A stretch of DNA of 64,000 nt from an uncultured Bacteroidia bacterium (GTDB lineage Bacteria > Bacteroidota > Bacteroidia > Bacteroidales > UBA932). This document shows, piece after piece, positions 1-64,000 of this stretch. Location of the stretch: the NCBI GenBank assembly GCA_902789245.1, contig CADAND010000010.1:73323-137322 (forward strand), given 5' to 3'. The notes beneath the pieces are model-generated. The model searched no databases and had not been told where the DNA came from. It worked only from the letters and a program-made list of their open reading frames with translations. Both the position numbers and the translations under genes were made by a program. The number at the start of each line of letters is the position of its first letter. Positions within the stretch are counted from its first letter, which is position 1.

Positions 1-90
1 GGTGAAGAAGATGATGTCGATCCAGTCCCAGCCCAGTTGCTGGACCTCCTTGACGGAGGTCGGAATATTACATTCTGTCCGGTAAGTCAA
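1..90 (-). CDS. YgiQ-like radical SAM protein, N-terminal fragment (cut by window start)
   Basis: Only the first 30 codons are inside the window. They read in one open frame from a TTG at 90-88. The residues PTSVKEVQQLGWDWIDIIFF resemble the N-terminus of YgiQ/UPF0313 radical SAM proteins, where a PTS-KE-x-LGWD pattern precedes the first beta strand. No ATG exists in this frame, so a TTG start inside the argS 3' end is the best choice; it gives a 23-base overlap with argS and suggests translational coupling at the end of the rpoD-argS unit. The catalytic CxxxCxxC region is outside the window, so the family call rests on a short match only. Confidence 0.45.
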   Translation of the reverse strand, partial: MTYRTECNIPTSVKEVQQLGWDWIDIIFFT

Positions 91-1798
91 TGCCCAGGAT
101 CTTCATGCCGCGCCGCAGGACGCCGGCGAGCGTGGAGATCAGCTCCAGACGCATCTTCAGGACCTCCTGGTCCGGCTCCTTGAGGATCGGCGTGTCGTGG
201 TAGTACTGATTGAACTCCTTGGCGAGATCGTAGCAGTAATTGGCGATGAGCGCAGGCGAGAAAGCCGCTGCCGCCTCGGCCACCTTCTGCGGATAGGCGC
301 CCAGGATCTTGACGAGACGCACCTCCTTCGGGCTCAGCTCCACCGCCGGGTTGAGCGAGGCCTTCAGGTTCTGCTCCTCCGCCTTGCGAAGAATCGAGCA
401 GATACGCGCGTGGGTGTACTGGATGAAAGGTCCGGTGTTGCCGTTGAAGTCGATGGACTCCTTGGGATTGAAGAGCATTTTCTTCTTGGGATCCACCTTG
501 AGGATGAAGTACTTGAGCGCGCCCAGGCCGATCATGCGGTAGAGCCGCTCCTTCTCCTCCTCAGCGATGCCGTCGAGCTTGCCGCTCTCCTCGGAGGTGG
601 CCTTCGCCTCCTCGTACATCTTCTCGATGAGGTCGTCAGCGTCCACCACCGTGCCCTCGCGGGACTTCATCTTGCCCTCCGGGAGCTCCACCATGCCGTA
701 GGACAGGTGGAAGATCTGGTCGGCCCAGTCGAAGCCCAGCTTCTTGAGGATGAGTTTGAGGACCTGGAAATGGTAGTTCTGCTCGTCGCCCACCACGTAG
801 ATGTGCGAGTCGAGCTTGAATTCGCTGAAACGGCGCTCGGCGGTGCCGAGGTCCTGCGTGATGTAGACCGACGTGCCGTCGGAACGGAGCAGGAGCTTGC
901 GGTCCAGGCCGTCGGCCGTGAGGTCGCACCACACGGAGCCGTCGGGATCCTTGACGAAGACGCCCATGTCGAGGCCGCGCTGCACCAACTCCTTGCCCAG
1001 CAGATAGGTATCATGCTCATAATAAGTCCGGTCGAAGGTGATGCCGAGGGCCTTGTAGGTCTGCTCGAAGCCGGCGAACACCCAGCTGTTCATCATCTCC
1101 CAGAGCTGGCGGACGGCGGGGTCGCCCTCCTCCCATTTCACGAGCATCTCGTGGACCTTGTCCATCACGGACGGGTCCTCCTTCTCCATCTTGGCGAACT
1201 CCACGTAGCAGTCGCCCACGAGGTGGTCGCCCTTCTTGCCCGTGCTCTCCGGCGTGGCGCCGCCAAAGCGCTGCTGCCAGGCGTACATGGACTTGCAGAT
1301 ATGCACGCCGCGGTCGTTCACGAGCGTGGCCTTGATCACCTCGTTGCCCGCGGCCTTGAGCAGGTCGGAGACGGAGGCGCCGAGGAGATTGTTGCGGATG
1401 TGGCCCAGGTGCAGGGGCTTGTTGGTGTTCGGCGAGGAGAACTCAACCATCACGCGGCGGCCCGTGGCGGGCAGCTGGCCGTAGTTGTCATCCTCCACGA
1501 TGGCCGCGAGGGCCTCGCGCCAGTAGAGGTTGGACAGGCTCAGGTTCAGGAAACCCTTGACGGAGTTGTAGGCGGCGACTTCCGGGCAGTTGGCGACCAG
1601 CCAGTCGCCAATCTCCACGCCCGTGGCGTCCGGGCTCTTGCGCGAGGTGCGCAAGAGCGGGAACACGACCAGCGTGAAATCGCCCTCGAATTCTTTGCGG
1701 GTCACCGCAACCTGCATGGCGGACGCCTCAACGTCGGCGCCATACAACGCTTTGACGGCCTCTGAGGCCTTCGCAGCAAGGAACTGCTCCGGAGTCAT
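68..1798 (-). CDS. argS: Arginyl-tRNA synthetase
   Basis: Class I cytoplasmic aminoacyl-tRNA synthetase that charges tRNA-Arg with arginine. The 576-residue product is a normal length. An N-terminal additional domain (about residues 1-110) precedes the ATP-binding signature HLGHIRNN near residue 130. The second signature appears as GKMKSREG, the KMSK-loop equivalent, and the C-terminus is the alpha-helical DALR anticodon-binding domain ending in GIDLPDRM. The start was placed at the ATG whose A overlaps the TGA of the upstream sigma factor gene (TGATG at 1800-1796). A longer upstream frame exists but only runs antiphase through the sigma gene. The overlap implies co-transcription with the sigma factor. 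Confidence 0.97.
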   Translation of the reverse strand: MTPEQFLAAKASEAVKALYGADVEASAMQVAVTRKEFEGDFTLVVFPLLRTSRKSPDATGVEIGDWLVANCPEVAAYNSVKGFLNLSLSNLYWREALAAIVEDDNYGQLPATGRRVMVEFSSPNTNKPLHLGHIRNNLLGASVSDLLKAAGNEVIKATLVNDRGVHICKSMYAWQQRFGGATPESTGKKGDHLVGDCYVEFAKMEKEDPSVMDKVHEMLVKWEEGDPAVRQLWEMMNSWVFAGFEQTYKALGITFDRTYYEHDTYLLGKELVQRGLDMGVFVKDPDGSVWCDLTADGLDRKLLLRSDGTSVYITQDLGTAERRFSEFKLDSHIYVVGDEQNYHFQVLKLILKKLGFDWADQIFHLSYGMVELPEGKMKSREGTVVDADDLIEKMYEEAKATSEESGKLDGIAEEEKERLYRMIGLGALKYFILKVDPKKKMLFNPKESIDFNGNTGPFIQYTHARICSILRKAEEQNLKASLNPAVELSPKEVRLVKILGAYPQKVAEAAAAFSPALIANYCYDLAKEFNQYYHDTPILKEPDQEVLKMRLELISTLAGVLRRGMKILGIDLPDRM

Positions 1799-2658
1799 CA
1801 GCCGAGATAGGTCTTGAGGAGTTTGCTGGCGGACGGCTTCTTGAGCTTGCGGATGGCCTTCTCCTTGATCTGGCGGACACGCTCCCGGGTGAGGTCCAGG
1901 CGCTCGCCGATCTCCTCGAGGGTCATCTCCTGGCAGCCGATGCCGAAGAAGGACTTGATGATCTCGCGCTCGCGCGGCGTGAGGATCTGCAGCGCGCGCT
2001 CGATCTCGGTGCTCAGCGACTCGTTGGTGAGGCCCTTGTCGGCGCTCGGGGAGTCGTCGTTGGGCAGCACGTCCAGCAGGCTGTTGTCCTCGCCCTCCAC
2101 GAAGGGGGCGTCCACGCTGACGTGGCGGCCGGACACGCGGAGCGTATCGGCGATCTTGTCTTTCGGGATATCGATCATGTCGGCGAGCTCGTCGGTGGAC
2201 GGCTGGCGCTCGTTCTCCTGCTCGAACTTGCCGAGGGCCTTGTTGATCTTGTTCAGGGAGCCCACCTGGTTCAGCGGCAGACGCACGATGCGGCTCTGCT
2301 CGGCGAGGGCCTGCAGGATGGACTGACGGATCCACCACACGGCGTAGGAGATGAACTTGAAACCGCGGGTCTCGTCGAATTTCTCGGCCGCCTTGATCAG
2401 ACCGAGGTTGCCCTCGTTGATCAGGTCAGGCAGGCTGAGGCCCTGGTTCTGGTACTGCTTCGCCACGGACACGACGAAACGCAGGTTCGCGCGCGTCAGC
2501 TTCTCCAGGGCTTCCTGGTCGCCCTTGCGGATGCGCTGGGCAAGTTCGACTTCTTCTTCCGGGGACACCAGCTCTTCGCGGCCGATCTCCTGGAGGTACT
2601 TGTCCAGGGACGCGCTCTCGCGGTTGGTGATGGATTTCGTAATCTTTAACTGTCTCAT
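1798..2658 (-). CDS. rpoD: Primary (RpoD-type) RNA polymerase sigma factor
   Basis: A housekeeping sigma-70 family factor of 286 residues. It opens with [21 protein letters not shown]-type sequence and lacks region 1.1, which is typical of Bacteroidetes primary sigma factors. Region 1.2 ([16 protein letters not shown]), region 2 with the core-binding and -10 recognition helix ([19 protein letters not shown]), region 3, and region 4 with the helix-turn-helix ([20 protein letters not shown]) all appear in order. Sigma factors of this type recognise TAnnTTTG boxes, which are found upstream of many genes in this window. It is the first gene of a unit with argS. Confidence 0.97.
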
Positions 2659-2694
2659 TTCTCTAACTTAGTCTCTGCCCAATTATACGGAACA

Positions 2695-2725
2695 ATCCCG
2701 CGCAAGTTTCACACCCGCGCGGGAT
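2695..2725. terminator. GC-rich hairpin between htrA and the sigma gene
   Basis: A perfect 9-bp stem (2695-2703 with 2717-2725) has a 13-base loop. It lies 26 bases past the htrA stop and about 37 bases before the sigma gene start. The T-run (2725-2731) is on the plus strand, the wrong side for transcription coming from htrA, so its use as an htrA terminator is uncertain. Confidence 0.4.
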
Positions 2726-2751
2726 TTTTTTCCGAAAGATTTCAACAGGGA

Positions 2752-4179
2752 TTATTCGTCCTTGCCGAAGCCGAAGTAGCCGGGACGGCCGGTGGCCGTG
2801 ACGCCCTCGATGAAGATGGAGCGCTTGCTCTTCTTGGCGATGTCGATGACATCCTGCGGCTTGCTGACCTTCTGGTCGTTGACGAAGCGGATGACGAAGC
2901 CGTCCTCTGCACCGGCGCGCGCCAGTTTGCCGTTGCCGGCGGAGACGATGAGCACACCGTTGTCGACCGCCTTGAGCTCGGCGCCGTAGAACATGACCGT
3001 GCCTTCGCTGGTCACCGTGCCGTTCGCGACGTTGCCGTCCGAGAAGGTGACGGACATCGACATGGGCTTGCCGTCACGCAGGATCTTGACCGTGGCCTTC
3101 TCGCCCGGGTGGAAGCTGTTCACCTTGGCCTGCAGGTCAGGCATCGAAGCAATCTTGACGTCGTCGACGGCGGTGATCACGTCGCCGGCCTTGAGGCCTG
3201 CCTTGTCGGCTGCGCCGCCCTTCGAGATCTCGGCCACGTAAGCGCCTTCGGTCACGCTGAGGTTGAATTTCTTGGCCGCCTCGTTATCGACCGTGATGCC
3301 GGAGATGCCCAGCATCGCGCGCTTGACGGAGCCGAAGTCGATCAGGTCGGAGACCACTTTCTTCACGATATTGGAAGGAACGGCGAAGGAGTAGCCGCTG
3401 TAGGAGCCGGTCGTGGAGACGATGGCGGTGTTGATGCCCACCAGTTCGCCCTCCTTGTTGACCAGGGCGCCGCCGGAGTTGCCGGGATTCACGGCTGCAT
3501 CCGTCTGGATGAAGGATTCGATCTTGAATTCACGGGAATTGCTCGGCATCGAGCGGCCCTTGGCGCTCACGATACCGGCGGTGATCGTGGAGCGGAGCTC
3601 CTCGCCCAGCGGGCTGCCGATGGCCAGCACCCACTCGCCGAGACGCAACTTGTCGGAATCGGCGAACTGCAGGACCGGCAGGTCGGTGGCGTCGATCTTA
3701 ATCAGGGCGACGTCCGTGACGGGATCGGTCCCGATAACGGTCGCCTCGTAGGTCTTGTTGTTGTTCAGGGTTACTTCGATGGTGGTGGCGCCGGACACGA
3801 CGTGGTTGTTCGTGACGATATAGCCGTCCGGGCGGATGATCACGCCGGAGCCGCTCCCCTGGCGGTCACCGCCGCCGTAGTCATAACCGTTGCCGAAGCC
3901 GAAGAAATCCAGGAGCGGGTCGCGGTACTGCTGGCGCTGCTGGCCCTTGATGGTGACCTTCACGAAGACGACAGCCTCCACGGCGTTCTCGGCAGCGTAG
4001 GTGAAGTCGGGATAATCAGAGAGTGACAAATTGACAGTCCGGACCGCCTGTCCGTCGGACGTGTAGACGGTCTTTGTCTGCGTGGTCCCCTGCTCGGGAG
4101 CCGCGGATTTCACGATCGCATAAGCGGTGAGGCCGCTCAGCAGGACCGATAGAAGCACAGTGATAAAACCTTTTTTCAT
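2752..4179 (-). CDS. htrA: HtrA/Do-family periplasmic serine protease
   Basis: Envelope quality-control protease of 475 residues. An N-terminal hydrophobic segment (KKGFITVLLSVLLSGLTAYA) acts as signal or anchor. The trypsin-like domain shows the catalytic triad: His in TNNHVV, Asp in TDVALIKI and Ser in GNSGGAL. A PDZ domain follows (ISKGGAADKAGLKAGD), and the last part resembles a second, degenerate PDZ domain. The start at MKKGF is preferred to a frame beginning 54 bases upstream because it gives a clean signal sequence and a purine-rich ribosome site (GAGAGA). It is divergent from dnaN and about 115 bases from it. Confidence 0.95.
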   Translation of the reverse strand: MKKGFITVLLSVLLSGLTAYAIVKSAAPEQGTTQTKTVYTSDGQAVRTVNLSLSDYPDFTYAAENAVEAVVFVKVTIKGQQRQQYRDPLLDFFGFGNGYDYGGGDRQGSGSGVIIRPDGYIVTNNHVVSGATTIEVTLNNNKTYEATVIGTDPVTDVALIKIDATDLPVLQFADSDKLRLGEWVLAIGSPLGEELRSTITAGIVSAKGRSMPSNSREFKIESFIQTDAAVNPGNSGGALVNKEGELVGINTAIVSTTGSYSGYSFAVPSNIVKKVVSDLIDFGSVKRAMLGISGITVDNEAAKKFNLSVTEGAYVAEISKGGAADKAGLKAGDVITAVDDVKIASMPDLQAKVNSFHPGEKATVKILRDGKPMSMSVTFSDGNVANGTVTSEGTVMFYGAELKAVDNGVLIVSAGNGKLARAGAEDGFVIRFVNDQKVSKPQDVIDIAKKSKRSIFIEGVTATGRPGYFGFGKDE

Positions 4180-4250
4180 ATATCTCTCAGTTAAAATATT
4201 GTCCGGGGAGTAAAAAGTCAAAATACATGCCAAAATCCAAGATTAATTTG

Positions 4251-4258
4251 TAAATTTG
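4251..4258 (+). promoter_or_regulatory. Promoter -7 box for dnaN
   Basis: TAAATTTG matches the Bacteroidetes -7 consensus TAnnTTTG and lies 35 bases before the dnaN start. No clear -33 element was seen. Confidence 0.55.
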
Positions 4259-4293
4259 CGAGAACGATTAATTGGATAACTAAAAAGACTGAT

Positions 4294-5415
4294 ATGGAAT
4301 TCAACGTTTCTAGCGCCGGACTGCTCAAGGGCATTCTCGATGTTTCCAAGGCGATTCCCGCCAAGACCGCTCTTCCCATCCTGGAGAACTTCCTCTTCGT
4401 CCTCAAGGACGGACAGCTGGAGGTGACCGCCTCCGACCAGGAGCTCACGCTCCGCACCGTCGTGGCCGTGGACGGCATTGCCGAAGAAGGCAGCATCGCC
4501 GTTCCCGCCCGTCAGATGATGGACCTGCTGAAGGCCCTGCCCGACCAGCCCATCACCATCAAGACCGCCGGCGAAGGCTCTTTCGAATGCATCTGGAGCA
4601 ACGGTAATTCCTCCCTCCCCTATTTCGCAGCCGCGGACTATCCGGAGATCAAGGGCGCAGGCAGCGACGCCACCACCGCCACCGTCCCCGCTTCCGTGAT
4701 CGCGGAAGGCATCGGGAGCACGATTTACGCGACTGCGGACGACGAGATGCGTCCCGCGATGAACGGTATCTTCTTCGACATGGACCCGGAAAGCACCACG
4801 CTCGTGGCCTCCGACTCCCATAAGCTCATCTGCTACACCACCCGCGAATTCAAGGCACCCGAGAAGGCCTCCTTCATCCTGCACAAGAAGCCCGCGGGCG
4901 TGCTGAAATCCATCCTGGACAAGAACGACGAGGACGTGACGATCGCCTTCGACTCCTCCACGGTGGTCTTCACCTTCGGCAGCACGATGATGGTCTGCCG
5001 CCTGATCGTCGGCAAGTTCCCGGAGTACCGCAAGGTCATTCCGCAGAACAACGCCAACATCCTCAAAATCGACCGCATCCAGCTCCTCAACACGGTCCGC
5101 CGCGTGGCGGTTTGCGCCAACAAGGCCTCCAACCACATCAAGTTCGACCTCAAGAACGGACAGATCGAGATCACGGCCCAGGACCTGGGCTTCGCCCTGG
5201 CGGCCTACGAGAAGCTCGAATGCGACTACAACGGCAGCGAGCTGAGCATCGGATTCAAGTCCTCCTTCCTCATCGAGATCCTCTCCAACATGAGCTGCGG
5301 CACCGTGGTGATGAAATTCGCCGACCCGCGCCGCGCCGCGCTGATCGTACCGGCCGAAGAGGAGGAAGAGAGCGAGAAAATCTGCGGCATCCTGATGCCG
5401 ATCATGGTTTCCTAA
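4294..5415 (+). CDS. dnaN: DNA polymerase III sliding clamp (beta subunit)
   Basis: Ring-shaped processivity clamp that tethers the replicative polymerase to DNA. The 373-residue product starts MEFNVSSAGLLKGI and contains the three repeated clamp folds. Family signatures include TALPILENFLF in the first domain and DSHKLICY in the second, and the protein ends in the usual hydrophobic C-terminal strand (GILMPIMVS). It is followed after 4 bases by a DnaQ-like exonuclease gene, so clamp and proofreading-type functions are probably translated from one message. Confidence 0.98.
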   Translation: MEFNVSSAGLLKGILDVSKAIPAKTALPILENFLFVLKDGQLEVTASDQELTLRTVVAVDGIAEEGSIAVPARQMMDLLKALPDQPITIKTAGEGSFECIWSNGNSSLPYFAAADYPEIKGAGSDATTATVPASVIAEGIGSTIYATADDEMRPAMNGIFFDMDPESTTLVASDSHKLICYTTREFKAPEKASFILHKKPAGVLKSILDKNDEDVTIAFDSSTVVFTFGSTMMVCRLIVGKFPEYRKVIPQNNANILKIDRIQLLNTVRRVAVCANKASNHIKFDLKNGQIEITAQDLGFALAAYEKLECDYNGSELSIGFKSSFLIEILSNMSCGTVVMKFADPRRAALIVPAEEEEESEKICGILMPIMVS

Positions 5416-5419
5416 GCCT

Positions 5420-6280
5420 ATGCAGCTGAACCTGACACGGCCGCTGCTCTTCTTCGACATCGAGAGCACCGGTCTCAACATTCCCGAGGACGCCATCGTC
5501 GAGCTGAGCTTCGTTAAGGTGTTCCCCGGCGGGGAGGAACGCGTCAAGACCTGGCGCATCAAGCCCTGGGATTATATCCGCAACTGCCAGCGCCCGATGA
5601 ATCCGGACGCTTCCAAGGTCAACGGCATCACCGACGACATGCTCACGGACTGCCCGACCTTCTTCGAACTCGCGGAAGAAATTGCCTCCTGGGTGGCGGA
5701 CAGCGACCTGGCGGGCTTCAACTCCGCCAAGTTCGACCTGCCGATGCTGGCCGAGGAGTTCGAGCGCGTCAAGCTGGCGGGCAAGGACCTGCACGTGGAC
5801 CTGCACAGCCCGCTGATGGTGGATGTCCAGAACATCTTCCACACCATGGAGCCGCGCAACCTGCGCGCCGCCTACCGCTTCTACTGCGGCGGTGAAGATT
5901 TCGAGAACGCCCACAGCGCCGAGGCCGACACCCTGGCCACCTACGAGGTGCTCAAGGCCCAGCTGGACCGCTACAAAGAGCCCGACAAATACCGCGAGCA
6001 GGTGCTCAAGAACGACGTGAACGCCCTCGCCGCCTTCGTCGGCAGGAAATACGTCGACTTCTCCGGCCACCTCATCCAGGACGACAAAGGAGAAATCATC
6101 ATCAACTTTGGCAAACACAAAGGCAAGACGGCCCGCCTGGTCTGGGAGACCGAGCCCTCCTACTTCGCCTGGATCCAGCAAGGTACCTTCACGCTGGACA
6201 CCAAGGCGCAGTTCGCCAGGCTGGAGGAACAGTTCAAGCGAGAACGCCTGGCCGCCAAATGGAACGGAAAACTATTCTGA
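5420..6280 (+). CDS. DnaQ-like 3'-5' exonuclease with a C-terminal DUF3820-type domain
   Basis: A DEDD-family 3'-5' exonuclease of 286 residues, probably for proofreading or repair. Exo I is FFDIESTGL near residue 12 (catalytic Asp and Glu). Exo II is in GFNSAKFDLPML, and the Exo III region carries the AHSAEADTLATYEV motif with the DEDDh His and Asp. From about residue 215 a second small domain begins with INFGKHKGKTARLVWETEPS, the pattern of DUF3820, found at the end of several Bacteroidetes exonucleases. The gene is coupled to dnaN (4-base gap). Whether it is the replicative epsilon subunit or an accessory nuclease cannot be decided here. Confidence 0.9.
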   Translation: MQLNLTRPLLFFDIESTGLNIPEDAIVELSFVKVFPGGEERVKTWRIKPWDYIRNCQRPMNPDASKVNGITDDMLTDCPTFFELAEEIASWVADSDLAGFNSAKFDLPMLAEEFERVKLAGKDLHVDLHSPLMVDVQNIFHTMEPRNLRAAYRFYCGGEDFENAHSAEADTLATYEVLKAQLDRYKEPDKYREQVLKNDVNALAAFVGRKYVDFSGHLIQDDKGEIIINFGKHKGKTARLVWETEPSYFAWIQQGTFTLDTKAQFARLEEQFKRERLAAKWNGKLF

Positions 6281-6315
6281 CCAACAACCATATTAACTAA
6301 CTAACCGATTACCAC

Positions 6316-7008
6316 ATGAAAAGAATCCTCCTGACCCTCTGCCTGGCGCTGTCACTGACCACGGCCGCCAAGGCACAGTTCTTCTACGGAATTCAGTTCG
6401 GTTTCTTCACCGACTGGGGCAGCGAAACCGCAAAGGACTCCAAGTCTACGCTGGCTGCCAGTGCGTTCAACTACACGCTCAAGCCGACGGTCGGCTATTA
6501 CTTCAACGACCGGCTGATGGCCGGTGTGAAGTTCATCTACACCAGCTGCTCGACTTCAGCCTCCCAGGACAAGTCCTCCCCGGTCAACCTCCGGTGGATC
6601 CTGCGGAATGTCATGATGGGCAACGGCCTGGACTCCGACTACATGTCCTGGAAGGTCCGTCCGTACGCGCGCTACAACGTCCTGCGCCTGGCGAACGACA
6701 AGCTGAAGCTCTGGGTGGAGCTGAACGGCTATATCGGCGGCAAAGTCCCGCGCACTGTTGAAAAGAAACTGGACTGGAACTCCCGTTCCCTGACCTACGG
6801 CGTGCAGCTGCACCCGATTGTCAGCTTTGACATCACGGACCGCTTCCTGGTTTTCACCTCCCTAGACATCCTTTCCATCGGCTACGACGGCACCCGCAAA
6901 TTGGACTCCGCCACGAAGCAGAGCACCGGCTCGTTCTACTGCCAGCTCAACCCGTTGAACGCCATCGGCGAGGCCCTGCTGAACATCGGAATCCAGCGCC
7001 ACTTCTAA
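6316..7008 (+). CDS. Predicted outer-membrane beta-barrel protein
   Basis: A 230-residue exported protein. The first 20 residues form a signal peptide (MKRILLTLCLALSLTTAAKA, cleavage before QFFYG). The rest alternates aromatic and polar residues in short strands, with frequent glycines and the terminal aromatic motif IGIQRHF, as in small porin-like barrels. No specific substrate or family name is recognised. It follows the exonuclease by 35 bases and precedes nhaA, from which it is separated by a strong hairpin. Confidence 0.75.
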   Translation: MKRILLTLCLALSLTTAAKAQFFYGIQFGFFTDWGSETAKDSKSTLAASAFNYTLKPTVGYYFNDRLMAGVKFIYTSCSTSASQDKSSPVNLRWILRNVMMGNGLDSDYMSWKVRPYARYNVLRLANDKLKLWVELNGYIGGKVPRTVEKKLDWNSRSLTYGVQLHPIVSFDITDRFLVFTSLDILSIGYDGTRKLDSATKQSTGSFYCQLNPLNAIGEALLNIGIQRHF

Positions 7009-7032
7009 TATTATCATTGGATAATTTCCTTT

Positions 7033-7075
7033 AAAATGCTACCTTTGCGCCCGCAAAACGCAAAGGTAGCATTTT
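7033..7075 (+). terminator. Perfect 17-bp hairpin that contains the nhaA promoter box
   Basis: Arms 7033-7049 and 7059-7075 are exact reverse complements, with a 9-base loop and TTTT at the 3' side. The left arm contains TACCTTTG (7040-7047), a match to the -7 consensus. The hairpin ends 4 bases before the nhaA ATG. Read-through RNA from the upstream gene would fold it as a terminator, whereas RNA starting from the embedded promoter would lack the left arm. Confidence 0.65.
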
Positions 7076-7079
7076 GACT

Positions 7080-8483
7080 ATGAAATTGATTCCCATATAC
7101 ACCTGGAACAAAGGTGTTCTTGAACTGAACAAGCGCAGCGGACGCTTGTCCAAGCAGCCCTGGTTCCAGGGGGTCCTGCTGATGGCGTGCGTGGTGGTGG
7201 CGATGCTGCTCGCCAACCTTCCTTTCACGCGTGAATTATATCATGAGATTCTGGAAACCCATCTGCAGCTGCACCTGTACAGCACGGACGGCAATGTGAA
7301 CGTGCTCTTCCCGCGCGACCTGACGGTCGAGAAGTTCATCAACGACATCCTGATGGTGGTCTTCTTCTTCACCGTGGGTCTGGAAATCCGCCGGGAAGTG
7401 GCGCACGGCGAGCTCTCCACGCCCAAAAAAGCCATGCTTCCGGTGATCGCCGCGTTCGGCGGCGTCATCGCTCCGGCACTCATCTACACGATCGTCAATC
7501 ACGGCACGATGGCCGCCAGCGGCTGGGGCATCCCGACCGCCACGGATATCGCCTTCGCCGTCTGCATCCTCTCGATGCTCGGCGACAAGGTGCCCGTCTC
7601 GCTGAAGGTCTTCCTAACCGCCCTGGCCATTGCCGACGACCTGATCGCCATCCTGGTGGTGGCGCTCTTCTACGGCGGCGCGATCAATTTCCCGCTGCTC
7701 GGCATCGCCGTGCTCGTGATCCTGTTCACCCTGCTGCTGCGCCGCATCGGCGAGAAGAAGATGTTCCCGTATCTCATCTGTGCCTTCATCGTGTGGGCGC
7801 TGTTCTTCTACAGCGGCATCCACGCCACGATGTCCGGCGTCGTGATGGCCTTCCTGATTCCGGCCACCTCGCGCTACAACAAGGCGCAGTACATCCACAA
7901 GCGCAACCACTACATCGCCATGCTGGACAAGATGGACGGCATCGATGACGAACCCTTCCCCAACGGGCCCCAGAAGCACGCCCTGCGCCGCCTGGAGCGC
8001 ATCGCGCACCGTTCCATGGACATGAGCTACCGCGTCGAGCACGCCCTCACGCCCTGGGTCAATTTCCTGATCATGCCGGTCTTCGCCCTGGCCAACGCCG
8101 GCGTGCAGATCACCGACCCGTCTTTCTTCAACGTTTTCAACTACAACGCCGCGCTGGGAAGCGTGTCGATGGGTATCTTCCTCGGCCTGCTGCTGGGCAA
8201 GCCCGTGGGCATCACCCTGTTCAGCTGGCTCGCCATCAAGCTGAAGGTGGGCGCCATGCCGGAGAAGGCCAGCTGGCCGATGTTCTTCGCCGTGGCCTGC
8301 CTGGGTGGTATCGGATTCACGATGTCCATCTTCGTGGACACGCTCTCCTTCGGCGAGCAGGCGCCCGACGTGATGATGCATCTGCGCGATGCCGGCAAAA
8401 TCGCGGTCCTGATGGGCTCCATCTGCGCCGGTCTGCTGGGCAGCGTGCTGATTAACCTGGTGTCGAAAATCGACAGGAAATAA
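7080..8483 (+). CDS. nhaA: Na+/H+ antiporter NhaA
   Basis: Inner-membrane antiporter that exports Na+ in exchange for protons. The 467-residue product has about 12 hydrophobic segments. NhaA signatures are present: TVGLEIRREV, the TATDIAFAV segment, ALAIADDLIAIL with the paired transport aspartates, and SGIHATMSGV. A hydrophilic insertion (KRNHYIAMLDKMDGIDDEPF and following) lies in the middle and is longer than in the E. coli protein. ATG at 7080 was chosen over a TTG two codons upstream. Confidence 0.96.
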   Translation: MKLIPIYTWNKGVLELNKRSGRLSKQPWFQGVLLMACVVVAMLLANLPFTRELYHEILETHLQLHLYSTDGNVNVLFPRDLTVEKFINDILMVVFFFTVGLEIRREVAHGELSTPKKAMLPVIAAFGGVIAPALIYTIVNHGTMAASGWGIPTATDIAFAVCILSMLGDKVPVSLKVFLTALAIADDLIAILVVALFYGGAINFPLLGIAVLVILFTLLLRRIGEKKMFPYLICAFIVWALFFYSGIHATMSGVVMAFLIPATSRYNKAQYIHKRNHYIAMLDKMDGIDDEPFPNGPQKHALRRLERIAHRSMDMSYRVEHALTPWVNFLIMPVFALANAGVQITDPSFFNVFNYNAALGSVSMGIFLGLLLGKPVGITLFSWLAIKLKVGAMPEKASWPMFFAVACLGGIGFTMSIFVDTLSFGEQAPDVMMHLRDAGKIAVLMGSICAGLLGSVLINLVSKIDRK

Positions 8484-8491
8484 AGGCGAAG

Positions 8492-8523
8492 GGTAGCAAA
8501 TTCCAAAATTATTGCTACCTTTG
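8492..8523 (+). promoter_or_regulatory. Inverted repeat overlapping the tRNA-Thr promoter box
   Basis: GGTAGCAA (8492-8499) pairs with TTGCTACC (8512-8519). The right arm runs into TACCTTTG (8516-8523), a -7 match located 10 bases before the tRNA. The hairpin starts 9 bases after the nhaA stop. Confidence 0.55.
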
Positions 8524-8533
8524 CATTCCCATT

Positions 8534-8606
8534 GCCACTTTAGCTCAGTCGGTAGAGCAGCGCATTCGTAACGCGCAGGTCAACAGTTCAAGTCTGTTAA
8601 GTGGCT
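8534..8606 (+). tRNA. tRNA-Thr (anticodon CGT)
   Basis: A 73-nt cloverleaf: acceptor GCCACTT/AAGTGGC, D-arm GCTC/GAGC, anticodon loop TTCGTAA giving CGT, and T-arm AACAG/CTGTT around TTCAAGT. CCA is not encoded. The anticodon stem is GCGCA/CGCGC, which leaves an A-C mismatch next to the loop where a pair is normal. Confidence 0.93.
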
Positions 8607-8607
8607 C

Positions 8608-8648
8608 AAAAGAAAGAAACCCGGCTATTGGCCGGGTTTCTTTCTTTT
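8608..8648. terminator. Bidirectional terminator after tRNA-Thr
   Basis: A perfect 18-bp stem (8608-8625 with 8631-8648) has a 5-base loop, with an A-rich left end and a T-rich right end. It serves the tRNA on the plus strand and the convergent YARHG gene, whose stop is 5 bases away, on the minus strand. Confidence 0.9.
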
Positions 8649-8652
8649 GTTC

Positions 8653-9630
8653 CTATTTAAGTGCTCCGTGGATGCCGGGGGCTTCTTCCGTGACGCGCTT
8701 TCGCAACGCATCCGGTTTGGCCTCCTCGCCCTGGATGCGGGCGACATTCATCTGCTCGATGAAATTCAGCTGGATGGAACTGTTGTCCCGGGCCGGCTTG
8801 TACCAGGGCCTCGCCTTGAAATACTTTTTGAGCGCCTTGTCCGTGAACACGTAGCCATGCTGCGCGAGGATGGTATTACGGATCAGGAGCAAGGTCTCTT
8901 TCGTATAACTGATCGGAATGATAAAGGTGTCGGAGAGGAAAGACCAGCGGCTCTTGGTCGGATCGTCCCAGGTCAACTTGTTGGGACGGTCATCCACATC
9001 TTCGTAAAGCTGCTCGTACTCGCCGGTTTCATTCAGCCGGGTACGGTACGTGTTGAAGCCGTCGATGGTCCGGATAAAATGCCAGGCTCCTTCCGCGACG
9101 CCATCCGGGACAACCAGGACGTCAAGCGGATATCCGTTGCTCGTCACCATATGGTAGGTGGTGGCGACGCCGTCTATCTCCAGGGTATTGTCACCGATGA
9201 CGAAATGATACGTGCGCCCGGCCGGCGTCGTACAGAGGAATTTGCCCCGTACCGTGGGGAACCATCGCTCGAGGATGGCCTCTTCGAGCGTTTTGTCGGT
9301 CTGTTCGAAGAGCGCGGTCACCCGGCCTTCCTTGTAGAAGACCAGCATCGTGCGGCCGGCGTCTTCGGTCAGGCAGCACATCGACTCCTGCCAGCCGTCG
9401 TCTTCTTTATCGGGCGTCGTGAACCAACCTTCCATCTCGGGATCAGGAGACAGCATATAGGAAGTAGGTTCTCTGCTGATTATGGACTTTAAAAGGATAT
9501 CGCCGGAAACGTCCGAGGCTTCATAGATAAGCCGACCGTCGAACCAGTGGGATCCGGGAGTAATAGACTGTGCTCGGAGACCGGTAGCTACAGCGACGCC
9601 GAGCAGGATAAATAGAATAATCCGTCTCAT
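8653..9630 (-). CDS. Exported YARHG-domain protein
   Basis: A 325-residue protein of unknown role. An N-terminal signal peptide is visible (RRIILFILLGVAVATGLRA). Near residues 240-280 the sequence LLIRNTILAQHGYVF, followed by KKYFKARPWYKP, is the YARHG domain, a short extracellular module named from the tyrosine-alanine-arginine-histidine-glycine pattern (here LAQHG). The central part carries no recognised domain. A promoter box lies just upstream, and the gene ends at the shared terminator with tRNA-Thr. Confidence 0.8.
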   Translation of the reverse strand: MRRIILFILLGVAVATGLRAQSITPGSHWFDGRLIYEASDVSGDILLKSIISREPTSYMLSPDPEMEGWFTTPDKEDDGWQESMCCLTEDAGRTMLVFYKEGRVTALFEQTDKTLEEAILERWFPTVRGKFLCTTPAGRTYHFVIGDNTLEIDGVATTYHMVTSNGYPLDVLVVPDGVAEGAWHFIRTIDGFNTYRTRLNETGEYEQLYEDVDDRPNKLTWDDPTKSRWSFLSDTFIIPISYTKETLLLIRNTILAQHGYVFTDKALKKYFKARPWYKPARDNSSIQLNFIEQMNVARIQGEEAKPDALRKRVTEEAPGIHGALK

Positions 9631-9648
9631 GGTTATGTGGTTTTTAGT

Positions 9649-9669
9649 GTTATCTGCTACAAAGATAAC
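9649..9669 (-). promoter_or_regulatory. Promoter box within an inverted repeat, YARHG gene
   Basis: On the minus strand TATCTTTG (9667-9660) matches the -7 consensus. It sits in a 7-bp inverted repeat GTTATCT/AGATAAC (9663-9669 with 9649-9655), about 30 bases before the ATG. Confidence 0.5.
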
Positions 9670-9684
9670 AAAAAATAAACCAAA

Positions 9685-10971
9685 TTATCCTACAGTTTGC
9701 TTGTGGGTCATGATTTCGAGGACCATTTTGTCCGTTTCCTGCATGCCGACCGAACCCAGCCGGGTGAGATTGCGGATGCAGCGGTCCACGTCGTCCTCGA
9801 TCAGGCCCTCGGTGCTGGTGACGCTGTGGTTCTGCACGGCCAGCATGGCGCTGAGCACCGCGGTGGACACCCCGCTGCTCACCTTCAGCGCGCAGCTGGG
9901 CTTGGCGCCGTCGCAGACCATGCCCGCGAGGTTCGCGATCATGTTCTTGACGCTACAGGCCACCTGCTCGTAGCCGCCGCCCATCAGGTAGGTCATGCCG
10001 CAGCTGCTGCCGGTCGAGGCGACCACGCAGCCGCACAGGCAGCTCAGACGGCCCAGGCTCTGCTTGATGTAGATGGCCGTCAGATGGCTCAGCACGAGCG
10101 CACGCGTGAGTTCTTCTTCGGTATTGTGGTTCTCGCGGGCGAAGACCACGACGGGAAGCGTCGCGGCGATGCCCTGGTTGCCGCTGCCGGAGTTGCTCAT
10201 CACCGGAATCATGGCTCCGGCCATGCGCGCGTCGCAGGCGCTGGACGTGGCACTGATGATATGGCTGAAGATGCTGTCGCCCATGATGCCCTTGCCGAGC
10301 GGACGCGAGAGCGTCTTGCCCAGCTCGTGGCCGTAATTGCCCTTCAGGGCCTCCTCGGCGGCCGCTTCGTTGAGCCGTCGGGATTCGTTGATGAATTCGA
10401 GATCTTCGAGCGGCGCCGTGGTGGCGAACTCGAAGACGCGGCGCAGCGTGAGGTCGTTCTCCGCCGCTTCTTCCTGCTCTTTGCCGAGCTCCGCGCGGCG
10501 GTCCTGCGTCTGCACGCAGGGGCCCTCCAGATACACCAGGCGCGTGTGGTCGCGGGCGATGACGGCGCGGGAGCGCTTCTCCCCCGCCCCGCAGCGCACA
10601 TCGATATAGAGCGTCTCGTCGCTTTCCTGCGTCAGGGCGATGGCAATGCGATTTCCGGCCAGAAAGGACTTCGCTTCCGCCACGGCTGCAGGGTTGACGC
10701 CCTTCAGCACTTCCAGGCTGTATTCGCTCTTGCCGATCAGGGCCCCGAGGGCCACGGCAATCGGCAGGCCGGACATGCCCGTACCGGGGATGCCCACGCC
10801 CATGGCATTCTTAAGCATGTTGGCGCTGAGCTTTACGTCAATGCTGTCGGGGCGGCAGCCCAGCGCCTCCGTGGCGTAGGCGGTACAGAGCGCCACCGCC
10901 GCGGGCTCGGTGCAGCCGATGGCCGGTACCACCTCCCGCTTGATCAGTGCAATGATCTCTTGATTGTCCAT
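9685..10971 (-). CDS. cyuA: UPF0597/CyuA-family L-cysteine desulfidase
   Basis: A 428-residue cytoplasmic protein of the family that includes L-cysteine desulfidase (cysteine to pyruvate, ammonia and sulfide) and relates to the serine dehydratase alpha chain. Family features are the early AIGCTEPAAVAL motif with a conserved cysteine, the MSNSGSGNQGIAATLP loop, and the cysteine-rich SCLCGCVVASTGSSCG and MVCDGAKPSC segments proposed to hold an iron-sulfur cluster. ATG at 10971 is used because a promoter box lies immediately upstream and a longer frame would overlap it. Substrate is inferred from family only. Confidence 0.85.
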   Translation of the reverse strand: MDNQEIIALIKREVVPAIGCTEPAAVALCTAYATEALGCRPDSIDVKLSANMLKNAMGVGIPGTGMSGLPIAVALGALIGKSEYSLEVLKGVNPAAVAEAKSFLAGNRIAIALTQESDETLYIDVRCGAGEKRSRAVIARDHTRLVYLEGPCVQTQDRRAELGKEQEEAAENDLTLRRVFEFATTAPLEDLEFINESRRLNEAAAEEALKGNYGHELGKTLSRPLGKGIMGDSIFSHIISATSSACDARMAGAMIPVMSNSGSGNQGIAATLPVVVFARENHNTEEELTRALVLSHLTAIYIKQSLGRLSCLCGCVVASTGSSCGMTYLMGGGYEQVACSVKNMIANLAGMVCDGAKPSCALKVSSGVSTAVLSAMLAVQNHSVTSTEGLIEDDVDRCIRNLTRLGSVGMQETDKMVLEIMTHKQTVG

Positions 10972-10976
10972 AGATG

Positions 10977-10984
10977 CAAAGATA
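10977..10984 (-). promoter_or_regulatory. Promoter -7 box for the cyuA-like gene
   Basis: TATCTTTG on the minus strand, ending 5 bases before the ATG at 10971, so the mRNA would have almost no leader. Confidence 0.55.
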
Positions 10985-11041
10985 CTGCTTTTCCGGGGAA
11001 AATATATCTCATGGGATCCATCCCTTTTCAAGGAAATTTGT

Positions 11042-11049
11042 TATATTTG
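11042..11049 (+). promoter_or_regulatory. Promoter -7 box for the AbrB-like gene
   Basis: TATATTTG matches TAnnTTTG and lies 27 bases before the ATG at 11077. Confidence 0.55.
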
Positions 11050-11076
11050 TGGGAAAATTCTAACAAGTATAACGAA

Positions 11077-11286
11077 ATGCAAGAACAGGAAGGCAAGTAC
11101 ATCTTCGGCGTCGTGAAGGTGGGAGACAAGGGTCAGATCGTGATCCCGCGCGATGCGCGCAATACGTATGGTATCAAACCGGGCGACGCCCTGCTGATGG
11201 TCGGCGACCAGCGGGGCATGGCGCTGGTCAAGACGGAGATTTTCCAGAGCGCCGTGGACCAGGTGATGGAGGGCCTGTCGAAATGA
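11077..11286 (+). CDS. AbrB/SpoVT-type swapped-hairpin transcription regulator
   Basis: A 69-residue protein with the AbrB-like DNA-binding fold. GVVKVGDKGQIVIPRDARN, then YGIKPGDALLMVG, is the canonical two-part pattern, in which GQIVIP marks the swapped hairpin. A short C-terminal tail (EIFQSAVDQVMEGLSK) may mediate oligomerisation. Its stop overlaps the start of the following acyltransferase gene (ATGA at 11283), so the two are translated together. This suggests autoregulation or control of the acyltransferase; that role is inference. It could also be an antitoxin, but no toxin-like partner is adjacent. Confidence 0.85.
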   Translation: MQEQEGKYIFGVVKVGDKGQIVIPRDARNTYGIKPGDALLMVGDQRGMALVKTEIFQSAVDQVMEGLSK

Positions 11287-12386
11287 GAAAGCATTGGATG
11301 GACAACCTGCGCTGGGTGACGGTGCTCCTGGTGCTCTTTTATCATGTCATTTATTTCTACAACAACAAAGGCGTCTTCGGCGGCATCGGCGGATTCGGAC
11401 CGTACCCCGAATACCCGCAGTACCAGGACGTTGTGATGTATCTCCTGTACCCCTGGTTCATGCCGCTGCTCTTCCTGCTGGCGGGCATCAGCGCGCGCTA
11501 TGCGCTGGAGAAACACGACGGCAGGACCTGGTTCAAGGCCCGCACGCGCAAGCTGCTGGTACCGGGGACCGTCGGCCTGTTCGTGTTCCACTGGATGGTG
11601 GGCTACTTCAACACCGCCGTGGCCGCCCGGAGCGGCATGCTGGACGGCGTCCCGGGCGTTGCCAAGTACGCCGTCTGGGCCATCAGCGGCTGCGGGCCGC
11701 TGTGGTTCATCCAGGACCTGTGGTTCTTCTCCCTGCTGCTCCTGCTCGTCCGCAAGCTGGACGCGAAGAACCGATTTTACGACGCGTGCGGCAGGATGGG
11801 CATGATCCCCATTATCCTGCTGGGCATCCTGTTCTGTCTCGGAGAATACACCCTGGTCCGCCATCCCCGGCCGGAGACGGCGGACGGCCTGTTCAACCTC
11901 TACAAGCCCTTCTTCTACCTCATCCCCTTCCTGATGGGCTATTTCGTGTTCGCGAACGACACCGTGCAGCAGAAGCTCAGGCAGGCGTGGATTCCGCTGC
12001 TCTGCTGCGCCGCTGTGTCCGGCGTCGCCCTGGTCGTCATGACCTTCGGACAGGACAACACGACGCCGCAGTACCTGGCCAGCCCGTTGAACTGCCTGTA
12101 CGGCTGGGTGATGTGCCTGGCCATGATGGGCTGGTTCCAGGCGAAGTTCGACCGGACGGGACGCTTCGCGGGCTACATGACCCGCTCCAGCTTCGGCCTC
12201 TATATCGTCCACTACGCGGTCGTCGCGAGCCTGGGCTACATGATGAAAGAGTACACCCAGCTGCCGCCGGTGGCGATGTACGTGATCCTGACCGTGGCCG
12301 TGTTCACGCTTTCGCCTGCCTTGTACGAGCTCCTGCGCCGCATTCCCTTCGTGCGCTGGGCCGTGCTCGGCGAAAAGAAAGCGTGA
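11283..12386 (+). CDS. Membrane acyltransferase, acyltransferase-3 family
   Basis: A 367-residue integral membrane protein with about ten hydrophobic segments. The N-terminal NLRWVTVLLVLFYHVIYFYN has the conserved histidine of the acyltransferase-3 (OafA/OpgC-like) family, members of which transfer acyl groups to surface glycans. WFKARTRKLLVPGTVG is the typical cytoplasmic RxxR-containing loop. The acceptor is not predictable. It overlaps the AbrB-like gene by 4 bases. Confidence 0.83.
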   Translation: MRKHWMDNLRWVTVLLVLFYHVIYFYNNKGVFGGIGGFGPYPEYPQYQDVVMYLLYPWFMPLLFLLAGISARYALEKHDGRTWFKARTRKLLVPGTVGLFVFHWMVGYFNTAVAARSGMLDGVPGVAKYAVWAISGCGPLWFIQDLWFFSLLLLLVRKLDAKNRFYDACGRMGMIPIILLGILFCLGEYTLVRHPRPETADGLFNLYKPFFYLIPFLMGYFVFANDTVQQKLRQAWIPLLCCAAVSGVALVVMTFGQDNTTPQYLASPLNCLYGWVMCLAMMGWFQAKFDRTGRFAGYMTRSSFGLYIVHYAVVASLGYMMKEYTQLPPVAMYVILTVAVFTLSPALYELLRRIPFVRWAVLGEKKA

Positions 12387-12401
12387 GGACATTATTCGTC
12401 A

Positions 12402-12427
12402 GATTTGCTTATCTTTGTAAACAAATC
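12402..12427 (+). promoter_or_regulatory. Promoter box within an inverted repeat, ypfJ
   Basis: TATCTTTG (12410-12417) lies between GATTTG (12402-12407) and CAAATC (12422-12427), 19 bases before the ypfJ ATG. Confidence 0.5.
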
Positions 12428-12436
12428 ACTTAGCTT

Positions 12437-13303
12437 ATGCGACTGGACGGAAGAAGACTTAGCACCAACGTCGACGACCGGCGTGGTATGTCCACCGGCA
12501 GAGTGGCCGGCGGCGTGGGCCTCGGAGGCCTTATCATCATCGGACTCCTCTCTCTGCTGCTGGGCGGCAACCCCGCCGAGGTGCTGGAGCAGATGGGCGG
12601 ACTGGGCGGCACGGAGATCGTCAGCCAGAGCGGCCGGACCCCGACCGCCGAGGAGGAAGAGCTCGCCGTATTCTCCAAGCAGATCCTGGCCGGCACCGAG
12701 GACGTCTGGACGGAGATCTTTGCCCAGAACGGCCGCACCTACGTGCCGCCGAAGCTCGTCCTTTACAACGACTATGTACAGACCGGCAGCGGGACGGCTT
12801 CCGCCCAGATGGGCCCCTTCTACAACAGTGCGGACCAGACGGTCTACATCGACCTGTCGTTCTTCTCCACGATGAAGCAGCAGATCGGCGCGGACGGCGA
12901 TTTCGCGTATGCGTACGTCATCGCGCACGAGGTCGGCCACCACGTCCAGTACCTGCTGGGCACGCTCCAGAAGGCGCACCAGCAGATGCAGCGCGTCAGC
13001 GAGAAGGAGAGCAACCAGATCAGCGTTCGCCTCGAACTGCAAGCCGATTTCTATGCCGGCGTCTGGGCCCACCATGACAACCGGAAATTCAACTCCCTGG
13101 AGCCGGGCGACATCGAAGAGGGCCTGGCCGTCGCCTCCAAGATCGGCGACGACTACCTGCAGAAGAAAGCCCGCGGCTATGCCACGCCCGAAACCTTCAA
13201 CCACGGCACGTCCGACCAGCGTTCCCGCTGGCTGATGAAGGGCTTCCGCACCGGCAACCCCGCCGATGGCGACACCTTTACGCCGGCGTACAGCCAGCTG
13301 TAA
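12437..13303 (+). CDS. ypfJ: YpfJ-type neutral zinc metallopeptidase
   Basis: A 288-residue predicted membrane-anchored protease. The N-terminal MRLDGRRLSTNVDDRRG is cytoplasmic and is followed by a transmembrane segment around residues 29-47. The extracytoplasmic domain has the zincin motif AHEVGHHVQ near residue 160 (two zinc histidines and the catalytic glutamate). The later ELQADFYAGVW supplies the probable third ligand. The C-terminus has the family pattern FNHGTSDQRSRWLMKGF. The gene stands alone, with its own promoter and a terminator after it. Confidence 0.92.
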   Translation: MRLDGRRLSTNVDDRRGMSTGRVAGGVGLGGLIIIGLLSLLLGGNPAEVLEQMGGLGGTEIVSQSGRTPTAEEEELAVFSKQILAGTEDVWTEIFAQNGRTYVPPKLVLYNDYVQTGSGTASAQMGPFYNSADQTVYIDLSFFSTMKQQIGADGDFAYAYVIAHEVGHHVQYLLGTLQKAHQQMQRVSEKESNQISVRLELQADFYAGVWAHHDNRKFNSLEPGDIEEGLAVASKIGDDYLQKKARGYATPETFNHGTSDQRSRWLMKGFRTGNPADGDTFTPAYSQL

Positions 13304-13309
13304 AATAGT

Positions 13310-13344
13310 TTTGGGGTGCAAAAACGGTCGTTTTGCACCCCAAA
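13310..13344 (+). terminator. Terminator hairpin after ypfJ
   Basis: A perfect 14-bp stem (13310-13323 with 13331-13344) and 7-base loop starts 7 bases after the ypfJ stop. It shares the core GGGGTGCA with the next hairpin. Confidence 0.75.
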
Positions 13345-13362
13345 TCTTGTAAAAAACCTTTT

Positions 13363-13393
13363 CGGGGTGCAGAATCAAGTGTTCTGCACCCCG
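13363..13393 (-). terminator. Terminator hairpin of the BASS transporter gene
   Basis: A perfect 12-bp stem (13363-13374 with 13382-13393). The minus-strand transporter gene ends within its loop, and minus-strand RNA then reads into T-runs (GAAAAGG then TTTTTT). It has the same GGGGTGCA core as the ypfJ hairpin. Confidence 0.7.
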
Positions 13394-14364
13394 TTTGTTT
13401 GATGGTGTGCAAAAATATTGGCCAGGATGGTGCCGCTGATGCTGTGCCAGGCGCAGGAGATGGCGCAGGGCACGACGGCCATCGGATTGCTGGCCACGAA
13501 GAAGGTCATGGCCAGGTTGGTGCCCAGGCCGGCGTTCTGCATACCCACTTCGATGGAGATGGTGCGTTTCTTGGCCGTATTGAAGTGGAACAGCGTGCCG
13601 ACAAGATAGCCAAGCACATACCCTATCGTATTGTGGCAGAACACCATGCCGAAGGTCAGCAGGAACAGGACCAGGCCGTTCTCCACCAGCGGGTCATGGA
13701 CCGTGGTGATGACGCCGCCCACGATGCAGGCGAGGCAGATAACCGACACGCCCGGCATGCAGCCCTGAATCTTACGGAACACATCTTTATGTCCCAGCCA
13801 TACGTTCAGGAAGAAACCGATGGCGATGGGGATGATTGTCACGATGAGGATCTGGCGGAACATGCCCCAGGCGTCGACATCCACCCGCTCCCCCGCCAGG
13901 GCGAGCACCAGCAGCGGCGTAAGCACGGGCGCGAGCAGCGTCGAGGCGCAGGTCATGCCCACGGAGTAGGCAACATCGCCTTTGCAGAGGAAGGACATGA
14001 TGTTGCTTGATACCCCGCCCGGGCAGCAGCCGACGAGGATGATGCCGATGGCCATCGCGGTGCTGTAAGGAGCAAACGCAGGCACCTGGCCGAAAAGCCA
14101 GGAAAGGGAGAACGCGACCAGCGGCATGATCGTAAACTGCGCCGCCGCACCGATGAGGATGTCGAACGGGCGCTGCGCCAGCAGTTTGAAATCCTGGGGC
14201 GTGAGCGTAAGCCCCATGGAGAGCATGATGATACCCAGGATGATGGTCTGTGTATCCCCCTTCACCCAGGCAAAAAGCTGGGGAAAGAAGAAGGTGACCA
14301 ACGCGGTCAGAATGATGAACAGGCTGGCCTTCCCGCTTAAGAAATCACTGATGGTTTTAAACAT
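13375..14364 (-). CDS. Bile acid:sodium symporter (BASS) family transporter
   Basis: A 329-residue inner-membrane protein with about nine or ten hydrophobic segments. The family signature GIILVGCCPGGVSSNIM and the later MQNAGLGTNLAM, with its crossover-type glycine and asparagine, fit sodium-coupled organic anion transporters of the BASS family. Real substrates in bacteria include pantoate and other organic acids, so bile acid transport should not be assumed. The start MFKTISDFL overlaps the 3' end of the flavoprotein gene by 8 bases; a longer frame is possible but reads antiphase through that gene. Confidence 0.88.
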   Translation of the reverse strand: MFKTISDFLSGKASLFIILTALVTFFFPQLFAWVKGDTQTIILGIIMLSMGLTLTPQDFKLLAQRPFDILIGAAAQFTIMPLVAFSLSWLFGQVPAFAPYSTAMAIGIILVGCCPGGVSSNIMSFLCKGDVAYSVGMTCASTLLAPVLTPLLVLALAGERVDVDAWGMFRQILIVTIIPIAIGFFLNVWLGHKDVFRKIQGCMPGVSVICLACIVGGVITTVHDPLVENGLVLFLLTFGMVFCHNTIGYVLGYLVGTLFHFNTAKKRTISIEVGMQNAGLGTNLAMTFFVASNPMAVVPCAISCAWHSISGTILANIFAHHQTNGVQNT

Positions 14365-15898
14365 ACTTGAGATGAGGTTTGAGGGACTTTGCGGCATTGA
14401 TTCCGGCCAGGGCGCCGGTCGAGAAGGCAAGCTGGAGGTTGTAGCCGCCCGTGTCGGCGTCGATATCGAGCACTTCACCGCAGAGATAGAGGCCGGGAAC
14501 GATGCGGGACTCCATCGTCTTGGCGACGAAGTCGTCCGTCGACACGCCGCCGGCGGTGACGACCGCGCGCTCGTAGCCGACGTAGCCGGCGATATCGAAC
14601 TGCCAGGCTTTCAGCGCCTTGGCGATACTGACCAGGTTCACCCACACCTTGGTGTCGGCTCTCCCCCGCCGCTCCACCGTGATGATCTCGGGGTGCATGG
14701 CGGTGAAGCCCGGGATGAGCTCGCGCGGCATCAGTTTGCCCAGCAGGATGCGGCAGCGCTCCTTCTCGCGCACGCCCCGCGAGCGCGGGTCCTTGGCGAT
14801 TTCCTCCCAGAGGGCCTTGACGCGGACGGTCAGTTCGGTCAGGTCCACGCCCGGCTTGAGGTCGAGCAGCAGGCTGACGCGCGAGCCGTTCACGAGGGCC
14901 TTGACGGCCTTGCGGCTGAGCTGGAAACCGACGGGCCCTTCCAGGCCGCCGTCGGTGAAGTCGATGTCGCCGAATTCGCTGTCCACGTCCGTCCCTTCGA
15001 TGCGCAGCGCGAGCTGGATATTCTTGAGCTGCACCCCGCAAAGGGCCTGTCCAAGCTCGGACAGCGGCGTGCTGCGGTCAATGTGCAAGTCTTTGTCTTC
15101 CTGGAGTTTGTATCCTTTCGGAACGAGTGCCGTCAGCGACGGGAAAGTCGGCACCAGCTGGTGTCCCAGCTCCTGCGCCCAGCGCAGTCCGTCGCCGGTC
15201 GAGCCCGTCGTCGGATAGCTCAGGCCCCCGGTCGCCACGATCAGGCGCTCGCATTTCCACTCCCGACCGTCGGCCAGTTTCAGGGTGAAGCCGGCAGGCA
15301 GCTCCCCCTGTAAAACGTCCGGCTGCGCCGGACCCCTCCCACAGTCCTTTGAGCAGAGGTCTGCAAGCAAGCTTGCGCCCTCATCTCCAAGTCCTGCGGG
15401 CCCCTCCCTCTTACGGAGCCGAGGGTGGCTACGGTTTTCCAGGGGGACTGCCTCCGCGGCTGAATTCACCCTGAAATCGACGACTTCTGCTTCCGTTTCG
15501 ATTTTGACGCCGAGCGAAAGACAGGCGTTCACGAGCGTATCGACGACGTCGGAGGCGTGGTGCGAGGCCGGGAAGGCACGGTCGCCGCGCTCGACGACGG
15601 TCTCCATGCCGAAGCCCTCGAACCAGTCCACGACAGCCTGCGAGGGAAGGTTATAGAAAGCGGATTTGACGAAGTTGGCCTTCGAGCGAATGTGCCCCGA
15701 AAAGGCGTTCCAGTCCTTCACGTTCGTGAAATTGCAACGGCCCTTGCCGGTGATCATCACCTTGCGGGCCGGCCGCGGCATCTTCTCCAGCACCGTCACC
15801 TGCGCCGCCTGTCCAGCGTCCACAAGCGCACGGGCGGCGTGATAAGCCGCCATCAGCCCCGAGGCTCCCGCGCCGATTACAACGATTTCCGATTTCAT
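14357..15898 (-). CDS. HI0933/YhiN-family FAD-dependent oxidoreductase carrying an in-frame repeat insertion
   Basis: A 513-residue flavoprotein. The N-terminal VVIGAGASGLMAA is the FAD-binding GxGxxG motif. RKVMITGKGRCNFTN and the C-terminal GEVLDIDADTGGYNLQ are signatures of the HI0933 family, whose physiological substrate is unknown. Residues about 151-199 come from a palindromic repeat (15303-15447) that has a relative inside another flavoprotein gene at 24 kb. The family domain resumes cleanly on both sides, at ETEAEVVDFRVNSAA and FTLKLADGREWKCERLIVAT. The protein is longer than the family norm of about 400. ATG at 15898 is chosen because GxGxxG follows directly and the SRP RNA ends just upstream. 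Confidence 0.9.
   Translation of the reverse strand: MKSEIVVIGAGASGLMAAYHAARALVDAGQAAQVTVLEKMPRPARKVMITGKGRCNFTNVKDWNAFSGHIRSKANFVKSAFYNLPSQAVVDWFEGFGMETVVERGDRAFPASHHASDVVDTLVNACLSLGVKIETEAEVVDFRVNSAAEAVPLENRSHPRLRKREGPAGLGDEGASLLADLCSKDCGRGPAQPDVLQGELPAGFTLKLADGREWKCERLIVATGGLSYPTTGSTGDGLRWAQELGHQLVPTFPSLTALVPKGYKLQEDKDLHIDRSTPLSELGQALCGVQLKNIQLALRIEGTDVDSEFGDIDFTDGGLEGPVGFQLSRKAVKALVNGSRVSLLLDLKPGVDLTELTVRVKALWEEIAKDPRSRGVREKERCRILLGKLMPRELIPGFTAMHPEIITVERRGRADTKVWVNLVSIAKALKAWQFDIAGYVGYERAVVTAGGVSTDDFVAKTMESRIVPGLYLCGEVLDIDADTGGYNLQLAFSTGALAGINAAKSLKPHLKYV
15303..15447. repeat. Palindromic element copy A, inside a flavoprotein gene
   Basis: About 145 bp with inverted ends: TCCCCCTGTAAAACG at one side, and on the other strand TCCCCCTGGAAAACCG. 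Inside are GGGAGGGGTCCGGCGCAGCC (a GTCCGGC-x-GCCGGAC palindrome) and AGAGGGAGGGGCCC, all also present in copy B at 24064-24158. The central 60 or so bases have no counterpart in copy B. The host reading frame stays open across the whole element. Confidence 0.8.
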
Positions 15899-15911
15899 CC
15901 CGATAGAATAC

Positions 15912-16017
15912 AAAAAAGGGAAAGCTTAGCACATCGCACCGCTACAACCTCCTGCCCTTGCTGCCTTCCGGCCCTGGGGGAGTTCAGAGGGAGCTGGTCG
16001 TGTACGACTTTCCCGCT
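15912..16017 (-). ncRNA. ffs: Signal recognition particle RNA, small bacterial type
   Basis: On the minus strand the RNA begins AGCGGGAAAGTC and ends GCTTTCCC followed by six T residues; the two ends pair. The apical region contains CCAGGGCCGGAAGGCAGCA, the invariant Ffh-binding tetraloop and symmetric-loop sequence of domain IV. The length of about 100 nt is that of 4.5S-type RNA without an Alu domain. It has its own promoter box and a U-run terminator 14 bases from the flavoprotein start. It targets nascent membrane proteins together with Ffh. Confidence 0.93.
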
Positions 16018-16018
16018 G

Positions 16019-16026
16019 CAAATATA
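16019..16026 (-). promoter_or_regulatory. Promoter -7 box for SRP RNA
   Basis: TATATTTG on the minus strand, immediately before the predicted 5' end of the SRP RNA. Confidence 0.65.
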
Positions 16027-16034
16027 GTAAAAAA

Positions 16035-16508
16035 TCAAATGCTGTTGAAAATGAGCGGAAGAATATCGTCCACTTTCTCGAATTTCCAGACTTTGTCCGC
16101 CGAAATCATGATGATCGACATCGGCTTGCCGGACTTGGTCTGGTACTGCGCCATCACCTGCCGGCAGGCCCCGCAAGGCGTCGCCGGGGTATGGCCCAGG
16201 CGACCGTGCAGGCCGCCCGCCAGCGCAATGCTGACCATATCCTCGTCGGGATAGCGCGTCCCGGCAGCGAACATCGCCGTCCGCTCGGCGCAGAGTCCTG
16301 ACGGGAAGGCGGCATTCTCCTGGTTGGCGCCGTGTACGATCGCCCCGCCGGACATCAGCACCGCCGCTCCGACATGGAAATTGGAATACGGCGCATATAC
16401 GCCCTGCATGGCCCTGATGGCCTCGGCGGCCAGTTCGCGGTCCGCCGTGCTCAGTTCATCGATGGAATCGTATTCTTCGTATGCGATGTGAATCTCCCGC
16501 TTGATCAT
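16035..16508 (-). CDS. cdd: Cytidine deaminase
   Basis: Cytosolic zinc enzyme converting cytidine and deoxycytidine to the uridine forms in pyrimidine salvage. The 157-residue protein has the substrate motif VYAPYSNFHVGAA. The catalytic CAERTA supplies one zinc cysteine and the proton-shuttling glutamate, and PCGACRQ supplies the other two zinc cysteines. This is a slightly long homotetrameric-type Cdd. It has its own promoter and a REP palindrome upstream. Confidence 0.95.
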   Translation of the reverse strand: MIKREIHIAYEEYDSIDELSTADRELAAEAIRAMQGVYAPYSNFHVGAAVLMSGGAIVHGANQENAAFPSGLCAERTAMFAAGTRYPDEDMVSIALAGGLHGRLGHTPATPCGACRQVMAQYQTKSGKPMSIIMISADKVWKFEKVDDILPLIFNSI

Positions 16509-16530
16509 AAGTCCGTGTGGTTAAATCACC

Positions 16531-16538
16531 CAAATTTA
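16531..16538 (-). promoter_or_regulatory. Promoter -7 box for cdd
   Basis: TAAATTTG on the minus strand, 22 bases before the cdd ATG. Confidence 0.5.
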
Positions 16539-16560
16539 GCAATTTTCTCAAAAACATGCT

Positions 16561-16588
16561 TAACTGTGGGTAATTTCCCCCACAGTTA
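16561..16588. repeat. REP palindrome, solitary copy
   Basis: 28 nt with arms TAACTGTGGG and CCCACAGTTA and an 8-base loop. It is the exact reverse complement (28 of 28) of the REP at 21429-21456. It lies between the divergent cdd and mnmA promoter boxes. Confidence 0.85.
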
Positions 16589-16618
16589 GCGCATTTTTGC
16601 GGTCCGGCGGGAATTGTG

Positions 16619-16626
16619 TATCTTTG
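16619..16626 (+). promoter_or_regulatory. Promoter -7 box for mnmA
   Basis: TATCTTTG ends 8 bases before the mnmA ATG, so the transcript would be leaderless or nearly so. Confidence 0.55.
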
Positions 16627-16634
16627 CGAATAGT

Positions 16635-17906
16635 ATGAAGATTTGCGTAGGACTTTCCGGAGGCGTGGACTCCAGCGTGGCGGCCTTGCTGCTCAAGCAG
16701 CAGGGTCACGACGTGTTTGCGATGTTCATGCAGAACTGGCACGACGTCGAGGGTACGCTCCACGGCGACTGCGAGTGGGAAGAGGACAAGTTTGTGGCCG
16801 AGATGGTCGCGCGCAAGATCGGTATCCCGTTCTATTTCATCGACTTGAGCAAGGAATACCGGCAGCGCGTGGTGGACTATCTCTTCGACGAATACGCCCA
16901 CGGGCGCACGCCCAACCCGGACGTCCTGTGCAACCGCGAGATCAAGTTCGACGCCTTCCTGCAGGCGGCGGAGCGCCTGGGTGCGGACTGCGTGGCCACG
17001 GGCCACTACTGCCGCAAGGAGACGCTGCCTGACGGGACTTGCCGCATCCTTGAAGGGACCGACCCCAACAAGGATCAGAGCTATTTCCTCTGCCAGCTCA
17101 GCCAGGAGCAACTCGCCAAGGCGATGTTCCCCATCGGGGACCTGCTCAAGCCGGAAGTGCGGCGCCTCGCCAAGGAGGCGGACCTGCCTTCGGCGGAGAA
17201 GAAGGATTCGCAGGGCATCTGCTTCGTCGGCAAGGTGGACCTGCCCGTCTTTCTGCAGCAGAAGCTCAAGAGCGTCGAGGGCGACGTGGTCGAAGTCTTC
17301 GCGCCTTACTACGCCGATTCGGCGAAATACGCCCGCGACCGGGAGCTGCTCGCCAAGGGTACGGACCTGACGGACAGCGAATTGCTGGAATTGTCCATGC
17401 CGCTGGATTACAGCGATATCCACTTCGAGACGGAGACTTATCGTTCCGGCAAGCACCATATCAAGAAGACGCGCGACAAGGCGAACCCCTGGGCGAAACG
17501 CATCGGGCGCCACGAGGGCGCGCAGTTCTATACCATCGGCCAGCGCAAGGGCCTGGGTATCGGCGGCCATGCCAGCCCCGTCTTTGTGCTCTCGACCGAC
17601 ATCGGGCAGAATATCATCTACGTGGGCGAAGGGGAGAATCATCCCGGCCTGCTGCGCAGCTGCCTGCGTATCGCCCCGGACGGGATCCACTGGATCCGCC
17701 CGGCAGAGGCGATGCAGCCCGGAGAACAGCGTCGCTACCGCGTGCGCATCCGCTACCGCCAGCCCCTGCAGGACGCCACGCTGCTGATGCGGGAGAACGG
17801 CCTCTTCATCCTTTTCGACCAGCCGCAGCGCAGCATCACGCCCGGCCAGTTCGCGGTCTGGTACGCTCCGGACGGCGAAATGCTCGGCAGCGGCGTCATC
17901 CTGTAA
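16635..17906 (+). CDS. mnmA: tRNA-specific 2-thiouridylase MnmA
   Basis: Adenylates and thiolates wobble uridine 34 in tRNAs for Lys, Glu and Gln. The 423-residue protein has the PP-loop SGGVDSSVA at its N-terminus. It also has the catalytic cysteine region NPDVLCNREIKF, KDQSYFLCQL, and the second active cysteine in SQGICFVG. FYTIGQRKGLGIGG marks the tRNA-binding middle domain, and a C-terminal beta-barrel follows. About 50 extra residues separate SVEGDVVE from RIGRHEGAQF, compared with the E. coli enzyme of about 368. The start is fixed by the promoter box just upstream. Confidence 0.95.
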   Translation: MKICVGLSGGVDSSVAALLLKQQGHDVFAMFMQNWHDVEGTLHGDCEWEEDKFVAEMVARKIGIPFYFIDLSKEYRQRVVDYLFDEYAHGRTPNPDVLCNREIKFDAFLQAAERLGADCVATGHYCRKETLPDGTCRILEGTDPNKDQSYFLCQLSQEQLAKAMFPIGDLLKPEVRRLAKEADLPSAEKKDSQGICFVGKVDLPVFLQQKLKSVEGDVVEVFAPYYADSAKYARDRELLAKGTDLTDSELLELSMPLDYSDIHFETETYRSGKHHIKKTRDKANPWAKRIGRHEGAQFYTIGQRKGLGIGGHASPVFVLSTDIGQNIIYVGEGENHPGLLRSCLRIAPDGIHWIRPAEAMQPGEQRRYRVRIRYRQPLQDATLLMRENGLFILFDQPQRSITPGQFAVWYAPDGEMLGSGVIL

Positions 17907-17918
17907 CCTTTTTGAGAA

Positions 17919-18743
17919 ATGTCCATCCTGACCCGCAAATATCCTTTCCTGCTGCACGGCCACTGGGCGAAAGACTGCCTGATCTACAGCCTCATCGTCG
18001 TGGGAATCCTGTACTTCCTGCAGCCCTTCGGCTTCAACGGCTTCGGCGGCAACAAGTTGCTGACCGCGCTGATCTTCGGCGCCGTGACCTTCTGCTGCTG
18101 CGCGCTCTATGGGCAGTTGATCTTCCACCCCCTGCAGCGCAGGGCCCGGGTCTGGCGCATCTGGCACCAGGCGCTGGGCGTGCTCGGGATGGTGCTCTTC
18201 ATCGGCATCTGCAACTATTTCACGTTCTCACTGCTCTTCAAGTTCCCGCTCAAATGGGAATACTTCTGGATGTTCCTGTGCTGGACGCTCATCATCGGCG
18301 TGGTGGTTACGGTCTGTTCCACGTCGATCGACTACTTCCGCTTCCTGCGCGGACGGCTGGACGCCCTGCTGGACAAGACCACGCAGGAGCAGGAGAGCAT
18401 CAGCGTCTGCATCCACGACACCCGCGTCCGCGGAAATGACGTCTCCCTGCCGATCAACGACCTGCTCTACATTGAGGCGCAGAAGAACAACGTGGCCGTC
18501 TGCTACGTCAAGGACGGCAAACTGGTGCGGGAAGAGATCCAGTCCACCCTCTCCGGCGTGCTCGAAGACCTCGAGGAGTACCGGAATATCTTCCAGTGCC
18601 ACCGCTCCTTCGTCGTGAATCTGAACAACATCACCTCCGCCAAGGGCAACTCCAACGGCTACACCCTGGAGCTGGGCGGCGGGCTCGCGACGGTCCCCGT
18701 GTCGCGCTCTTTTGTGCCGAAACTCAAGTCCTTCATCGCCTAG
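17919..18743 (+). CDS. Membrane-anchored LytTR DNA-binding regulator
   Basis: A 274-residue protein. Four hydrophobic segments fill residues about 20-140 (for example CLIYSLIVVGILYFLQPF and WMFLCWTLIIGVVVTVC). A C-terminal LytTR domain covers about 165-272, with LPINDLLYIEAQKNNVAV and the NIFQCHRSFVVNLNNI core. The form suggests a one-component regulator that senses at the membrane and binds DNA directly. It starts 13 bases after mnmA and ends 2 bases before a 20-bp phased repeat array upstream of a TonB receptor gene, its likely target by position. Ligand unknown. Confidence 0.88.
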   Translation: MSILTRKYPFLLHGHWAKDCLIYSLIVVGILYFLQPFGFNGFGGNKLLTALIFGAVTFCCCALYGQLIFHPLQRRARVWRIWHQALGVLGMVLFIGICNYFTFSLLFKFPLKWEYFWMFLCWTLIIGVVVTVCSTSIDYFRFLRGRLDALLDKTTQEQESISVCIHDTRVRGNDVSLPINDLLYIEAQKNNVAVCYVKDGKLVREEIQSTLSGVLEDLEEYRNIFQCHRSFVVNLNNITSAKGNSNGYTLELGGGLATVPVSRSFVPKLKSFIA

Positions 18744-18744
18744 C

Positions 18745-18824
18745 GATTCGTCCGTAATTCTCTCCGTTCGTCCGGGCCCCTAGTTGTCGGTCCGCGATTC
18801 TGGATGTCTGTCCGGGATATTTGG
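18745..18824 (+). promoter_or_regulatory. Four direct repeats phased at 20 bp: candidate LytTR operator array
   Basis: TCCG occurs at 18751, 18771, 18791 and 18811, exactly 20 bases apart. Each is preceded by a related hexamer (GATTCG, CGTTCG, TGTCGG, TGTCTG). Units 1 and 3 share ATTCT after TCCG, and units 2 and 4 share TCCGGG, so the array looks like a 40-bp pair repeated twice. LytTR proteins bind direct repeats, so binding by the adjacent regulator is a plausible inference. Confidence 0.55.
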
Positions 18825-18843
18825 AAGGGCGTTTTTTCGTGTT

Positions 18844-18851
18844 CACCTTTG
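18844..18851 (+). promoter_or_regulatory. Near-consensus promoter box for the TonB receptor gene
   Basis: CACCTTTG differs from TAnnTTTG only at the first base. It ends 4 bases before the ATG at 18856. Confidence 0.4.
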
Positions 18852-18855
18852 CGAC

Positions 18856-20883
18856 ATGAAAAAGTTGCTGACCCTCCTTTTCGCGGCGCTTGCCGCCTCC
18901 CTTTCCGCCCACTGCCAGACCCGGATCGACGGCATCGTGACCGACGAGCGCGGCCCGCTCGTCGGCGTCAACGTCTTCGTCGTCGGCACCATCGACGGCG
19001 CCGTCACGGACACGCTCGGGCGCTTCTTCTTCACCACCGCCCGCACGGGTGAGCTGACCCTGCGCGCCGTGCTCCTGGGCTACGAGGAGCAGACGCTCGT
19101 CGCCGACGCCGCCCGGCTGCGCGGCCTGCAGATCCGCCTGCGCGAGCAGGCCGCCTCCATCGACGAAGTCGTGGTGACGGCCAGCACCTACAGCATGGGC
19201 AAGAGCTCACAGATCAAGACGTTGGACGCGCTGGACGTCGTATTGTCCGGCAACTCCTGCGGGGACCTCGTCGCCGCCCTGCAGGTCCTGCCCGGCACCC
19301 AGAAAGTGGGCGAAAACGGTCGTCTGTACGTGCGGGGCGGCGACAGCGAGGAGTGCCAGACCTTCATCAACGGGATGCACGTGCTCGTCCCGTACGGCAC
19401 GAACGCCGAGGGTCAGGCGCAGCGCGGCCGTTTCTCTCCCTTCCTCTTCAAGGGGATGAGTTTCTCCCTGGGCGGCTACGGCGGCGAATACGGGCAGGCG
19501 CTCTCGGCCGTGCTGCCGATGGAGACGACCGACGTGGCCGCCAGCGACAAGTTCGGCGTCAGCGCCTCGCTGCTGGACTGGAGCGTCGGCGGCACGAAGG
19601 CGTTCCGCCGGAGCAGCCTGTCCTTCAACGCGAACTACACCGACCTGGGCCTGCACACCGCCATCTTCCCGGACCGGAACGACTGGACGCGCCCGTACCG
19701 CAAGCTCTCCGGCGAGGCGCAGTTCAAGCACGAATGGGACAACGGGAGCACCCTGAAATCCTATGTCGGCTACGACCGCACCTCGCTGGGCCTCCGGACC
19801 GAGGGCCGGGAGCTGTCGCTCATCGAGCACAACGCCTACGCCAACGCGACGCTGCAGACCCAGCTCGGGCGGGGCTACCGGCTCTTCGCGGGCGTCGCCA
19901 ATTCGACGGTCTTCAGCGACATCGACGACGCGCTCGTGCGCGGGGACCATTATCACAATTTCCGCAACGAAGTGCACCTCAAGGCCGAACTCCGCAAGAG
20001 CTACTCGGCGGCGTTCAAGCTCTCGGCGGGCGTCGAAGACTATATCCGCAACAGCCGGACGCAGTACGACGGCACGGGCTACGCGCTCAACTACAACCTG
20101 CTGGGCGGCCACGTGGACGCGCATGTGCGCATCGTCCGGACGCTCTTCCTCAACCTCTCGGTGCGCGCCGAGAAAGCGAGCTACAGCCCCACCTGGGTAC
20201 TGATGCCGCGCGTGACGCTGAGCTTCGTGCCCGGCAAGCGCTTCCAGTCCTCCGTCATGTGGGGCCGCTACAGCCAGAGCCCCGAGGACGATTACCTCGC
20301 CCGCGGGCTGGGCGCGCTGGGCCAGAGCACGGCGGACCACGCCATCCTCAGTCTGCAGTACGGCACGGACCGGACCCTGGTGCGCCTCGAGGCCTACGAC
20401 AAGCGCTACCGCGGCCTGCCGCTGCTGCGGGCGGGCGTCTGCACGCCGGACGGCTACGGCTACAGCCGCGGCGTCGACCTCTTCGTCGAGGACGCCTCGC
20501 TGATCCGCAACCTGGTGCTCACGGCCGCCTATTCCTTCAACGACGCGCAGCGCCTGTACCTGGACTATGACACGCCGCGCACGCCTTCCTTCGCCTCCCG
20601 CCACAACTTCCGCGTGAGCGCGAAATACGGCCTCGGCAAGGTCATCGTCGGGCTCGCCGACTCCTTCGCCAGCGGCTACAACAGCCTCGACGCCAACGTC
20701 ACCTGGCTGGCGCACCCGAAGGTCATCGTGTACGCCTCGCTGAGCAACCTGCTGGGCCGCACGAACGTGTACCGGATCGACACCGACGGCACGCCGGTGG
20801 CCGAAAGCCGGGACCGCTTCTTCTATATCGGTATTTTTGTTTCACTTAAAAACAGCAAAGCATATGACATCGCTAATTTCTAA
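18856..20883 (+). CDS. TonB-dependent outer-membrane receptor with carboxypeptidase-like N-terminal domain
   Basis: A 675-residue outer-membrane transporter energised through TonB. The signal peptide is MKKLLTLLFAALAASLSAHC. Residues about 22-110 form a carboxypeptidase-D regulatory-like beta sandwich (IDGIVTDERGPLVGVNVFVV). The plug domain follows, with DEVVVTASTYSM, LPGTQKVGENGRLYVRGG and YGGEYGQALSAVLP, and the rest is beta-barrel. It is shorter than SusC proteins and has no adjacent SusD, so it is not a classical glycan-uptake pair. Position after the LytTR gene and repeat array suggests dedicated regulation. Its 3' end overlaps the next gene by 20 bases. Confidence 0.88.
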   Translation: MKKLLTLLFAALAASLSAHCQTRIDGIVTDERGPLVGVNVFVVGTIDGAVTDTLGRFFFTTARTGELTLRAVLLGYEEQTLVADAARLRGLQIRLREQAASIDEVVVTASTYSMGKSSQIKTLDALDVVLSGNSCGDLVAALQVLPGTQKVGENGRLYVRGGDSEECQTFINGMHVLVPYGTNAEGQAQRGRFSPFLFKGMSFSLGGYGGEYGQALSAVLPMETTDVAASDKFGVSASLLDWSVGGTKAFRRSSLSFNANYTDLGLHTAIFPDRNDWTRPYRKLSGEAQFKHEWDNGSTLKSYVGYDRTSLGLRTEGRELSLIEHNAYANATLQTQLGRGYRLFAGVANSTVFSDIDDALVRGDHYHNFRNEVHLKAELRKSYSAAFKLSAGVEDYIRNSRTQYDGTGYALNYNLLGGHVDAHVRIVRTLFLNLSVRAEKASYSPTWVLMPRVTLSFVPGKRFQSSVMWGRYSQSPEDDYLARGLGALGQSTADHAILSLQYGTDRTLVRLEAYDKRYRGLPLLRAGVCTPDGYGYSRGVDLFVEDASLIRNLVLTAAYSFNDAQRLYLDYDTPRTPSFASRHNFRVSAKYGLGKVIVGLADSFASGYNSLDANVTWLAHPKVIVYASLSNLLGRTNVYRIDTDGTPVAESRDRFFYIGIFVSLKNSKAYDIANF

Positions 20884-21388
20884 GAAAGGCATCCTTGCCA
20901 CCGTCCTCTTCCTGATGATTTCCCTTTTCTCCGCGCCCGCGCAGGACATGCGCGCGCTGCTGGGCCAGTCCCTTTCGCGGCTTCAGGAGCCCACGCCGGA
21001 GGCCTTCCTGACCTGCATCGCGGAGCTGAAGCGCATCGACGCCATGTTCCCCGACCAGGTGGCCCCCAAGTACCAGCTGGCGCTGCAGAGCCTGAATTTC
21101 GCCGTGACGAATCCGCAGGCGGAGCAGACGGAGGGCCTGCTGGCCGAGGCCGAGCAGACGATCGCCGCGCTGGCGGAGATGCCGGCGGCGGATCTGTCGG
21201 ACGTCTGCACCCTGCGGGGCTTCCTCTACATGACCCGCATCGTCCAGGATCCGGCCCGGAACGGCCAGCGCTACTACCTGGACGTGATCCAGAACTACGA
21301 GAAAGCCCTGAAGGCCAATCCCGACAACGCGCTCGCGAAGCAACTGCAAGAGAAATTCAACGAGGGCATGGTGCAGGCCATGCGCTAA
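20864..21388 (+). CDS. Small exported helical protein of unknown function
   Basis: A 174-residue protein with an N-terminal signal peptide (ILATVLFLMISLFSAPAQ). The mature part is helical, and the end (YYLDVIQNYEKALKANPDNALAKQL) resembles a tetratricopeptide repeat. It overlaps the TonB receptor gene by 20 bases and is almost certainly co-translated with it, so it may be a periplasmic partner of the receptor; this is inference from position. Its TAA stop (21386-21388) is the first three bases of a REP palindrome, so the original C-terminus may have been altered when the repeat arrived. Confidence 0.75.
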   Translation: MTSLISKKGILATVLFLMISLFSAPAQDMRALLGQSLSRLQEPTPEAFLTCIAELKRIDAMFPDQVAPKYQLALQSLNFAVTNPQAEQTEGLLAEAEQTIAALAEMPAADLSDVCTLRGFLYMTRIVQDPARNGQRYYLDVIQNYEKALKANPDNALAKQLQEKFNEGMVQAMR

Positions 21389-21456
21389 CTGTGGGTGTTT
21401 TTACCCACAGTTGAAGGGGTAGGGTGCTTAACTGTGGGGGAAATTACCCACAGTTA
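21386..21456. repeat. Left REP pair
   Basis: REPs at 21386-21413 and 21429-21456 share the arms TAACTGTGGG/CCCACAGTT. Loops are TGTTTTTA and GGAAATTA. The spacer is AAGGGGTAGGGTGCT. The pair contains the stop codons of the genes on both sides. Confidence 0.9.
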
Positions 21457-22383
21457 AGCACTTTCTGGCTCCGGAAGGTGGAGGAATTTGCAGATCTGGA
21501 ACTTTCGGGCGTGGGTCTGCTCGAAAAATGCCTGCGCCATCCGCCGCCGCTTCTCCTCCGGGAAGCGCAGAAGCGGCGGATTCTCCACGCCAATCAAAGA
21601 ATTCTTTTCCGCCAGGGCTATCATTTCAGTATATGCTGTATCCGGTGAAGAAGAATACTCTTCACGAAGTGCAAACTCGCCCCCTGTATTCGAGTCAAAT
21701 GCCGTCAGCATATTGTCGAATCCTTCATAGATCCCGGCTGCAGCTGCATAGTCAACCAGCGGATATGCAGAAATAACGTTATCCGTCAACTGCTCTCGCT
21801 CTCCGGCATCCAAGCCGTTAAAGGCGTTAAGCAATACACTGTAAGAAAGATGCTTCCCTTTTGAAGCCATTCTTTTTATCCTGGCAATGGCACGAAGTAA
21901 TTTCTCGGAAGGCGATTCTATCAGCTTAGAAAAAGGATTCTTCCGGTCCCGGTACGCCAGGAAATTCCACCGGGCCTGAATAGCCGTTGAACACAATCCT
22001 TTCTCTGTGTGATTGTTATTAACATAGGCCAGGTTGCTCTTGATGTCTTTAGCGCTCCGCTTGAGTGAACTGCCAAACGGACGAGCAAACAAGGAACCGG
22101 TCAAACCATAATGCCGGTTGTACATCCGCGCGAAGATGGACGAAGAATCCTGGATGTATTTGTATAATTGCTCTTTGGTCTCTGCCACGCATGACTGATG
22201 CGTATGCGAGTACATAATAGCCGCCGCCAACACGCGAACTCCATATTCACGCGCCTTAACTGAGGAGATGGAAAGATATACGAGCCGGTCGATGACCGTG
22301 TAGAAGATGATGCCCCGGTCCAGGGCCCGCTGATAGACGTGATGTACGCCTAGTTTGTTAAACTTCCTATTTCCGCCTTTCAT
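21454..22383 (-). CDS. REP-associated tyrosine transposase (RAYT, IS200-like Y1 domain)
   Basis: A 309-residue single-strand DNA transposase-like protein. KLGVHHVYQRALDRGIIF is the typical N-terminal strand. The HUH metal motif appears as YSHTHQS near residue 60. FARMYNRHYGLTGSLFARPF matches the RAYT region carrying the catalytic tyrosine and the G-x-L-F/W block, and LAYVNNNHTEKGL corresponds to the family's YIELNPVRAG. A C-terminal extension ends in a charged helix (EEKRRRMAQAFFEQTHARKF) that may bind DNA. RAYTs excise and spread REP sequences, and REP pairs flank this gene. The start at 22383 is used because the promoter box overlaps the alternative start at 22401. The stop codon lies within a REP. 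Confidence 0.85.
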   Translation of the reverse strand: MKGGNRKFNKLGVHHVYQRALDRGIIFYTVIDRLVYLSISSVKAREYGVRVLAAAIMYSHTHQSCVAETKEQLYKYIQDSSSIFARMYNRHYGLTGSLFARPFGSSLKRSAKDIKSNLAYVNNNHTEKGLCSTAIQARWNFLAYRDRKNPFSKLIESPSEKLLRAIARIKRMASKGKHLSYSVLLNAFNGLDAGEREQLTDNVISAYPLVDYAAAAGIYEGFDNMLTAFDSNTGGEFALREEYSSSPDTAYTEMIALAEKNSLIGVENPPLLRFPEEKRRRMAQAFFEQTHARKFQICKFLHLPEPESA

Positions 22384-22398
22384 AGAGTTAAGTTTTCC

Positions 22399-22406
22399 CA
22401 AATATA
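22399..22406 (-). promoter_or_regulatory. Promoter -7 box for the RAYT gene
   Basis: TATATTTG on the minus strand, 15 bases before the chosen ATG. It suggests the transposase is expressed from its own promoter. Confidence 0.5.
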
Positions 22407-22460
22407 CCCTTAATCTATTTGATCTCCAACCAGAATTGAAGGCTTTTTCAAAAAAGTGGC

Positions 22461-22531
22461 TAACTGTGGGTAAATCTACCCACAGTTAGAGGGCACAATG
22501 CGCTAACTGTGGGGGAAAACACCCACAGTTG
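22461..22531. repeat. Right REP pair
   Basis: REPs at 22461-22488 and 22504-22531 have loops TAAATCTA and GGAAAACA and spacer GAGGGCACAATGCGC. The first copy is palindromic over 12-bp arms. Confidence 0.9.
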
Positions 22532-22576
22532 GAGGGGTATGGTGTAAATAGAAGGCGGGGCGCGGAGGGATTGGCG

Positions 22577-23152
22577 TTAGAACTCCACGGCGCGGAAGAG
22601 GGCTTCCGCGAGCAGGCGCGCGCCGTCGCGCTGGGGATGGACGCCGTCCCGGCAGAGGCGCGCGCTGTCGAAGAGGTCATAGAGGTCGATAAACTGCAGG
22701 TGCAACTGGGCGGCGATGTCCCGGATGGCGGGACGGACCCCCTCTTCCAGCACGTCCGGATTGAGGATCGTGACGGGAATCAGTTTGAAGATGCGGATGG
22801 GCGCGACGAGCACCACCCGCGGGTGCGAGGGCAGCGCGAGATAAGACTCCACCAGCCGAAGATAGTCCTCCCGGAAGATGCCGGGATTCCAGTTCCAGGG
22901 TTTGGTGTCGTTGGTCCCGAGCATCAGCAGGACGATGTCCGGCTCCCAGGCCAGGCTGTCCCGGTAGGCTTTCTTGCTGACATAAGGCGTATCCGCATCG
23001 AAACGGGCCGCGGCGTCGTTGTGGCCGAAATTGCGGACTTCGAACCCTTCGCCCAGCAGCTGCTGCAGCACAGCGGGATAGCTGTACTTGCCACGGTTCA
23101 CAATGGTGAAACCCCAGGTGATGCTGTCTCCGACGCAGGCTACCTTCTTCAT
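22577..23152 (-). CDS. SGNH/GDSL-family hydrolase
   Basis: A 191-residue esterase or lipase-like protein. ACVGDSITWGF carries the catalytic serine in block I. NFGHNDAAARF fits block II, LMLGTNDTKPW is block III with its asparagine, and CRDGVHPQRDGA is block V with the catalytic aspartate and histidine. No signal peptide is seen, so it is probably cytoplasmic. Its substrate cannot be named. The start codon overlaps the TGA of the upstream FAD dehydrogenase gene (ATGA at 23152-23149), so the two are translationally coupled. Confidence 0.88.
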   Translation of the reverse strand: MKKVACVGDSITWGFTIVNRGKYSYPAVLQQLLGEGFEVRNFGHNDAAARFDADTPYVSKKAYRDSLAWEPDIVLLMLGTNDTKPWNWNPGIFREDYLRLVESYLALPSHPRVVLVAPIRIFKLIPVTILNPDVLEEGVRPAIRDIAAQLHLQFIDLYDLFDSARLCRDGVHPQRDGARLLAEALFRAVEF

Positions 23153-24807
23153 GCCTCGCCGGGTTTGAGCGACCGGGCCACGGCCTCGGCCACGTTGATG
23201 CCGTCCAGTGCGCTGGACACGATGCCGCCCGCATAGCCAGCGCCTTCCCCGCAAGGGAAGATGCCCGGCAGCGAGACGTACTCAAGCGTCTCGGGGTCGC
23301 GCGGGATGCGGACCGGCGAGGAGGTGCGGGATTCGACGCCGAGCAGCAGCGCGGCATTCGTATAGTAGTTGCGCATTTTCACGCGCGGGAAAGCTTTCTG
23401 GAGGCGCTGGGCCACGTGCGGCGGCAGGATTTCGTGCAGCGGGGCGCTCACCACGCCGGGGTGGTAACTGGTCGGAGGCATCGTCTTGGACACTTTGCCG
23501 AGGCAGAAATCCTCCATGCGCTGCGCCGGCGCGGTCATCGGGTTGGTCGCGCCCAGCGCCTGCGCGCAATCATACATCTTGCGCTCGACTGCGTGCTGGA
23601 AATCCATCAGCTTGAAAGGGCCCTCGCCGGGCACATCGTCCGGCTCGATCTGGACCACGACGCCCGCGTTGGCGAACTTGCCGCTGCGCCCGGAATTGGA
23701 CATGCCGTTCAGCACGACGGTCTGCTCCTCGGTCGAAGACGGCACCAGGACGCCGCCGGGGCACATACAGAAGGAGAACACGCCGCGTCCGTCCACCTGC
23801 TCGACGAAGGAGTACTCCGCCGCCGGCACGCCCGGCTTCCACTGGCCGTGGTACTGGCACCAGTTGATCTTCTCCTGCGGATGCTCCACGCGTACGCCCA
23901 TCGCGAAGCCTTTCGCCTCGAGCGCCCCGCCCATCCCGGCCAGCATCTCGTACACGTCGCGGGCGGAATGTCCCGTCGCCAGAATCACCCGCCGCGCCTT
24001 GTATTCCTTCCCGTCCGCCGTCTTGATCACCATTTCCGCCACTTCATCGGCCGAATCGGGGGTCGCCCCGGAAAACCGTGCCACCCTCGGCATCGAAAGA
24101 GGGAGGGGCCCATCGCAAGATGGGAGGGGTCCGGCGCAGCCGGACGTTTTCAGGGGCGAGCCCCCGATCGGCGAAGCGGCGGAAACCGAGATGACTTTCG
24201 AATTGAAATGGTATTCACCGCCCTGGGCGATGATGAAGTTGCGGATGTTCTCCACGATGACCGGCAGTTTATCAGAGCCGATGTGCGGATGCGCATCGAT
24301 GAGGATGTCCTTCGAAGCGCCGAACTTCACCAGCTGGTGCAGCACCTCGCGCAGGTCGCCCCGCTTGGACGAACGCGTATAGAGTTTGCCGTCGGAGAAG
24401 GCGCCCGCGCCCCCCTCGCCATAACAGTAATTCGAATCGGGATCGACGACGCCGTCGCGCGAGAGTTTCGCCATATCGAACTTGCGCGCGTGCACGTCCT
24501 TGCCGCGCTCCAGCACGACGGGCTTGAGTCCGAGCGTCAGGAGCTTGAGCGCGGCGAACATGCCGGCCGGACCGGCGCCCACGACGACCACCGGCTCGGC
24601 ATCGTGGACGTCGAGGTACTCCGGCAGCGCGTAGGGCACGTACTCCTCGCCGGGCCCGTACGCCTCGTACTGATAGCGCCAGACCGACTCCTTGCGCGCA
24701 TCGACAGAGCGCTTCTTCAGCACCCATTTCATGCCGCCGGCCTTGGCCTCGATCTCCTTGAGACGCGGTTCCCGCGTGAGCGGGCAGACAACTTCAAACT
24801 CCTTCAT
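23149..24807 (-). CDS. FAD-dependent dehydrogenase (COG2509-like) with an in-frame repeat insertion
   Basis: A 552-residue flavoprotein. After an N-terminal domain of about 70 residues, the FAD motif VVVGAGPAGMFAAL appears. It is followed by YCYGEGGAGAFSDGKL, typical of this uncharacterised dehydrogenase family, and by the C-terminal GIFPCGEGAGYAGGIVSSA. Residues about 217-248 derive from a palindromic element (24064-24158), in the opposite orientation from its relative in the 14-16 kb flavoprotein gene. The family sequence continues on both sides (NSKVISVSAA and EMVIKTADGKEYKARRVILA). The gene starts 7 bases after the tsaD stop. Confidence 0.9.
   Translation of the reverse strand: MKEFEVVCPLTREPRLKEIEAKAGGMKWVLKKRSVDARKESVWRYQYEAYGPGEEYVPYALPEYLDVHDAEPVVVVGAGPAGMFAALKLLTLGLKPVVLERGKDVHARKFDMAKLSRDGVVDPDSNYCYGEGGAGAFSDGKLYTRSSKRGDLREVLHQLVKFGASKDILIDAHPHIGSDKLPVIVENIRNFIIAQGGEYHFNSKVISVSAASPIGGSPLKTSGCAGPLPSCDGPLPLSMPRVARFSGATPDSADEVAEMVIKTADGKEYKARRVILATGHSARDVYEMLAGMGGALEAKGFAMGVRVEHPQEKINWCQYHGQWKPGVPAAEYSFVEQVDGRGVFSFCMCPGGVLVPSSTEEQTVVLNGMSNSGRSGKFANAGVVVQIEPDDVPGEGPFKLMDFQHAVERKMYDCAQALGATNPMTAPAQRMEDFCLGKVSKTMPPTSYHPGVVSAPLHEILPPHVAQRLQKAFPRVKMRNYYTNAALLLGVESRTSSPVRIPRDPETLEYVSLPGIFPCGEGAGYAGGIVSSALDGINVAEAVARSLKPGEA
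24064..24158. repeat. Palindromic element copy B, inside a FAD dehydrogenase gene
   Basis: About 95 bp. The ends CGCCCCGGAAAACC and, on the other strand, CGCCCCTGAAAACG are inverted repeats. It shares GCCACCCTCGG, AGAGGGAGGGGCCC, GGGAGGGGTCCGGCGCAGCC and GGACGTTTT with copy A, but has only about 10 bases in the centre where copy A has 60. The host frame is open throughout. Confidence 0.8.
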
Positions 24808-24813
24808 AATCAA

Positions 24814-25836
24814 CTAGAAATCGGACATCCTGGAGACAGGGGCCACATCCAGCGGCGTACGCTCCCCGGCCAGGTAATGATAGTATCCGGCGATGGCGAT
24901 CATCGCCGCATTGTCGGTCGTAAACTTGAATTCCGGCAGGTAGGTGTTCCAGCCGCGCTTGCGGCCCTCGGCCTCGATCCGGGCGCGCAGCCCGCTGTTG
25001 GCGGAAACGCCGCCCCCGATGGTCACCTCCCGGATGCCGGTCTGCTTCGCGGCCTTGACCAGCTTGTCGAGCAGGATATCGATCAGCGTCTTCTGGAAGG
25101 AAGCGCACAGGTCCTCCTTGTTCTTCTCCAGGAAATCCGGATCCTTCGCCATCTCGTCGCGGACGAAATACAGCAGCGAAGTCTTCACGCCGCTGAAGCT
25201 GTAGTCCAGCCCCTCGATATGCGGCTTGGTGAACTTGAACCGGGCCGGGTCGCCTTCCTTGGCGAGCCGGTCAATAACCGGGCCGCCGGGATAGCCCAGC
25301 CCCAACATCTTGGAGCATTTGTCGAAGGCCTCCCCCACCGCGTCGTCGATGGTCTGGCCCAGGATCTCGAAGTGGAGCGGATCGTCCACGCGGACAATCT
25401 GAGAATTGCCGCCGCTGACCAGCAGGCAGAGATACGGGAACGCAGGCTCGCGCACCGGCTTGTCCGGCTGGCGGATGAAATCGGCCAGCAGGTGGCCCTG
25501 CAGGTGGTTCACCATCACGATGGGGATATCCAGCGCCAGGCCCATCGCCTTGGCGAAGGAAGTACCCACCAGCAGGGAGCCCAGCAGGCCCGGACCGCGC
25601 GTAAACGCGATAGCGGTCAGGTCCGAGGCCTTCACGCCCGCCCGGACGAGCGCCTCGCTCACCACCGGGACGATGTTCTGTTCGTGTGCACGCGACGCCA
25701 GCTCCGGGACCACCCCGCCGAAAGCGCGGTGAACGTCCTGGCTGGCAATGACATTCGAGAGGAGCCATCCGTCGCGGATGACGGCCGCCGAGGTGTCGTC
25801 GCAGGAAGATTCTATGCCGAGGATGATGTCTGCCAT
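24814..25836 (-). CDS. tsaD: tRNA N6-adenosine threonylcarbamoyltransferase TsaD
   Basis: Transfers the threonylcarbamoyl group to A37 of ANN-decoding tRNAs, working with TsaB and TsaE. The 340-residue protein shows LGIESSCDDTSAA at the N-terminus and the metal-binding histidines in VNHLQGHLLA. It also has LLVSGGNSQIV and the C-terminal GGGVSANSGLR and TDNAAMIA of the ASKHA ATP-binding fold. The length is normal. The start at MADII follows a promoter box by 19 bases. Confidence 0.97.
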   Translation of the reverse strand: MADIILGIESSCDDTSAAVIRDGWLLSNVIASQDVHRAFGGVVPELASRAHEQNIVPVVSEALVRAGVKASDLTAIAFTRGPGLLGSLLVGTSFAKAMGLALDIPIVMVNHLQGHLLADFIRQPDKPVREPAFPYLCLLVSGGNSQIVRVDDPLHFEILGQTIDDAVGEAFDKCSKMLGLGYPGGPVIDRLAKEGDPARFKFTKPHIEGLDYSFSGVKTSLLYFVRDEMAKDPDFLEKNKEDLCASFQKTLIDILLDKLVKAAKQTGIREVTIGGGVSANSGLRARIEAEGRKRGWNTYLPEFKFTTDNAAMIAIAGYYHYLAGERTPLDVAPVSRMSDF

Positions 25837-25855
25837 CTGGATCGTTATTATTCGG

Positions 25856-25863
25856 CAAAGATA
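25856..25863 (-). promoter_or_regulatory. Promoter -7 box for tsaD
   Basis: TATCTTTG on the minus strand, 19 bases before the tsaD start. Confidence 0.55.
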
Positions 25864-25912
25864 GTAATTATTCCCGTAGGCGCGCATATATGGAAATAAG
25901 CGGGGAAATTAC

Positions 25913-25920
25913 TATATTTG
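25913..25920 (+). promoter_or_regulatory. Promoter -7 box for tamB
   Basis: TATATTTG, 16 bases before the tamB ATG and divergent from the tsaD promoter. Confidence 0.6.
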
Positions 25921-25936
25921 TAGATTACAAAAAGGC

Positions 25937-28900
25937 ATGTACAGGAAAAGGGGATATATCATCGCGCGCATGGTCGGTTTGCTGGCCGTGCTGCTGATGG
26001 CGTTTTTCGTTGCCATCCAGACGCCGCTGGTCCAGACCCGCCTGTCCAAAATAGGCCTCAATCAGCTCGTTGCCATCATGGACGGCCGCGTGCAGTACGA
26101 CGAACTCAAGGTCATGACCTCCGGCGTGATCGTCGTCCGCAACCTCAAACTGATCGACACGAATCCCTACTCGGAGGACGTCAACGGCCGCGGCTGGGCC
26201 CCGGTGGACACCGTCGCGCAGATCAACACCCTGACGGCCACGTTCAGCCTGTCGGGCCTGTTCCGCAAGGAAGGCCTGCACATGGGGCGCGTCACCATCG
26301 AAGGCGGCAGCTTCCACCTGGTCAGCGAGCCCGGCGAAGAGTACCACGACAACCTCTCCCGCATCTTCCACCTGAAAGCCACCGACGCACCGCCGTCCCG
26401 GGACAAGCTGTTTGATGTCAAGAAGCTGCGCGTCAAGGACTTCCGCTTCCAGATGAACAGTTTCCTGCCCGACCGCGGCACCTACAAGGGATTCGGCGTC
26501 AACTTCGACGACCTGGACATCACCGTGGACTTCACGGCCTACAAGTTCGCCCTCGCCGACGCCAAGATACGCGGCGACATCGAGCGCCTGGCCGCCCGGG
26601 AGAAGTCCGGCTACGAGATCAAGAACTTCTCGTCCAGTTGCGAGTTCGGATTCGTGGACGGCGCCCTGTTCGAGGACGTCGTGCTGCGCGACGCCTGGTC
26701 GGACATCCACCTCCGCACCCTGGCCCTGAAATACGATTCCACCAAGGATCTCGGCGACTTCGTCAACCTGGTGCCCATCACGTGCGACCTGCAGCGCTCC
26801 CGCTGCGCCCTGCAGACGCTGGCCTACTTCTCCGGATCCTTTATCGACAGCCCGACGGTCATGGAAATCCGGCGCGGCCACGTGGAGGGCCCGGTGCGCG
26901 ACCTGACCGTCGAGCGCCTGATCTTCAACGAAGCCTACTCGGGCGTCTCCTCCACCGCGAACGCCCACATCACGGGCCTGCCCGACATTCAGGAGGCCAC
27001 GCTGGACGCCCAACTCCAGGACCTGACGGGCACGACGACCGCCTTCTCGCGTTTCCTCGGCGGCCTCACCCCCGACAAGCCCGCCCCGGATTTCAGCTCC
27101 ATCGCACACAATATCCCGCTGACCCTCCAGGTCACGGCAACGGGCCCGTTCAACGACCTGGACCTCGATATCCAGACGATGAGCCCTTCCGGCTCGTTCA
27201 ACCTCACCGGATCCATCCGCAACGCGGTGGACCCGCTCCGCCCGATCGACCTCGCGCTGAACCTGGCCACCCACGAACTGGACCTCGGGGACATCCTGGG
27301 TGTCGACGTCCTGGGCACGGCCACCCTGCATACCCGCGTCCATGCTGTCCTCGCCGATGGCGGCGGCCTGCCGGACGCCACCCTGGATTCCCTGGTCATC
27401 GACCGCATCCACGCCCTCGGGCATGAGCTCCACCATATCCGCCTCAGCGGCTCGCTGCAGGACGGCACCGCCAACGGACACATCCAGAGCAGCGATCCCC
27501 TGCTGCGCCTCGACCTGACCGCCCTGGCGGACCTGACGCCGAAAAGCGGCCGGGCCCACTACCGCGTGGACGGGCAGATTGCGGACGCCAACCTCGCCGC
27601 CCTCGGCTTCGATGCCGGCGGAAAGCTGTCCCGCGCCGCCGCCGACCTGCATGCGGACCTGGTCCGGACCGGTGAGCGCTTCGACGGCAGCGTCCGCCTG
27701 GAGGGGACCCGCCTGGACAACAAGGAAGGCACGCACCGGCTCGGCGACATGCAGGTCAACGCCCGCACGGACGGAGATTGGCAGGAAATCCATTTCAACG
27801 CACCTTTCCTGGAAGCGCGCTTCCAGGGCGACCGCCCGGTCACGAAATTCGCCCGCGACCTGCAGGAGATTACCCTGCGCCGCGATCTCACGGCCCTGTT
27901 TACGGACGAATTTGAGCTGCAGGGCTGCGGCAATTACAGCCTGGACGCCATCTTCCACGACACACGTGAACTCCTGTCGGTCTTCGCGCCCGGCGCCTAC
28001 ATCGCCGACAACACGGCCCTCTCCCTCTCCACGACGGATCAGGGCCAGCTCAACGGCCGCATCAATTCGGACCGCATCGCCTTCGGCAAGAATTACCTCC
28101 GGAACATCGACTTCCTCTTCGACAACCGGAACGGGGCGCTCCTCGCCCATGTCATCAGCTCCGAGCTGCGCGCCGGCACCCTGGCGATGCTCAACCCCAC
28201 CATCACGCTCGGCGCGGACGACAACCTCCTTTCCATGGGCGTCCATTATGACAATTTCTCCGGCACCGGCGGAGAAGCCACCGTCAACCTGGAAGGCCGG
28301 ATGTACCGGGATGAACAGGACGGCGAGCTGGTCATCCAGGCCCACCCGGTCGGTTCCTACATCATGGCCGGAGAAGACACCTGGACCTTCGCGCCCGCCG
28401 ACATCATCAAGCACGGCCAGGACATCCGCCTGGACCATTTCCTGATCAGCAACGGAGCGCAGCAGCTGCTGGTGGACGGCGGCTTCTCGCCGCGCCGCAA
28501 AGATACGCTCGCCCTGCACATGGACCGGTTCGACCTGGCGCTCGTGAACCAGTTCCTGCCGGCACAGTTCGCCCTGGAGGGCCTGATGAACGGCCAGGCC
28601 GTCGTCACCTCCGGCCCGGACAAGTCCATGGGCATGCTGATGGACTTCCGGATCGACACCCTGCGCCTTTCCGGCACGGATGCGGGCAACATGACCCTTT
28701 CCAGCCAGTGGCAGAACGAAGGCAAAGAGCTCGGCATCAGCCTGGTGGACCTTATCGACGGCCGGGAGGCCCTCCGCATCGGCGGCAGCTATTTCCTGCA
28801 GGAGAAACGCCTGGATCTCCAGGCCGGCATGGAGCGCTTCCCGCTGGCCGTGGCCTCGGCCTTCCTGCCCGACGTCGTCTCGGAGCTGGACGGCGGCCTC

Positions 28901-30520
28901 AGCGGCCACGTCAGCCTGACCGGCCCGACGGACGACCTCGTCCCCCACAGTGACGACCTGTACCTTGACGACGCCCACGCCCTGATCGGGCTCACCGGTG
29001 TCGCCTACACCATCAGCGGTCCGCTCCGGGTGGACAAGACCGGCGCCTACCTGGAACACGTGGCCGTCCGGGACGACAGCGGCGGCAGCATGACCGTCGA
29101 CGGCGGCCTGCTCTATGAACACCTGAAGGATTTCTCCCTCGACAGCCGCGTACAGCTCAGCAACCTGAAGGTCCTGGATGCGCAGGAGCGGCCGGGCGTA
29201 CCCTACTACGGCTACCTGCGCGCCTCCGGCACGGCCAACGCCCGCGGCCCGCTGACGGCTCTCGTCATCGATGCGGACGTCAGCACCTCCGGCGACGGCG
29301 AAGTACATATTTCCCCGTCCGCCAGCTCCGACGCCTCCTCGGGCAGCAGCCACCAGCTGCTGACCTTCACGGAGCCGCGGCGCGAACTCGACCCTTACGA
29401 GGAAATGCTGGCCAGCCTCAAGAAGAAGGACGTCACCCCCGCTGACATCACCATCCGCGGACGTGTGAACATCCAGCCGGCCGTCCGCGCCTATGTGGAA
29501 ATCGACAAGGAAGCCGGCAACGTGGCGTCCGTCAACGGCCAGGGCACCGTAACCCTCACCCTGCGCCCGTCCCGGGCCATTTTTGACCTGAACGGCGACT
29601 ACAACATCAGCGAGGGAACCTACCAATTCGTCCTCCCGGGCCTCCTGTCCAAGAACTTTACCGTCCAGCGCGGCAGCTCCGTCAAATTCAACGGCGACGT
29701 GAAGAACACCGAACTGGACATCAACGCCACCTACGGCCTGCGGGCCTCGCTGGACCCCATGCTCGGCACGGGCAACCTGTCACGCCGCCCGGTTGACTGC
29801 GTCATCAACGTGGGCGACCGCCTGCGCGCACCCAAGCTCAACCTTTCCATTGACGTGCCGGACCTGGATCCGACCACGCGCATGGCCGTCGAATCGGCCC
29901 TGAGCACGAGCGACAAAGTCCAGAAGCAGTTCGTCTCCCTCCTGCTGCTCGGTACCTTCATGCCCGACGAGAACTCCGGCGTCTTCAACCAGACCGCCCT
30001 GCTCTATTCCAACGTGATGGAAATCATGTCCGGCCAGCTCAACAAGATTCTCCAGCGTTTCAAGATTCCCGTCGATGTGGGATTCGGCTATCAGGAAATG
30101 CGTACGGGCGAGAACCTGTTCGACATCTCCGTGTCCACCGAGCTCTTCGACAGCCGCGTCATCCTCAGCGGAAACTTCGGTAACCGCCGCTACTCGACCG
30201 GTAGCGCCGGCGGTGACTTCTCCGGCGACGTCGACCTGCAGGTCAGACTCGACGAAGAGGGCAAATTCCGCCTCACCGTCTTCTCCCACTCCGCCGACGA
30301 GTTCACGAGCTACCTCGACTTCTCGCAGCGGAACGGCATCGGCGTCAGCTTCCAGAAAGAATACAAGTCCTTCGCGGACTTCACCCGCAGCCTGTTCATC
30401 CCCAGGAAGAAACGCGCGCAACTCGACGAGTTGGAAGCGGAGAAGTTCGCCGAACAAGTCATTATCAATATCGAAGATGAATCCGGGGAAACTGTACCTG
30501 ATTCCGACACCGCTCGGTGA
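25937..30520 (+). CDS. tamB: TamB-like translocation and assembly module protein
   Basis: A 1527-residue AsmA-like inner-membrane-anchored protein that spans the periplasm and is linked to outer-membrane assembly or phospholipid transport. One N-terminal membrane segment (residues about 12-28, GLLAVLLMAFFVAI) is followed by a very long beta-rich repeat region. The C-terminal DUF490/TamB domain starts around residue 1150 and includes GTVTLTLRPSRAIFDLNG, EGTYQFVLPG and a terminal segment with VILSGNFGNRRYS. Its last 44 bases overlap the following methylase gene. No TamA gene is present in the window. Confidence 0.92.
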   Translation: MYRKRGYIIARMVGLLAVLLMAFFVAIQTPLVQTRLSKIGLNQLVAIMDGRVQYDELKVMTSGVIVVRNLKLIDTNPYSEDVNGRGWAPVDTVAQINTLTATFSLSGLFRKEGLHMGRVTIEGGSFHLVSEPGEEYHDNLSRIFHLKATDAPPSRDKLFDVKKLRVKDFRFQMNSFLPDRGTYKGFGVNFDDLDITVDFTAYKFALADAKIRGDIERLAAREKSGYEIKNFSSSCEFGFVDGALFEDVVLRDAWSDIHLRTLALKYDSTKDLGDFVNLVPITCDLQRSRCALQTLAYFSGSFIDSPTVMEIRRGHVEGPVRDLTVERLIFNEAYSGVSSTANAHITGLPDIQEATLDAQLQDLTGTTTAFSRFLGGLTPDKPAPDFSSIAHNIPLTLQVTATGPFNDLDLDIQTMSPSGSFNLTGSIRNAVDPLRPIDLALNLATHELDLGDILGVDVLGTATLHTRVHAVLADGGGLPDATLDSLVIDRIHALGHELHHIRLSGSLQDGTANGHIQSSDPLLRLDLTALADLTPKSGRAHYRVDGQIADANLAALGFDAGGKLSRAAADLHADLVRTGERFDGSVRLEGTRLDNKEGTHRLGDMQVNARTDGDWQEIHFNAPFLEARFQGDRPVTKFARDLQEITLRRDLTALFTDEFELQGCGNYSLDAIFHDTRELLSVFAPGAYIADNTALSLSTTDQGQLNGRINSDRIAFGKNYLRNIDFLFDNRNGALLAHVISSELRAGTLAMLNPTITLGADDNLLSMGVHYDNFSGTGGEATVNLEGRMYRDEQDGELVIQAHPVGSYIMAGEDTWTFAPADIIKHGQDIRLDHFLISNGAQQLLVDGGFSPRRKDTLALHMDRFDLALVNQFLPAQFALEGLMNGQAVVTSGPDKSMGMLMDFRIDTLRLSGTDAGNMTLSSQWQNEGKELGISLVDLIDGREALRIGGSYFLQEKRLDLQAGMERFPLAVASAFLPDVVSELDGGLSGHVSLTGPTDDLVPHSDDLYLDDAHALIGLTGVAYTISGPLRVDKTGAYLEHVAVRDDSGGSMTVDGGLLYEHLKDFSLDSRVQLSNLKVLDAQERPGVPYYGYLRASGTANARGPLTALVIDADVSTSGDGEVHISPSASSDASSGSSHQLLTFTEPRRELDPYEEMLASLKKKDVTPADITIRGRVNIQPAVRAYVEIDKEAGNVASVNGQGTVTLTLRPSRAIFDLNGDYNISEGTYQFVLPGLLSKNFTVQRGSSVKFNGDVKNTELDINATYGLRASLDPMLGTGNLSRRPVDCVINVGDRLRAPKLNLSIDVPDLDPTTRMAVESALSTSDKVQKQFVSLLLLGTFMPDENSGVFNQTALLYSNVMEIMSGQLNKILQRFKIPVDVGFGYQEMRTGENLFDISVSTELFDSRVILSGNFGNRRYSTGSAGGDFSGDVDLQVRLDEEGKFRLTVFSHSADEFTSYLDFSQRNGIGVSFQKEYKSFADFTRSLFIPRKKRAQLDELEAEKFAEQVIINIEDESGETVPDSDTAR

Positions 30521-31202
30521 CACGGAACCGGCCGCATGCCTGCCGCAGAGCGTCCTGGAGACGGCCTGCGGCCTGCATTGTTTCGTCGTCGAGGAGCTTC
30601 GCACCGCGCGCCGCTTCCTGTCCCGCTACGGCCTGCGCGGCCACATCGACGAGCTGGATCTGCACGAACTCAACGAGCACACCACGCCGGCCGAGGTCGA
30701 GGCCCTGCTGCCCCTCTTTGACGGCCAGGACGTCGGCCTGATGTCCGAAGCCGGCCTGCCGGCCGTGGCCGACCCCGGCGCCGCGCTCGTGGCCCTGTGC
30801 CATCGTCACGGCATCGAGGTGGTCCCCCTGGTGGGTCCCTCCTCACTGATGCTCGCCTTGATGGGCTCCGGCCTGAACGGCCAGTCCTTCGCCTTCCGCG
30901 GCTACATCCCCGCCAAGACCGACGAGCGCCGCGCGGCGCTCAAAGAGCTGGAGAAACAGTCCCGCACCCTGAACCAGAGCCAGATCCTCATCGAGACGCC
31001 CTACCGCAACGACGCCCTGCTCGGCGACATGCTGCAGATGCTCTCCCCAGCCACGCAGCTCTGCATAGCTGCGGACATCACCCTTCCGACGCAGTTCATC
31101 CAGACAAAAACGGTCGCCCAGTGGCGCAAATACTGTCATCCTGAGCATAGCGAAGGATCTCCCATCGGCAAGCGCCCCTGCGTCTTTATCCTCCTCGCCT
31201 AG
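30477..31202 (+). CDS. RsmI-like SAM-dependent methyltransferase (short Bacteroidetes form)
   Basis: A tetrapyrrole-methylase-fold protein of 241 residues, related to RsmI, which methylates the ribose of C1402 in 16S rRNA. LYLIPTPLGD at the start, GLMSEAGLPAVADPGAALV (the SAM-binding GxPxxxDPG block) and VPLVGPSSLMLALMGSG are family motifs. It is shorter than E. coli RsmI (about 286), so it may be a paralog of different specificity. Near the C-terminus the ten residues CHPEHSEGSP are the translation of a dispersed DNA repeat, placed between QWRKY and KRPCVFILL, which are normally close together. The start overlaps the tamB end by 44 bases. Confidence 0.82.
   Translation: MNPGKLYLIPTPLGDTEPAACLPQSVLETACGLHCFVVEELRTARRFLSRYGLRGHIDELDLHELNEHTTPAEVEALLPLFDGQDVGLMSEAGLPAVADPGAALVALCHRHGIEVVPLVGPSSLMLALMGSGLNGQSFAFRGYIPAKTDERRAALKELEKQSRTLNQSQILIETPYRNDALLGDMLQMLSPATQLCIAADITLPTQFIQTKTVAQWRKYCHPEHSEGSPIGKRPCVFILLA
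31134..31163. repeat. Dispersed short repeat inside the methylase gene
   Basis: TGTCATCCTGAGCATAGCGA, continuing AGGATCTCCC, has the form of the CATCCTGAGC-GAAGGATC repeats common in Bacteroidetes intergenic DNA. Here it is translated as CHPEHSEGSP. The family call is from general knowledge; only one copy is in this window. Confidence 0.6.
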
Positions 31203-31205
31203 CCC

Positions 31206-32480
31206 ATGAAGATCGCACTGCTGACCCTGGGCTGCAAGCTCAATTTCGCCGAGACGGCGACCTACGAACGCGGCTTCCTCGCCGCGGGGCTGGAGGTCGT
31301 GCCCTGGGGCCAGGCGGCGGATGTGTGCCTGATCAATACCTGCTCCGTCACCGCCACGGCGGACAGCAAATCCCGCAACCTGGTGCGCAAGATGCACCGT
31401 CTCCATCCGGAGGCGCGCATCGTCGTGACCGGCTGCAGCGCCGAGCTGCGCCGCGCCGAGATCGAGCGGATCGAAGGCGTCTCGCGCGTCTTCGGCGCGA
31501 AGGAGAAAGGCCTGGTCGTCGCCGAGACGCTGGCGCTCCTGGGGCTGCCGGCAAACGAACCGGTCGCCGAAGCCCTAACCGCGCAGCAGTCGGTGTCGAC
31601 CGTATTTTCCGCATTTTCCGCGGCTGAAAGCCGCACCCGTGCGTTCTTGAAGGTACAAGACGGGTGCAACAACTTTTGCAAATACTGCACGGTCCCCTAC
31701 GCCCGGGGGGAAAGCCGCAACCTGCCCATCGCCGAGTGCGTGCGCAACGCGGAGAAGATCGCCGCCGAAGGCGTGCGTGAAATCGTGCTCACGGGCGTGA
31801 ATACGGGCGATTTCGGCCGGACGACCGGCGAATCGTTCCTCGACCTGCTCAAGGCCCTGAACGAAGTCGGAGGCATCGAGCGCTACCGCATCTCCAGCAT
31901 CGAGCCCAATCTCCTGACGGAGGAGATCGTGGACTGGATCGCGTCCGGGGCCAAGTTCCAGCCGCATTTTCACATTCCCCTCCAGACCGGCTCCGACGAG
32001 CTGCTGGAGCGCATGGGGCGCCACTACGACACGGCCTTCTTCGCGGAGCGAATCGAAATGATCCGCCGCAAGATGGAGCACCCGGGCGCGCCGAAGGTCT
32101 TCTTCGGCATCGACGTGATGGTCGGCCTGCCCGGCGAGACGCAGGCGCTGTTCAAGGAGACCTTCCAGTTCATCGAGCGCATCCACCCGGCCTTCATCCA
32201 CGTGTTCCCCTACTCGCGCCGTCCCGGCACACCCGCCGCGGACATGCCCGGCCAGGTGGACGAGACGACCAAGAAACACCGCGTGGCCGTGCTGGAGGAG
32301 CTCTGCCGCCACCTGCACGCGGATTTCCGCACGCAGAACCATGGCGTGCACGAGCGCGTGCTCTGGGAATCCACCGTCCACGACGGGATGATGGAAGGAT
32401 ATACCGGCAACTACATACGCCTCTCGAGGCCCTACGACCCGGCGCTCGTCGGCACGCTGACGGATATTGTAATAGATTGA
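31206..32480 (+). CDS. mtaB: tRNA (t6A37) methylthiotransferase MtaB
   Basis: Radical SAM enzyme that adds a methylthio group to t6A at position 37 of tRNA. The 424-residue protein has the N-terminal MTTase domain with cluster cysteines in LTLGCKLNFAE, INTCSVT and VVTGCSAE. The radical SAM motif CNNFCKYC follows near residue 155, and the middle domain is GVREIVLTGVNTGDFG. MtaB acts after TsaD, whose gene lies 5 kb away. It starts 3 bases after the methylase stop. Confidence 0.95.
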   Translation: MKIALLTLGCKLNFAETATYERGFLAAGLEVVPWGQAADVCLINTCSVTATADSKSRNLVRKMHRLHPEARIVVTGCSAELRRAEIERIEGVSRVFGAKEKGLVVAETLALLGLPANEPVAEALTAQQSVSTVFSAFSAAESRTRAFLKVQDGCNNFCKYCTVPYARGESRNLPIAECVRNAEKIAAEGVREIVLTGVNTGDFGRTTGESFLDLLKALNEVGGIERYRISSIEPNLLTEEIVDWIASGAKFQPHFHIPLQTGSDELLERMGRHYDTAFFAERIEMIRRKMEHPGAPKVFFGIDVMVGLPGETQALFKETFQFIERIHPAFIHVFPYSRRPGTPAADMPGQVDETTKKHRVAVLEELCRHLHADFRTQNHGVHERVLWESTVHDGMMEGYTGNYIRLSRPYDPALVGTLTDIVID

Positions 32481-32482
32481 TT

Positions 32483-33349
32483 ATGGAGCAGAAAGCGAAA
32501 CTGACCTTTCTCGGCACAGGAACTTCCGCAGGCGTCCCGATGGTCGCCTGCGACTGCGCCGTGTGCCACTCGGCAGACCCGCGCGACAAGCGCCTGCGCG
32601 CCTCGGCCCTGGTCGAATACGGCGGCCTGACGATCCTGGTGGACGCCGGCCCCGACTTCCGCACCCAGATGCTGCGAGAGAACGTGCATCACCTGGACGC
32701 CATTCTCTTGACACACAACCACAAAGACCATACGGGCGGGCTCGACGACATCCGCGCCTTCAACCTCGCGGAGCGCCATCCCGTCAACATCTGGTGCGAA
32801 CCCTACGTGGAGAACACGCTCCGCCGCGAGTACGGCTACGCCTTCGCGGAGGAGAAGTATCCCGGCGCGCCGGAATGGCACGTACACCACATCGACCCGA
32901 CGAAGCCCTTCACGGTGCACTCCAACGCGGGCGAGGAGATCCTGGAGTGGGAGCGCGGCTTCGGCTACCACCACCTGCCGCCGCACCCGGCCCCCGATGC
33001 CACCGTCGAGGTCGTCCCGATCCACGGCTGGCACCACTGCGAAAAAAAACTCTCCGTGCTGGGTTACCGTTTCGGCAACATCGCCTACCTGACCGACATC
33101 AAGATGCTGGACAGCGACGCGGAGCTGGAGAAGCTGCGCGGCGTGGAGTACGTCACCCTCGGCTGCGTCAAGATCGACCCGCACCATTCCCACCCTTCCC
33201 TGCAGGAGTGTCTGGATTTCTTCGGGAAAGTGGGGGCCCGCGAGTCCTATATCACCCACATGTCCCACCTGCTGCCCTGTCATAAGGATTTCGCGGCCAT
33301 GCTGCCGCCGCACGTGCATCCGGCCTATGACGGGCTGGTTATAGAATAA
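32483..33349 (+). CDS. MBL-fold metallohydrolase (PhnP-like)
   Basis: A 288-residue metallo-beta-lactamase fold hydrolase. KLTFLGTGTSAGVPM opens the fold. CDCAVCHSADP is a cysteine cluster seen in PhnP-like phosphodiesterases, where it can bind an extra zinc. LTHNHKDHTGGLDD is the HxHxDH metal motif, and the later PIHGWHH and IDPHHSHPS provide further ligands. PhnP itself cleaves cyclic ribose phosphates; the substrate here is unknown. The gene starts 2 bases after mtaB and precedes thiL by 5 bases, in a tight plus-strand unit. Confidence 0.87.
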   Translation: MEQKAKLTFLGTGTSAGVPMVACDCAVCHSADPRDKRLRASALVEYGGLTILVDAGPDFRTQMLRENVHHLDAILLTHNHKDHTGGLDDIRAFNLAERHPVNIWCEPYVENTLRREYGYAFAEEKYPGAPEWHVHHIDPTKPFTVHSNAGEEILEWERGFGYHHLPPHPAPDATVEVVPIHGWHHCEKKLSVLGYRFGNIAYLTDIKMLDSDAELEKLRGVEYVTLGCVKIDPHHSHPSLQECLDFFGKVGARESYITHMSHLLPCHKDFAAMLPPHVHPAYDGLVIE

Positions 33350-33354
33350 AGAAT

Positions 33355-34608
33355 ATGCCTCAACAGCTTTCCCAACTCGGCGAATTCGGCCTGATCGCGC
33401 AGATCCGCGAGCGCTTCCGCGCCCCGGAGGGGGTCACGGGCATCGGCGACGACTGCGCCATCCTGCCGCAGAACACCGGCCGCGACACCCTCGTCAGCAC
33501 CGATATGCTCATCGAAGGTACGCACTTCCTGCGCAGGGACATCTCCCCTTATGACCTGGGCTGGAAATCCGCCGCCGTCAACATCAGCGATATCGCCGCG
33601 ATGGGCGGCCATCCGACCGCGACCTTCCTGTCCCTGGCCCTGCCGGGAAACGTCACGACCGAGTGGACCGACGAGTTCCTGCGCGGCTACGCCGAGCTCT
33701 CCGATCGCTTTGGCGTCCCCCTGCTCGGCGGCGACACCACCGCCTCGCCCGACCGGATCTGCATCAACGTGACCGTGCTCGGCGAATGTCCCTCCGTGCG
33801 CGGGGCCCTGCGACGCGACGGTGCCAAAAAGGGCGACGTCATCTGCGTGACCGGTACGCTGGGCGACTCCGCCGGCGGGCTAAAAGCCATCTTTAAAGGA
33901 TTGAGACGCGATGCGGACGTGCAGCGTCTGATCGAGCGGCACTACCGACCGGTCCCGCGCGTCCCGGAAGGAGAGGAACTCCGCCTGAACCTGGGCGTGA
34001 ACGCCATGATGGACCTCTCGGACGGCCTCGCCTCCGACCTGCAGCACATCCTGGACGCTTCGGGAATGGACGCTGAGATTGACCTGGCGGCCATTCCCCT
34101 CTCCCTGGCGCTCAAGCATGTTTGCGCCAGCCAAGGCTGGGACCCGGTCCAACTCGCCGTCAGCGGCGGCGAAGACTACGAACTGCTCTTCACCTGCACC
34201 CCGCAGGCCGAGGCGCTGCTCAGCGTCCCGCACTTCGTCATCGGCAAAATCACGGACCGCACCCGCGGTACCGCCCGCATCACCTGGCGCGGCGCCCAGG
34301 GCCCCGTCGCCCCCGGCTTCGACCAAAGAAGGGGAAATAAGACAGGTGTCCACAAAAACGGCCACTGGTGCAATAAAAGTGGACACCTCCCCCCCCAAAA
34401 CCCCCGAAAAGGGCCCAAAACGCCGACAGGTGTCCAAAAATATCGCGTAGAATGGCTATTCTCTGTACGCCTGTCCCAAGCTGCCAGCATTTCGTCCACC
34501 GGATATAGTTGGCAAGGACTGGCTCCCGACGGGCAAAATGCCAAGTCCCTGCCGGCTTCCCGGAGAAGCATGGCGCTGGAATCGGGAACAGAAAACAGGC
34601 ATTTATAG
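33355..34608 (+). CDS. thiL: Thiamine-monophosphate kinase ThiL with an aberrant C-terminal extension
   Basis: Phosphorylates thiamine monophosphate to the diphosphate cofactor. Motifs include GIGDDCAIL (metal and ATP), STDMLIEGTHF, DLGWKSAAVNISDIAAMGG, MMDLSDGLASDL and SGGEDYELLFT. The true family sequence ends near residue 322 at PVAPGFD, where ThiL proteins normally stop within a few residues. Here the frame runs on for about 90 residues of low-complexity, repeat-derived sequence with no domain, to a TAG at 34606. The catalytic part is intact, so activity is likely. The tail appears to have formed when repeat DNA replaced the normal stop region. Confidence 0.9.
   Translation: MPQQLSQLGEFGLIAQIRERFRAPEGVTGIGDDCAILPQNTGRDTLVSTDMLIEGTHFLRRDISPYDLGWKSAAVNISDIAAMGGHPTATFLSLALPGNVTTEWTDEFLRGYAELSDRFGVPLLGGDTTASPDRICINVTVLGECPSVRGALRRDGAKKGDVICVTGTLGDSAGGLKAIFKGLRRDADVQRLIERHYRPVPRVPEGEELRLNLGVNAMMDLSDGLASDLQHILDASGMDAEIDLAAIPLSLALKHVCASQGWDPVQLAVSGGEDYELLFTCTPQAEALLSVPHFVIGKITDRTRGTARITWRGAQGPVAPGFDQRRGNKTGVHKNGHWCNKSGHLPPQNPRKGPKTPTGVQKYRVEWLFSVRLSQAASISSTGYSWQGLAPDGQNAKSLPASRRSMALESGTENRHL
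34341..34436. repeat. Repeat region at the thiL 3' end
   Basis: AGGTGTCCAC (34344-34353) is inverted at 34379-34388, and GACAGGTGTCCA recurs directly at 34425-34436. The segment between is C-rich (CCCCCC, then AAAACCCCC). It lies within the extended thiL frame. Confidence 0.6.
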
Positions 34609-34669
34609 TTACAGAATCGCAAAATTGCGATTCTGTAACTGTTTTAGGGCTTATTCTGTTCCGGAATTC
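34579..34669. repeat. Nested inverted repeat after thiL
   Basis: The inner arms are perfect over 16 bp (34607-34622 with 34625-34640, core ACAGAATCGCAA). Imperfect outer arms GAATCGGGAACAGAA (34579-34593) and TTCTGTTCCGGAATTC (34654-34669) enclose them. The thiL stop is at the inner arm. The structure could act as a terminator or be a small mobile relic. Confidence 0.6.
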
Positions 34670-34688
34670 GGACTCGGTACCAGGTGCC

Positions 34689-34716
34689 GGAGATGCCCGA
34701 TCAGGTCGGGCATGAC
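34689..34716. repeat. 28-nt dispersed palindrome, copy 1
   Basis: GGAGATGCCCGATCAGGTCG, continuing GGCATGAC, contains the inverted pair ATGCCCGA/TCGGGCAT. It is the same size and pattern as the copy at 40048-40075. It lies 12 bases from the glmS stop. Confidence 0.7.
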
Positions 34717-34727
34717 GTGCAGGGGAC

Positions 34728-36572
34728 CTACTCCACCGTGACGGACTTGGCGAGGTTGCGGGGCTGGTCGACGTCGCGACCTTTGGCGATGGCGACGTGG
34801 TAGGCCAGCAGCTGGAGCGGGATGATGGAGAGGATGGGCTCAAAGCACTCCTCGGTGTCCGGAATCTCGAAGGTCCAGTCGGACAGGGCACTGACGTCGG
34901 TGTCCCCTTCCGTGACAACGCTGATGATACGGCCCTTGCGGGCCTTGACCTCCTGGATGTTGGAGAGGATCTTCTCGTAGTTGCCGCGGCGCGGCGCGAT
35001 CACGACCACCGGCATCTCCTCGTCGATCAGCGCGATCGGACCGTGCTTCATCTCGGCGGCCGGATAGCCCTCGGCGTGTATGTAAGAAATCTCCTTGAGC
35101 TTCAGCGCACCCTCCAGGGCCACCGGATAATTGAAGCCGCGGCCCAGATAGAGGAAATTGTGCGTATAGGTGAAGACCTTCGCCAGATCGGCGATCTGTC
35201 CATCGTGCTCCAGGATCTTCGCAATCTTGTCGGGGATGACCTGCAGCTCCTTCACCAGGGCGGCGCGGCGCTCGTCAGAAACGGTGCCGAGCTGCTCGGC
35301 GAGGCTCAGCGCAAGCAGGAAGAGCGTCGTCACCTGGGCGGTGAACGCCTTGGTGGAAGCGACGCCGATTTCGGGACCGATGTGCGTATAGCAGCCGGTG
35401 TCCGTGGCACGGGCGATGGAAGAGCCCACCACGTTGCAGATACCGAAAAGGAAGGCGCCCGCCTCGCGGGCCAGATTCACGGCGGCCAGCGTGTCGGCCG
35501 TCTCGCCGGACTGGGAAATGGCAATCACGACGTCCGTCGGAAAGATGACCGGACGGCGGTAGCGGAATTCAGATGCATATTCGACCTCGACGGGCTTGCG
35601 CGTCAACTCCTCAATCATATATTTGCCGATCAGGCCGGCATGCCAGGAAGTGCCGCAGGCGCAGATGACAAAGCGGTTGGCGTTCAGCAGGCGCTCCCGG
35701 TTGTCGATGACGCCGGAGAGCTTGACCTCGCCGAGCTCAGGATGCAGGCGGCCCTGCATGGAAGCACGCAGGGTGCGTGGCTGCTCGAAGATTTCCTTCA
35801 GCATGAAATGCGGGAAGCCGCCCTTCTCGATCTCGCTCAGGCTCAGCTCCAGCTCCCGGACCTCGGGCGTCTGCTCGACGCTGCGCAGGTCCGTGATGCG
35901 GAGATCCTCGCCACGGCGGATGAAGGCGATCTGCTCCTCACCCAGGTAGACGACCTTGTTGGTGTACTCGATGATCGGAGAAGCGTCGGAGCCGACGAAG
36001 TACTCCCCTTCTCCCACGCCGATGATGAGCGGACTGCCCTTGCGGGCGGCGATCAGCTTGTCCGGCTGATTCTTGTCCATGATGACAAGCGCGTAGGCGC
36101 CGACGACGTGGTTGAGCGCCATCGGCACGGCCTCGTCGAAAGAGGCGCCGCGCGAGTCCATCATGTACTGGATGAGCTGGATGACCACCTCCGTGTCGGT
36201 CTGGGACTGAAAATGATAGCCCTTGCGGGTGAGTTCCGTCTTCAGGGCCTGATAGTTCTCGATGATGCCGTTATGGATCAGGGCGAGCTGATGGTTCTCG
36301 GAATAATGGGGATGCGAATTGACGTCGCTCGGCTCGCCGTGCGTCGCCCAGCGGGTGTGGGCGATGCCCGTGCTGCCGGACACATTCTTATCCGCAGCCG
36401 CGGCCTCCAGGTCCTTGACCTTGCCCTTGGTCTTATAGACGACCAGGTCGCCGCCGTCATTAATCAGCGCGACGCCGGCGCTGTCATATCCCCGGTACTC
36501 GAGCCGGGTCAGTCCCTTGATCAGAATCGGGTAGGCCTGCCGGCCACCGACATATCCAACAATACCACACAT
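34728..36572 (-). CDS. glmS: Glutamine-fructose-6-phosphate aminotransferase (isomerizing)
   Basis: Makes glucosamine-6-phosphate from fructose-6-phosphate and glutamine, the first step toward peptidoglycan and lipid A amino sugars. The 614-residue protein begins MCGIVGYVGG with Cys2 as the glutaminase nucleophile. It contains HTRWATHG and GIIENYQ in the amidotransferase half, and two SIS isomerase domains (ISQSGETADTLAA; EGALKLKEISYIHAEG). It ends KSVTVE, as the family does. It is the last gene of the nitrogen cluster, 12 bases after purF. Confidence 0.98.
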   Translation of the reverse strand: MCGIVGYVGGRQAYPILIKGLTRLEYRGYDSAGVALINDGGDLVVYKTKGKVKDLEAAAADKNVSGSTGIAHTRWATHGEPSDVNSHPHYSENHQLALIHNGIIENYQALKTELTRKGYHFQSQTDTEVVIQLIQYMMDSRGASFDEAVPMALNHVVGAYALVIMDKNQPDKLIAARKGSPLIIGVGEGEYFVGSDASPIIEYTNKVVYLGEEQIAFIRRGEDLRITDLRSVEQTPEVRELELSLSEIEKGGFPHFMLKEIFEQPRTLRASMQGRLHPELGEVKLSGVIDNRERLLNANRFVICACGTSWHAGLIGKYMIEELTRKPVEVEYASEFRYRRPVIFPTDVVIAISQSGETADTLAAVNLAREAGAFLFGICNVVGSSIARATDTGCYTHIGPEIGVASTKAFTAQVTTLFLLALSLAEQLGTVSDERRAALVKELQVIPDKIAKILEHDGQIADLAKVFTYTHNFLYLGRGFNYPVALEGALKLKEISYIHAEGYPAAEMKHGPIALIDEEMPVVVIAPRRGNYEKILSNIQEVKARKGRIISVVTEGDTDVSALSDWTFEIPDTEECFEPILSIIPLQLLAYHVAIAKGRDVDQPRNLAKSVTVE

Positions 36573-36584
36573 AACGGTATATAT

Positions 36585-38321
36585 CTAAATGGTTTTCAAT
36601 ACTTTCTCAACATAGTTCACAAACGCCTCATTGCAGAGTCGGATGCCCCCCGGGGTGGGATAGTGTCCGGTGAAATACCAATCACCGGGATGGTTCGGGC
36701 AGGCGCTGTGCAGGCCCTCGATGCTCTGGAAGACCAGCTCAACCGGCGTTTGCATACCTTCCGGACGGAGCATCTCCACGATCTTGGCGTTGATTTCCTC
36801 CACGGAGAAGGGAGCATAGATGTTCCGCACATGGTTCTTGGACAGCGGATCCGTCTTGCAAGCCTGGTAGATGTCGGAAATCAGGTGCTGCATACCGCGC
36901 TCCTGCAGCAGGGCGATGGCGGCGCGGAAGGCGCAGAGCTCCTCGAGATGCGACATGTCGATGCCATAATAGTCCGGGTAACGGATCTGCGGCGCGCTCG
37001 AGACCATCACGATCTTCTTCGGGTGCAGGCGGTCCAGGATCTTGAAGATGCTCTCCCGCAGGGTCGTGCCGCGCACGATCGAGTCGTCAATCACGACCAG
37101 GTTGTCCACGCCCGGCTCCAGCGAGCCATAGGTAATGTCATAGACGTGGGCGGCCAGGTCGTTGCGCTCGTCCCCTTCCGTGATGAAGGTGCGCAGCTTG
37201 ATGTCCTTGACCACCACCTTCTCGATGCGCACGTCATGGTCCAGCCGACGCACACCCTCCGTCATGCCGTAGAAGGCCACTTCGGCCGTGTTCGGAATGT
37301 AGGAGAAGACGGAATGCGCCACGTCGCCGCCGATCGCGTTCAGGATGGCGGGCGTGAGCTGCTCGCCCAGGTGCTTGCGCTCCCGGTAGATATCGCGGTC
37401 GGAGCCGCGGCTGAAATAAATCCGTTCAAAGGAGCAGGCGCTGTTCTCTTTCGGCTGCTGGATCTGCTCCAGCTGCATCTTGCCGTGCTTCGTCACGATC
37501 AGGGCCTGACCGGGACGGAGCTCATGGATATCGTCGGCCTGCAGGTCGAAAGTCGTCTGGATGACGGGGCGCTCACTGGCCACGACGACGATCTCCTCGT
37601 CCTGATACCAGAAGGCCGGGCGGATGCCCCAGGGATCGCGCACAGCGAACATCTCGCCGCTGCCCGTCAGGCCGCACATCACGTAGCCGCCGTCGAAATG
37701 CGGCATCGTCGAGCGCAGCACGTTCCCCATCTTCACGTGGTCGTCGATGAATTCCGTAATCTTGATGCCCTCCAGGCCCAGCTCCCGCGCAATGGCATAC
37801 AGGCGTTCGACCTCGCGGTCGAGCCGGTGGCCCATCAGCTCCAGGGTGATGTACGAGTCGCCCATGATGCGGGGAGACTGTCCCTGCGCCGTCAGGAAAT
37901 CGAAAACCTCGTCGATGTTGGTCATGTTGAAGTTTCCGCACAGGCAGAGATTCTTCGCGCGCCAGTTGTTGCGGCGCAGGAAGGGATGTACGAACTGCAG
38001 CCCGCTCTTGCCCGTGGTCGAGTAGCGGAGATGGCCCATGTAGAGATGGCCCAGGAAGGAGCCGTCGATGGCTTTGATCACCTCGGTGATCGCGTCCTTG
38101 CCCATCGCCCGCTCGCGGAACATGTACTCCTCGCCCACCGGTGCGTCCAGGTTGACACAACCCACGCCCGCGCCTTCCTGGCCGCGGTTGTGCTGCTTCT
38201 CCATCAGGAGGTACAGCTTGTTCAACGCGTAACGGTCCGTGCCGTATTTCTGCTTGTAATAAGAGAGCGGTTTGAGGAGACGGATCATCGCCACGCCGCA
38301 TTCATGCTTCAACACTTCCAT
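36585..38321 (-). CDS. purF: Amidophosphoribosyltransferase (large Bacteroidetes form)
   Basis: Commits PRPP to purine synthesis using glutamine. The 578-residue protein has a probable short propeptide (MEVLKHE) before the nucleophile cysteine in CGVAMIRLL. Class II glutaminase motifs follow (QHNRGQEGAG, GHLRYSTTG, CGNFNMTN). The PRPP-binding loop is VVIDDSIVRGTTLRESI. It is longer than E. coli PurF (505), with an extended C-terminus (NHPGDWYFTGHYPTPGG) usual for one Bacteroidetes paralog. It has its own promoter box and is coupled to glmS. Confidence 0.94.
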   Translation of the reverse strand: MEVLKHECGVAMIRLLKPLSYYKQKYGTDRYALNKLYLLMEKQHNRGQEGAGVGCVNLDAPVGEEYMFRERAMGKDAITEVIKAIDGSFLGHLYMGHLRYSTTGKSGLQFVHPFLRRNNWRAKNLCLCGNFNMTNIDEVFDFLTAQGQSPRIMGDSYITLELMGHRLDREVERLYAIARELGLEGIKITEFIDDHVKMGNVLRSTMPHFDGGYVMCGLTGSGEMFAVRDPWGIRPAFWYQDEEIVVVASERPVIQTTFDLQADDIHELRPGQALIVTKHGKMQLEQIQQPKENSACSFERIYFSRGSDRDIYRERKHLGEQLTPAILNAIGGDVAHSVFSYIPNTAEVAFYGMTEGVRRLDHDVRIEKVVVKDIKLRTFITEGDERNDLAAHVYDITYGSLEPGVDNLVVIDDSIVRGTTLRESIFKILDRLHPKKIVMVSSAPQIRYPDYYGIDMSHLEELCAFRAAIALLQERGMQHLISDIYQACKTDPLSKNHVRNIYAPFSVEEINAKIVEMLRPEGMQTPVELVFQSIEGLHSACPNHPGDWYFTGHYPTPGGIRLCNEAFVNYVEKVLKTI

Positions 38322-38329
38322 AATCGGTG

Positions 38330-38337
38330 CAAAATTA
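38330..38337 (-). promoter_or_regulatory. Promoter -7 box for purF-glmS
   Basis: TAATTTTG on the minus strand ends 8 bases before the purF ATG. Confidence 0.5.
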
Positions 38338-38356
38338 CACTTTTTTCAGAAAAAAA

Positions 38357-40024
38357 TTACAGCGCATGCTCGTGCACACCGGATACGGCGCGTCCACTGG
38401 GGTCGTTCATCCCCTTGAACGCGGCATCCCATTCCAGCGCCACGGCCGTGGAGCAGGCTACGCTCGCCTCGCTGGGCACGGCGCGGGCAGCACTCTCGCT
38501 CGGGAAAAGCTCCGCGAAAATCGAGCGATAGTAGTACTCCTCCTTGCACTGCGGCGGATGCACCGGGAAGCGCTCCGCAGCGTGCGCCATCTGCTCGTCG
38601 GTAACGGCCTCGGAAGTGATCTTCTTCAGCGTGTCGATCCAGGAATAACCCACGCCGTCGCTGAACTGCTCCTTCTGCCGCCAGGCGACCTCCTCCGGAA
38701 GCATGTCGGCAAAAGCCTCACGCACGATCTTCTTCTCGATGGTCGAGCCCGGACACATCTTCGCTTCGGGATTCAGGCGCATCGCCACATCCAGGAACTC
38801 CTTGTCCAGGAAAGGAACGCGACCCTCCACGCCCCAGGCGGAGAGGCTCTTGTTGGCACGCAGGCAGTCGTAGAGGTGCAGCTTGGAGAGCTTGCGGACC
38901 GTCTCCTCGTGGAAGGCGCGCGCATCGGGGGCCTTGTGGAAATAGAGATAGCCGCCGAAGATCTCGTCGGCCCCCTCGCCGGAGAGCACCATCTTGATAC
39001 CCATCGACTTGATCACGCGCGCCAGCAGGTACATCGGCGTGGAGGCGCGGATGGTCGTGACGTCATAGGTCTCCGTGAAATAAATCACATCCCGCAGGGC
39101 GTCCAGGCCCTCCTGGATGGTATAGTTGATCTCGTGATGGACGGTGCCGATGTGCTCGGCCACCCGCCGCGCCTTCTCAAGATCCGGCGCACCCTTCAGA
39201 CCCACGGCAAACGAATGCAGGCGCGGCCACCAGGCCCGCGTCCGCGAATCATCTTCAATGCGCATCGCGCTGTACTGCTCGGCAATGGCCGAAATGACGG
39301 AAGAGTCCAGGCCGCCGGAGAGCAGCACCCCGTAGGGGACGTCGGACATCAGCTGCCGCTTCACGGCACTCATCAGCGCCTCACGCACGGCGAGGGTGGA
39401 GGCGGGGCCGTCCTTGACGGCCTCGTACTCCATCCAGTCGCGCGTGTACCAGCGCTTTACGCCCGGCTCGCGGCTCCAGTAGAGATGGCCCGGCAGGAAG
39501 GGCTCGTAGCGCTCGCACTGCCCTTCCAGGGCCTTCAATTCGCTGGCCACGTAGACCTTGCCGTCGGCGTCGTCGAATCCGATATAGAGCGGGATCACGC
39601 CGATGGGGTCGCGGGCGATCAGGAAGGCATCCTTCTCCACGTCGTAGAGCGCGAAGGCGAAGATGCCGCTGAGATCCTCCAGGAAATCCGGCCCTTTGTC
39701 GCGGTAAAGGGCCAGAATCACTTCACAGTCGCTGCCCGTCTGGAAATCATATTTCCCGGCATAGCGGCGGCGGATCTCCTGGTGATTATAGATCTCACCG
39801 TTCACGGCCAGCACCAGTTTCCCGTCCGGGGAGATCAGGGGCTGCCCGCCCGACTTGGGGTCCACGATGCTCAGGCGCTCGTGGCAAAGGATGGCGCTGC
39901 CGCCACACCAGATGCCGCTCCAGTCCGGTCCGCGATGGCGGATCCTGCGACTCATCTCCAGGGCCTTCCGACGCAGCGCGTCAGACTGCTCCCTGACATT
40001 GAAAATACCGATTATTCCACACAT
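38357..40024 (-). CDS. asnB: Asparagine synthetase B (glutamine-hydrolysing)
   Basis: Converts aspartate to asparagine with ATP and glutamine. The 555-residue protein starts MCGIIGIFN (Cys2 nucleophile). It has RHRGPDWSG and LAVNGEIYNH in the glutaminase domain, and the ATP pyrophosphatase loop VLLSGGLDSSV. VLSGEGADEIFGGY and the VEGRVPFLD motif follow in the synthetase domain. The start at 40024 is used because the catalytic cysteine must be residue 2; the longer frame reads through an upstream repeat. Confidence 0.97.
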   Translation of the reverse strand: MCGIIGIFNVREQSDALRRKALEMSRRIRHRGPDWSGIWCGGSAILCHERLSIVDPKSGGQPLISPDGKLVLAVNGEIYNHQEIRRRYAGKYDFQTGSDCEVILALYRDKGPDFLEDLSGIFAFALYDVEKDAFLIARDPIGVIPLYIGFDDADGKVYVASELKALEGQCERYEPFLPGHLYWSREPGVKRWYTRDWMEYEAVKDGPASTLAVREALMSAVKRQLMSDVPYGVLLSGGLDSSVISAIAEQYSAMRIEDDSRTRAWWPRLHSFAVGLKGAPDLEKARRVAEHIGTVHHEINYTIQEGLDALRDVIYFTETYDVTTIRASTPMYLLARVIKSMGIKMVLSGEGADEIFGGYLYFHKAPDARAFHEETVRKLSKLHLYDCLRANKSLSAWGVEGRVPFLDKEFLDVAMRLNPEAKMCPGSTIEKKIVREAFADMLPEEVAWRQKEQFSDGVGYSWIDTLKKITSEAVTDEQMAHAAERFPVHPPQCKEEYYYRSIFAELFPSESAARAVPSEASVACSTAVALEWDAAFKGMNDPSGRAVSGVHEHAL

Positions 40025-40047
40025 AGGCTTTACTGTTTGTTCCTGTT

Positions 40048-40075
40048 GGAGATTCCGGATCATGTCCGGAATGAC
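40048..40075. repeat. 28-nt dispersed palindrome, copy 2
   Basis: GGAGATTCCGGATCATGTCC, continuing GGAATGAC, has the inverted pair ATTCCGGA/TCCGGAAT. It aligns position by position with the copy at 34689-34716. It lies in the leader of asnB. Confidence 0.7.
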
Positions 40076-40125
40076 TATAAATGACTAAAACGAAACGACG
40101 GTTGTATTCCGATTGAACGATACCG

Positions 40126-40842
40126 CTACGGCTGCAGCGTGAAGCCGATCACGAAGAAGGCCTCCCGGCTGTACGGATTGGCTGCAACCTGCGCGAAGAC
40201 GGGGATGGAGAAACTGTCCGTAATGGCGATCTCCTTCGACGCGGTCAGCGAGAGGTTGACCAGCGCGAACTTCTCCGTGCCATAGAAATCCGTGGCGAAC
40301 GGAACCACGCCGACGGCTGCCGACCAGTCCGCACCGCCGAGGGTGAACGGAGCGCTGAGTTCCAGATAGCTGCTGAAAGCGCGCTTGCCGGCGGGGTTCA
40401 CACCGTCGTTGCCGGCGAAGTTGGTGTACCACTGGATGGCGGCGAAGCCGAAATCATAACCGATATTGGCCTCGAAGACGTGGTTCGTGCAGTCGGAACG
40501 GTACATGAAGTAACGGTTCAGCGGGTCCAGACCCGCATCGAACCAATAATCCGTCACACCGATATTGAAGCCGCCGATCGTGTAGCTTAACGTCAGGTCG
40601 AACTCTTTCGTGTCGGCCGGATTGGCGATTCCAACCGATCCCCAGGCCGACAGGCTCAGCCCCTTCCAGCCGAGGCCGAGCGTCGGTTGGAAGGACACGC
40701 CGCCCAGGTCCAGGCCGCGCCAGATATAGCGGCTGACGAAGTCAGCACCGACAGAAGCTTCCAGCTTGTCCTGTGCCCTGGCTGAAGTCAGGGAAGTGAA
40801 AGGCAGGACTGCAGCAGCGATGATAGCTATTATCTTTTTCAT
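40126..40842 (-). CDS. TorF-like predicted outer-membrane porin
   Basis: A 238-residue exported protein with signal peptide MKKIIAIIAAAVLPFTSLTS, then AQDKLEASVGADFVSRYIWR, the typical opening of TorF-family putative porins. The remainder alternates short beta strands and ends FFVIGFTLQP. It follows the ammonium transporter gene by 33 bases in the same unit, so it may provide outer-membrane passage for ammonium or another nitrogen source; this is inference from position. Confidence 0.8.
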   Translation of the reverse strand: MKKIIAIIAAAVLPFTSLTSARAQDKLEASVGADFVSRYIWRGLDLGGVSFQPTLGLGWKGLSLSAWGSVGIANPADTKEFDLTLSYTIGGFNIGVTDYWFDAGLDPLNRYFMYRSDCTNHVFEANIGYDFGFAAIQWYTNFAGNDGVNPAGKRAFSSYLELSAPFTLGGADWSAAVGVVPFATDFYGTEKFALVNLSLTASKEIAITDSFSIPVFAQVAANPYSREAFFVIGFTLQP

Positions 40843-40875
40843 AAGGAATTACATTTTAGAAGTTAAACAAAAGGA

Positions 40876-42096
40876 TTAGGCATTGTAGCAGCTTTCGCCG
40901 TGCTCGTAAATATCGAGGCCTTCCTCCTCAACACGCTTGCCGACACGCAGACCGTGGAGCTTTTTGATGCCGAAGAAGAGCAGGCAGCCAGTCGCAACGG
41001 CCCAGAGATCGATGAACGCGATGCCAAGGGCCTGCACACCGAAGAAGTGCCAGCCGCCGCCATAGAAGAGACCACCGTCCGTAGCCAGCAGGCCCGTCAT
41101 GAGCGTACCGAGGATACCGCAGACGCCGTGCACGCTGGAGGCGCCCACCGGGTCGTCGATATGCAGCTTGCGGTCGATGAATTCGATGGAGTACACCAGG
41201 ACGATGCCGCAGACCAGGCCGATGATGACCGCACCGAGCGGAGACACCACGTCGCAACCCGCCGTGATACCGACCAGACCGGCCAGGACACCGTTGAGGG
41301 TCAGGGAGAGGGACGGTTTGCCATACTTCAACCAGGTGAGGAACATGGTCGCCAAGCCGCCGGCGGCAGCCGCCAGGTTGGTGGTCAGGAACACGTGGGA
41401 GATCGCGATGCGGTTCACCTCACCGGAGGCAGCCAGCTGCGAACCCGGGTTGAAGCCGAACCAGCCCATCCACAGGATGAAGACACCGAGTGCCGCCATC
41501 GTCAGGTTGTGGCCGGGAATAGCGCGGCTCTTGCCGTCCGGGGCATACTTGCCGATACGGGGTCCGAGTGCGATCGCACCGATGAGCGCCAGCACGCCAC
41601 CCACGCTGTGGACAATCGCCGAACCGGCGAAATCGTGGAAGCCCATCTCCGCGAGCCAGCCGCCGCCCCAGGTCCAGTGGCCCTCGATCGGGTAGATGAA
41701 CAGGGAGATGAAAGCGCTGTAAACCAGATACATGGAGAACTTCGTACGCTCTGCCATGGCACCGCTCACAATCGTGGCGGACGTGGCGCAGAAAACGGTC
41801 TCGAAGATCAGGAAACCCTCCACGGGAAGGTCGCTCTTGTAGAAAGACAGGTCACCCCAGTTGGGGGCACCGATGAAGCCGGCGCCTTCGCTGCCGAACA
41901 TGAAGCCGAAGCCGACAAACCAGAATAGCAGGGAGCCGAACATGAAGTCCACAAAATTCTTCATCAGGATGTTCGCCGTGTTCTTGCTGCGGGTGAAACC
42001 CGCCTCGCACAGGGCAAAGCCCGGTTGCATGAAGAAAACGAGCATCGCAGCCAACAACATCCATACAGTATCGAGGGAAATAGCTAAATCTTCCAT
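40876..42096 (-). CDS. amt: Ammonium transporter (Amt family)
   Basis: Inner-membrane ammonium channel of 406 residues with about 11 hydrophobic segments. LVFFMQPGFALCEAGFTRSK is the family opening. The two pore histidines are in GSAIVHSVGG and GASSVHGVCG, and NFVDFMFGSLLFWFVGF and GLVGITAGCD are further signatures. It directly follows the PII gene (38-base gap), the classic glnK-amt pairing in which PII blocks the channel when nitrogen is ample. Confidence 0.97.
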   Translation of the reverse strand: MEDLAISLDTVWMLLAAMLVFFMQPGFALCEAGFTRSKNTANILMKNFVDFMFGSLLFWFVGFGFMFGSEGAGFIGAPNWGDLSFYKSDLPVEGFLIFETVFCATSATIVSGAMAERTKFSMYLVYSAFISLFIYPIEGHWTWGGGWLAEMGFHDFAGSAIVHSVGGVLALIGAIALGPRIGKYAPDGKSRAIPGHNLTMAALGVFILWMGWFGFNPGSQLAASGEVNRIAISHVFLTTNLAAAAGGLATMFLTWLKYGKPSLSLTLNGVLAGLVGITAGCDVVSPLGAVIIGLVCGIVLVYSIEFIDRKLHIDDPVGASSVHGVCGILGTLMTGLLATDGGLFYGGGWHFFGVQALGIAFIDLWAVATGCLLFFGIKKLHGLRVGKRVEEEGLDIYEHGESCYNA

Positions 42097-42134
42097 AAGG
42101 CAATAATTTTGAATGAATTAAACAACTACTCACA

Positions 42135-42482
42135 TTACTTCTTGTCGCGCAGGACCGTGTCGCCGTGCTCACCGGTGCGGATGGACCAGGTATCGATCAC
42201 ATCGCTGATGAAAATACGGCCGTCACCGATCTCGCCTGTCGAGGCGGTCTTGAGAATGACCTTCACGGTCGGGTCGACAAACTGGTCGCGGCACACGATG
42301 GTCAACGCCACGCGCTCGATCACGTCCGTGGAATACTGCACGCCACGGTAGATGCGTTCCTGGCGGCTCTGGCCGATACCATGCACATTGTGGTACTCAA
42401 ACCAGTTGATGTCTGCTTCGAGCAAGGCTTCCTTGACCTCCTCGAACTTCGTCTTGCGGACGATTGCTTCAATCTTTTTCAT
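42135..42482 (-). CDS. glnK: PII nitrogen regulatory protein (GlnK type)
   Basis: A 115-residue trimeric signal protein that reads 2-oxoglutarate and the ATP/ADP ratio. MKKIEAIVRKTKFEEVKEAL and the C-terminal TGEIGDGRIFISDV are PII signatures. The T-loop region reads GQSRQERIYRGVQY, retaining the tyrosine that is uridylylated in enterobacteria, though its flanks differ. Adjacency to amt supports a GlnK role. A promoter box lies upstream, so glnK-amt-porin is probably one unit within the nitrogen cluster. Confidence 0.94.
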   Translation of the reverse strand: MKKIEAIVRKTKFEEVKEALLEADINWFEYHNVHGIGQSRQERIYRGVQYSTDVIERVALTIVCRDQFVDPTVKVILKTASTGEIGDGRIFISDVIDTWSIRTGEHGDTVLRDKK

Positions 42483-42525
42483 ACTACTAACTTTGTTAAT
42501 GGGTTAAACAACTCTTTCAAAAAAA

Positions 42526-42533
42526 CAAAAATA
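42526..42533 (-). promoter_or_regulatory. Promoter -7 box for glnK-amt
   Basis: TATTTTTG on the minus strand, 43 bases before the glnK ATG, in an AT-rich intergenic stretch after pyrG. Confidence 0.5.
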
Positions 42534-42623
42534 TCCCCTTGCAAGCAAACTCCTCAGAATTTGCAAGTAACTATAAATCAAATATTTAAAGAACTGCGGG
42601 GTTTAAGTTTCGGCGCTGCCGAT

Positions 42624-44249
42624 TTACTGTCGTCCCAGATCAGCCGCCTGCGCGATGCAGGCCTTGACGAAACTGACAAAGAGCGGATGCGGATGCAGGA
42701 CCGTCGAGGCGTACTCGGGATGGAACTGCGTACCGATATACCAGCGCAGCTGCGGAATCTCCACGATCTCCACCAGGTCGGCGTCGGGGTTCACGCCCAC
42801 GCACTGCATGCCGGCTTTCTCGTAATCCTTGCGGTAACGGTTGTTGAACTCATAGCGATGGCGGTGGCGCTCCCGGATGCTCTCCTGGCCGCCGTACGCC
42901 TCCGCGGCGCGGCTGCCGGGACGGAGCTGGCAGGGATACTCGCCAAGCCGCATCGTCCCGCCCATCTGGGTGATGGTCTTCTGCTCCTCCATGATGTCGA
43001 TCACATTGTTCGGCGTGTCGCGGTTCATCTCGCTGCTGTCGGCGTCCTCCAGTTTCAGGACGTCACGGGCGAACTCGATCACCATCATCTGCATGCCGAG
43101 GCAGATACCGAAGCAAGGGATATCGTTCGTCCGGGCGTACTCCGCGGCGAAGATCTTCCCCGGGATGCCCCGCTGGCCGAAGCCCGGGCAGATCACGATA
43201 CCGGCCATGCCGGCCAGTTTCTCCGCCACGTTCTCCCGCGTGATTCCCTGGCTGCCGACGAAATGGATCTTCACCTTCACCTCATCGTAGATACCAGCGA
43301 GATTCAGGCTCTCACGGATGCTCTTGTAGGCATCCTGGAGATCGTATTTGCCCACGAGGGCCACATGCACCTCGCGCTTGGCATTACGCTGTTTCTCCAG
43401 GAAATCGTGCCAGGCCTGCATGGCGGGCGTCTCCCCCACGGGGATGCCGATCTTGCGCAGGATGGCGGCGTCGAGCCCCTGGCGCTGCATGTTCACGGGC
43501 ACCTCATAGATGCTCGGCAGGTCTTCGCTCTGCACCACGCACTCGAGGTCCACATTGCAGAAGGAAGCGACCTTCATGCGCAGGCTGTCGTCGAGATGCT
43601 GCTCCGTACGAAGGACCAGGATGTCCGGCTGGATGCCCATCCCCTGCAGTTCCTTGACGGAGTGCTGCGTGGGTTTGGTTTTCAGCTCGCCGGCGGCCTT
43701 CAGATAGGGCACGTAGGTCAGGTGGACGCAGACGGAGTCGCGGCCGAGCTCCCAGCGGAGCTGGCGGATGGCCTCCATGAACGGCGCGCTCTCGATGTCG
43801 CCGATGGTACCGCCCACTTCCGTGATCACGAAGTCGAGATCCTCCCCCTTCACGTCCTTGCGCAGCATCCGGCGCTTGATCTCGTCGGTGATGTGCGGCA
43901 CCACCTGGATGGTCTTTCCGAGGTAGTCTCCATGGCGCTCCCGGTCAATGACCGTCTTGTAGATGCGCCCCGTGGTAATAGAATTCTCGCGGGTAGTGTG
44001 GATGCCCGTAAAGCGCTCGTAATGACCAAGGTCCAGGTCCGTCTCCATCCCGTCGGCCGTCACGTAGCACTCACCGTGCTCGTAGGGGTTGAGCGTCCCC
44101 GGGTCGATGTTGATATAGGGATCGAACTTCTGGATCGTCACCTTGAACCCGCGGGCTTGGAGGAGTTTCCCCAGGCTGGCGGAGATGATGCCCTTGCCCA
44201 GCGACGAGACCACGCCGCCCGTAATGAAGATATACTTCGTGTTCATCAT
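42624..44249 (-). CDS. pyrG: CTP synthase
   Basis: Aminates UTP to CTP using glutamine. The 541-residue protein opens KYIFITGGVVSSLGKGI (P-loop of the synthetase domain). It contains GGTIGDIES and the class I amidotransferase core CFGICLGMQ, with the catalytic cysteine, and FHPEY near the C-terminus. ATG at 44249 overlaps the gltD stop; a second in-frame ATG follows directly. Its place after gltBD fits a glutamine-consuming cluster. Confidence 0.98.
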   Translation of the reverse strand: MMNTKYIFITGGVVSSLGKGIISASLGKLLQARGFKVTIQKFDPYINIDPGTLNPYEHGECYVTADGMETDLDLGHYERFTGIHTTRENSITTGRIYKTVIDRERHGDYLGKTIQVVPHITDEIKRRMLRKDVKGEDLDFVITEVGGTIGDIESAPFMEAIRQLRWELGRDSVCVHLTYVPYLKAAGELKTKPTQHSVKELQGMGIQPDILVLRTEQHLDDSLRMKVASFCNVDLECVVQSEDLPSIYEVPVNMQRQGLDAAILRKIGIPVGETPAMQAWHDFLEKQRNAKREVHVALVGKYDLQDAYKSIRESLNLAGIYDEVKVKIHFVGSQGITRENVAEKLAGMAGIVICPGFGQRGIPGKIFAAEYARTNDIPCFGICLGMQMMVIEFARDVLKLEDADSSEMNRDTPNNVIDIMEEQKTITQMGGTMRLGEYPCQLRPGSRAAEAYGGQESIRERHRHRYEFNNRYRKDYEKAGMQCVGVNPDADLVEIVEIPQLRWYIGTQFHPEYASTVLHPHPLFVSFVKACIAQAADLGRQ

Positions 44250-45601
44250 TTCTTCTTGGTTTTTTTGAAGTAGGCATCCACGGCGGCAGCGGCCGCGTGG
44301 CCGGAAGCCATCGCACGGACCACCAGGGAGGCGCCGCTCTGCACGTCGCCGGCGAAGAAGACATTCTCCCCCACCTCGGGCAGCTGCGGTTTCAGGAAGC
44401 CCATCGCCAGCAGGACGATGTCCGCCTTGACCAGTTCCGGCTCGCCGGCGGGGACCATCAGCGGGCGACCGCCCTCGGGGTTGGGTTTCCAGTCGATGGG
44501 CTGGATCTCCACGCCGGTCAGTTTCCCTTTTTCGCCCACGAAACGGAGCGTATTGATGTTCCAGCGCCGCACGCAGCCCTCTTCGTGCGAAGAGGAGGTC
44601 TTGAGCGTACGCGGCCAGTTCGGCCAGGGGTTGGCCGGGTCGTCCGGCCCCACGGGCGGCTTGGGCATGATCTCGATCTGCATCACGGACTTGCAGCCCT
44701 GACGGTGCGCCGTGCCGATGCAGTCGGACCCGGTGTCGCCGCCGCCGATGACCAGCACGTCCTTGCCCTTGCAGGTCACGCGGTGCGCGGCGTCGACCTC
44801 GGCGCCGTACAGGACGCGGTTCTGCTGCGCGAGCAGCTCCAGGGCGTAGTACACGCCTTTGAGTTCGCGTCCGGGCACGGGCAGGTCGCGCGCCGTCGGC
44901 GTGCCGGTGGCGATGACATAGGCTTCAAAGCCCTTCGGCAGTGCATCCGGCGCCACTTCCTCGCCGTAGCGGAAGGTGATTCCCTCCTGCTCCATCAGCG
45001 CGATGCGGCGGTCGATGACGGTCTTGTTCAGCTTGAAATTCGGAATACCGAAACGGAGCAGTCCGCCGGCCTTCTCGTTCTTCTCGAAGACCGTCACGGT
45101 GTAGCCGCGCCGGTTGAGCTGGTTGGCTGCGGCCAGTCCCGACGGACCCGCGCCGATCACGGCCACCTTGCGGCCGTTGCGCTCCGGGCTCACCGGGCGC
45201 ACATAGTTCTCACGATAAGCGATTTCCGTGATGGCCGCTTCGTTTTCGCGGTTGGTCGTCGGCTCATGCAGCGTGAGGTTGAGCACGCAGGCTTTCTCGC
45301 AGAGCGCCGGGCACACCCGTCCGGTAAACTCCGGGAAATCGTTGGTCGAGTTGAGCAGGCGGTAGGCCAGCTCGAAGTCCCCTTTATACACGGCGTCGTT
45401 CCACTCCGGCGGACGGTTGCCCAGCGGGCAGGCCCAGTTGCAGAAGGGCACGCCGCAGTCCATGCAGCGAGACGCCTGCAGCCGGCGGTCGCCCTCGTTG
45501 AGCGTCTGCTCCACTTCCCCGAAATCCTGGATACGGTCGTGAACTGCCCGGTAGCCGGCTTCCTTGCGGGGTATCGTCAAAAATGCTTTGTAGTCTCCCA
45601 T
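44246..45601 (-). CDS. gltD: Glutamate synthase small subunit
   Basis: Supplies electrons from NADPH to the large GOGAT subunit. The 451-residue protein has the N-terminal iron-sulfur cysteine clusters CMDCGVPFCNWACPLG and CPALCEKACVLN. The FAD motif VAVIGAGPSGLAAANQL and the NADPH motif VIGGGDTGSDC follow. It lies 6 bases after gltB, and its TGA overlaps the pyrG start. Confidence 0.98.
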   Translation of the reverse strand: MGDYKAFLTIPRKEAGYRAVHDRIQDFGEVEQTLNEGDRRLQASRCMDCGVPFCNWACPLGNRPPEWNDAVYKGDFELAYRLLNSTNDFPEFTGRVCPALCEKACVLNLTLHEPTTNRENEAAITEIAYRENYVRPVSPERNGRKVAVIGAGPSGLAAANQLNRRGYTVTVFEKNEKAGGLLRFGIPNFKLNKTVIDRRIALMEQEGITFRYGEEVAPDALPKGFEAYVIATGTPTARDLPVPGRELKGVYYALELLAQQNRVLYGAEVDAAHRVTCKGKDVLVIGGGDTGSDCIGTAHRQGCKSVMQIEIMPKPPVGPDDPANPWPNWPRTLKTSSSHEEGCVRRWNINTLRFVGEKGKLTGVEIQPIDWKPNPEGGRPLMVPAGEPELVKADIVLLAMGFLKPQLPEVGENVFFAGDVQSGASLVVRAMASGHAAAAAVDAYFKKTKKK

Positions 45602-45607
45602 AAGGCG

Positions 45608-48600
45608 TCAATATTGGATTTGGAGGTTCTGTACTTTCTCCGCCAGGCCGCGCAGGCGCTCCTGTTCGAGAACGTGCTTGTATTCAATCGGAATGACCTT
45701 GATGAAGTCGTCGGCCGAGCGGGTCCAGTCGTCCAGCAGCGTCCGGGCCAGGTTGGACCCGGTGTAGAGGTAGTGCTGGCGGATCAGCTCATGCAGCTCC
45801 TTGCGGTCGAGTTTGTCGTCCACGAGGGATATCTCCACCATGTCAAGGTTGCAATAGTAGTCGAAGACATGCTCCGGATCGTAAACGTAGGCCACGCCGC
45901 CGGACATACCGGCTGCGAAGTTGCGGCCCACCGGACCCAGGACAACCACGCGGCCGCCCGTCATGTACTCGCAGCAGTGGTCACCTGCACCCTCCACGAC
46001 AGCCTTGGCGCCCGAGTTGCGGACCGCGAAACGCTGTCCGGCACGACCGGCTACGTACATCTCGCCGCCCGTGGCACCATAGAGGCAGGTGTTGCCGGCG
46101 ATGATGTTGTCCTCGGCCTTGAACGTGGCGCGGGTGGACGGACGGATGGCCACGCGGCCACCGCTCAGACCCTTGCCGACATAGTCGTTGGCCTCACCCT
46201 CCAAACGGACGTTCACGCCGCCGGCGAGGAAAGCGCAGAAGCTCTGGCCGGCCGATCCCTTGAACTTGATGTTCAGGGTCGAATCCGGCAGGCCTTCGGC
46301 ACCGTATTTCGCGGCGATCCGGCCGCTGAGCATCGTGCAGACGGCACGGTCGGTGTTGGCGATGGGATACTCGAGGCTGATCTCCTCCTTCCACTCGATG
46401 GCCGGCTGGGCGGCCTTGATAATCTCGAGATCGCGTACGGGCGGGAGCGGATGGAAGTCAGCGCCCGACCAGCCGCAGGAACCCTCCTCCTTGTAGAGCA
46501 CGCGGGAGAGGTCCACGCGCGCCGCCTTGGAGGCCGGATCCACGGGTTTGCGGACCAGCAGCTCCGTGTGTCCCACCACCTCGGAGAGGCTGCGGAAGCC
46601 CATTTCCGCGAGGTATTCCCGCACTTCCTGTGCGAGGTAGGTGAAGTAGTTGACGAGGTAGTCCGCCTTGCCGAGGAAATGTTTGCGCAGCTCGGGATCC
46701 TGCGTGGCCACGCCCGTGGGGCAGGTATTGAGGCTGCACTTGCGCATCATCACGCAGCCGAGCACGATCAGCGGCAGGGTGCCGAAGCCGAACTCGTCCG
46801 CGCCGAGCAGCGACATCAGGAGCACGTCGCGGCCGGTCTTGAGCTGGCCGTCCACCTGGAGGCGGACCTGGCTGCGCAGACCGTTGCGCGCGAGCGTCTG
46901 CTGCGCCTCTGCGAGGCCGATTTCCGGGCTGATGCCTGCGAAACGCATCGAGGATGCAGGAGAGGCTCCGGTGCCGCCCTCGGCCCCGGAAATGACGATC
47001 AGGTCGGCCTTGGCCTTGGCCACGCCGGCGGCGATCGTACCCACACCGCTCTCGGACACCAGCTTGACGCTGATGGCGGCGGCCGGGTTGACGTTCTTGA
47101 GGTCGAAAATCAGCTGCGAGAGGTCCTCGATGGAGTAAATGTCATGGTGCGGCGGCGGGGAGATCAGCGAGATGCCCGGGATGGAGTTGCGGGTCTTCGC
47201 GATGATGGCGTTGACCTTGAATCCCGGCAGCTGACCGCCCTCGCCGGGCTTGGCGCCCTGGGCGACCTTGATCTGGATCTCCTCGGCATTGACGAGGTAT
47301 TCGGCCGTAACGCCGAAGCGTCCGGAGGCCACCTGCTTGGTCTTGCTGGACAGCGACACGCCGTCCACGTCGGCGTGGTAGCGTTCGTTGTCCTCACCGC
47401 CCTCGCCCGTGTTGGAACGCGTCCCGAGGCGGTTCATCGCCAGGGCGATGGCCTCGTGGGCCTCGATGCTCAGGGCGCCGAAACTCATGGCGCTCACGAC
47501 GAAGCGCTTGACGATGGACTCCACGGGCTCCACTTCCTCGACGGGAATCGCGGTGCCGCGCTTGAAGTCCAGCAGGTCGCGCAGGAAGAGCGCCTCGGAC
47601 TTGCCGTCCACGGCGGCGGTAAATTCCTTGAATTTCTTGTAGCTGCCCAGGCGCGTGGCAATCTGCAGCGCGGAGATGGTCTCAGGGTTCCAGGCGTGGG
47701 CGATGCCGCCCTTGCGGTAGTGGAACTGGCCCACATTGGGCAGAAAGTCGGTCTTCGACGCTTCGGCGTACGCCTGCGCGTGGAACCACATGGCGTCGCG
47801 CGCAATGGTCTCCAGGCCGATGCCGCCGATGGTCGAGCGCTCCGTGCCGAAGTACTCGCGCAGCAGGCTCTCGTCCAGGCCGATGCTCTCGAAGATCTTG
47901 GCGCCGCGGTAGGAGCGGATGGTGGAAATGCCCATCTTGGCCATGATCTTCAGCAGGCCCTTCTTCATCGCCTCGATGTAGTTGGTGCGGGCCGTGGCAT
48001 AGTTCAGCTGGACCTTGCCGCCATGCGCCAGGCTCGAAATGATGGCGAAGGAGAGGTACGGGTTGATGGCGGAGGCGCCGTAGCCGAGCAGCAGCGCGGC
48101 GTGCATCGTCTCGCGGATCTCGCCGCTCTCGACGATCAGGGCCGTCTGCACGCGCTTGCCGGTGGCGATCAGGTGGTGGTGCACCGCGCTGACGGCCAGC
48201 AGCGAAGGAATGGGCGCATGCGTCTCATCCACGTCGCGGTCGGACAGGATGATATAGTTCACACCTTCGTCCACGCACTTCTCGGCCTTCTGGCAGAGGC
48301 CCGCGAGGGCCCGGCGCAGGTTGGCGGCCGCGGCGGTGGTGTTCGCCGCGCACTCGAAGAGCATCGGGAGCTTGACAGTGTTGAATCCTTTATACCGGAT
48401 GTTGCAGAGCAGGTCGAGCTGCGTGTTGGTCAGGATCGGGTGCGGCAGGCGCACCATCTTGCAGTTGTCCTCGTCAGGCGTCAGGATGCCCGCACCCACG
48501 CGTCCGATGTACTCGAACAGCGACATCACCATCTGCTCGCGGATGGAGTCGATGGGCGGGTTGGTCACCTGCGCGAACTGCTGGCGGAAATAGTTGAAGA

Positions 48601-50083
48601 AGCTCTGCGGGCGCTCCGTCAGGACGGCCAGCGGGGTGTCGTTGCCCATCGAAGAGGTGGGCTCGATGCCCTTCTCGCACATGGGCTTGAGGGCGTTCTC
48701 CACGTCCTCGGCCGTGCAGCCGAAGAGGAGCTCCTTGTGCAGCAGGTCGGCCTCGTTGTGCTCGATCTTGCGGCCGCTGTGCAGGTCCTCCAGCTGAATG
48801 CGTCCGGCGGAGAGCCACTTGCGGTACGGGTGCTCGGAGGCTAGTTTTTCCTTGATCTCGGCGTCATACCAGATCTTGCCTTCCTTGGTGTCCACGAGCA
48901 GCATCTTGCCCGGCTCCAGACGTCCCTTGCACTCGATCTCGGTGGGGTCGAAGTCCAGCACGCCCACCTCGCTCGCAACGACCAGCAGGCCGCGCTTGGT
49001 GATGGTATAGCGGCCGGGGCGCAGACCGTTGCGGTCCAGGATGCCGCCGGCGTAACGTCCGTCGCTGAAGAGCAGCGTGGCCGGGCCGTCCCAGGGTTCC
49101 ATCAGGATGGAATGATACTCGTAGAATGCGCGCAGGTCCTCGGAGATCGGGTTCGTCTCGTCGAAGCTCTCCGGCATCAGCACGGAGACGGCCTGCGGCA
49201 GGCTGAGCCCGCTCTGCGTGAGGAATTCCAGCACGTTGTCCAGGCTGGCGGAGTCGCTCATGTCGGGCTGGACGATCGGCAGCAGGTCGCCGATATCGCC
49301 CATCGCGCCGGAATTGAGCACGCTCTGGCGGGCCTGCATCCAGCTGCGGTTACCGCGGATGGTGTTGATCTCGCCGTTGTGGCAGAGCATACGGAACGGC
49401 TGCGCCAGGCTCCACTGCGGGAAGGTGTTGGTCGAGAAGCGGGAGTGGACGATCGCCATCGCGCTCGTGAACCACTGGCTCGTCAGGTCGGCGTAGTACT
49501 CCCGCAGCTGACGGCTGGTGAGCATACCCTTATACACGATATTGCGCGTGGAGAGGGAGCAGATATAGCCGTCCCCGCCGAGGCGCTCGACATGCTTGCG
49601 GATGCGGTAGAGCTTGCGCTCCAGGTCCGCCTCTTCGATAAATTCGGTGCTGGTCACGAAGAGCTGGGCCGTGTACGGCTCGCCCTTGGCCGCTTCCTCG
49701 CCGAGGCACGCGGAATTGACCGGCACCTCGCGGATGTGGCTCAGCACGCAGCCTTCGTGCTCGACCTCGGCCCGGATGGATTCGAGGATGCGCTCACGCT
49801 TGGCAGTTTCCTTGGGAAGGAATACCAGGCCCGTGCCGTAGCGGCCTTTCTCCGGCACGGGGATACCCTGGAGTAAAATGAATTCATGGGGGATCTGGAC
49901 CATGATACCGGCTCCGTCGCCAGACTTGCCGTCGGCGCCTTCGGCACCGCGGTGGCTCATGTTTTCAAGCACGGTCAGGGCGTTGTCCACCAGTTCATGG
50001 GTCTTGTCGCCGCGGATGTTCACGACCATACCAACCCCACAGGCATCGTGTTCCGACGCCTTGTCATATAGACCGGATTTCAT
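45608..50083 (-). CDS. gltB: Glutamate synthase large subunit
   Basis: Forms two glutamates from glutamine and 2-oxoglutarate; with GlnA it makes the GS-GOGAT route of ammonium assimilation. The 1491-residue protein has a 14-residue propeptide before the nucleophile cysteine in DACGVGMV, and a class II glutaminase domain (about 15-420). The FMN-binding synthase domain includes SAEGGTGASPASS. The 3Fe-4S cluster cysteines are in CSLNTCPTGVATQDP, and a C-terminal GXGXG beta-helix (ATGGEMYVAGRAGQRF) closes the protein. It begins 42 bases after glnA. Confidence 0.98.
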   Translation of the reverse strand: MKSGLYDKASEHDACGVGMVVNIRGDKTHELVDNALTVLENMSHRGAEGADGKSGDGAGIMVQIPHEFILLQGIPVPEKGRYGTGLVFLPKETAKRERILESIRAEVEHEGCVLSHIREVPVNSACLGEEAAKGEPYTAQLFVTSTEFIEEADLERKLYRIRKHVERLGGDGYICSLSTRNIVYKGMLTSRQLREYYADLTSQWFTSAMAIVHSRFSTNTFPQWSLAQPFRMLCHNGEINTIRGNRSWMQARQSVLNSGAMGDIGDLLPIVQPDMSDSASLDNVLEFLTQSGLSLPQAVSVLMPESFDETNPISEDLRAFYEYHSILMEPWDGPATLLFSDGRYAGGILDRNGLRPGRYTITKRGLLVVASEVGVLDFDPTEIECKGRLEPGKMLLVDTKEGKIWYDAEIKEKLASEHPYRKWLSAGRIQLEDLHSGRKIEHNEADLLHKELLFGCTAEDVENALKPMCEKGIEPTSSMGNDTPLAVLTERPQSFFNYFRQQFAQVTNPPIDSIREQMVMSLFEYIGRVGAGILTPDEDNCKMVRLPHPILTNTQLDLLCNIRYKGFNTVKLPMLFECAANTTAAAANLRRALAGLCQKAEKCVDEGVNYIILSDRDVDETHAPIPSLLAVSAVHHHLIATGKRVQTALIVESGEIRETMHAALLLGYGASAINPYLSFAIISSLAHGGKVQLNYATARTNYIEAMKKGLLKIMAKMGISTIRSYRGAKIFESIGLDESLLREYFGTERSTIGGIGLETIARDAMWFHAQAYAEASKTDFLPNVGQFHYRKGGIAHAWNPETISALQIATRLGSYKKFKEFTAAVDGKSEALFLRDLLDFKRGTAIPVEEVEPVESIVKRFVVSAMSFGALSIEAHEAIALAMNRLGTRSNTGEGGEDNERYHADVDGVSLSSKTKQVASGRFGVTAEYLVNAEEIQIKVAQGAKPGEGGQLPGFKVNAIIAKTRNSIPGISLISPPPHHDIYSIEDLSQLIFDLKNVNPAAAISVKLVSESGVGTIAAGVAKAKADLIVISGAEGGTGASPASSMRFAGISPEIGLAEAQQTLARNGLRSQVRLQVDGQLKTGRDVLLMSLLGADEFGFGTLPLIVLGCVMMRKCSLNTCPTGVATQDPELRKHFLGKADYLVNYFTYLAQEVREYLAEMGFRSLSEVVGHTELLVRKPVDPASKAARVDLSRVLYKEEGSCGWSGADFHPLPPVRDLEIIKAAQPAIEWKEEISLEYPIANTDRAVCTMLSGRIAAKYGAEGLPDSTLNIKFKGSAGQSFCAFLAGGVNVRLEGEANDYVGKGLSGGRVAIRPSTRATFKAEDNIIAGNTCLYGATGGEMYVAGRAGQRFAVRNSGAKAVVEGAGDHCCEYMTGGRVVVLGPVGRNFAAGMSGGVAYVYDPEHVFDYYCNLDMVEISLVDDKLDRKELHELIRQHYLYTGSNLARTLLDDWTRSADDFIKVIPIEYKHVLEQERLRGLAEKVQNLQIQY

Positions 50084-50125
50084 TTAGTGTGTTTCTAAAG
50101 AACTACTAACTATAAATACACTTAA

Positions 50126-52300
50126 CTAGCTGATGAAGAGCATCTCGCGATACTTCGGAAGCGGCCACATCTTGTTGTCGACCACCTCTTCGAGCTTGTC
50201 GATCGGACGGCGCAGCGCGTAGAGGCTCTCGGCGATCTCGTGATAGGCCAGGGCGCGCTTGTAACCGTCTTCGATGGCGTTGGCGGCCTTGCGTGCTTCC
50301 TTCATCGCGGTGGCCTTGACGCGGACCTCCTCCACATACTTGTTGATGTCGTCGAGGATGCGCATCTCGGTGGTGCAGTTGTCCAGGTTGCCGTAAACCT
50401 CCTTGGCGAGCGAGACCTCCTTCAGGAGTTTGGCCTTGTACTCGAGGGCAGCCGGAACGATGTGGTTCAGGGCCATGCGGACCATCACGCGGGATTCGAT
50501 CTGGACCTTCTTGACATAGGTCTCCCATTTGACCTCGTTGCGGGCCTCCAGCTCCTTCTCGGAGTAGACGCCGGTCTTGGTGAACATCTCGATGGCGGCG
50601 GGCTTGGTGAACTCGGTGAACATCTTCGGGACGTTCGTCTCGACGTCGAGGCCGCGCTTGACAGCCTCTTTCTTCCACTCTTCGGAGTAACCGTTGCCGT
50701 CGAAGCAGACAGTGCCGAGAACGGACTTGATGATGGGCTTGAGGGCATCCATGACGGCCACGTTGGTCTTCTTGCCCTTGGCGATCTCCTTCTCCACGTC
50801 GGCCTTGAAGGCAATGAGCTGCTCGGCCACGGCGGCATTGAGCGTGGTCATCGCACCGGCGCAGTTGGCGCAGGAACCGACGGCGCGGAACTCGAAGCGG
50901 TTGCCCGTGAAGGCGAACGGCGAGGTGCGGTTGCGGTCGGTGTTGTCCACAAAGATCTCCGGGATCTCTACCAGGCCCAGGCTCTTGCCCTTCTTGCCCG
51001 CGATCTCGATCGGGGTGTCGGAAGGGACTTCCAGGAGCTTGTGCAGCACCTCGGTCATCGTGCGGCCCAGGAAGGCGGACACGATTGCAGGCGGCGCTTC
51101 GTTGGCACCCAGACGGTGGGCGTTGGTGGCGCTGGCAATGGAGGCCTTCAGCAGGGCGTTGTGCTTCTGCACGGCGGCCAGGACATTGACAAAGAAGGTG
51201 ACGAACTGGAGGTTGCCCTTGGCGTCCTTGCCCGGAGCGAGCAGCTGCGTGCCCTTGTCGGTGCCAAGCGACCAGTTGTTGTGTTTGCCGGAACCGTTCA
51301 CGCCGTCGAAGGGCTTCTCGTGCAGGAGCACCACGAAGCCGTGCTTGCGGGCGATGCGGCCCATCAGGTTCATCACGATCTGGTTCTGGTCGTTCGCGAG
51401 GTTGGTCTCGCCGTAGATCGGCGCGAGCTCGAACTGGTTCGGGGCCACTTCGTTGTGGCGGGTTTTCAGAGGAATGCCGAGGCGGTGGCCGGCGATCTCC
51501 AGGTCACGCATGAAAGCGGCCACGCGGGTCGGGATGGCGCCGAAGTAGTGATCGTCCAGCTGCTGGTTCTTGGAGGAGTTGTGGCCGAACAGGGTGCGGC
51601 CGGTGATCATCAGGTCCGTGCGGGCGGCGTAGAGCGCCTCGTCGACGAGGAAGTACTCCTGCTCCCAGCCCAGGTAGGAATAGACCTTGGACACACCCGG
51701 ATCGAAGAGTTTGCAGATAGGCACGGCAGCGTCGCTGACGGCCTTGAGGGCTTTCTTGAGCGGGGTCTTGTAATCAAGCGCCTCGCCGGTATAGGAAATG
51801 AAAACAGTCGGGATGCAGAGGGTGTCGTCCAGGATGAAGACCGGGGAGGTCGGATCCCAGGCGGTGTAGCCGCGGGCTTCGAAGGTGGCGCGGATGCCGC
51901 CGTTCGGGAAGGATGAGGCGTCCGGCTCCTGCTGTACGAGCATCTTGCCGTCGAAGGTCTCGATGACGCCGCCCTTGCCGTCGTAGTCGATCAAGGAGTC
52001 GTGTTTTTCGGCGGTGCCTTCGGTCAGGGGCTGGAACCAGTGGGTGACGTGGGTTACGCCGTGCTCCATCGCCCATTCTTTCATGCCGCGGGCCACGCCG
52101 TCGGCCGTCTTGCGGTCGAGGGGCTCACCGCCTTCAATGCAGGCCAGGAGCGCCTGGAGGCTGTCGGCATCCAGGTATTTGCACATTTTCTTACGGTCGA
52201 ACACGAGTTCGCCGAAGTACTCGGAAGTCTTGCCAGCGGGGACTTCTGCAGGAACCTCTTTTCTCTCAAAGGATTCCTTCACCAAATCAAATCTGTCCAT
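50126..52300 (-). CDS. glnA: Glutamine synthetase, type III (GlnN)
   Basis: ATP-dependent assimilation of ammonium into glutamine. The 724-residue length and the sequence SEYFGELVFDRKKMCKYL near the N-terminus identify the GSIII class, common in Bacteroidetes and unlike the 470-residue GSI. Catalytic-domain motifs include GWEQEYFLVDE, RHNEVAPNQFELAP, NGSGKHNNWSLG and APPAIVSAFLG. ATG at 52300 is used, with a GTG two codons upstream as an alternative. It heads the cluster with gltB and gltD. Confidence 0.97.
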   Translation of the reverse strand: MDRFDLVKESFERKEVPAEVPAGKTSEYFGELVFDRKKMCKYLDADSLQALLACIEGGEPLDRKTADGVARGMKEWAMEHGVTHVTHWFQPLTEGTAEKHDSLIDYDGKGGVIETFDGKMLVQQEPDASSFPNGGIRATFEARGYTAWDPTSPVFILDDTLCIPTVFISYTGEALDYKTPLKKALKAVSDAAVPICKLFDPGVSKVYSYLGWEQEYFLVDEALYAARTDLMITGRTLFGHNSSKNQQLDDHYFGAIPTRVAAFMRDLEIAGHRLGIPLKTRHNEVAPNQFELAPIYGETNLANDQNQIVMNLMGRIARKHGFVVLLHEKPFDGVNGSGKHNNWSLGTDKGTQLLAPGKDAKGNLQFVTFFVNVLAAVQKHNALLKASIASATNAHRLGANEAPPAIVSAFLGRTMTEVLHKLLEVPSDTPIEIAGKKGKSLGLVEIPEIFVDNTDRNRTSPFAFTGNRFEFRAVGSCANCAGAMTTLNAAVAEQLIAFKADVEKEIAKGKKTNVAVMDALKPIIKSVLGTVCFDGNGYSEEWKKEAVKRGLDVETNVPKMFTEFTKPAAIEMFTKTGVYSEKELEARNEVKWETYVKKVQIESRVMVRMALNHIVPAALEYKAKLLKEVSLAKEVYGNLDNCTTEMRILDDINKYVEEVRVKATAMKEARKAANAIEDGYKRALAYHEIAESLYALRRPIDKLEEVVDNKMWPLPKYREMLFIS

Positions 52301-52375
52301 AAACACTACACTTATAAATTAAACTAACTACTTGTCCGTTTTCAGAGTCACTTACACTTTCACACTTATAAAAGT

Positions 52376-52406
52376 AGAGAGGCTAGTCCACCGGACCAGC
52401 CTCTCT
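52376..52406 (-). promoter_or_regulatory. Hairpin in the glnA leader
   Basis: AGAGAGGCTAGTCC (52376-52389) pairs with GGACCAGCCTCTCT (52393-52406) with one mismatch and a 3-base loop. On the minus strand a short T-run (ACTTTTA) follows, so it could attenuate glnA transcription about 75 bases before the start codon. Confidence 0.45.
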
Positions 52407-52463
52407 TATCTGATTTTCAATTGTGCTTCTTTTAATGATGTGTCGCATAAGGACTGGAGTTAT

Positions 52464-52529
52464 ACGCACCTGGAAGCACCCGGAACCTGCTGGTTCTGGG
52501 AATTCTGCTTCTGATTATTCAGGGTGCGT
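52464..52529. ncRNA. Candidate structured RNA between glnA and nadE
   Basis: Three stacked helices form one extended stem-loop: 52464-52472 with 52520-52529, 52473-52478 with 52506-52511, and 52479-52487 with 52492-52500, closing on the loop TGCT. Flanking AGTTA and TAACT may add a basal helix. The plus strand continues to GTGTTTTT, a possible terminator. The strand is unknown; it could be a glnA leader element or an independent small RNA (for example 6S-like), but no diagnostic sequence was recognised. Confidence 0.35.
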
Positions 52530-52672
52530 GCCACTACTTAACTGTGTTTTTAAACCAAAAATTCGACTGCAAGTTACGAAGAAAAATTGGAAATGCAAGA
52601 GTTTTTCAAAACTTTTTAAAAGTTTTTATTATACCACTAATATAATATCTTGCATAGCTTATGCAAATCCGC

Positions 52673-52680
52673 TATATTTG
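52673..52680 (+). promoter_or_regulatory. Promoter -7 box for nadE
   Basis: TATATTTG ends 5 bases before the nadE ATG, which predicts a leaderless transcript. Confidence 0.6.
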
Positions 52681-52685
52681 CGTTT

Positions 52686-54620
52686 ATGAAGCGTCTTGGA
52701 TTCCTTCGTGTGGCGGCGGCAATGCCGCGCGTGCACGTGGCCGACCCGGCGGCGAACGCCCGGGAAATCCTCCAACTCTGCCGGGACCTGAAAACGCAGC
52801 GTCCCTCCGTAGTCGTCTTTCCGGAGCTGAGCGTGACCGGCTACACCTGCGCCGACCTGTTCGGCCAGGAGCGCCTGCTCGCCGACGCGGAAGCCGCCGT
52901 GGCGGAGATCGTCGCCGCCAGCGCCAAGCTGGAACCCATGCTGGTCGTGGGCGTCCCCGTGCGCCACGCCGGACGGCTTTTCAACTGCGCCGCCGCCATC
53001 CGCTCCGGCCGCATTCTCGGCATCGTCCCCAAGACCTATCTCGCCGGCAACGGCGAATTCTACGAGCCGCGCTGGTTCGCCTCCGCCCGGGTGCTCTCCC
53101 CTGCCGGTGTGCGCATCCGCTTCGCCGGTCAGGACGGAATCCTGCTCGGCACGCGCCAGCTCTTCCGCATCGGAGAGGCGCTCGCCGCCATCGAGCTCTG
53201 CCAGGACCTCTGGGTCCCCGTGCCCCCCTGCTCGCAGGCCGCCGTGGCCGGCGCGCAGCTGATCCTGAACCTCTCCGCCAGCAACGACTATCTCTTCAAG
53301 CACGAATACCGCAAGAGCCTCGTGAGCGCCACCGCTTCCCGGCTCTATGCCGCATACGTTTACGCCTCCTGCGCCGAAGGCGAATCCACGCAGGACCTCG
53401 TCTGGTCCGGTGCATCGCTCATCTGCGAGAACGGCACCCTGCTCGCCGAAGCCGAACGCTTCGCACGCGGCAGCCGCGCCATCCTCGCCGACGTGGACAT
53501 CCAGCGCCTGGACACCCTGCGCGCCAAGGAACACAGTTTCGGTTTCGAAGGGTCCCTGCCCGACTACGTCGTCCAGGACGCCGGAGAAGCCGCCGCGACG
53601 GACTTCGAGGCCAGGCTGCTCCGCTACGTGGAGCCGCATCCCTTCGTCCCCCAGGGCGATCCCGAGGCGCTCGGCGTGCGCTGCCGCGAGATCCTCGCCG
53701 CCCAGGTGGCGGGCCTGACGACCCGCCTGGAGCACATCCGCTGCAAGAAAGCGGTCATCGGCGTGTCCGGCGGACTGGATTCCACCCTCGCGCTGCTCGT
53801 GACCGTGCTGGCCTTCGACACGCTCGGTCTGCCGCGTGAGAACATCATCGGCATCACCATGCCGGGCTTCGGCACCACGCACCGCACCCACGACAACTCC
53901 GTGGACCTGATGCGCGGGCTGGGCATCACCGCCCGCGAAATCTCCATCGTCCCCGCCGTCCGGCAACATTTCGCCGACATCGGCCAGGACGAGTCGAAGC
54001 ACGACCTCACCTACGAGAACAGCCAGGCGCGCGAGCGCACGCAGCTGCTGATGGACGTGGCCGGCAAAGAAGGCGGCATCGTCGTCGGCACGGGCGACCT
54101 CTCCGAGCTCGCCCTCGGCTGGTGCACGTACAACGCCGACCACATGTCCATGTACGGCGTCAACGCCAGCGTGCCCAAGACGCTGGTGCGCACGCTGGTC
54201 CGCTGGGCTGCGGACAACAGGTTCGGCGGCAACGGCGACATCCACGCCACGCTGCTGGACATCGTGGACACCCCGATCAGCCCCGAGCTGCTGCCGGCCG
54301 ACAAGGACGGCAAGATCGCCCAGAAGACCGAGGATACCGTCGGCCCGTACGAGCTGCACGACTTCTTCCTGTATCACTTCTTCCGCAGCGGCGCCGATCC
54401 CGACAAACTGCTCTTCCTGGCCCGCAAGGCCTTTGCGGGCAGCTATGACGACGCCACCCTGCGCAAGTGGCTGGAGACCTTCCTGAAGCGATTCTTCAAC
54501 CAGCAATTCAAACGTTCCTGCCTGCCCGACGGGCCCAAGGTCGGTTCCGTCTCCCTGTCGCCCCGCGGCGACTGGCGTATGCCCTCCGACCTTGAGAGCT
54601 GCTGGAAACTGAGCGATTAG
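52686..54620 (+). CDS. nadE: Glutamine-dependent NAD+ synthetase
   Basis: Amidates deamido-NAD to NAD using glutamine. The 644-residue protein carries an N-terminal nitrilase-type glutaminase: catalytic Glu in FPELSVTGYTC, Lys in KTYLAGNGEFYEPRWF and Cys in ELCQDLW. A C-terminal synthetase follows, with the PP-loop GVSGGLDSTLALL and the motif GTGDLSELALGW. The start at 52686 is set by the promoter box 5 bases upstream; an in-frame ATG further upstream would precede the promoter. Confidence 0.96.
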   Translation: MKRLGFLRVAAAMPRVHVADPAANAREILQLCRDLKTQRPSVVVFPELSVTGYTCADLFGQERLLADAEAAVAEIVAASAKLEPMLVVGVPVRHAGRLFNCAAAIRSGRILGIVPKTYLAGNGEFYEPRWFASARVLSPAGVRIRFAGQDGILLGTRQLFRIGEALAAIELCQDLWVPVPPCSQAAVAGAQLILNLSASNDYLFKHEYRKSLVSATASRLYAAYVYASCAEGESTQDLVWSGASLICENGTLLAEAERFARGSRAILADVDIQRLDTLRAKEHSFGFEGSLPDYVVQDAGEAAATDFEARLLRYVEPHPFVPQGDPEALGVRCREILAAQVAGLTTRLEHIRCKKAVIGVSGGLDSTLALLVTVLAFDTLGLPRENIIGITMPGFGTTHRTHDNSVDLMRGLGITAREISIVPAVRQHFADIGQDESKHDLTYENSQARERTQLLMDVAGKEGGIVVGTGDLSELALGWCTYNADHMSMYGVNASVPKTLVRTLVRWAADNRFGGNGDIHATLLDIVDTPISPELLPADKDGKIAQKTEDTVGPYELHDFFLYHFFRSGADPDKLLFLARKAFAGSYDDATLRKWLETFLKRFFNQQFKRSCLPDGPKVGSVSLSPRGDWRMPSDLESCWKLSD

Positions 54621-54623
54621 GCC

Positions 54624-56036
54624 ATGTTCGAGAAGATCGTTTCCGCTCTCAACGACATCATCTGGAGCCCCGTCCTGGTCGTCCTCCTGGTCGGAGCCGG
54701 ACTCTATTTCTCTTTCCGCACGCGTTTCGTGCAGGTGCGCCGCTTCGGCTTGATGCTCCGCTCGCTCTTCGCGCAGGCGGAGAAGTCGCCGGACGGCAGA
54801 CAGCACGGTATATCCTCATTCGAAGCATTCTGCGTGGCCCTCTCGGGCCGCGTGGGCACCGGCAATATCGTTGGCGTCGCCACAGCCCTGGCGTTGGGCG
54901 GACCGGGAGCCATCTTCTGGATGTGGATTATCGCTTTCTTCGGTGCTTCCACGGCCTTCGTGGAGTCCACCCTCGCCCAGAAATACAAATTCCACCACGC
55001 CACGGGCTTTCGCGGCGGACCCGCCTCATACATCGAAAAAGGCCTCAAGCTCCGCTGGCTGGGCGTCCTCTTCTCCATCCTGGTCCTCGTGGGATACGGA
55101 ACCTTCCTGCCGACGGTCCAGGCCAACGGCATGGCCGGCGCGTTGGCCAATTCGTTCGACCTCTCCCCGCTCGCTTCCGGGCTCGGCCTCGCCTTTCTGC
55201 TGGGCCTCGTGATCATCGGCGGCATCAAGAGCATTGCCCGCGTGGCCTCAATCGTGACGCCGTTCATGGCGGCGGGCTATATCATCATCACGCTGATTGT
55301 CATCGCCCAGCACCTGGACGCCGTGCCGGGTGTGTTCAAGGCCATCTTCGACGGCGCCTTCGGCATCCAGCCCGTGGCGGGCGGCATCCTCGGCTCCACC
55401 ATCATGATGGGCGTCAAGCGCGGCATCTTCTCCAACGAGGCCGGCCAGGGCGGCGGCGCCATCGTGTCCGCTTCCGCAGCCGTCTCGCACCCCGCCAAGC
55501 AGGGCCTCGCGCAGGCCTTCTCGGTCTACGTGGACACGCTGCTCATCTGCACGGCCACGGCCCTGATGATCCTCTGCTCGGGCACCTACAACATCCTCGA
55601 CGCCAAGACGGGCGAGCTGCTCGTGGCCGGTGCGCCGCAGCTTGGCGACAACTACGTGGGCTACACGCAGGCGGCCGTGGATTCCGTCCTGACGGGCTTC
55701 GGCAGCACCTTCGTGAGCATCGCCCTCGTGTTCTTCGTCTTCACGACCGTGATGGCCTACTACTTTTACGGCGAGTCCAGCATCATGCAGATCTTTGCGG
55801 ACCGGCCGGAAAAGAAGAAAACAGAACAGGTCTGCATCTGGATCTTCCGCTTCTCGCTGCTGGCGATGGTCATCTTCGGCGCCCAGCACGAGACCAACGT
55901 CATCTGGCAGTTGGGCGACGTGGGCGTGGGCCTGACGGCCTGGATCAACGTCATCGTGCTGATCCTCCTCTGTCCGCAAGCCATCAAGGCCCTGCGGGAA
56001 TATGAATCCTCCGTTTCCAAAAAGCGCAAATCATGA
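54624..56036 (+). CDS. Alanine/glycine:cation symporter (AGCS family)
   Basis: A 470-residue sodium-coupled amino acid importer with about 10-11 hydrophobic segments. The family signature is the loop SGRVGTGNIVGVATALALGG near residue 75. FHHATGFRGGPASYIEKGL and GVKRGIFSNEAGQGGGAI are equally typical. Its likely substrates are alanine or glycine; glutamine is possible in some members. It begins 3 bases after nadE and overlaps the thioesterase gene by 4 bases. Confidence 0.93.
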   Translation: MFEKIVSALNDIIWSPVLVVLLVGAGLYFSFRTRFVQVRRFGLMLRSLFAQAEKSPDGRQHGISSFEAFCVALSGRVGTGNIVGVATALALGGPGAIFWMWIIAFFGASTAFVESTLAQKYKFHHATGFRGGPASYIEKGLKLRWLGVLFSILVLVGYGTFLPTVQANGMAGALANSFDLSPLASGLGLAFLLGLVIIGGIKSIARVASIVTPFMAAGYIIITLIVIAQHLDAVPGVFKAIFDGAFGIQPVAGGILGSTIMMGVKRGIFSNEAGQGGGAIVSASAAVSHPAKQGLAQAFSVYVDTLLICTATALMILCSGTYNILDAKTGELLVAGAPQLGDNYVGYTQAAVDSVLTGFGSTFVSIALVFFVFTTVMAYYFYGESSIMQIFADRPEKKKTEQVCIWIFRFSLLAMVIFGAQHETNVIWQLGDVGVGLTAWINVIVLILLCPQAIKALREYESSVSKKRKS

Positions 56037-56443
56037 CGACGAAACCTTACCTGCACGAAGTCAAGTACTACGAGACCGACAAGATGGGGATCACCCATCA
56101 TTCCAACTATATCCGCATCATGGAAGAAGCCCGCATCGACTGGATGGACCAGCTGGGCTACGGCTTCGACCGCATGGAGGCCGAGGGGATCGTCTCCCCC
56201 GTTGTCGGTGTGAGCGTCAACTACAAGAAAACCACCACCTTCAAAGACGTAATTGAAGTGGAGGTCAAGGTCAAATCTCTCAGCGAAGTCAAGCTGATCA
56301 TCGCCTATACGATGCGTGTGGCGGGCAAGATCGTCTGCACCGCCGAAAGCACCCATTGCTTCTTCGACAGCGGCCGTCCGGCCGTGATCGCCGAGCGCTT
56401 CCCCGCCCTCTACGAGGCGATGCAGGCCACGATGAACGCGTAA
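56033..56443 (+). CDS. Hotdog-fold acyl-CoA thioesterase (YbgC/4HBT type)
   Basis: A 136-residue thioesterase. VKYYETDKMGITHHSNYIR holds the catalytic aspartate and the following HxxY region of the 4-hydroxybenzoyl-CoA thioesterase family, and MEEARIDWMDQLG completes the signature. Substrate unknown. Its ATG overlaps the symporter stop (ATGA), and the gene lies 12 bases before the inositol-phosphatase gene. Confidence 0.9.
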   Translation: MTTKPYLHEVKYYETDKMGITHHSNYIRIMEEARIDWMDQLGYGFDRMEAEGIVSPVVGVSVNYKKTTTFKDVIEVEVKVKSLSEVKLIIAYTMRVAGKIVCTAESTHCFFDSGRPAVIAERFPALYEAMQATMNA

Positions 56444-56455
56444 TCCTTTTCTTAA

Positions 56456-57253
56456 ATGAGCAACGAACTGAATCTCGATAGCCTGCTCCCCAAGGTGCAG
56501 GCGACGGTCCGGGAAGCCTCCCGGCTGATGATGGACCGGGAGCACCTGCTGGTCAAGACCAAGGGCTCCGTCACGAACCTCTGCACCAGCGCCGACCTGG
56601 CCGTGCAGGACTTCCTGTACAAGGAGCTGCGCGCGCTGCTGCCCGGCTCGGGCTTCCTGGGAGAAGAAAATGATCTGCTGGACACGCAGCACGAATACGT
56701 CTGGATCGTGGACCCCATCGACGGCACGGCCAACTTCGCCCGGGAACTGCCCGAATGCTGCATCTCCGTAGCCCTGAAGGGAGGCGACGAGATCCTGCTC
56801 GGCGTGGTGTACAATCCCTATCACGACCAGCTCTTCGACGCGGTCAAAGGCGGCGGAGCGCGCCTGAACGGGCAGCCCATCCACGTCTCCGACCGGCCCT
56901 TCGAGCAGGGCATGCTGCTCACGGCCCTCTGCCTCTACCACAAGCAGTACGCAGAGACCTGCAGCGCCATCATCCTGGAAGCCTATAAGAAATGCAACGA
57001 CGTGAGGCGCTTCGGCTCCTGCGCCATCGAGCTCTGCTACCTGGCCTGCGGCCTGTGCGAGCTCTTCTTCGAATACCGCATCCAGCCCTGGGACTACTCC
57101 GCCGCCTACCTGGTCCTGACCGAAGCGGGCGGCGTGCTCACCGGCCGCGACGGCGCCCGCTTGCACTTCGACGGCCCGACCATCCTCGTCGGGGCGAACA
57201 ACGCCGAGAATCATAAGATCCTCAGCGACATCGTCACCCGCCACACGGCATAA
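56456..57253 (+). CDS. Inositol monophosphatase family protein
   Basis: A 265-residue metal-dependent phosphatase. The metal-binding motifs are GFLGEENDLL, IVDPIDGTANFAREL and, near the C-terminus, PWDYSAAYLVLTEAGG. Members act on inositol phosphates, fructose bisphosphate or 3'-phosphoadenosine phosphates (CysQ), and the sequence alone does not decide which. It is the last gene of the nadE unit, before a large inverted repeat. Confidence 0.9.
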   Translation: MSNELNLDSLLPKVQATVREASRLMMDREHLLVKTKGSVTNLCTSADLAVQDFLYKELRALLPGSGFLGEENDLLDTQHEYVWIVDPIDGTANFARELPECCISVALKGGDEILLGVVYNPYHDQLFDAVKGGGARLNGQPIHVSDRPFEQGMLLTALCLYHKQYAETCSAIILEAYKKCNDVRRFGSCAIELCYLACGLCELFFEYRIQPWDYSAAYLVLTEAGGVLTGRDGARLHFDGPTILVGANNAENHKILSDIVTRHTA

Positions 57254-57256
57254 AGA

Positions 57257-57361
57257 TTCGCCGGTCGTGCGGGGGCGTTGTGGAGGACGGAGCGGAAATT
57301 GGTTTTTCGAGCAACTGCACGAAAAATAATTTCCGTCCGCCCGCGAGGGAAGACCGGCGAA
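57257..57361. repeat. Large imperfect palindrome between convergent genes
   Basis: Outer arms TTCGCCGGTC (57257-57266) and GACCGGCGAA (57352-57361) are exact. Inner arms 57293-57309 and 57320-57335 pair with one extra base around a 10-base loop. It may be a bidirectional terminator or a repeat element; the distance to the lysA stop is 12 bases. Confidence 0.7.
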
Positions 57362-57373
57362 GTACGGGCCGGG

Positions 57374-58531
57374 TTAGCCTTCCCAGAAGAAGGCGTCGGG
57401 GATGCGGTGGAGGTTGTAGCGGGAAGCCATGGCTTCGCCGTAGGCGCCGGCGGAGCGGATGGCGACAAAGTCCCCGCGGTGGCACTTGTCCATGGAGAAC
57501 TCCTTGACGAAGACGTCGGAGCTTTCGCAGACGGGGCCCACCACATCGTAAATCTCCTCCGGCTCGTTCGAGCTCAGATTCTCCACGCGGTGGTATGCCC
57601 GATACATCGCCGGACGGACCAGCTCGGTCATGCTGCCGTCGATGATGGCGAACTGCTTGTGCGTACCCTGCTTGACGTAGAGCACACGGCAGATCAGCGA
57701 GCCGCAGGGAGCCACGATGCTCCGGCCCGGCTCGAAGTGCACGACCGTCCCCTGCGGCAGTTTGAGATGCTTGCGGAAGGTGTCGAACCAGCCCTCGAAA
57801 TCAGCGATGGGCAGGTGGTTGGGATGCTGATAATTGATGCCCAGGCCGCCGCCCACGTTGATATCGCCCACCGGGCGACCGCCGCGCTGCAGACGCACAA
57901 CCAGCTCGTTGACGCGGTTGCAGAGGGCCACGAAATCGCTCATATCGAGGATCTGCGAGCCGATGTGGAAATGAAGTCCCACATAGCGCACATGCTGCAG
58001 GCGCAGTGCCAGGTCCATCACCTCGTCCAACTGCTCGTAATTGATGCCGAATTTGTTCTCGGCCAGGCCGGTGGTGATGCCGGCGTGCGTGTGCGCGCCG
58101 ATGTCGGGATTGATGCGCAGGGCCACAGGGGCCACCTTCCCCATCTCGCCCGCCAGGGCGTCGATGATCTCCAGCTCGGCCGCGGACTCCACGTTGAAAC
58201 GGGAAATGCCGGCCTGCAGCGCGAGGCGGATCTCCTCGTCGCTCTTGCCTACACCTGCGAAGACGATGCCCTCCGCGGGGAAGCCCGCGTCCAGCGCCGC
58301 CTGCACCTCGCCGCCGCTCACACAGTCGGCGCCGAAGCCCCGCGAAGCGATCTCCGCGAGAATACGGGGGTTGTAATTCGCCTTGACCGCATAGTGCACC
58401 CGGAAGTCCGGGTTGCGGTCCAACTGCTCCCGCACGAGGTCAAGCGTGCGGCGCAGCAGGGGCAGGTCGTAATAGTAGAACGGGGTCCGCAGGCCAGCAA
58501 AGCGTTCTACCGGGAAATCACCCTTCAGCAT
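57374..58531 (-). CDS. lysA: Diaminopimelate decarboxylase
   Basis: PLP enzyme for the last lysine step, meso-diaminopimelate to lysine. The 385-residue protein has the PLP lysine in HYAVKANYN near residue 50. FNVESAAELEII, HFHIGSQILD, the glycine-rich GGGLGINY and the active-site GPVCESSDVF follow. It overlaps the lysC stop by one base (TAATG at 58533-58529), so the aspartate-to-lysine pathway enzymes are coupled. Confidence 0.96.
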   Translation of the reverse strand: MLKGDFPVERFAGLRTPFYYYDLPLLRRTLDLVREQLDRNPDFRVHYAVKANYNPRILAEIASRGFGADCVSGGEVQAALDAGFPAEGIVFAGVGKSDEEIRLALQAGISRFNVESAAELEIIDALAGEMGKVAPVALRINPDIGAHTHAGITTGLAENKFGINYEQLDEVMDLALRLQHVRYVGLHFHIGSQILDMSDFVALCNRVNELVVRLQRGGRPVGDINVGGGLGINYQHPNHLPIADFEGWFDTFRKHLKLPQGTVVHFEPGRSIVAPCGSLICRVLYVKQGTHKQFAIIDGSMTELVRPAMYRAYHRVENLSSNEPEEIYDVVGPVCESSDVFVKEFSMDKCHRGDFVAIRSAGAYGEAMASRYNLHRIPDAFFWEG

Positions 58532-59844
58532 TACTTAAACAGGCATTTGCTCAAGGAGCGCAGGGCGCGTGCCTTGTCCTCCCCCTTCACGAGGAAGGAG
58601 ATGTTGTAGTTGCTGCCGCCGTAAGAAATCATACGCACGGGGATATCCTTCATGGCGTCCAGGGCACGGGACTCGAAGCCCACGTTCTCCCAGTCCATGT
58701 CGCCCACCACACAGATGATGCACATGTCCAGGTCCACGCCCACGGTGCCGTACTTCTTGAGGTCGTGGACGATTTCGCCGAGATGGCGCGTGTTGTCGAT
58801 CGACATCGACACGCCCACCTCCGAGGTGCAGATCATGTCGATGGAAGTCTGCCAGCTCTCGAAGATCTCGAAGACCTTGCGCAGGAAACCGTGCGCGAGG
58901 AGCATGCGGGAAGACTTGATGCGGATGGCGGTGATATTGTCCTTCGCGGCGATGGCCTTGATGGTGCCGGCCTCGGGGATATTGTCGATCAACGTGCCGG
59001 GAGCCTCAGGATCCATCGTATTGAGCAGGAGCACCGGAATGCCGGCGAACTTGGCCGGCTGGATGCAGGTCGGATGCAGGATCTTGGCACCGAAATAACC
59101 CAGCTCAGCGGCCTCCTCGAAATGGAGGTGACGCACGGCCGTGGTGTGGTCCACGATACGGGGATCGTTGTTGTGCATGCCGTCGATGTCGGTCCAGATC
59201 TGGATCTCCTCCGCGCCGACGGCCGCACCGATCAGCGAAGCGGTGTAGTCCGAGCCGCCGCGCTGCAGATTGTCGATCTCGTCGTGCGGATTGCGGCAGA
59301 TGAAGCCCTGCGTGAGGTAGAGCGGGGCCTTGGGATATTTCGCGAGCAGCGCGGTGAGCTTCTCCCGGATGTACTCCGTGTCAGGCTCGCCCTGGACGTC
59401 GATCTTCATGAAGTCGAGTGCCGGCAGCAGCTGCACCGCCACACCCTTCTCCTCCAGGTAGAAGGCCATCATGTGCGTGGACAAGAGCTCGCCCTGACCG
59501 ACGATGATCTTCGACTCCACTTGGGTGAAGAGCTTCTTGGTGAAGGTCTTGATATAATCGAACACGCCGTCGGCGTACTTCTGCGCCTTGTCACGCGCCT
59601 CGGCCGTGCTGTACAGCTCGGTGATCACGCCGCGGTACTTCTCAGCGAGGCGGTCGATGGTCTCGCGGGCGCCCTCGACGTTGCGGTTGAACAGGTAGTC
59701 GGAAATCTCCACCAGGGAGTTGGTCGTGCCGGACATGGCCGACAGGACAACGAAATTGCGGCCGCCGCGGGACACCAGGTCCGCGACATGCTGGATGCGC
59801 TGTGCGGACCCAACCGAGGTGCCGCCGAATTTCATAATTTTCAT
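58531..59844 (-). CDS. lysC: Aspartate kinase
   Basis: First step of the aspartate family pathway, aspartate to aspartyl phosphate. The 437-residue monofunctional enzyme starts MKIMKFGGTSVGS, the kinase signature, and contains RGGSDYTASLIGAAV. C-terminal ACT domains (about 300-437, including VGVSMSIDNTRHL) give feedback control, commonly by lysine or threonine. The start at 59844 is used; the much longer open frame upstream reads out of phase through metX. It sits 23 bases after metX. Confidence 0.95.
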   Translation of the reverse strand: MKIMKFGGTSVGSAQRIQHVADLVSRGGRNFVVLSAMSGTTNSLVEISDYLFNRNVEGARETIDRLAEKYRGVITELYSTAEARDKAQKYADGVFDYIKTFTKKLFTQVESKIIVGQGELLSTHMMAFYLEEKGVAVQLLPALDFMKIDVQGEPDTEYIREKLTALLAKYPKAPLYLTQGFICRNPHDEIDNLQRGGSDYTASLIGAAVGAEEIQIWTDIDGMHNNDPRIVDHTTAVRHLHFEEAAELGYFGAKILHPTCIQPAKFAGIPVLLLNTMDPEAPGTLIDNIPEAGTIKAIAAKDNITAIRIKSSRMLLAHGFLRKVFEIFESWQTSIDMICTSEVGVSMSIDNTRHLGEIVHDLKKYGTVGVDLDMCIICVVGDMDWENVGFESRALDAMKDIPVRMISYGGSNYNISFLVKGEDKARALRSLSKCLFK

Positions 59845-59867
59845 ATCCTTACAATGTTTTATCTTCA

Positions 59868-60902
59868 CTAACGGTTCTGATACTTGTCCAGCAGCGGCTG
59901 CAGGATGGCGGTGAGCTGATCGTTCTCGATCAGGAAGCCGTCGTGGCCGAATGCGGAGCTGATTTCCCGGTAAGCCGCCGTCTTGAGGGCAGCCACCGTG
60001 GCCCGGCCGTGGCTGGGCGGGAACAGCACGTCGCTGTCGATGCTGATCATCATGCAGTTGGCCTGGATGCGCGAGAGCGCCGCGTCCACCCCGCCCCGGC
60101 CCCGGCCGACGTTCATGCTGTCCAGGGCATAGGTGAGGTACCAGTAGCTGTAGGCGTCGAACGAGCGCCGCAGGAGCTTCAGGCCCTGGTAGCGCTGGTA
60201 CGAGCCGGCGCGGTCGGCGAACAGGGTATCCACCTCCGGCTCCGCCTGCGTGAGGTTGTAGCCGGCATAGGTACGGTAGGAGATGAGGGCGATGGAGCGC
60301 GCACAGGCAAGGCCCGCGGCGCCGCCGCCCAGATCCTTCGCTTCGCGGAAGGTCGGATCGGCCTCCAGCGCCATGCGCTGCGATTCGTTGAACGCCGTCA
60401 TGAAGGGCGGCACGCGCGTGGCCGTGGCCAGGAAGACCACGTCCCGCACCACCTCCGGCTCCATGATCACCCATTCCAAGGCCTGGAAGCCACCGATCGA
60501 CGGGCCGAGCATCAGGTCGATGTGCTCGATGCCCAGGTGCTTGCGCACCAGAATGTTGGCGCTCACGATGTCGCGCACCGTCGTGCGCGGGAAGTCGAAC
60601 AGATAGGGCCGGCCCGTCTTCGGGTTGACGCTGGCCGGGCCCGTCTCGCCGTAGGGCGAGCAGAGCATCGACGCGCAGACGATGAAGTAGCGGTCCGGAT
60701 CGAAGAGCTTGTCCTTGCCCACGAGCTGCGGCCACCAGTCCTCGGGATTGGAATTGCCGGTAAGCGCATGGCAAACCCAGACCACGATATCGCCCGGCCG
60801 GTAGTCCCGATCAGAGGTGTGATACACCAGCTCCAGGTGGTCGATCTGGCCGCCTGCTTCGAACTGGAAGGGTTTGTCTATGACAAGCTTGTTGTATCTC
60901 AT
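59868..60902 (-). CDS. metX: Homoserine O-acetyltransferase
   Basis: Activates homoserine for methionine synthesis by acylation. The 344-residue alpha/beta hydrolase has CHALTGNSNPEDWW near the N-terminus (oxyanion region). The nucleophile elbow is LGPSIGGFQALEW, the catalytic aspartate is in SIDSDVLFPP, and the histidine is in FGHDGFL. Acetyl versus succinyl specificity is not certain from sequence. It follows the aminotransferase gene by 5 bases. Confidence 0.93.
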   Translation of the reverse strand: MRYNKLVIDKPFQFEAGGQIDHLELVYHTSDRDYRPGDIVVWVCHALTGNSNPEDWWPQLVGKDKLFDPDRYFIVCASMLCSPYGETGPASVNPKTGRPYLFDFPRTTVRDIVSANILVRKHLGIEHIDLMLGPSIGGFQALEWVIMEPEVVRDVVFLATATRVPPFMTAFNESQRMALEADPTFREAKDLGGGAAGLACARSIALISYRTYAGYNLTQAEPEVDTLFADRAGSYQRYQGLKLLRRSFDAYSYWYLTYALDSMNVGRGRGGVDAALSRIQANCMMISIDSDVLFPPSHGRATVAALKTAAYREISSAFGHDGFLIENDQLTAILQPLLDKYQNR

Positions 60903-60907
60903 ATAAA

Positions 60908-62224
60908 CTATTTCTTCGGATGATCCCGCTCGAATTCAGCCATGCGCTCCTCGAGGACGGGATAGAGTTCTTCGCGCATCCGGCTCGTGCAGCCGCGCAC
61001 GCCCTGGCGGGTACTGCCCGTCGTAGACAGGGAGATGCTGCTGACGCCATAGTACATCAGCTCGACCACCAGTTCGTCGCCGCTCAGGCCGTCATAGCCC
61101 AGCGTGAAGAAGAAACCGTCCCCCACCTCGCGCGTCACGTCGCGGTCATAGACCACGGAGAAACCGTGCCGGCGGAAGATTTCCTTCATCCGGGCCGCCC
61201 GGCGCGCGTACTCGCGCGTGTCCTCCACGAAGTTGATCTTGCCCTCGCAGGAGAGCCGCAGCATCTCGGCGTAGCCGTACTGCGTCGTGGCCGTGCAGCC
61301 GCTCGTGATCATGTAGAGGATGGAGGCGGTGAGCGTGACGCCGAACACGCCGGCGTCCAGGTAACGCTTCGCCAGGGCCGGGTACTGCTTCTCGTAGAGT
61401 TTGTCGGAGATGCAGCAGAGCGCGATGCGCTGACCGGCGTAGCTGAAGATCTTGGATGCGGAGAGCATCAGGATGTAATTGTCCGTATAGCGCGCCACCG
61501 TAGGCAGGAAGGGGGCCTCGTAGGGATGGCCCAGCTCACGGCGGTAATCCATGCAGAAGTAAGCCAGGTCTTCCATCACGACGGCGTCGTACTTCGTGGC
61601 CAGTTCACCGATCACCTGCAGTTCTTCCTCCTCCAGGCAGATCCATGCGGGATTGTTGGGGTTGGAATACACGATGGCGGCGACATCGCCCGCGGCGAGT
61701 TCCTGCTCCAGCTTTTCGCGGAGCCGGGCGGCGCCGCGCCAGGCATAGATGTCGAATTCGCGCCAGCCGATGCCCAGCACGCGCAACTGCGACTTCTGGA
61801 TTGGGAAGCCCGGATCGACGAACAGCACCTTGTCCTTGCCGGGGATGCGCTGTGTGCAGGCGATGAACGAGCCGAAAGAGGCCGCCACGGAGCCCGTCGT
61901 GGGCACGCAGCCCCGCGGATTGATGTCGATATCGATAAAGGCCTTGATGAACGCGGAAGCGGCCTGTTTGAGCTCGGGCACGCCGGCAGCGGCCGGATAC
62001 TGCGAGCCGATCCCGCTGTCCAGCGCCCGCTTCTCGGCTTCGACGCCGTAGCGGTTGATGGGCAGGCCGGGCGATCCCTGGTCCATCCGGACGAAGGGAA
62101 TCCCCGTCTTCTGCTCCAGGTACGACGCCGCGAGGAGGATCTCTCCGATCGTGGCGGTGGACAGGTCCGCTATGTTGTTGACGCGACAGGCCTCGGCGAC
62201 CAGCGCTTCGCTGAAAATCTTCAT
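60908..62224 (-). CDS. PLP-dependent aminotransferase, fold type I
   Basis: A 438-residue aminotransferase of class I/II. The PLP lysine is in SASKIFSYAGQR, VYSNPNNPAW is the NPxNP substrate loop, and SISLSTTGSTRQGVRGCTSR near the C-terminus carries the carboxylate-binding arginine. The operon contains aspartate-family and branched-chain genes, so an aspartate, diaminopimelate or branched-chain donor is possible, but none can be assigned from sequence. ATG at 62224 is 2 bases after the ilvE stop. Confidence 0.88.
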   Translation of the reverse strand: MKIFSEALVAEACRVNNIADLSTATIGEILLAASYLEQKTGIPFVRMDQGSPGLPINRYGVEAEKRALDSGIGSQYPAAAGVPELKQAASAFIKAFIDIDINPRGCVPTTGSVAASFGSFIACTQRIPGKDKVLFVDPGFPIQKSQLRVLGIGWREFDIYAWRGAARLREKLEQELAAGDVAAIVYSNPNNPAWICLEEEELQVIGELATKYDAVVMEDLAYFCMDYRRELGHPYEAPFLPTVARYTDNYILMLSASKIFSYAGQRIALCCISDKLYEKQYPALAKRYLDAGVFGVTLTASILYMITSGCTATTQYGYAEMLRLSCEGKINFVEDTREYARRAARMKEIFRRHGFSVVYDRDVTREVGDGFFFTLGYDGLSGDELVVELMYYGVSSISLSTTGSTRQGVRGCTSRMREELYPVLEERMAEFERDHPKK

Positions 62225-62226
62225 CC

Positions 62227-63261
62227 TTAGATCTTGTAGCACCAGCCGTGAGCGTCTTCGATCTCACCGAACTGGATACCGGTAATTCTCTTGTAGAGTT
62301 TGGTGCAGACGGGGCCCACGGCGCCGTCTTCCTCGTAGCGGAAGCTGCGGGACACCGCCGGCTCCCGGAGGACGGGCTTCATGTCGATGTGCGACATCGG
62401 GGTGATGACCACGGCCGTGCCGCAGCCGCCGGCCTCTTCGAACTCGGCGAGCTCCTCGAGGGGCACCGGACGCTTCTCGACCTTCATGCCGAAATCCGCG
62501 GCGCATTCCTGCAGCGTCAGGTTGGTGATGGAGGGCAGCACGCTGTCGGACAGCGGCGTCACATAGGTATTATCCTTGATGCCGAAGAAGTTGGAGGAGC
62601 CGAACTCGTCCACGAACTGACGCGTCGCGGAATTGAGGTAAAGCAGTTCGGCATAACCCTGCTCATGGGCGATCTGGTAAGGCACGAAGGTGCCGGCGTA
62701 GTTGGCGCTGAGCTTGTAGGAGCCCGTACCCTTCGGCGCGGCGCGGTCGAAGTCGCCGGGAATCACGGCGGCGGCGGAGCGCAGGTGGGCGCCGTAGTAG
62801 GAGCCGGCAGGGGCGCACATGACGGCCAGGATCACCTCCGGGTAAGGCACCAGCTGCATCTGCGGATGCGGAGCGAAAAGCAGCGGACGCAGGTACAGCG
62901 AAGCCTGGTGCCCGTAGGGCGGCAGGAACTCCATATTGTTCTTGACGCAGAGCTCACACATCTTGATGAACATTTCCTCCGACGGCGCGGGCAGTCCGAG
63001 GAAACGGGCGGAACGAGCCATGCGGGCGGCGTTCTTGTCCGGACGGAACATGACGACGCTGCCGTCCTTCTGGGTGAAAGCCTTCAGGCCCTCGAAGCAG
63101 GAAATGGCGTAGTGCAGTCCCTGCGTAAACGGGTCGATGGTGAAAGAAAAGGTCTCGGTGGTCTGGATGTCAGACCAGGCGCCGTCCCGGTAATGTGCCA
63201 GGACAACGGTGCGCGTACGATAGGCGTCGAAGCCTAAAGAATCCCAATCTATCTGAGCCAT
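62227..63261 (-). CDS. ilvE: Branched-chain amino acid aminotransferase
   Basis: Fold type IV PLP enzyme interconverting branched-chain amino and keto acids. The 344-residue protein has HYAISCFEGLKAF near residue 50 and the PLP lysine in GTGSYKLSANYAG. FVDEFGSSNFFGI and EEAGGCGTAVVITPM follow, all typical of the eukaryote-like BCAT2 group. It follows leuB by 24 bases. Confidence 0.96.
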   Translation of the reverse strand: MAQIDWDSLGFDAYRTRTVVLAHYRDGAWSDIQTTETFSFTIDPFTQGLHYAISCFEGLKAFTQKDGSVVMFRPDKNAARMARSARFLGLPAPSEEMFIKMCELCVKNNMEFLPPYGHQASLYLRPLLFAPHPQMQLVPYPEVILAVMCAPAGSYYGAHLRSAAAVIPGDFDRAAPKGTGSYKLSANYAGTFVPYQIAHEQGYAELLYLNSATRQFVDEFGSSNFFGIKDNTYVTPLSDSVLPSITNLTLQECAADFGMKVEKRPVPLEELAEFEEAGGCGTAVVITPMSHIDMKPVLREPAVSRSFRYEEDGAVGPVCTKLYKRITGIQFGEIEDAHGWCYKI

Positions 63262-63285
63262 AACTTAAACTTATATTACCGTTTT

Positions 63286-64000
63286 TTAGATGTGTTTTGC
63301 CACCCAATCACCCACTTCCTCGGTCGTGTGAGCGACGCCGGAAGCAGCCAAATCTTCTGTGACATAATTGTTTTCAATACTGGCAGTCACCGCATTACGT
63401 ATTGCCCGTCCTTCTTCCATCATACCGAAGGCATATTCGAACATCATCGCGGCCGAAAGGATGGCTGCGAGGGGGTTCGCAATGTTCTTGCCGGCGGCCT
63501 GCGGCCAGGAACCGTGGATGGGTTCGTACACGCCGGTCTTCTCGCCGACAGAGGCGGAAGCAAGCAGGCCCATCGAGCCGGAGACCACGCTGGCCTCGTC
63601 GGTGAGGATATCGCCGAAGGTGTTCTCCGTCACGACGACGTCGAAGAATTTCGGGCCCGTGATGAGCTTCATCGCGGCATTGTCCACGTACATGTAGTCC
63701 GTGGTGACCTCGGGATAATTCGGGGCCATCTCCTGGGCGATCTGGCGCCACAGGCGGGAGGACTCGAGCACGTTGGCCTTGTCCACCACGGTGAGGTGCT
63801 TCCGGCGGCGCATGGCATATTCGAAAGCCTGCTTGAGGATGCGCTCGATCTCGTAGCGGTGATAGATGTTCGTATCGAAGGCGGTGTCGCCTCCGTCGAG
63901 GCGGCCCTTGTCGCCGAAATACATACCGCCCGTCAGCTCGCGGAGCACGAGGAAGTCGGCTCCGTCCACCAGGTCCTCCTTGAGCGGGGACTTGTGGACC
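63286..64000 (-). CDS. leuB: 3-isopropylmalate dehydrogenase, C-terminal two thirds (cut by window end)
   Basis: Third leucine-specific enzyme, oxidising 3-isopropylmalate with NAD. The frame is open to the window edge and reads [20 protein letters not shown] at its start, so about 120 N-terminal residues are missing. [10 protein letters not shown], the metal-binding [26 protein letters not shown] and [18 protein letters not shown] are LeuB signatures. It is the first visible gene of the leuB-ilvE-aminotransferase-metX-lysC-lysA operon. Confidence 0.95.

Follow-up and report, generated by a model that had tools for sequence, protein, structure and literature searches.

The window (the whole stretch of DNA that was analyzed, 64,000 nucleotides) contains two flavoprotein genes on the minus strand, each carrying a copy of the same palindromic element in its coding sequence. 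The genes and the parts of both copies, referred to as copy A and copy B, are the following:

14357..15898, minus strand: host gene 1, HI0933-family flavoprotein, identified from its translation (PF03486, E 8.5e-74, in two stretches); the open reading frame is open to 15913 and its first Met codon lies at 15898
15278..15476, plus strand: element copy A with full arms, C-rich strand on plus; in frame in host gene 1
15278..15289, plus strand: outermost left arm TTTCAGGGTGAA of copy A, resembling by eye the corresponding sequence of the orthologs L186 and L190; inverted repeat I2
15303..15316, plus strand: inner left arm of the outer stem of copy A; inverted repeat I1, 93% complementary to 15434-15447
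15317..15333, plus strand: hairpin H1 of copy A, GTCCGGC-TGC-GCCGGAC, which differs between copies
15334..15400, plus strand: CCCTCCC and hairpin H2 of copy A, closed by GGG; H2 is an extended variant here
15401..15433, plus strand: hairpin H3 of copy A, CCCCTCCCTC-TTACGGAGCC-GAGGGTGG, and linker CTACG
15434..15447, plus strand: inner right arm of the outer stem of copy A; inverted repeat I1
15465..15476, plus strand: outermost right arm TTCACCCTGAAA of copy A, by eye not present at this place in empty orthologs
23149..24807, minus strand: host gene 2, COG2509-type FAD-dependent protein, identified from its translation (PF21688, E 4.9e-62); open reading frame open to 24813
24026..24192, minus strand: the whole of element copy B, arms included; its C-rich strand is the minus strand, which is the sense strand of host gene 2
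24050..24076, minus strand: outer-stem arm of copy B on the H3 side; inverted repeat I1
24080..24111, minus strand: GGG closing H2 and hairpin H3 of copy B; second conserved block
24122..24145, minus strand: hairpin H1 and CCCTCCC of copy B; match to GTCCGGCTGCGCCGGACCCCTCCC
24146..24172, minus strand: outer-stem arm of copy B on the H1 side; inverted repeat I1, 27 nt, 81% complementary to 24050-24076

The two copies are connected by two conserved blocks. The 24-mer GTCCGGCTGCGCCGGACCCCTCCC occurs at two places in the window, 15317-15340 on the plus strand and 24122-24145 on the minus strand, both of them exact in a search that tolerated up to three mismatches. The block GGGCCCCTCCC..GGGTGGC is likewise found twice, at 15398-15429 (plus) and 24080-24111 (minus), and neither block gave a match in 100 shuffles. 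The original prediction proposed that one palindromic repeat had entered two different flavoprotein genes in opposite orientations. Both hosts are indeed genuine, intact flavoprotein genes with the Pfam matches given above, and the element runs in opposite directions in them because both genes lie on the minus strand while the blocks lie on opposite strands; the sense strand of host gene 1 is the G-rich strand of copy A. Inverted repeats are present on both sides of copies A and B, as had been claimed, but the proposed limits (15303-15447 and 24064-24158) are too short, since the repeats extend to about 15278-15476 and 24026-24192. The size of the insert, put at 32 to 48 residues, needs correction as well: relative to the closest empty ortholog, that of G096, the HI0933 protein is extended by 58 aa (an aligned stretch of 79 residues vs. 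21) and the COG2509 protein by 48 aa (66 residues vs. 18). The presence of two inserted copies is confirmed, and the earlier reading is partly supported and is extended by the data below.

The outermost bases of copy A appear to consist of host sequence and an inverted copy of that host sequence. We judge the left arm TTTCAGGGTGAA to be native to the host, with the right arm TTCACCCTGAAA probably representing the inverted copy of this left flank. In both genes the alignment places the insert immediately ahead of a strand ending in ADG(R/K)E, which runs on to the ATG motif, a position that most likely corresponds to a loop in the flavoproteins. Copy A is missing from the orthologs in G096 (flanks 93-94% identical), G124, G166, G113, and G008, and copy B is missing from G096 (locus L070) and from loci L071, L073, and L076. 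The COG2509 loop is filled by versions of the element, in both orientations, in L062-L069, L074, and L075. Other relatives have unrelated inserts at these loops (L202, L204, and L207; L089).

The element has a conserved core of three hairpins, carried by an outer stem with a median span of 30 bp. Read along the C-rich strand, the core comprises a variable H1, the motif CCCTCCC, a variable H2 closed by GGG, and H3 with the organization CCCCTCCCTC-loop-GAGGGTGG; a few copies, such as L026, are degenerate. The outer stem and the hairpins appear in single-strand folds of three copies, two of which were folded on both strands (five folds, z-scores between -6.1 and -9.6). In an alignment of 36 copies, both partners have changed in seven out of 15 predicted pairs, and the inner two pairs of H3 are complementary, with three pair types, in 247 of the 248 copies that could be parsed (250 taken). 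The outer stems differ between copies yet are self-complementary, a feature that goes beyond the original prediction. An Rfam search with 13 loci found no family that matches the element; besides SRP RNA it gave six matches, all below the gathering threshold, and a known Rfam family is therefore ruled out as the identity of the element. Two of the Rfam matches below gathering, both to mir-214, lie on a single palindrome.

In the genome of the window, 34 BLAST matches correspond to at least 22 distinct copies, this number referring to copies whose sequence was read, with two weaker matches left out. The element is thus not restricted to the two flavoprotein genes. With one copy as BLAST query, the element was found in 19 out of 24 further genomes of the same genus, whereas 16 genomes from other families gave no match. 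The covariance model, for which 36 copies were used, matches 265 of 300 genomes of the genus, the genome of the window included; at most 14 candidates were scored per genome, so that copy numbers per genome are lower bounds. The order search recovered the element from six of 393 genomes, namely the genome of the window, one weak match in the same genus, a second genus of this family, and three genera that belong to different families. The genome of the window was the sole match in a phylum sample (one of 395). In these samples the inserts do not occur as a conserved protein segment of distant genera, in agreement with the original prediction. At least 119 stretches were found in named genomes, and the 80 matches listed are all records of a ‘Bacteroidales’ or ‘Bacteroidia bacterium’; among the matches listed, many carrier records have titles that point to the rumen or other parts of the gut. 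From its size and habitat, the genus could be GTDB Cryptobacteroides. Viral contigs searched with one exact pattern and phages searched with one 131-base query gave no matches, and a plasmid search returned partial Azospirillum matches only, leaving carriage of the element by phages or plasmids unsupported by these searches.

Sixteen out of the 22 copies in the genome of the window lie inside open reading frames with a Pfam family, from which the names of the host genes were assigned. The hosts are a SpoU/TrmH methylase, an RlmI-like methyltransferase, an RluA-type pseudouridine synthase, PmbA/TldD, RibF, DnaX, DsbD, PolA, RNase R, a HemW-like radical SAM protein, UvrD, TrmB, KsgA, a YgiQ-like radical SAM protein, and the two flavoproteins. 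In PolA, the insert (aa 312-368) lies between the matches to the 5'-3' exonuclease (ending at 286) and the 3'-5' exonuclease (starting at 413). A similar organization is seen in UvrD, where the insert at 481-538 is bracketed by one match that stops at 393 and another that begins at 554, and in RibF, where the masked span of 170-226 includes a margin and the neighboring matches stop at 183 and begin at 249. The inserts of RNase R and YgiQ are located within a domain match. Six copies lie outside Pfam-matched genes: for L005, L012, and L024 open reading frames were scanned and gave no Pfam match, while for L009, L010, and L027 no open reading frame was scanned. By eye, L010 and L024 come after a stop codon, L012 lies at the 3' end of a gene, and L009 comes after the stop of a gene whose product ends in DDLPF, which we take to be ssb. 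Some copies of the element are intergenic, a location that the original prediction did not include.

The prediction that the element is in frame and leaves the frame open holds for 76 of 77 gene-embedded copies, distributed over 16 gene families. For this count the insert was masked in the query proteins and host homology was required on both sides. The single failure is L218, in which the frame is lost after the insert. The sense strand is the C-rich strand in 47 and the G-rich strand in 30 of the 77 copies. Over 250 copies, the number of open frames per copy averages 1.82 out of three on the C-rich strand and 1.37 out of three on the G-rich strand (1.19 and 0.88, respectively, in shuffled sequence). 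Because on average only these fractions of the frames are open, openness in the frame of the host looks selected. Judged by eye, Gly, Pro, Ala, Ser, and Arg are abundant in the predicted insert peptides.

The element is dispersed, and at a given site some close relatives have it and others lack it. In G096, the closest relative examined, 14 of the 22 sites lack the element, four are occupied, and four, namely L008, L015, L022, and L027, are not comparable or contain other material. The flanks are 92-94% identical at the two window genes and 86-91% at TrmH; other matched flanks are 83-97% identical, except for a gapped span of 71% at L009. The element-free sites are HI0933, COG2509, TrmH, L003, L005, L007, L009, L010, L011, L012, L016, L024, L026, and L029, with other sequence found at L005, L010, and L029. 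Four sites (L004, L006, L019, and L030) are filled in both genomes, and at L004 and L030 the orientation of the element is opposite between them. The L008 site in G096 has other sequence together with a fragment resembling an end of the element. Neither L022 nor L027 has a match in G096; in G124 the L022 site is filled and the L027 site is empty, as it also is in G166. At the L011 site, G096 has a bare palindrome without core (AGCAGCGGT..ACCGCTGCT), and a bare palindrome is also found at the COG2509 site of L072 (G299). Such palindromes may be either footprints of loss or earlier hairpins that served as targets. No target-site duplication was evident by eye in the comparisons with empty sites.

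The arms of the outer stem are nearly free in sequence between copies and matched within each copy. Set against its own partner, an arm has a mean stem score of 22.4, vs. 6.7 when the partner is taken from another copy; the arm's own partner gives the best score in 168 of 189 copies. This set contains the 201 distinct copies minus 12 copies of one recent family in G016, and copies near locus ends were also left out of the arm statistics. Five more copies without a boundary near the core were dropped for the stem-position set, whose 184 copies have stem spans with an interquartile range of 27-39 around a median of 30. At odd stem positions 11-27, column identity between copies is 0.26-0.46, which is close to random, whereas pairing with the own partner amounts to 0.70-0.98 (gapped) or 0.55-0.90 (ungapped), compared with 0.25-0.47 for permuted partners. 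More than approximately 25 bp from the core, pairing is weak, with 25 of 189 copies above the 99th percentile of mismatched pairs.

Changes in the arms were counted at orthologous sites in 50 pairs with a flank identity of at least 80% and a left-arm identity of at least 0.7; the orthologous-site copies, like the gene-embedded ones, were picked by a pattern requiring a stem score of at least 12. With these two selections, which bias toward paired arms, 241 arm positions had changed; 143 of them differ on both sides and remain paired in each of the two species, 89 changed on one side, and nine changed on both sides without full pairing. Homogenization of the arms is not instantaneous, because the 89 positions changed on one side. 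By eye, the outermost right arm resembles the inverted native left flank at three sites, HI0933 (TTTCAGGGTGAA/TTCACCCTGAAA), L012, and L024, the inverted flank copy of L024 taking in the stop codon of the host. The 12 copies of the recent G016 family have a mean identity of 93.5% (lowest 88.4%) over core and arms. Arms can therefore travel with the element, as these copies keep similar arms, and the idea that arms are wholly built from host sequence at insertion is weakened by them.

The orientation of the element differs between species at the same site. Among the 250 copies, a set which leaves out loci L243-L279 and L422 onward, 200 pairs have both flanks in common (204 minus four self-locus pairs); the two elements point the same way in 114 of these pairs and opposite ways in 86. 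The pairs form 33 sites, 18 of which contain a pair in opposite orientation, the comparison being between species; four of the 18 (with L075, L094, L164, and L174) hold a locus with two neighboring elements, where the comparison may be between neighbors. Among pairs with at least 80% flank identity, the cores of 63 opposite-orientation orthologs have a likeness of 0.794 vs. 0.751 in 2000 random pairs from different sites (p 6e-4), and their arms 0.693 vs. 0.549 in 2000 random pairs (p 1e-13), p values that are only a guide because orthologous pairs are not independent. The values of 81 same-orientation orthologs are 0.833 for the core and 0.727 for the arms, with the opposite-orientation orthologs below or near them. 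The likeness of H1 and H2 is lower in flipped than in unflipped orthologs (0.619 vs. 0.713, p 0.025). Since flipped H1 and H2 are less alike and four of the 18 mixed sites have neighboring elements, the sequences may reflect inversion in place or loss followed by re-insertion at a tolerant loop, two routes that cannot be fully separated. The variation in orientation between species, and the filling of the same protein loop in many species, are further observations beyond the original prediction.

The most probable explanation is, in our assessment, a non-autonomous, mobile selfish element, similar to the Rickettsia palindromic elements and to REPs, which resides in coding and non-coding DNA throughout the genus and which would be kept paired and flipped by template switching. 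The long hairpin would make replication switch template between the arms; such a switch would copy changes from one arm to the other, could add an inverted copy of the neighboring host sequence and thereby lengthen the stem outward, and would invert the spacer, which is the core. Through this copying between the arms, each insert would evolve as a single folded structure. Self-pairing of the hairpin, outward spread, and flipping during replication are suggested by the marks of arm homogenization and by orientation differences that may reflect spacer inversion. Insertions that break genes would be lost by selection, and the survivors would add a short segment, often at domain linkers and loop tips. 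It is also conceivable, though unlikely, that dozens of core enzymes switch isoforms without a recombinase, the element being a self-rewriting module in which replication hairpins copy one arm, or the host flank, into an arm and flip the core so often that two insert versions of one housekeeping protein coexist within a population.

No mobilizing enzyme was found, a REP-associated tyrosine transposase (RAYT) being the candidate tested. That the element is REPIN-like and is moved in single-stranded form by a RAYT of the Y1 family has a low probability, somewhat above that of the self-rewriting module. The element is hairpin-rich, GC-rich, dispersed, and intragenic in gene classes reported for REPs in PMC3733652; RAYT-like genes are present in the genome of the window, and among the genomes of the genus that were examined, RAYT homologues occur in 24 of 24 with the element vs. 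nine of 16 without it, the negatives being those of the covariance-model search of the genus and G245 being negative in the order search as well. Against this stand the four carriers outside the genus, none of which has a RAYT homologue or a PF01797 match, the element-negative relatives G522 and G603, which also have RAYT-like genes, and the 18 RAYT loci (17 places, flanks of roughly 1.5 kb), only one of which has the element nearby. RAYT/Y1 as the sole mobilizer is rejected on the basis of the carriers without RAYT and of this proximity count. G144 has no RAYT homologue match and one weak PF01797 match below cut-off. The GTAG string is missing from 130 of 250 copies, and in the other 120 it was counted on either strand and anywhere in core and inner arms, a pattern that does not correspond to the tag of a REP.

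A structured RNA regulator or terminator, in which the fold is selected and the arms are paired by compensatory selection, would agree with the conserved, covarying fold, with the positions of L009, L010, and L024 after stop codons, and with copies in G326 that are joined, by eye, to a terminator-like hairpin. We regard it as improbable, given that 16 of 22 copies in the genome of the window are inside Pfam-matched genes, that intragenic copies occur in both orientations, that no Rfam family matched the element, and that the inverted copies of host flank exceed what selection for the fold needs. A programmed inverton, flipped in genes by a dedicated recombinase to give protein variants, is decidedly unlikely: the inverted repeats enclose a core that can point either way at one site (18 of 33 sites), and the frame is open whichever way it points, but the arms have little common sequence beyond the innermost bases, unlike a recombinase site, and the hosts are 16 unrelated, mostly housekeeping families. 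Hairpin inserts in essential genes would seem costly, and bypassing elements exist elsewhere, so one might think of an insert that is spliced from the RNA or bypassed by ribosomes to yield a protein without it; neither process would need a kept frame free of stops, yet 76 of 77 inserts have both, which makes this very unlikely. An artefact of metagenome-assembled genomes is more improbable still. Palindromes can mis-assemble, and among the matches listed (80) the named carriers have record titles such as MAG or uncultured bacterium; however, the same element is found at the same sites in many assemblies, including carriers with five and eight contigs (G113 and G016), and the frame is kept as stated.

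The selfish palindromic element that we favor can be compared with several known systems. A literature search, which left subscription journals mostly outside its reach, gave no description of this element in Bacteroidales, in line with the original prediction that no equivalent had been described. The GTAG- and CGTC-tagged REPs resemble it as short hairpin repeats with a patchy distribution over taxa that are sometimes intragenic; PMC3733652 reports intragenic REPs in polA, uvrD, and pseudouridine synthase genes, as well as CGTC repeats, which have no known transposase and are also reported from Bacteroidetes. Unlike the element, REPs are described there as 20-40 bp with an unpaired tag. A ‘CGTC’ string stands directly before CCCTCCC in 173 of 250 copies, 161 of which have GAC at the far end of H1, and because of this GAC the GTC of CGTC pairs in the H1 stem. 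The features given for CGTC-tagged REPs are an unpaired CGTC, a stem of 8-9 bp with AT pairs first, and a CCA tail, whereas the GTC of the element is paired in H1 and its stems begin with GTC/GAC.

In yeast coding genes, template switching between inverted repeats is reported to homogenize arms and invert the spacer (PMC8604942), the combination that is proposed here for the element, likewise inside coding DNA. The yeast cases described there involve short repeats and tiny spacers, with spacer inversions seen as substitutions of 2-5 bp, far shorter than the core of the element; here a dispersed element has a core of roughly 80 bp or more as spacer. The coding palindromes in Nematomorpha mitochondria are also long inverted repeats translated within genes, but their arms, according to PMC6649704, encode conserved protein, while here a non-conserved insert is added and recurs across genes. 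The comparison with Bacteroidales invertons concerns the arrangement. Invertons of this order have inverted repeats around a segment found in both orientations, and the element shares this arrangement; it differs from them in arms without common sequence and in hosts that are mostly housekeeping genes.

In-frame selfish palindromes are best known from Rickettsia. The genus studied here provides a far larger natural data set, with 265 out of 300 sampled genomes carrying the element, at recurring gene loops, in alleles that are filled or empty, and in either orientation. This data set allows measuring palindrome growth, arm-to-arm copying, and flipping in living genomes, as well as the tolerance of proteins for foreign linkers, and Bacteroidales protein records may carry such inserts as apparent family features. 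The Rickettsia palindromic elements (Ogata et al., 2000, 2002; as described in the review PMC10969869) are palindromic inserts of about 150 bp with many copies, in frame in unrelated genes. The comparison made in the original prediction is apt by behavior, the element being palindromic, multi-copy, and in frame in unrelated housekeeping genes, and absence from many orthologs in close relatives also fits; homology is not claimed. The element differs from the Rickettsia ones in its phylum, in its three-hairpin core with an outer stem differing between copies, in its use of both orientations within one gene site, and in its proposed arm-to-arm copying. They nevertheless appear to be its closest analog, a likeness in how the element would work and not one drawn from sequence comparison with the Rickettsia families.

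Four copies of the element in the window's own genome have an extended second hairpin (H2), namely copy A (L001), which lies in the HI0933-family flavoprotein gene, and the copies at L002, L003 and L004, which share 85–91% identity with copy A. By their sequences, these four copies form a separate subfamily of the element. Immediately upstream of the flavoprotein gene lies an RNA gene, identified by its Rfam match:

about 15914-16021 of the window (L001:2119-2226), minus strand, Bacteroidales small SRP RNA gene (RF04183, 104.5 bits)

Genome G016 contains 12 copies (L151–L162) with a mean identity of 93.5%, arms included, and some of these are located inside larger repeat arrays. Judged from this similarity, the 12 copies are the product of a recent burst of the element. 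In genome G326, four copies are located at contig ends, with a fifth close to such an end (L264–L267 and L271). By eye, all five are linked to a similar terminator-like hairpin, which suggests that the element and this hairpin form a larger mobile unit in that genome.

The right flank of the own-genome site L015 contains a second type of dispersed repeat, roughly 45 bp long (ATAGCG..CCCCCTTGAGGGGGCGCAGGGGGTGA). This repeat adjoins the element in PolA and, in the closest relative examined (G096), is present at the DnaX site. The repeat (query 1891-1935) occurs at several places in G096, at some in G124 and G166, and also at L405. Another repeat, TTCGCTTCGCTCAGAATGACA, is located in G096 (L403, contig C50) at the place matching the own-genome site L005. 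At L202, L204, L207 and L089, the protein loops that elsewhere hold the element carry other inserts in relatives, not recognizable as the element.

Azospirillum plasmid repeats (L399, L400) contain CCCTCCCACCGCTTCGCGGCGGGCCCCTCCCTC, the H2 part of the element core, while the repeat at L401 nearly has it, departing near the end. The repeats are intergenic in L399 and L401 (the L400 record carries no annotation). The shared H2 part may reflect common descent or convergence; in these repeats it is followed by a different third hairpin.
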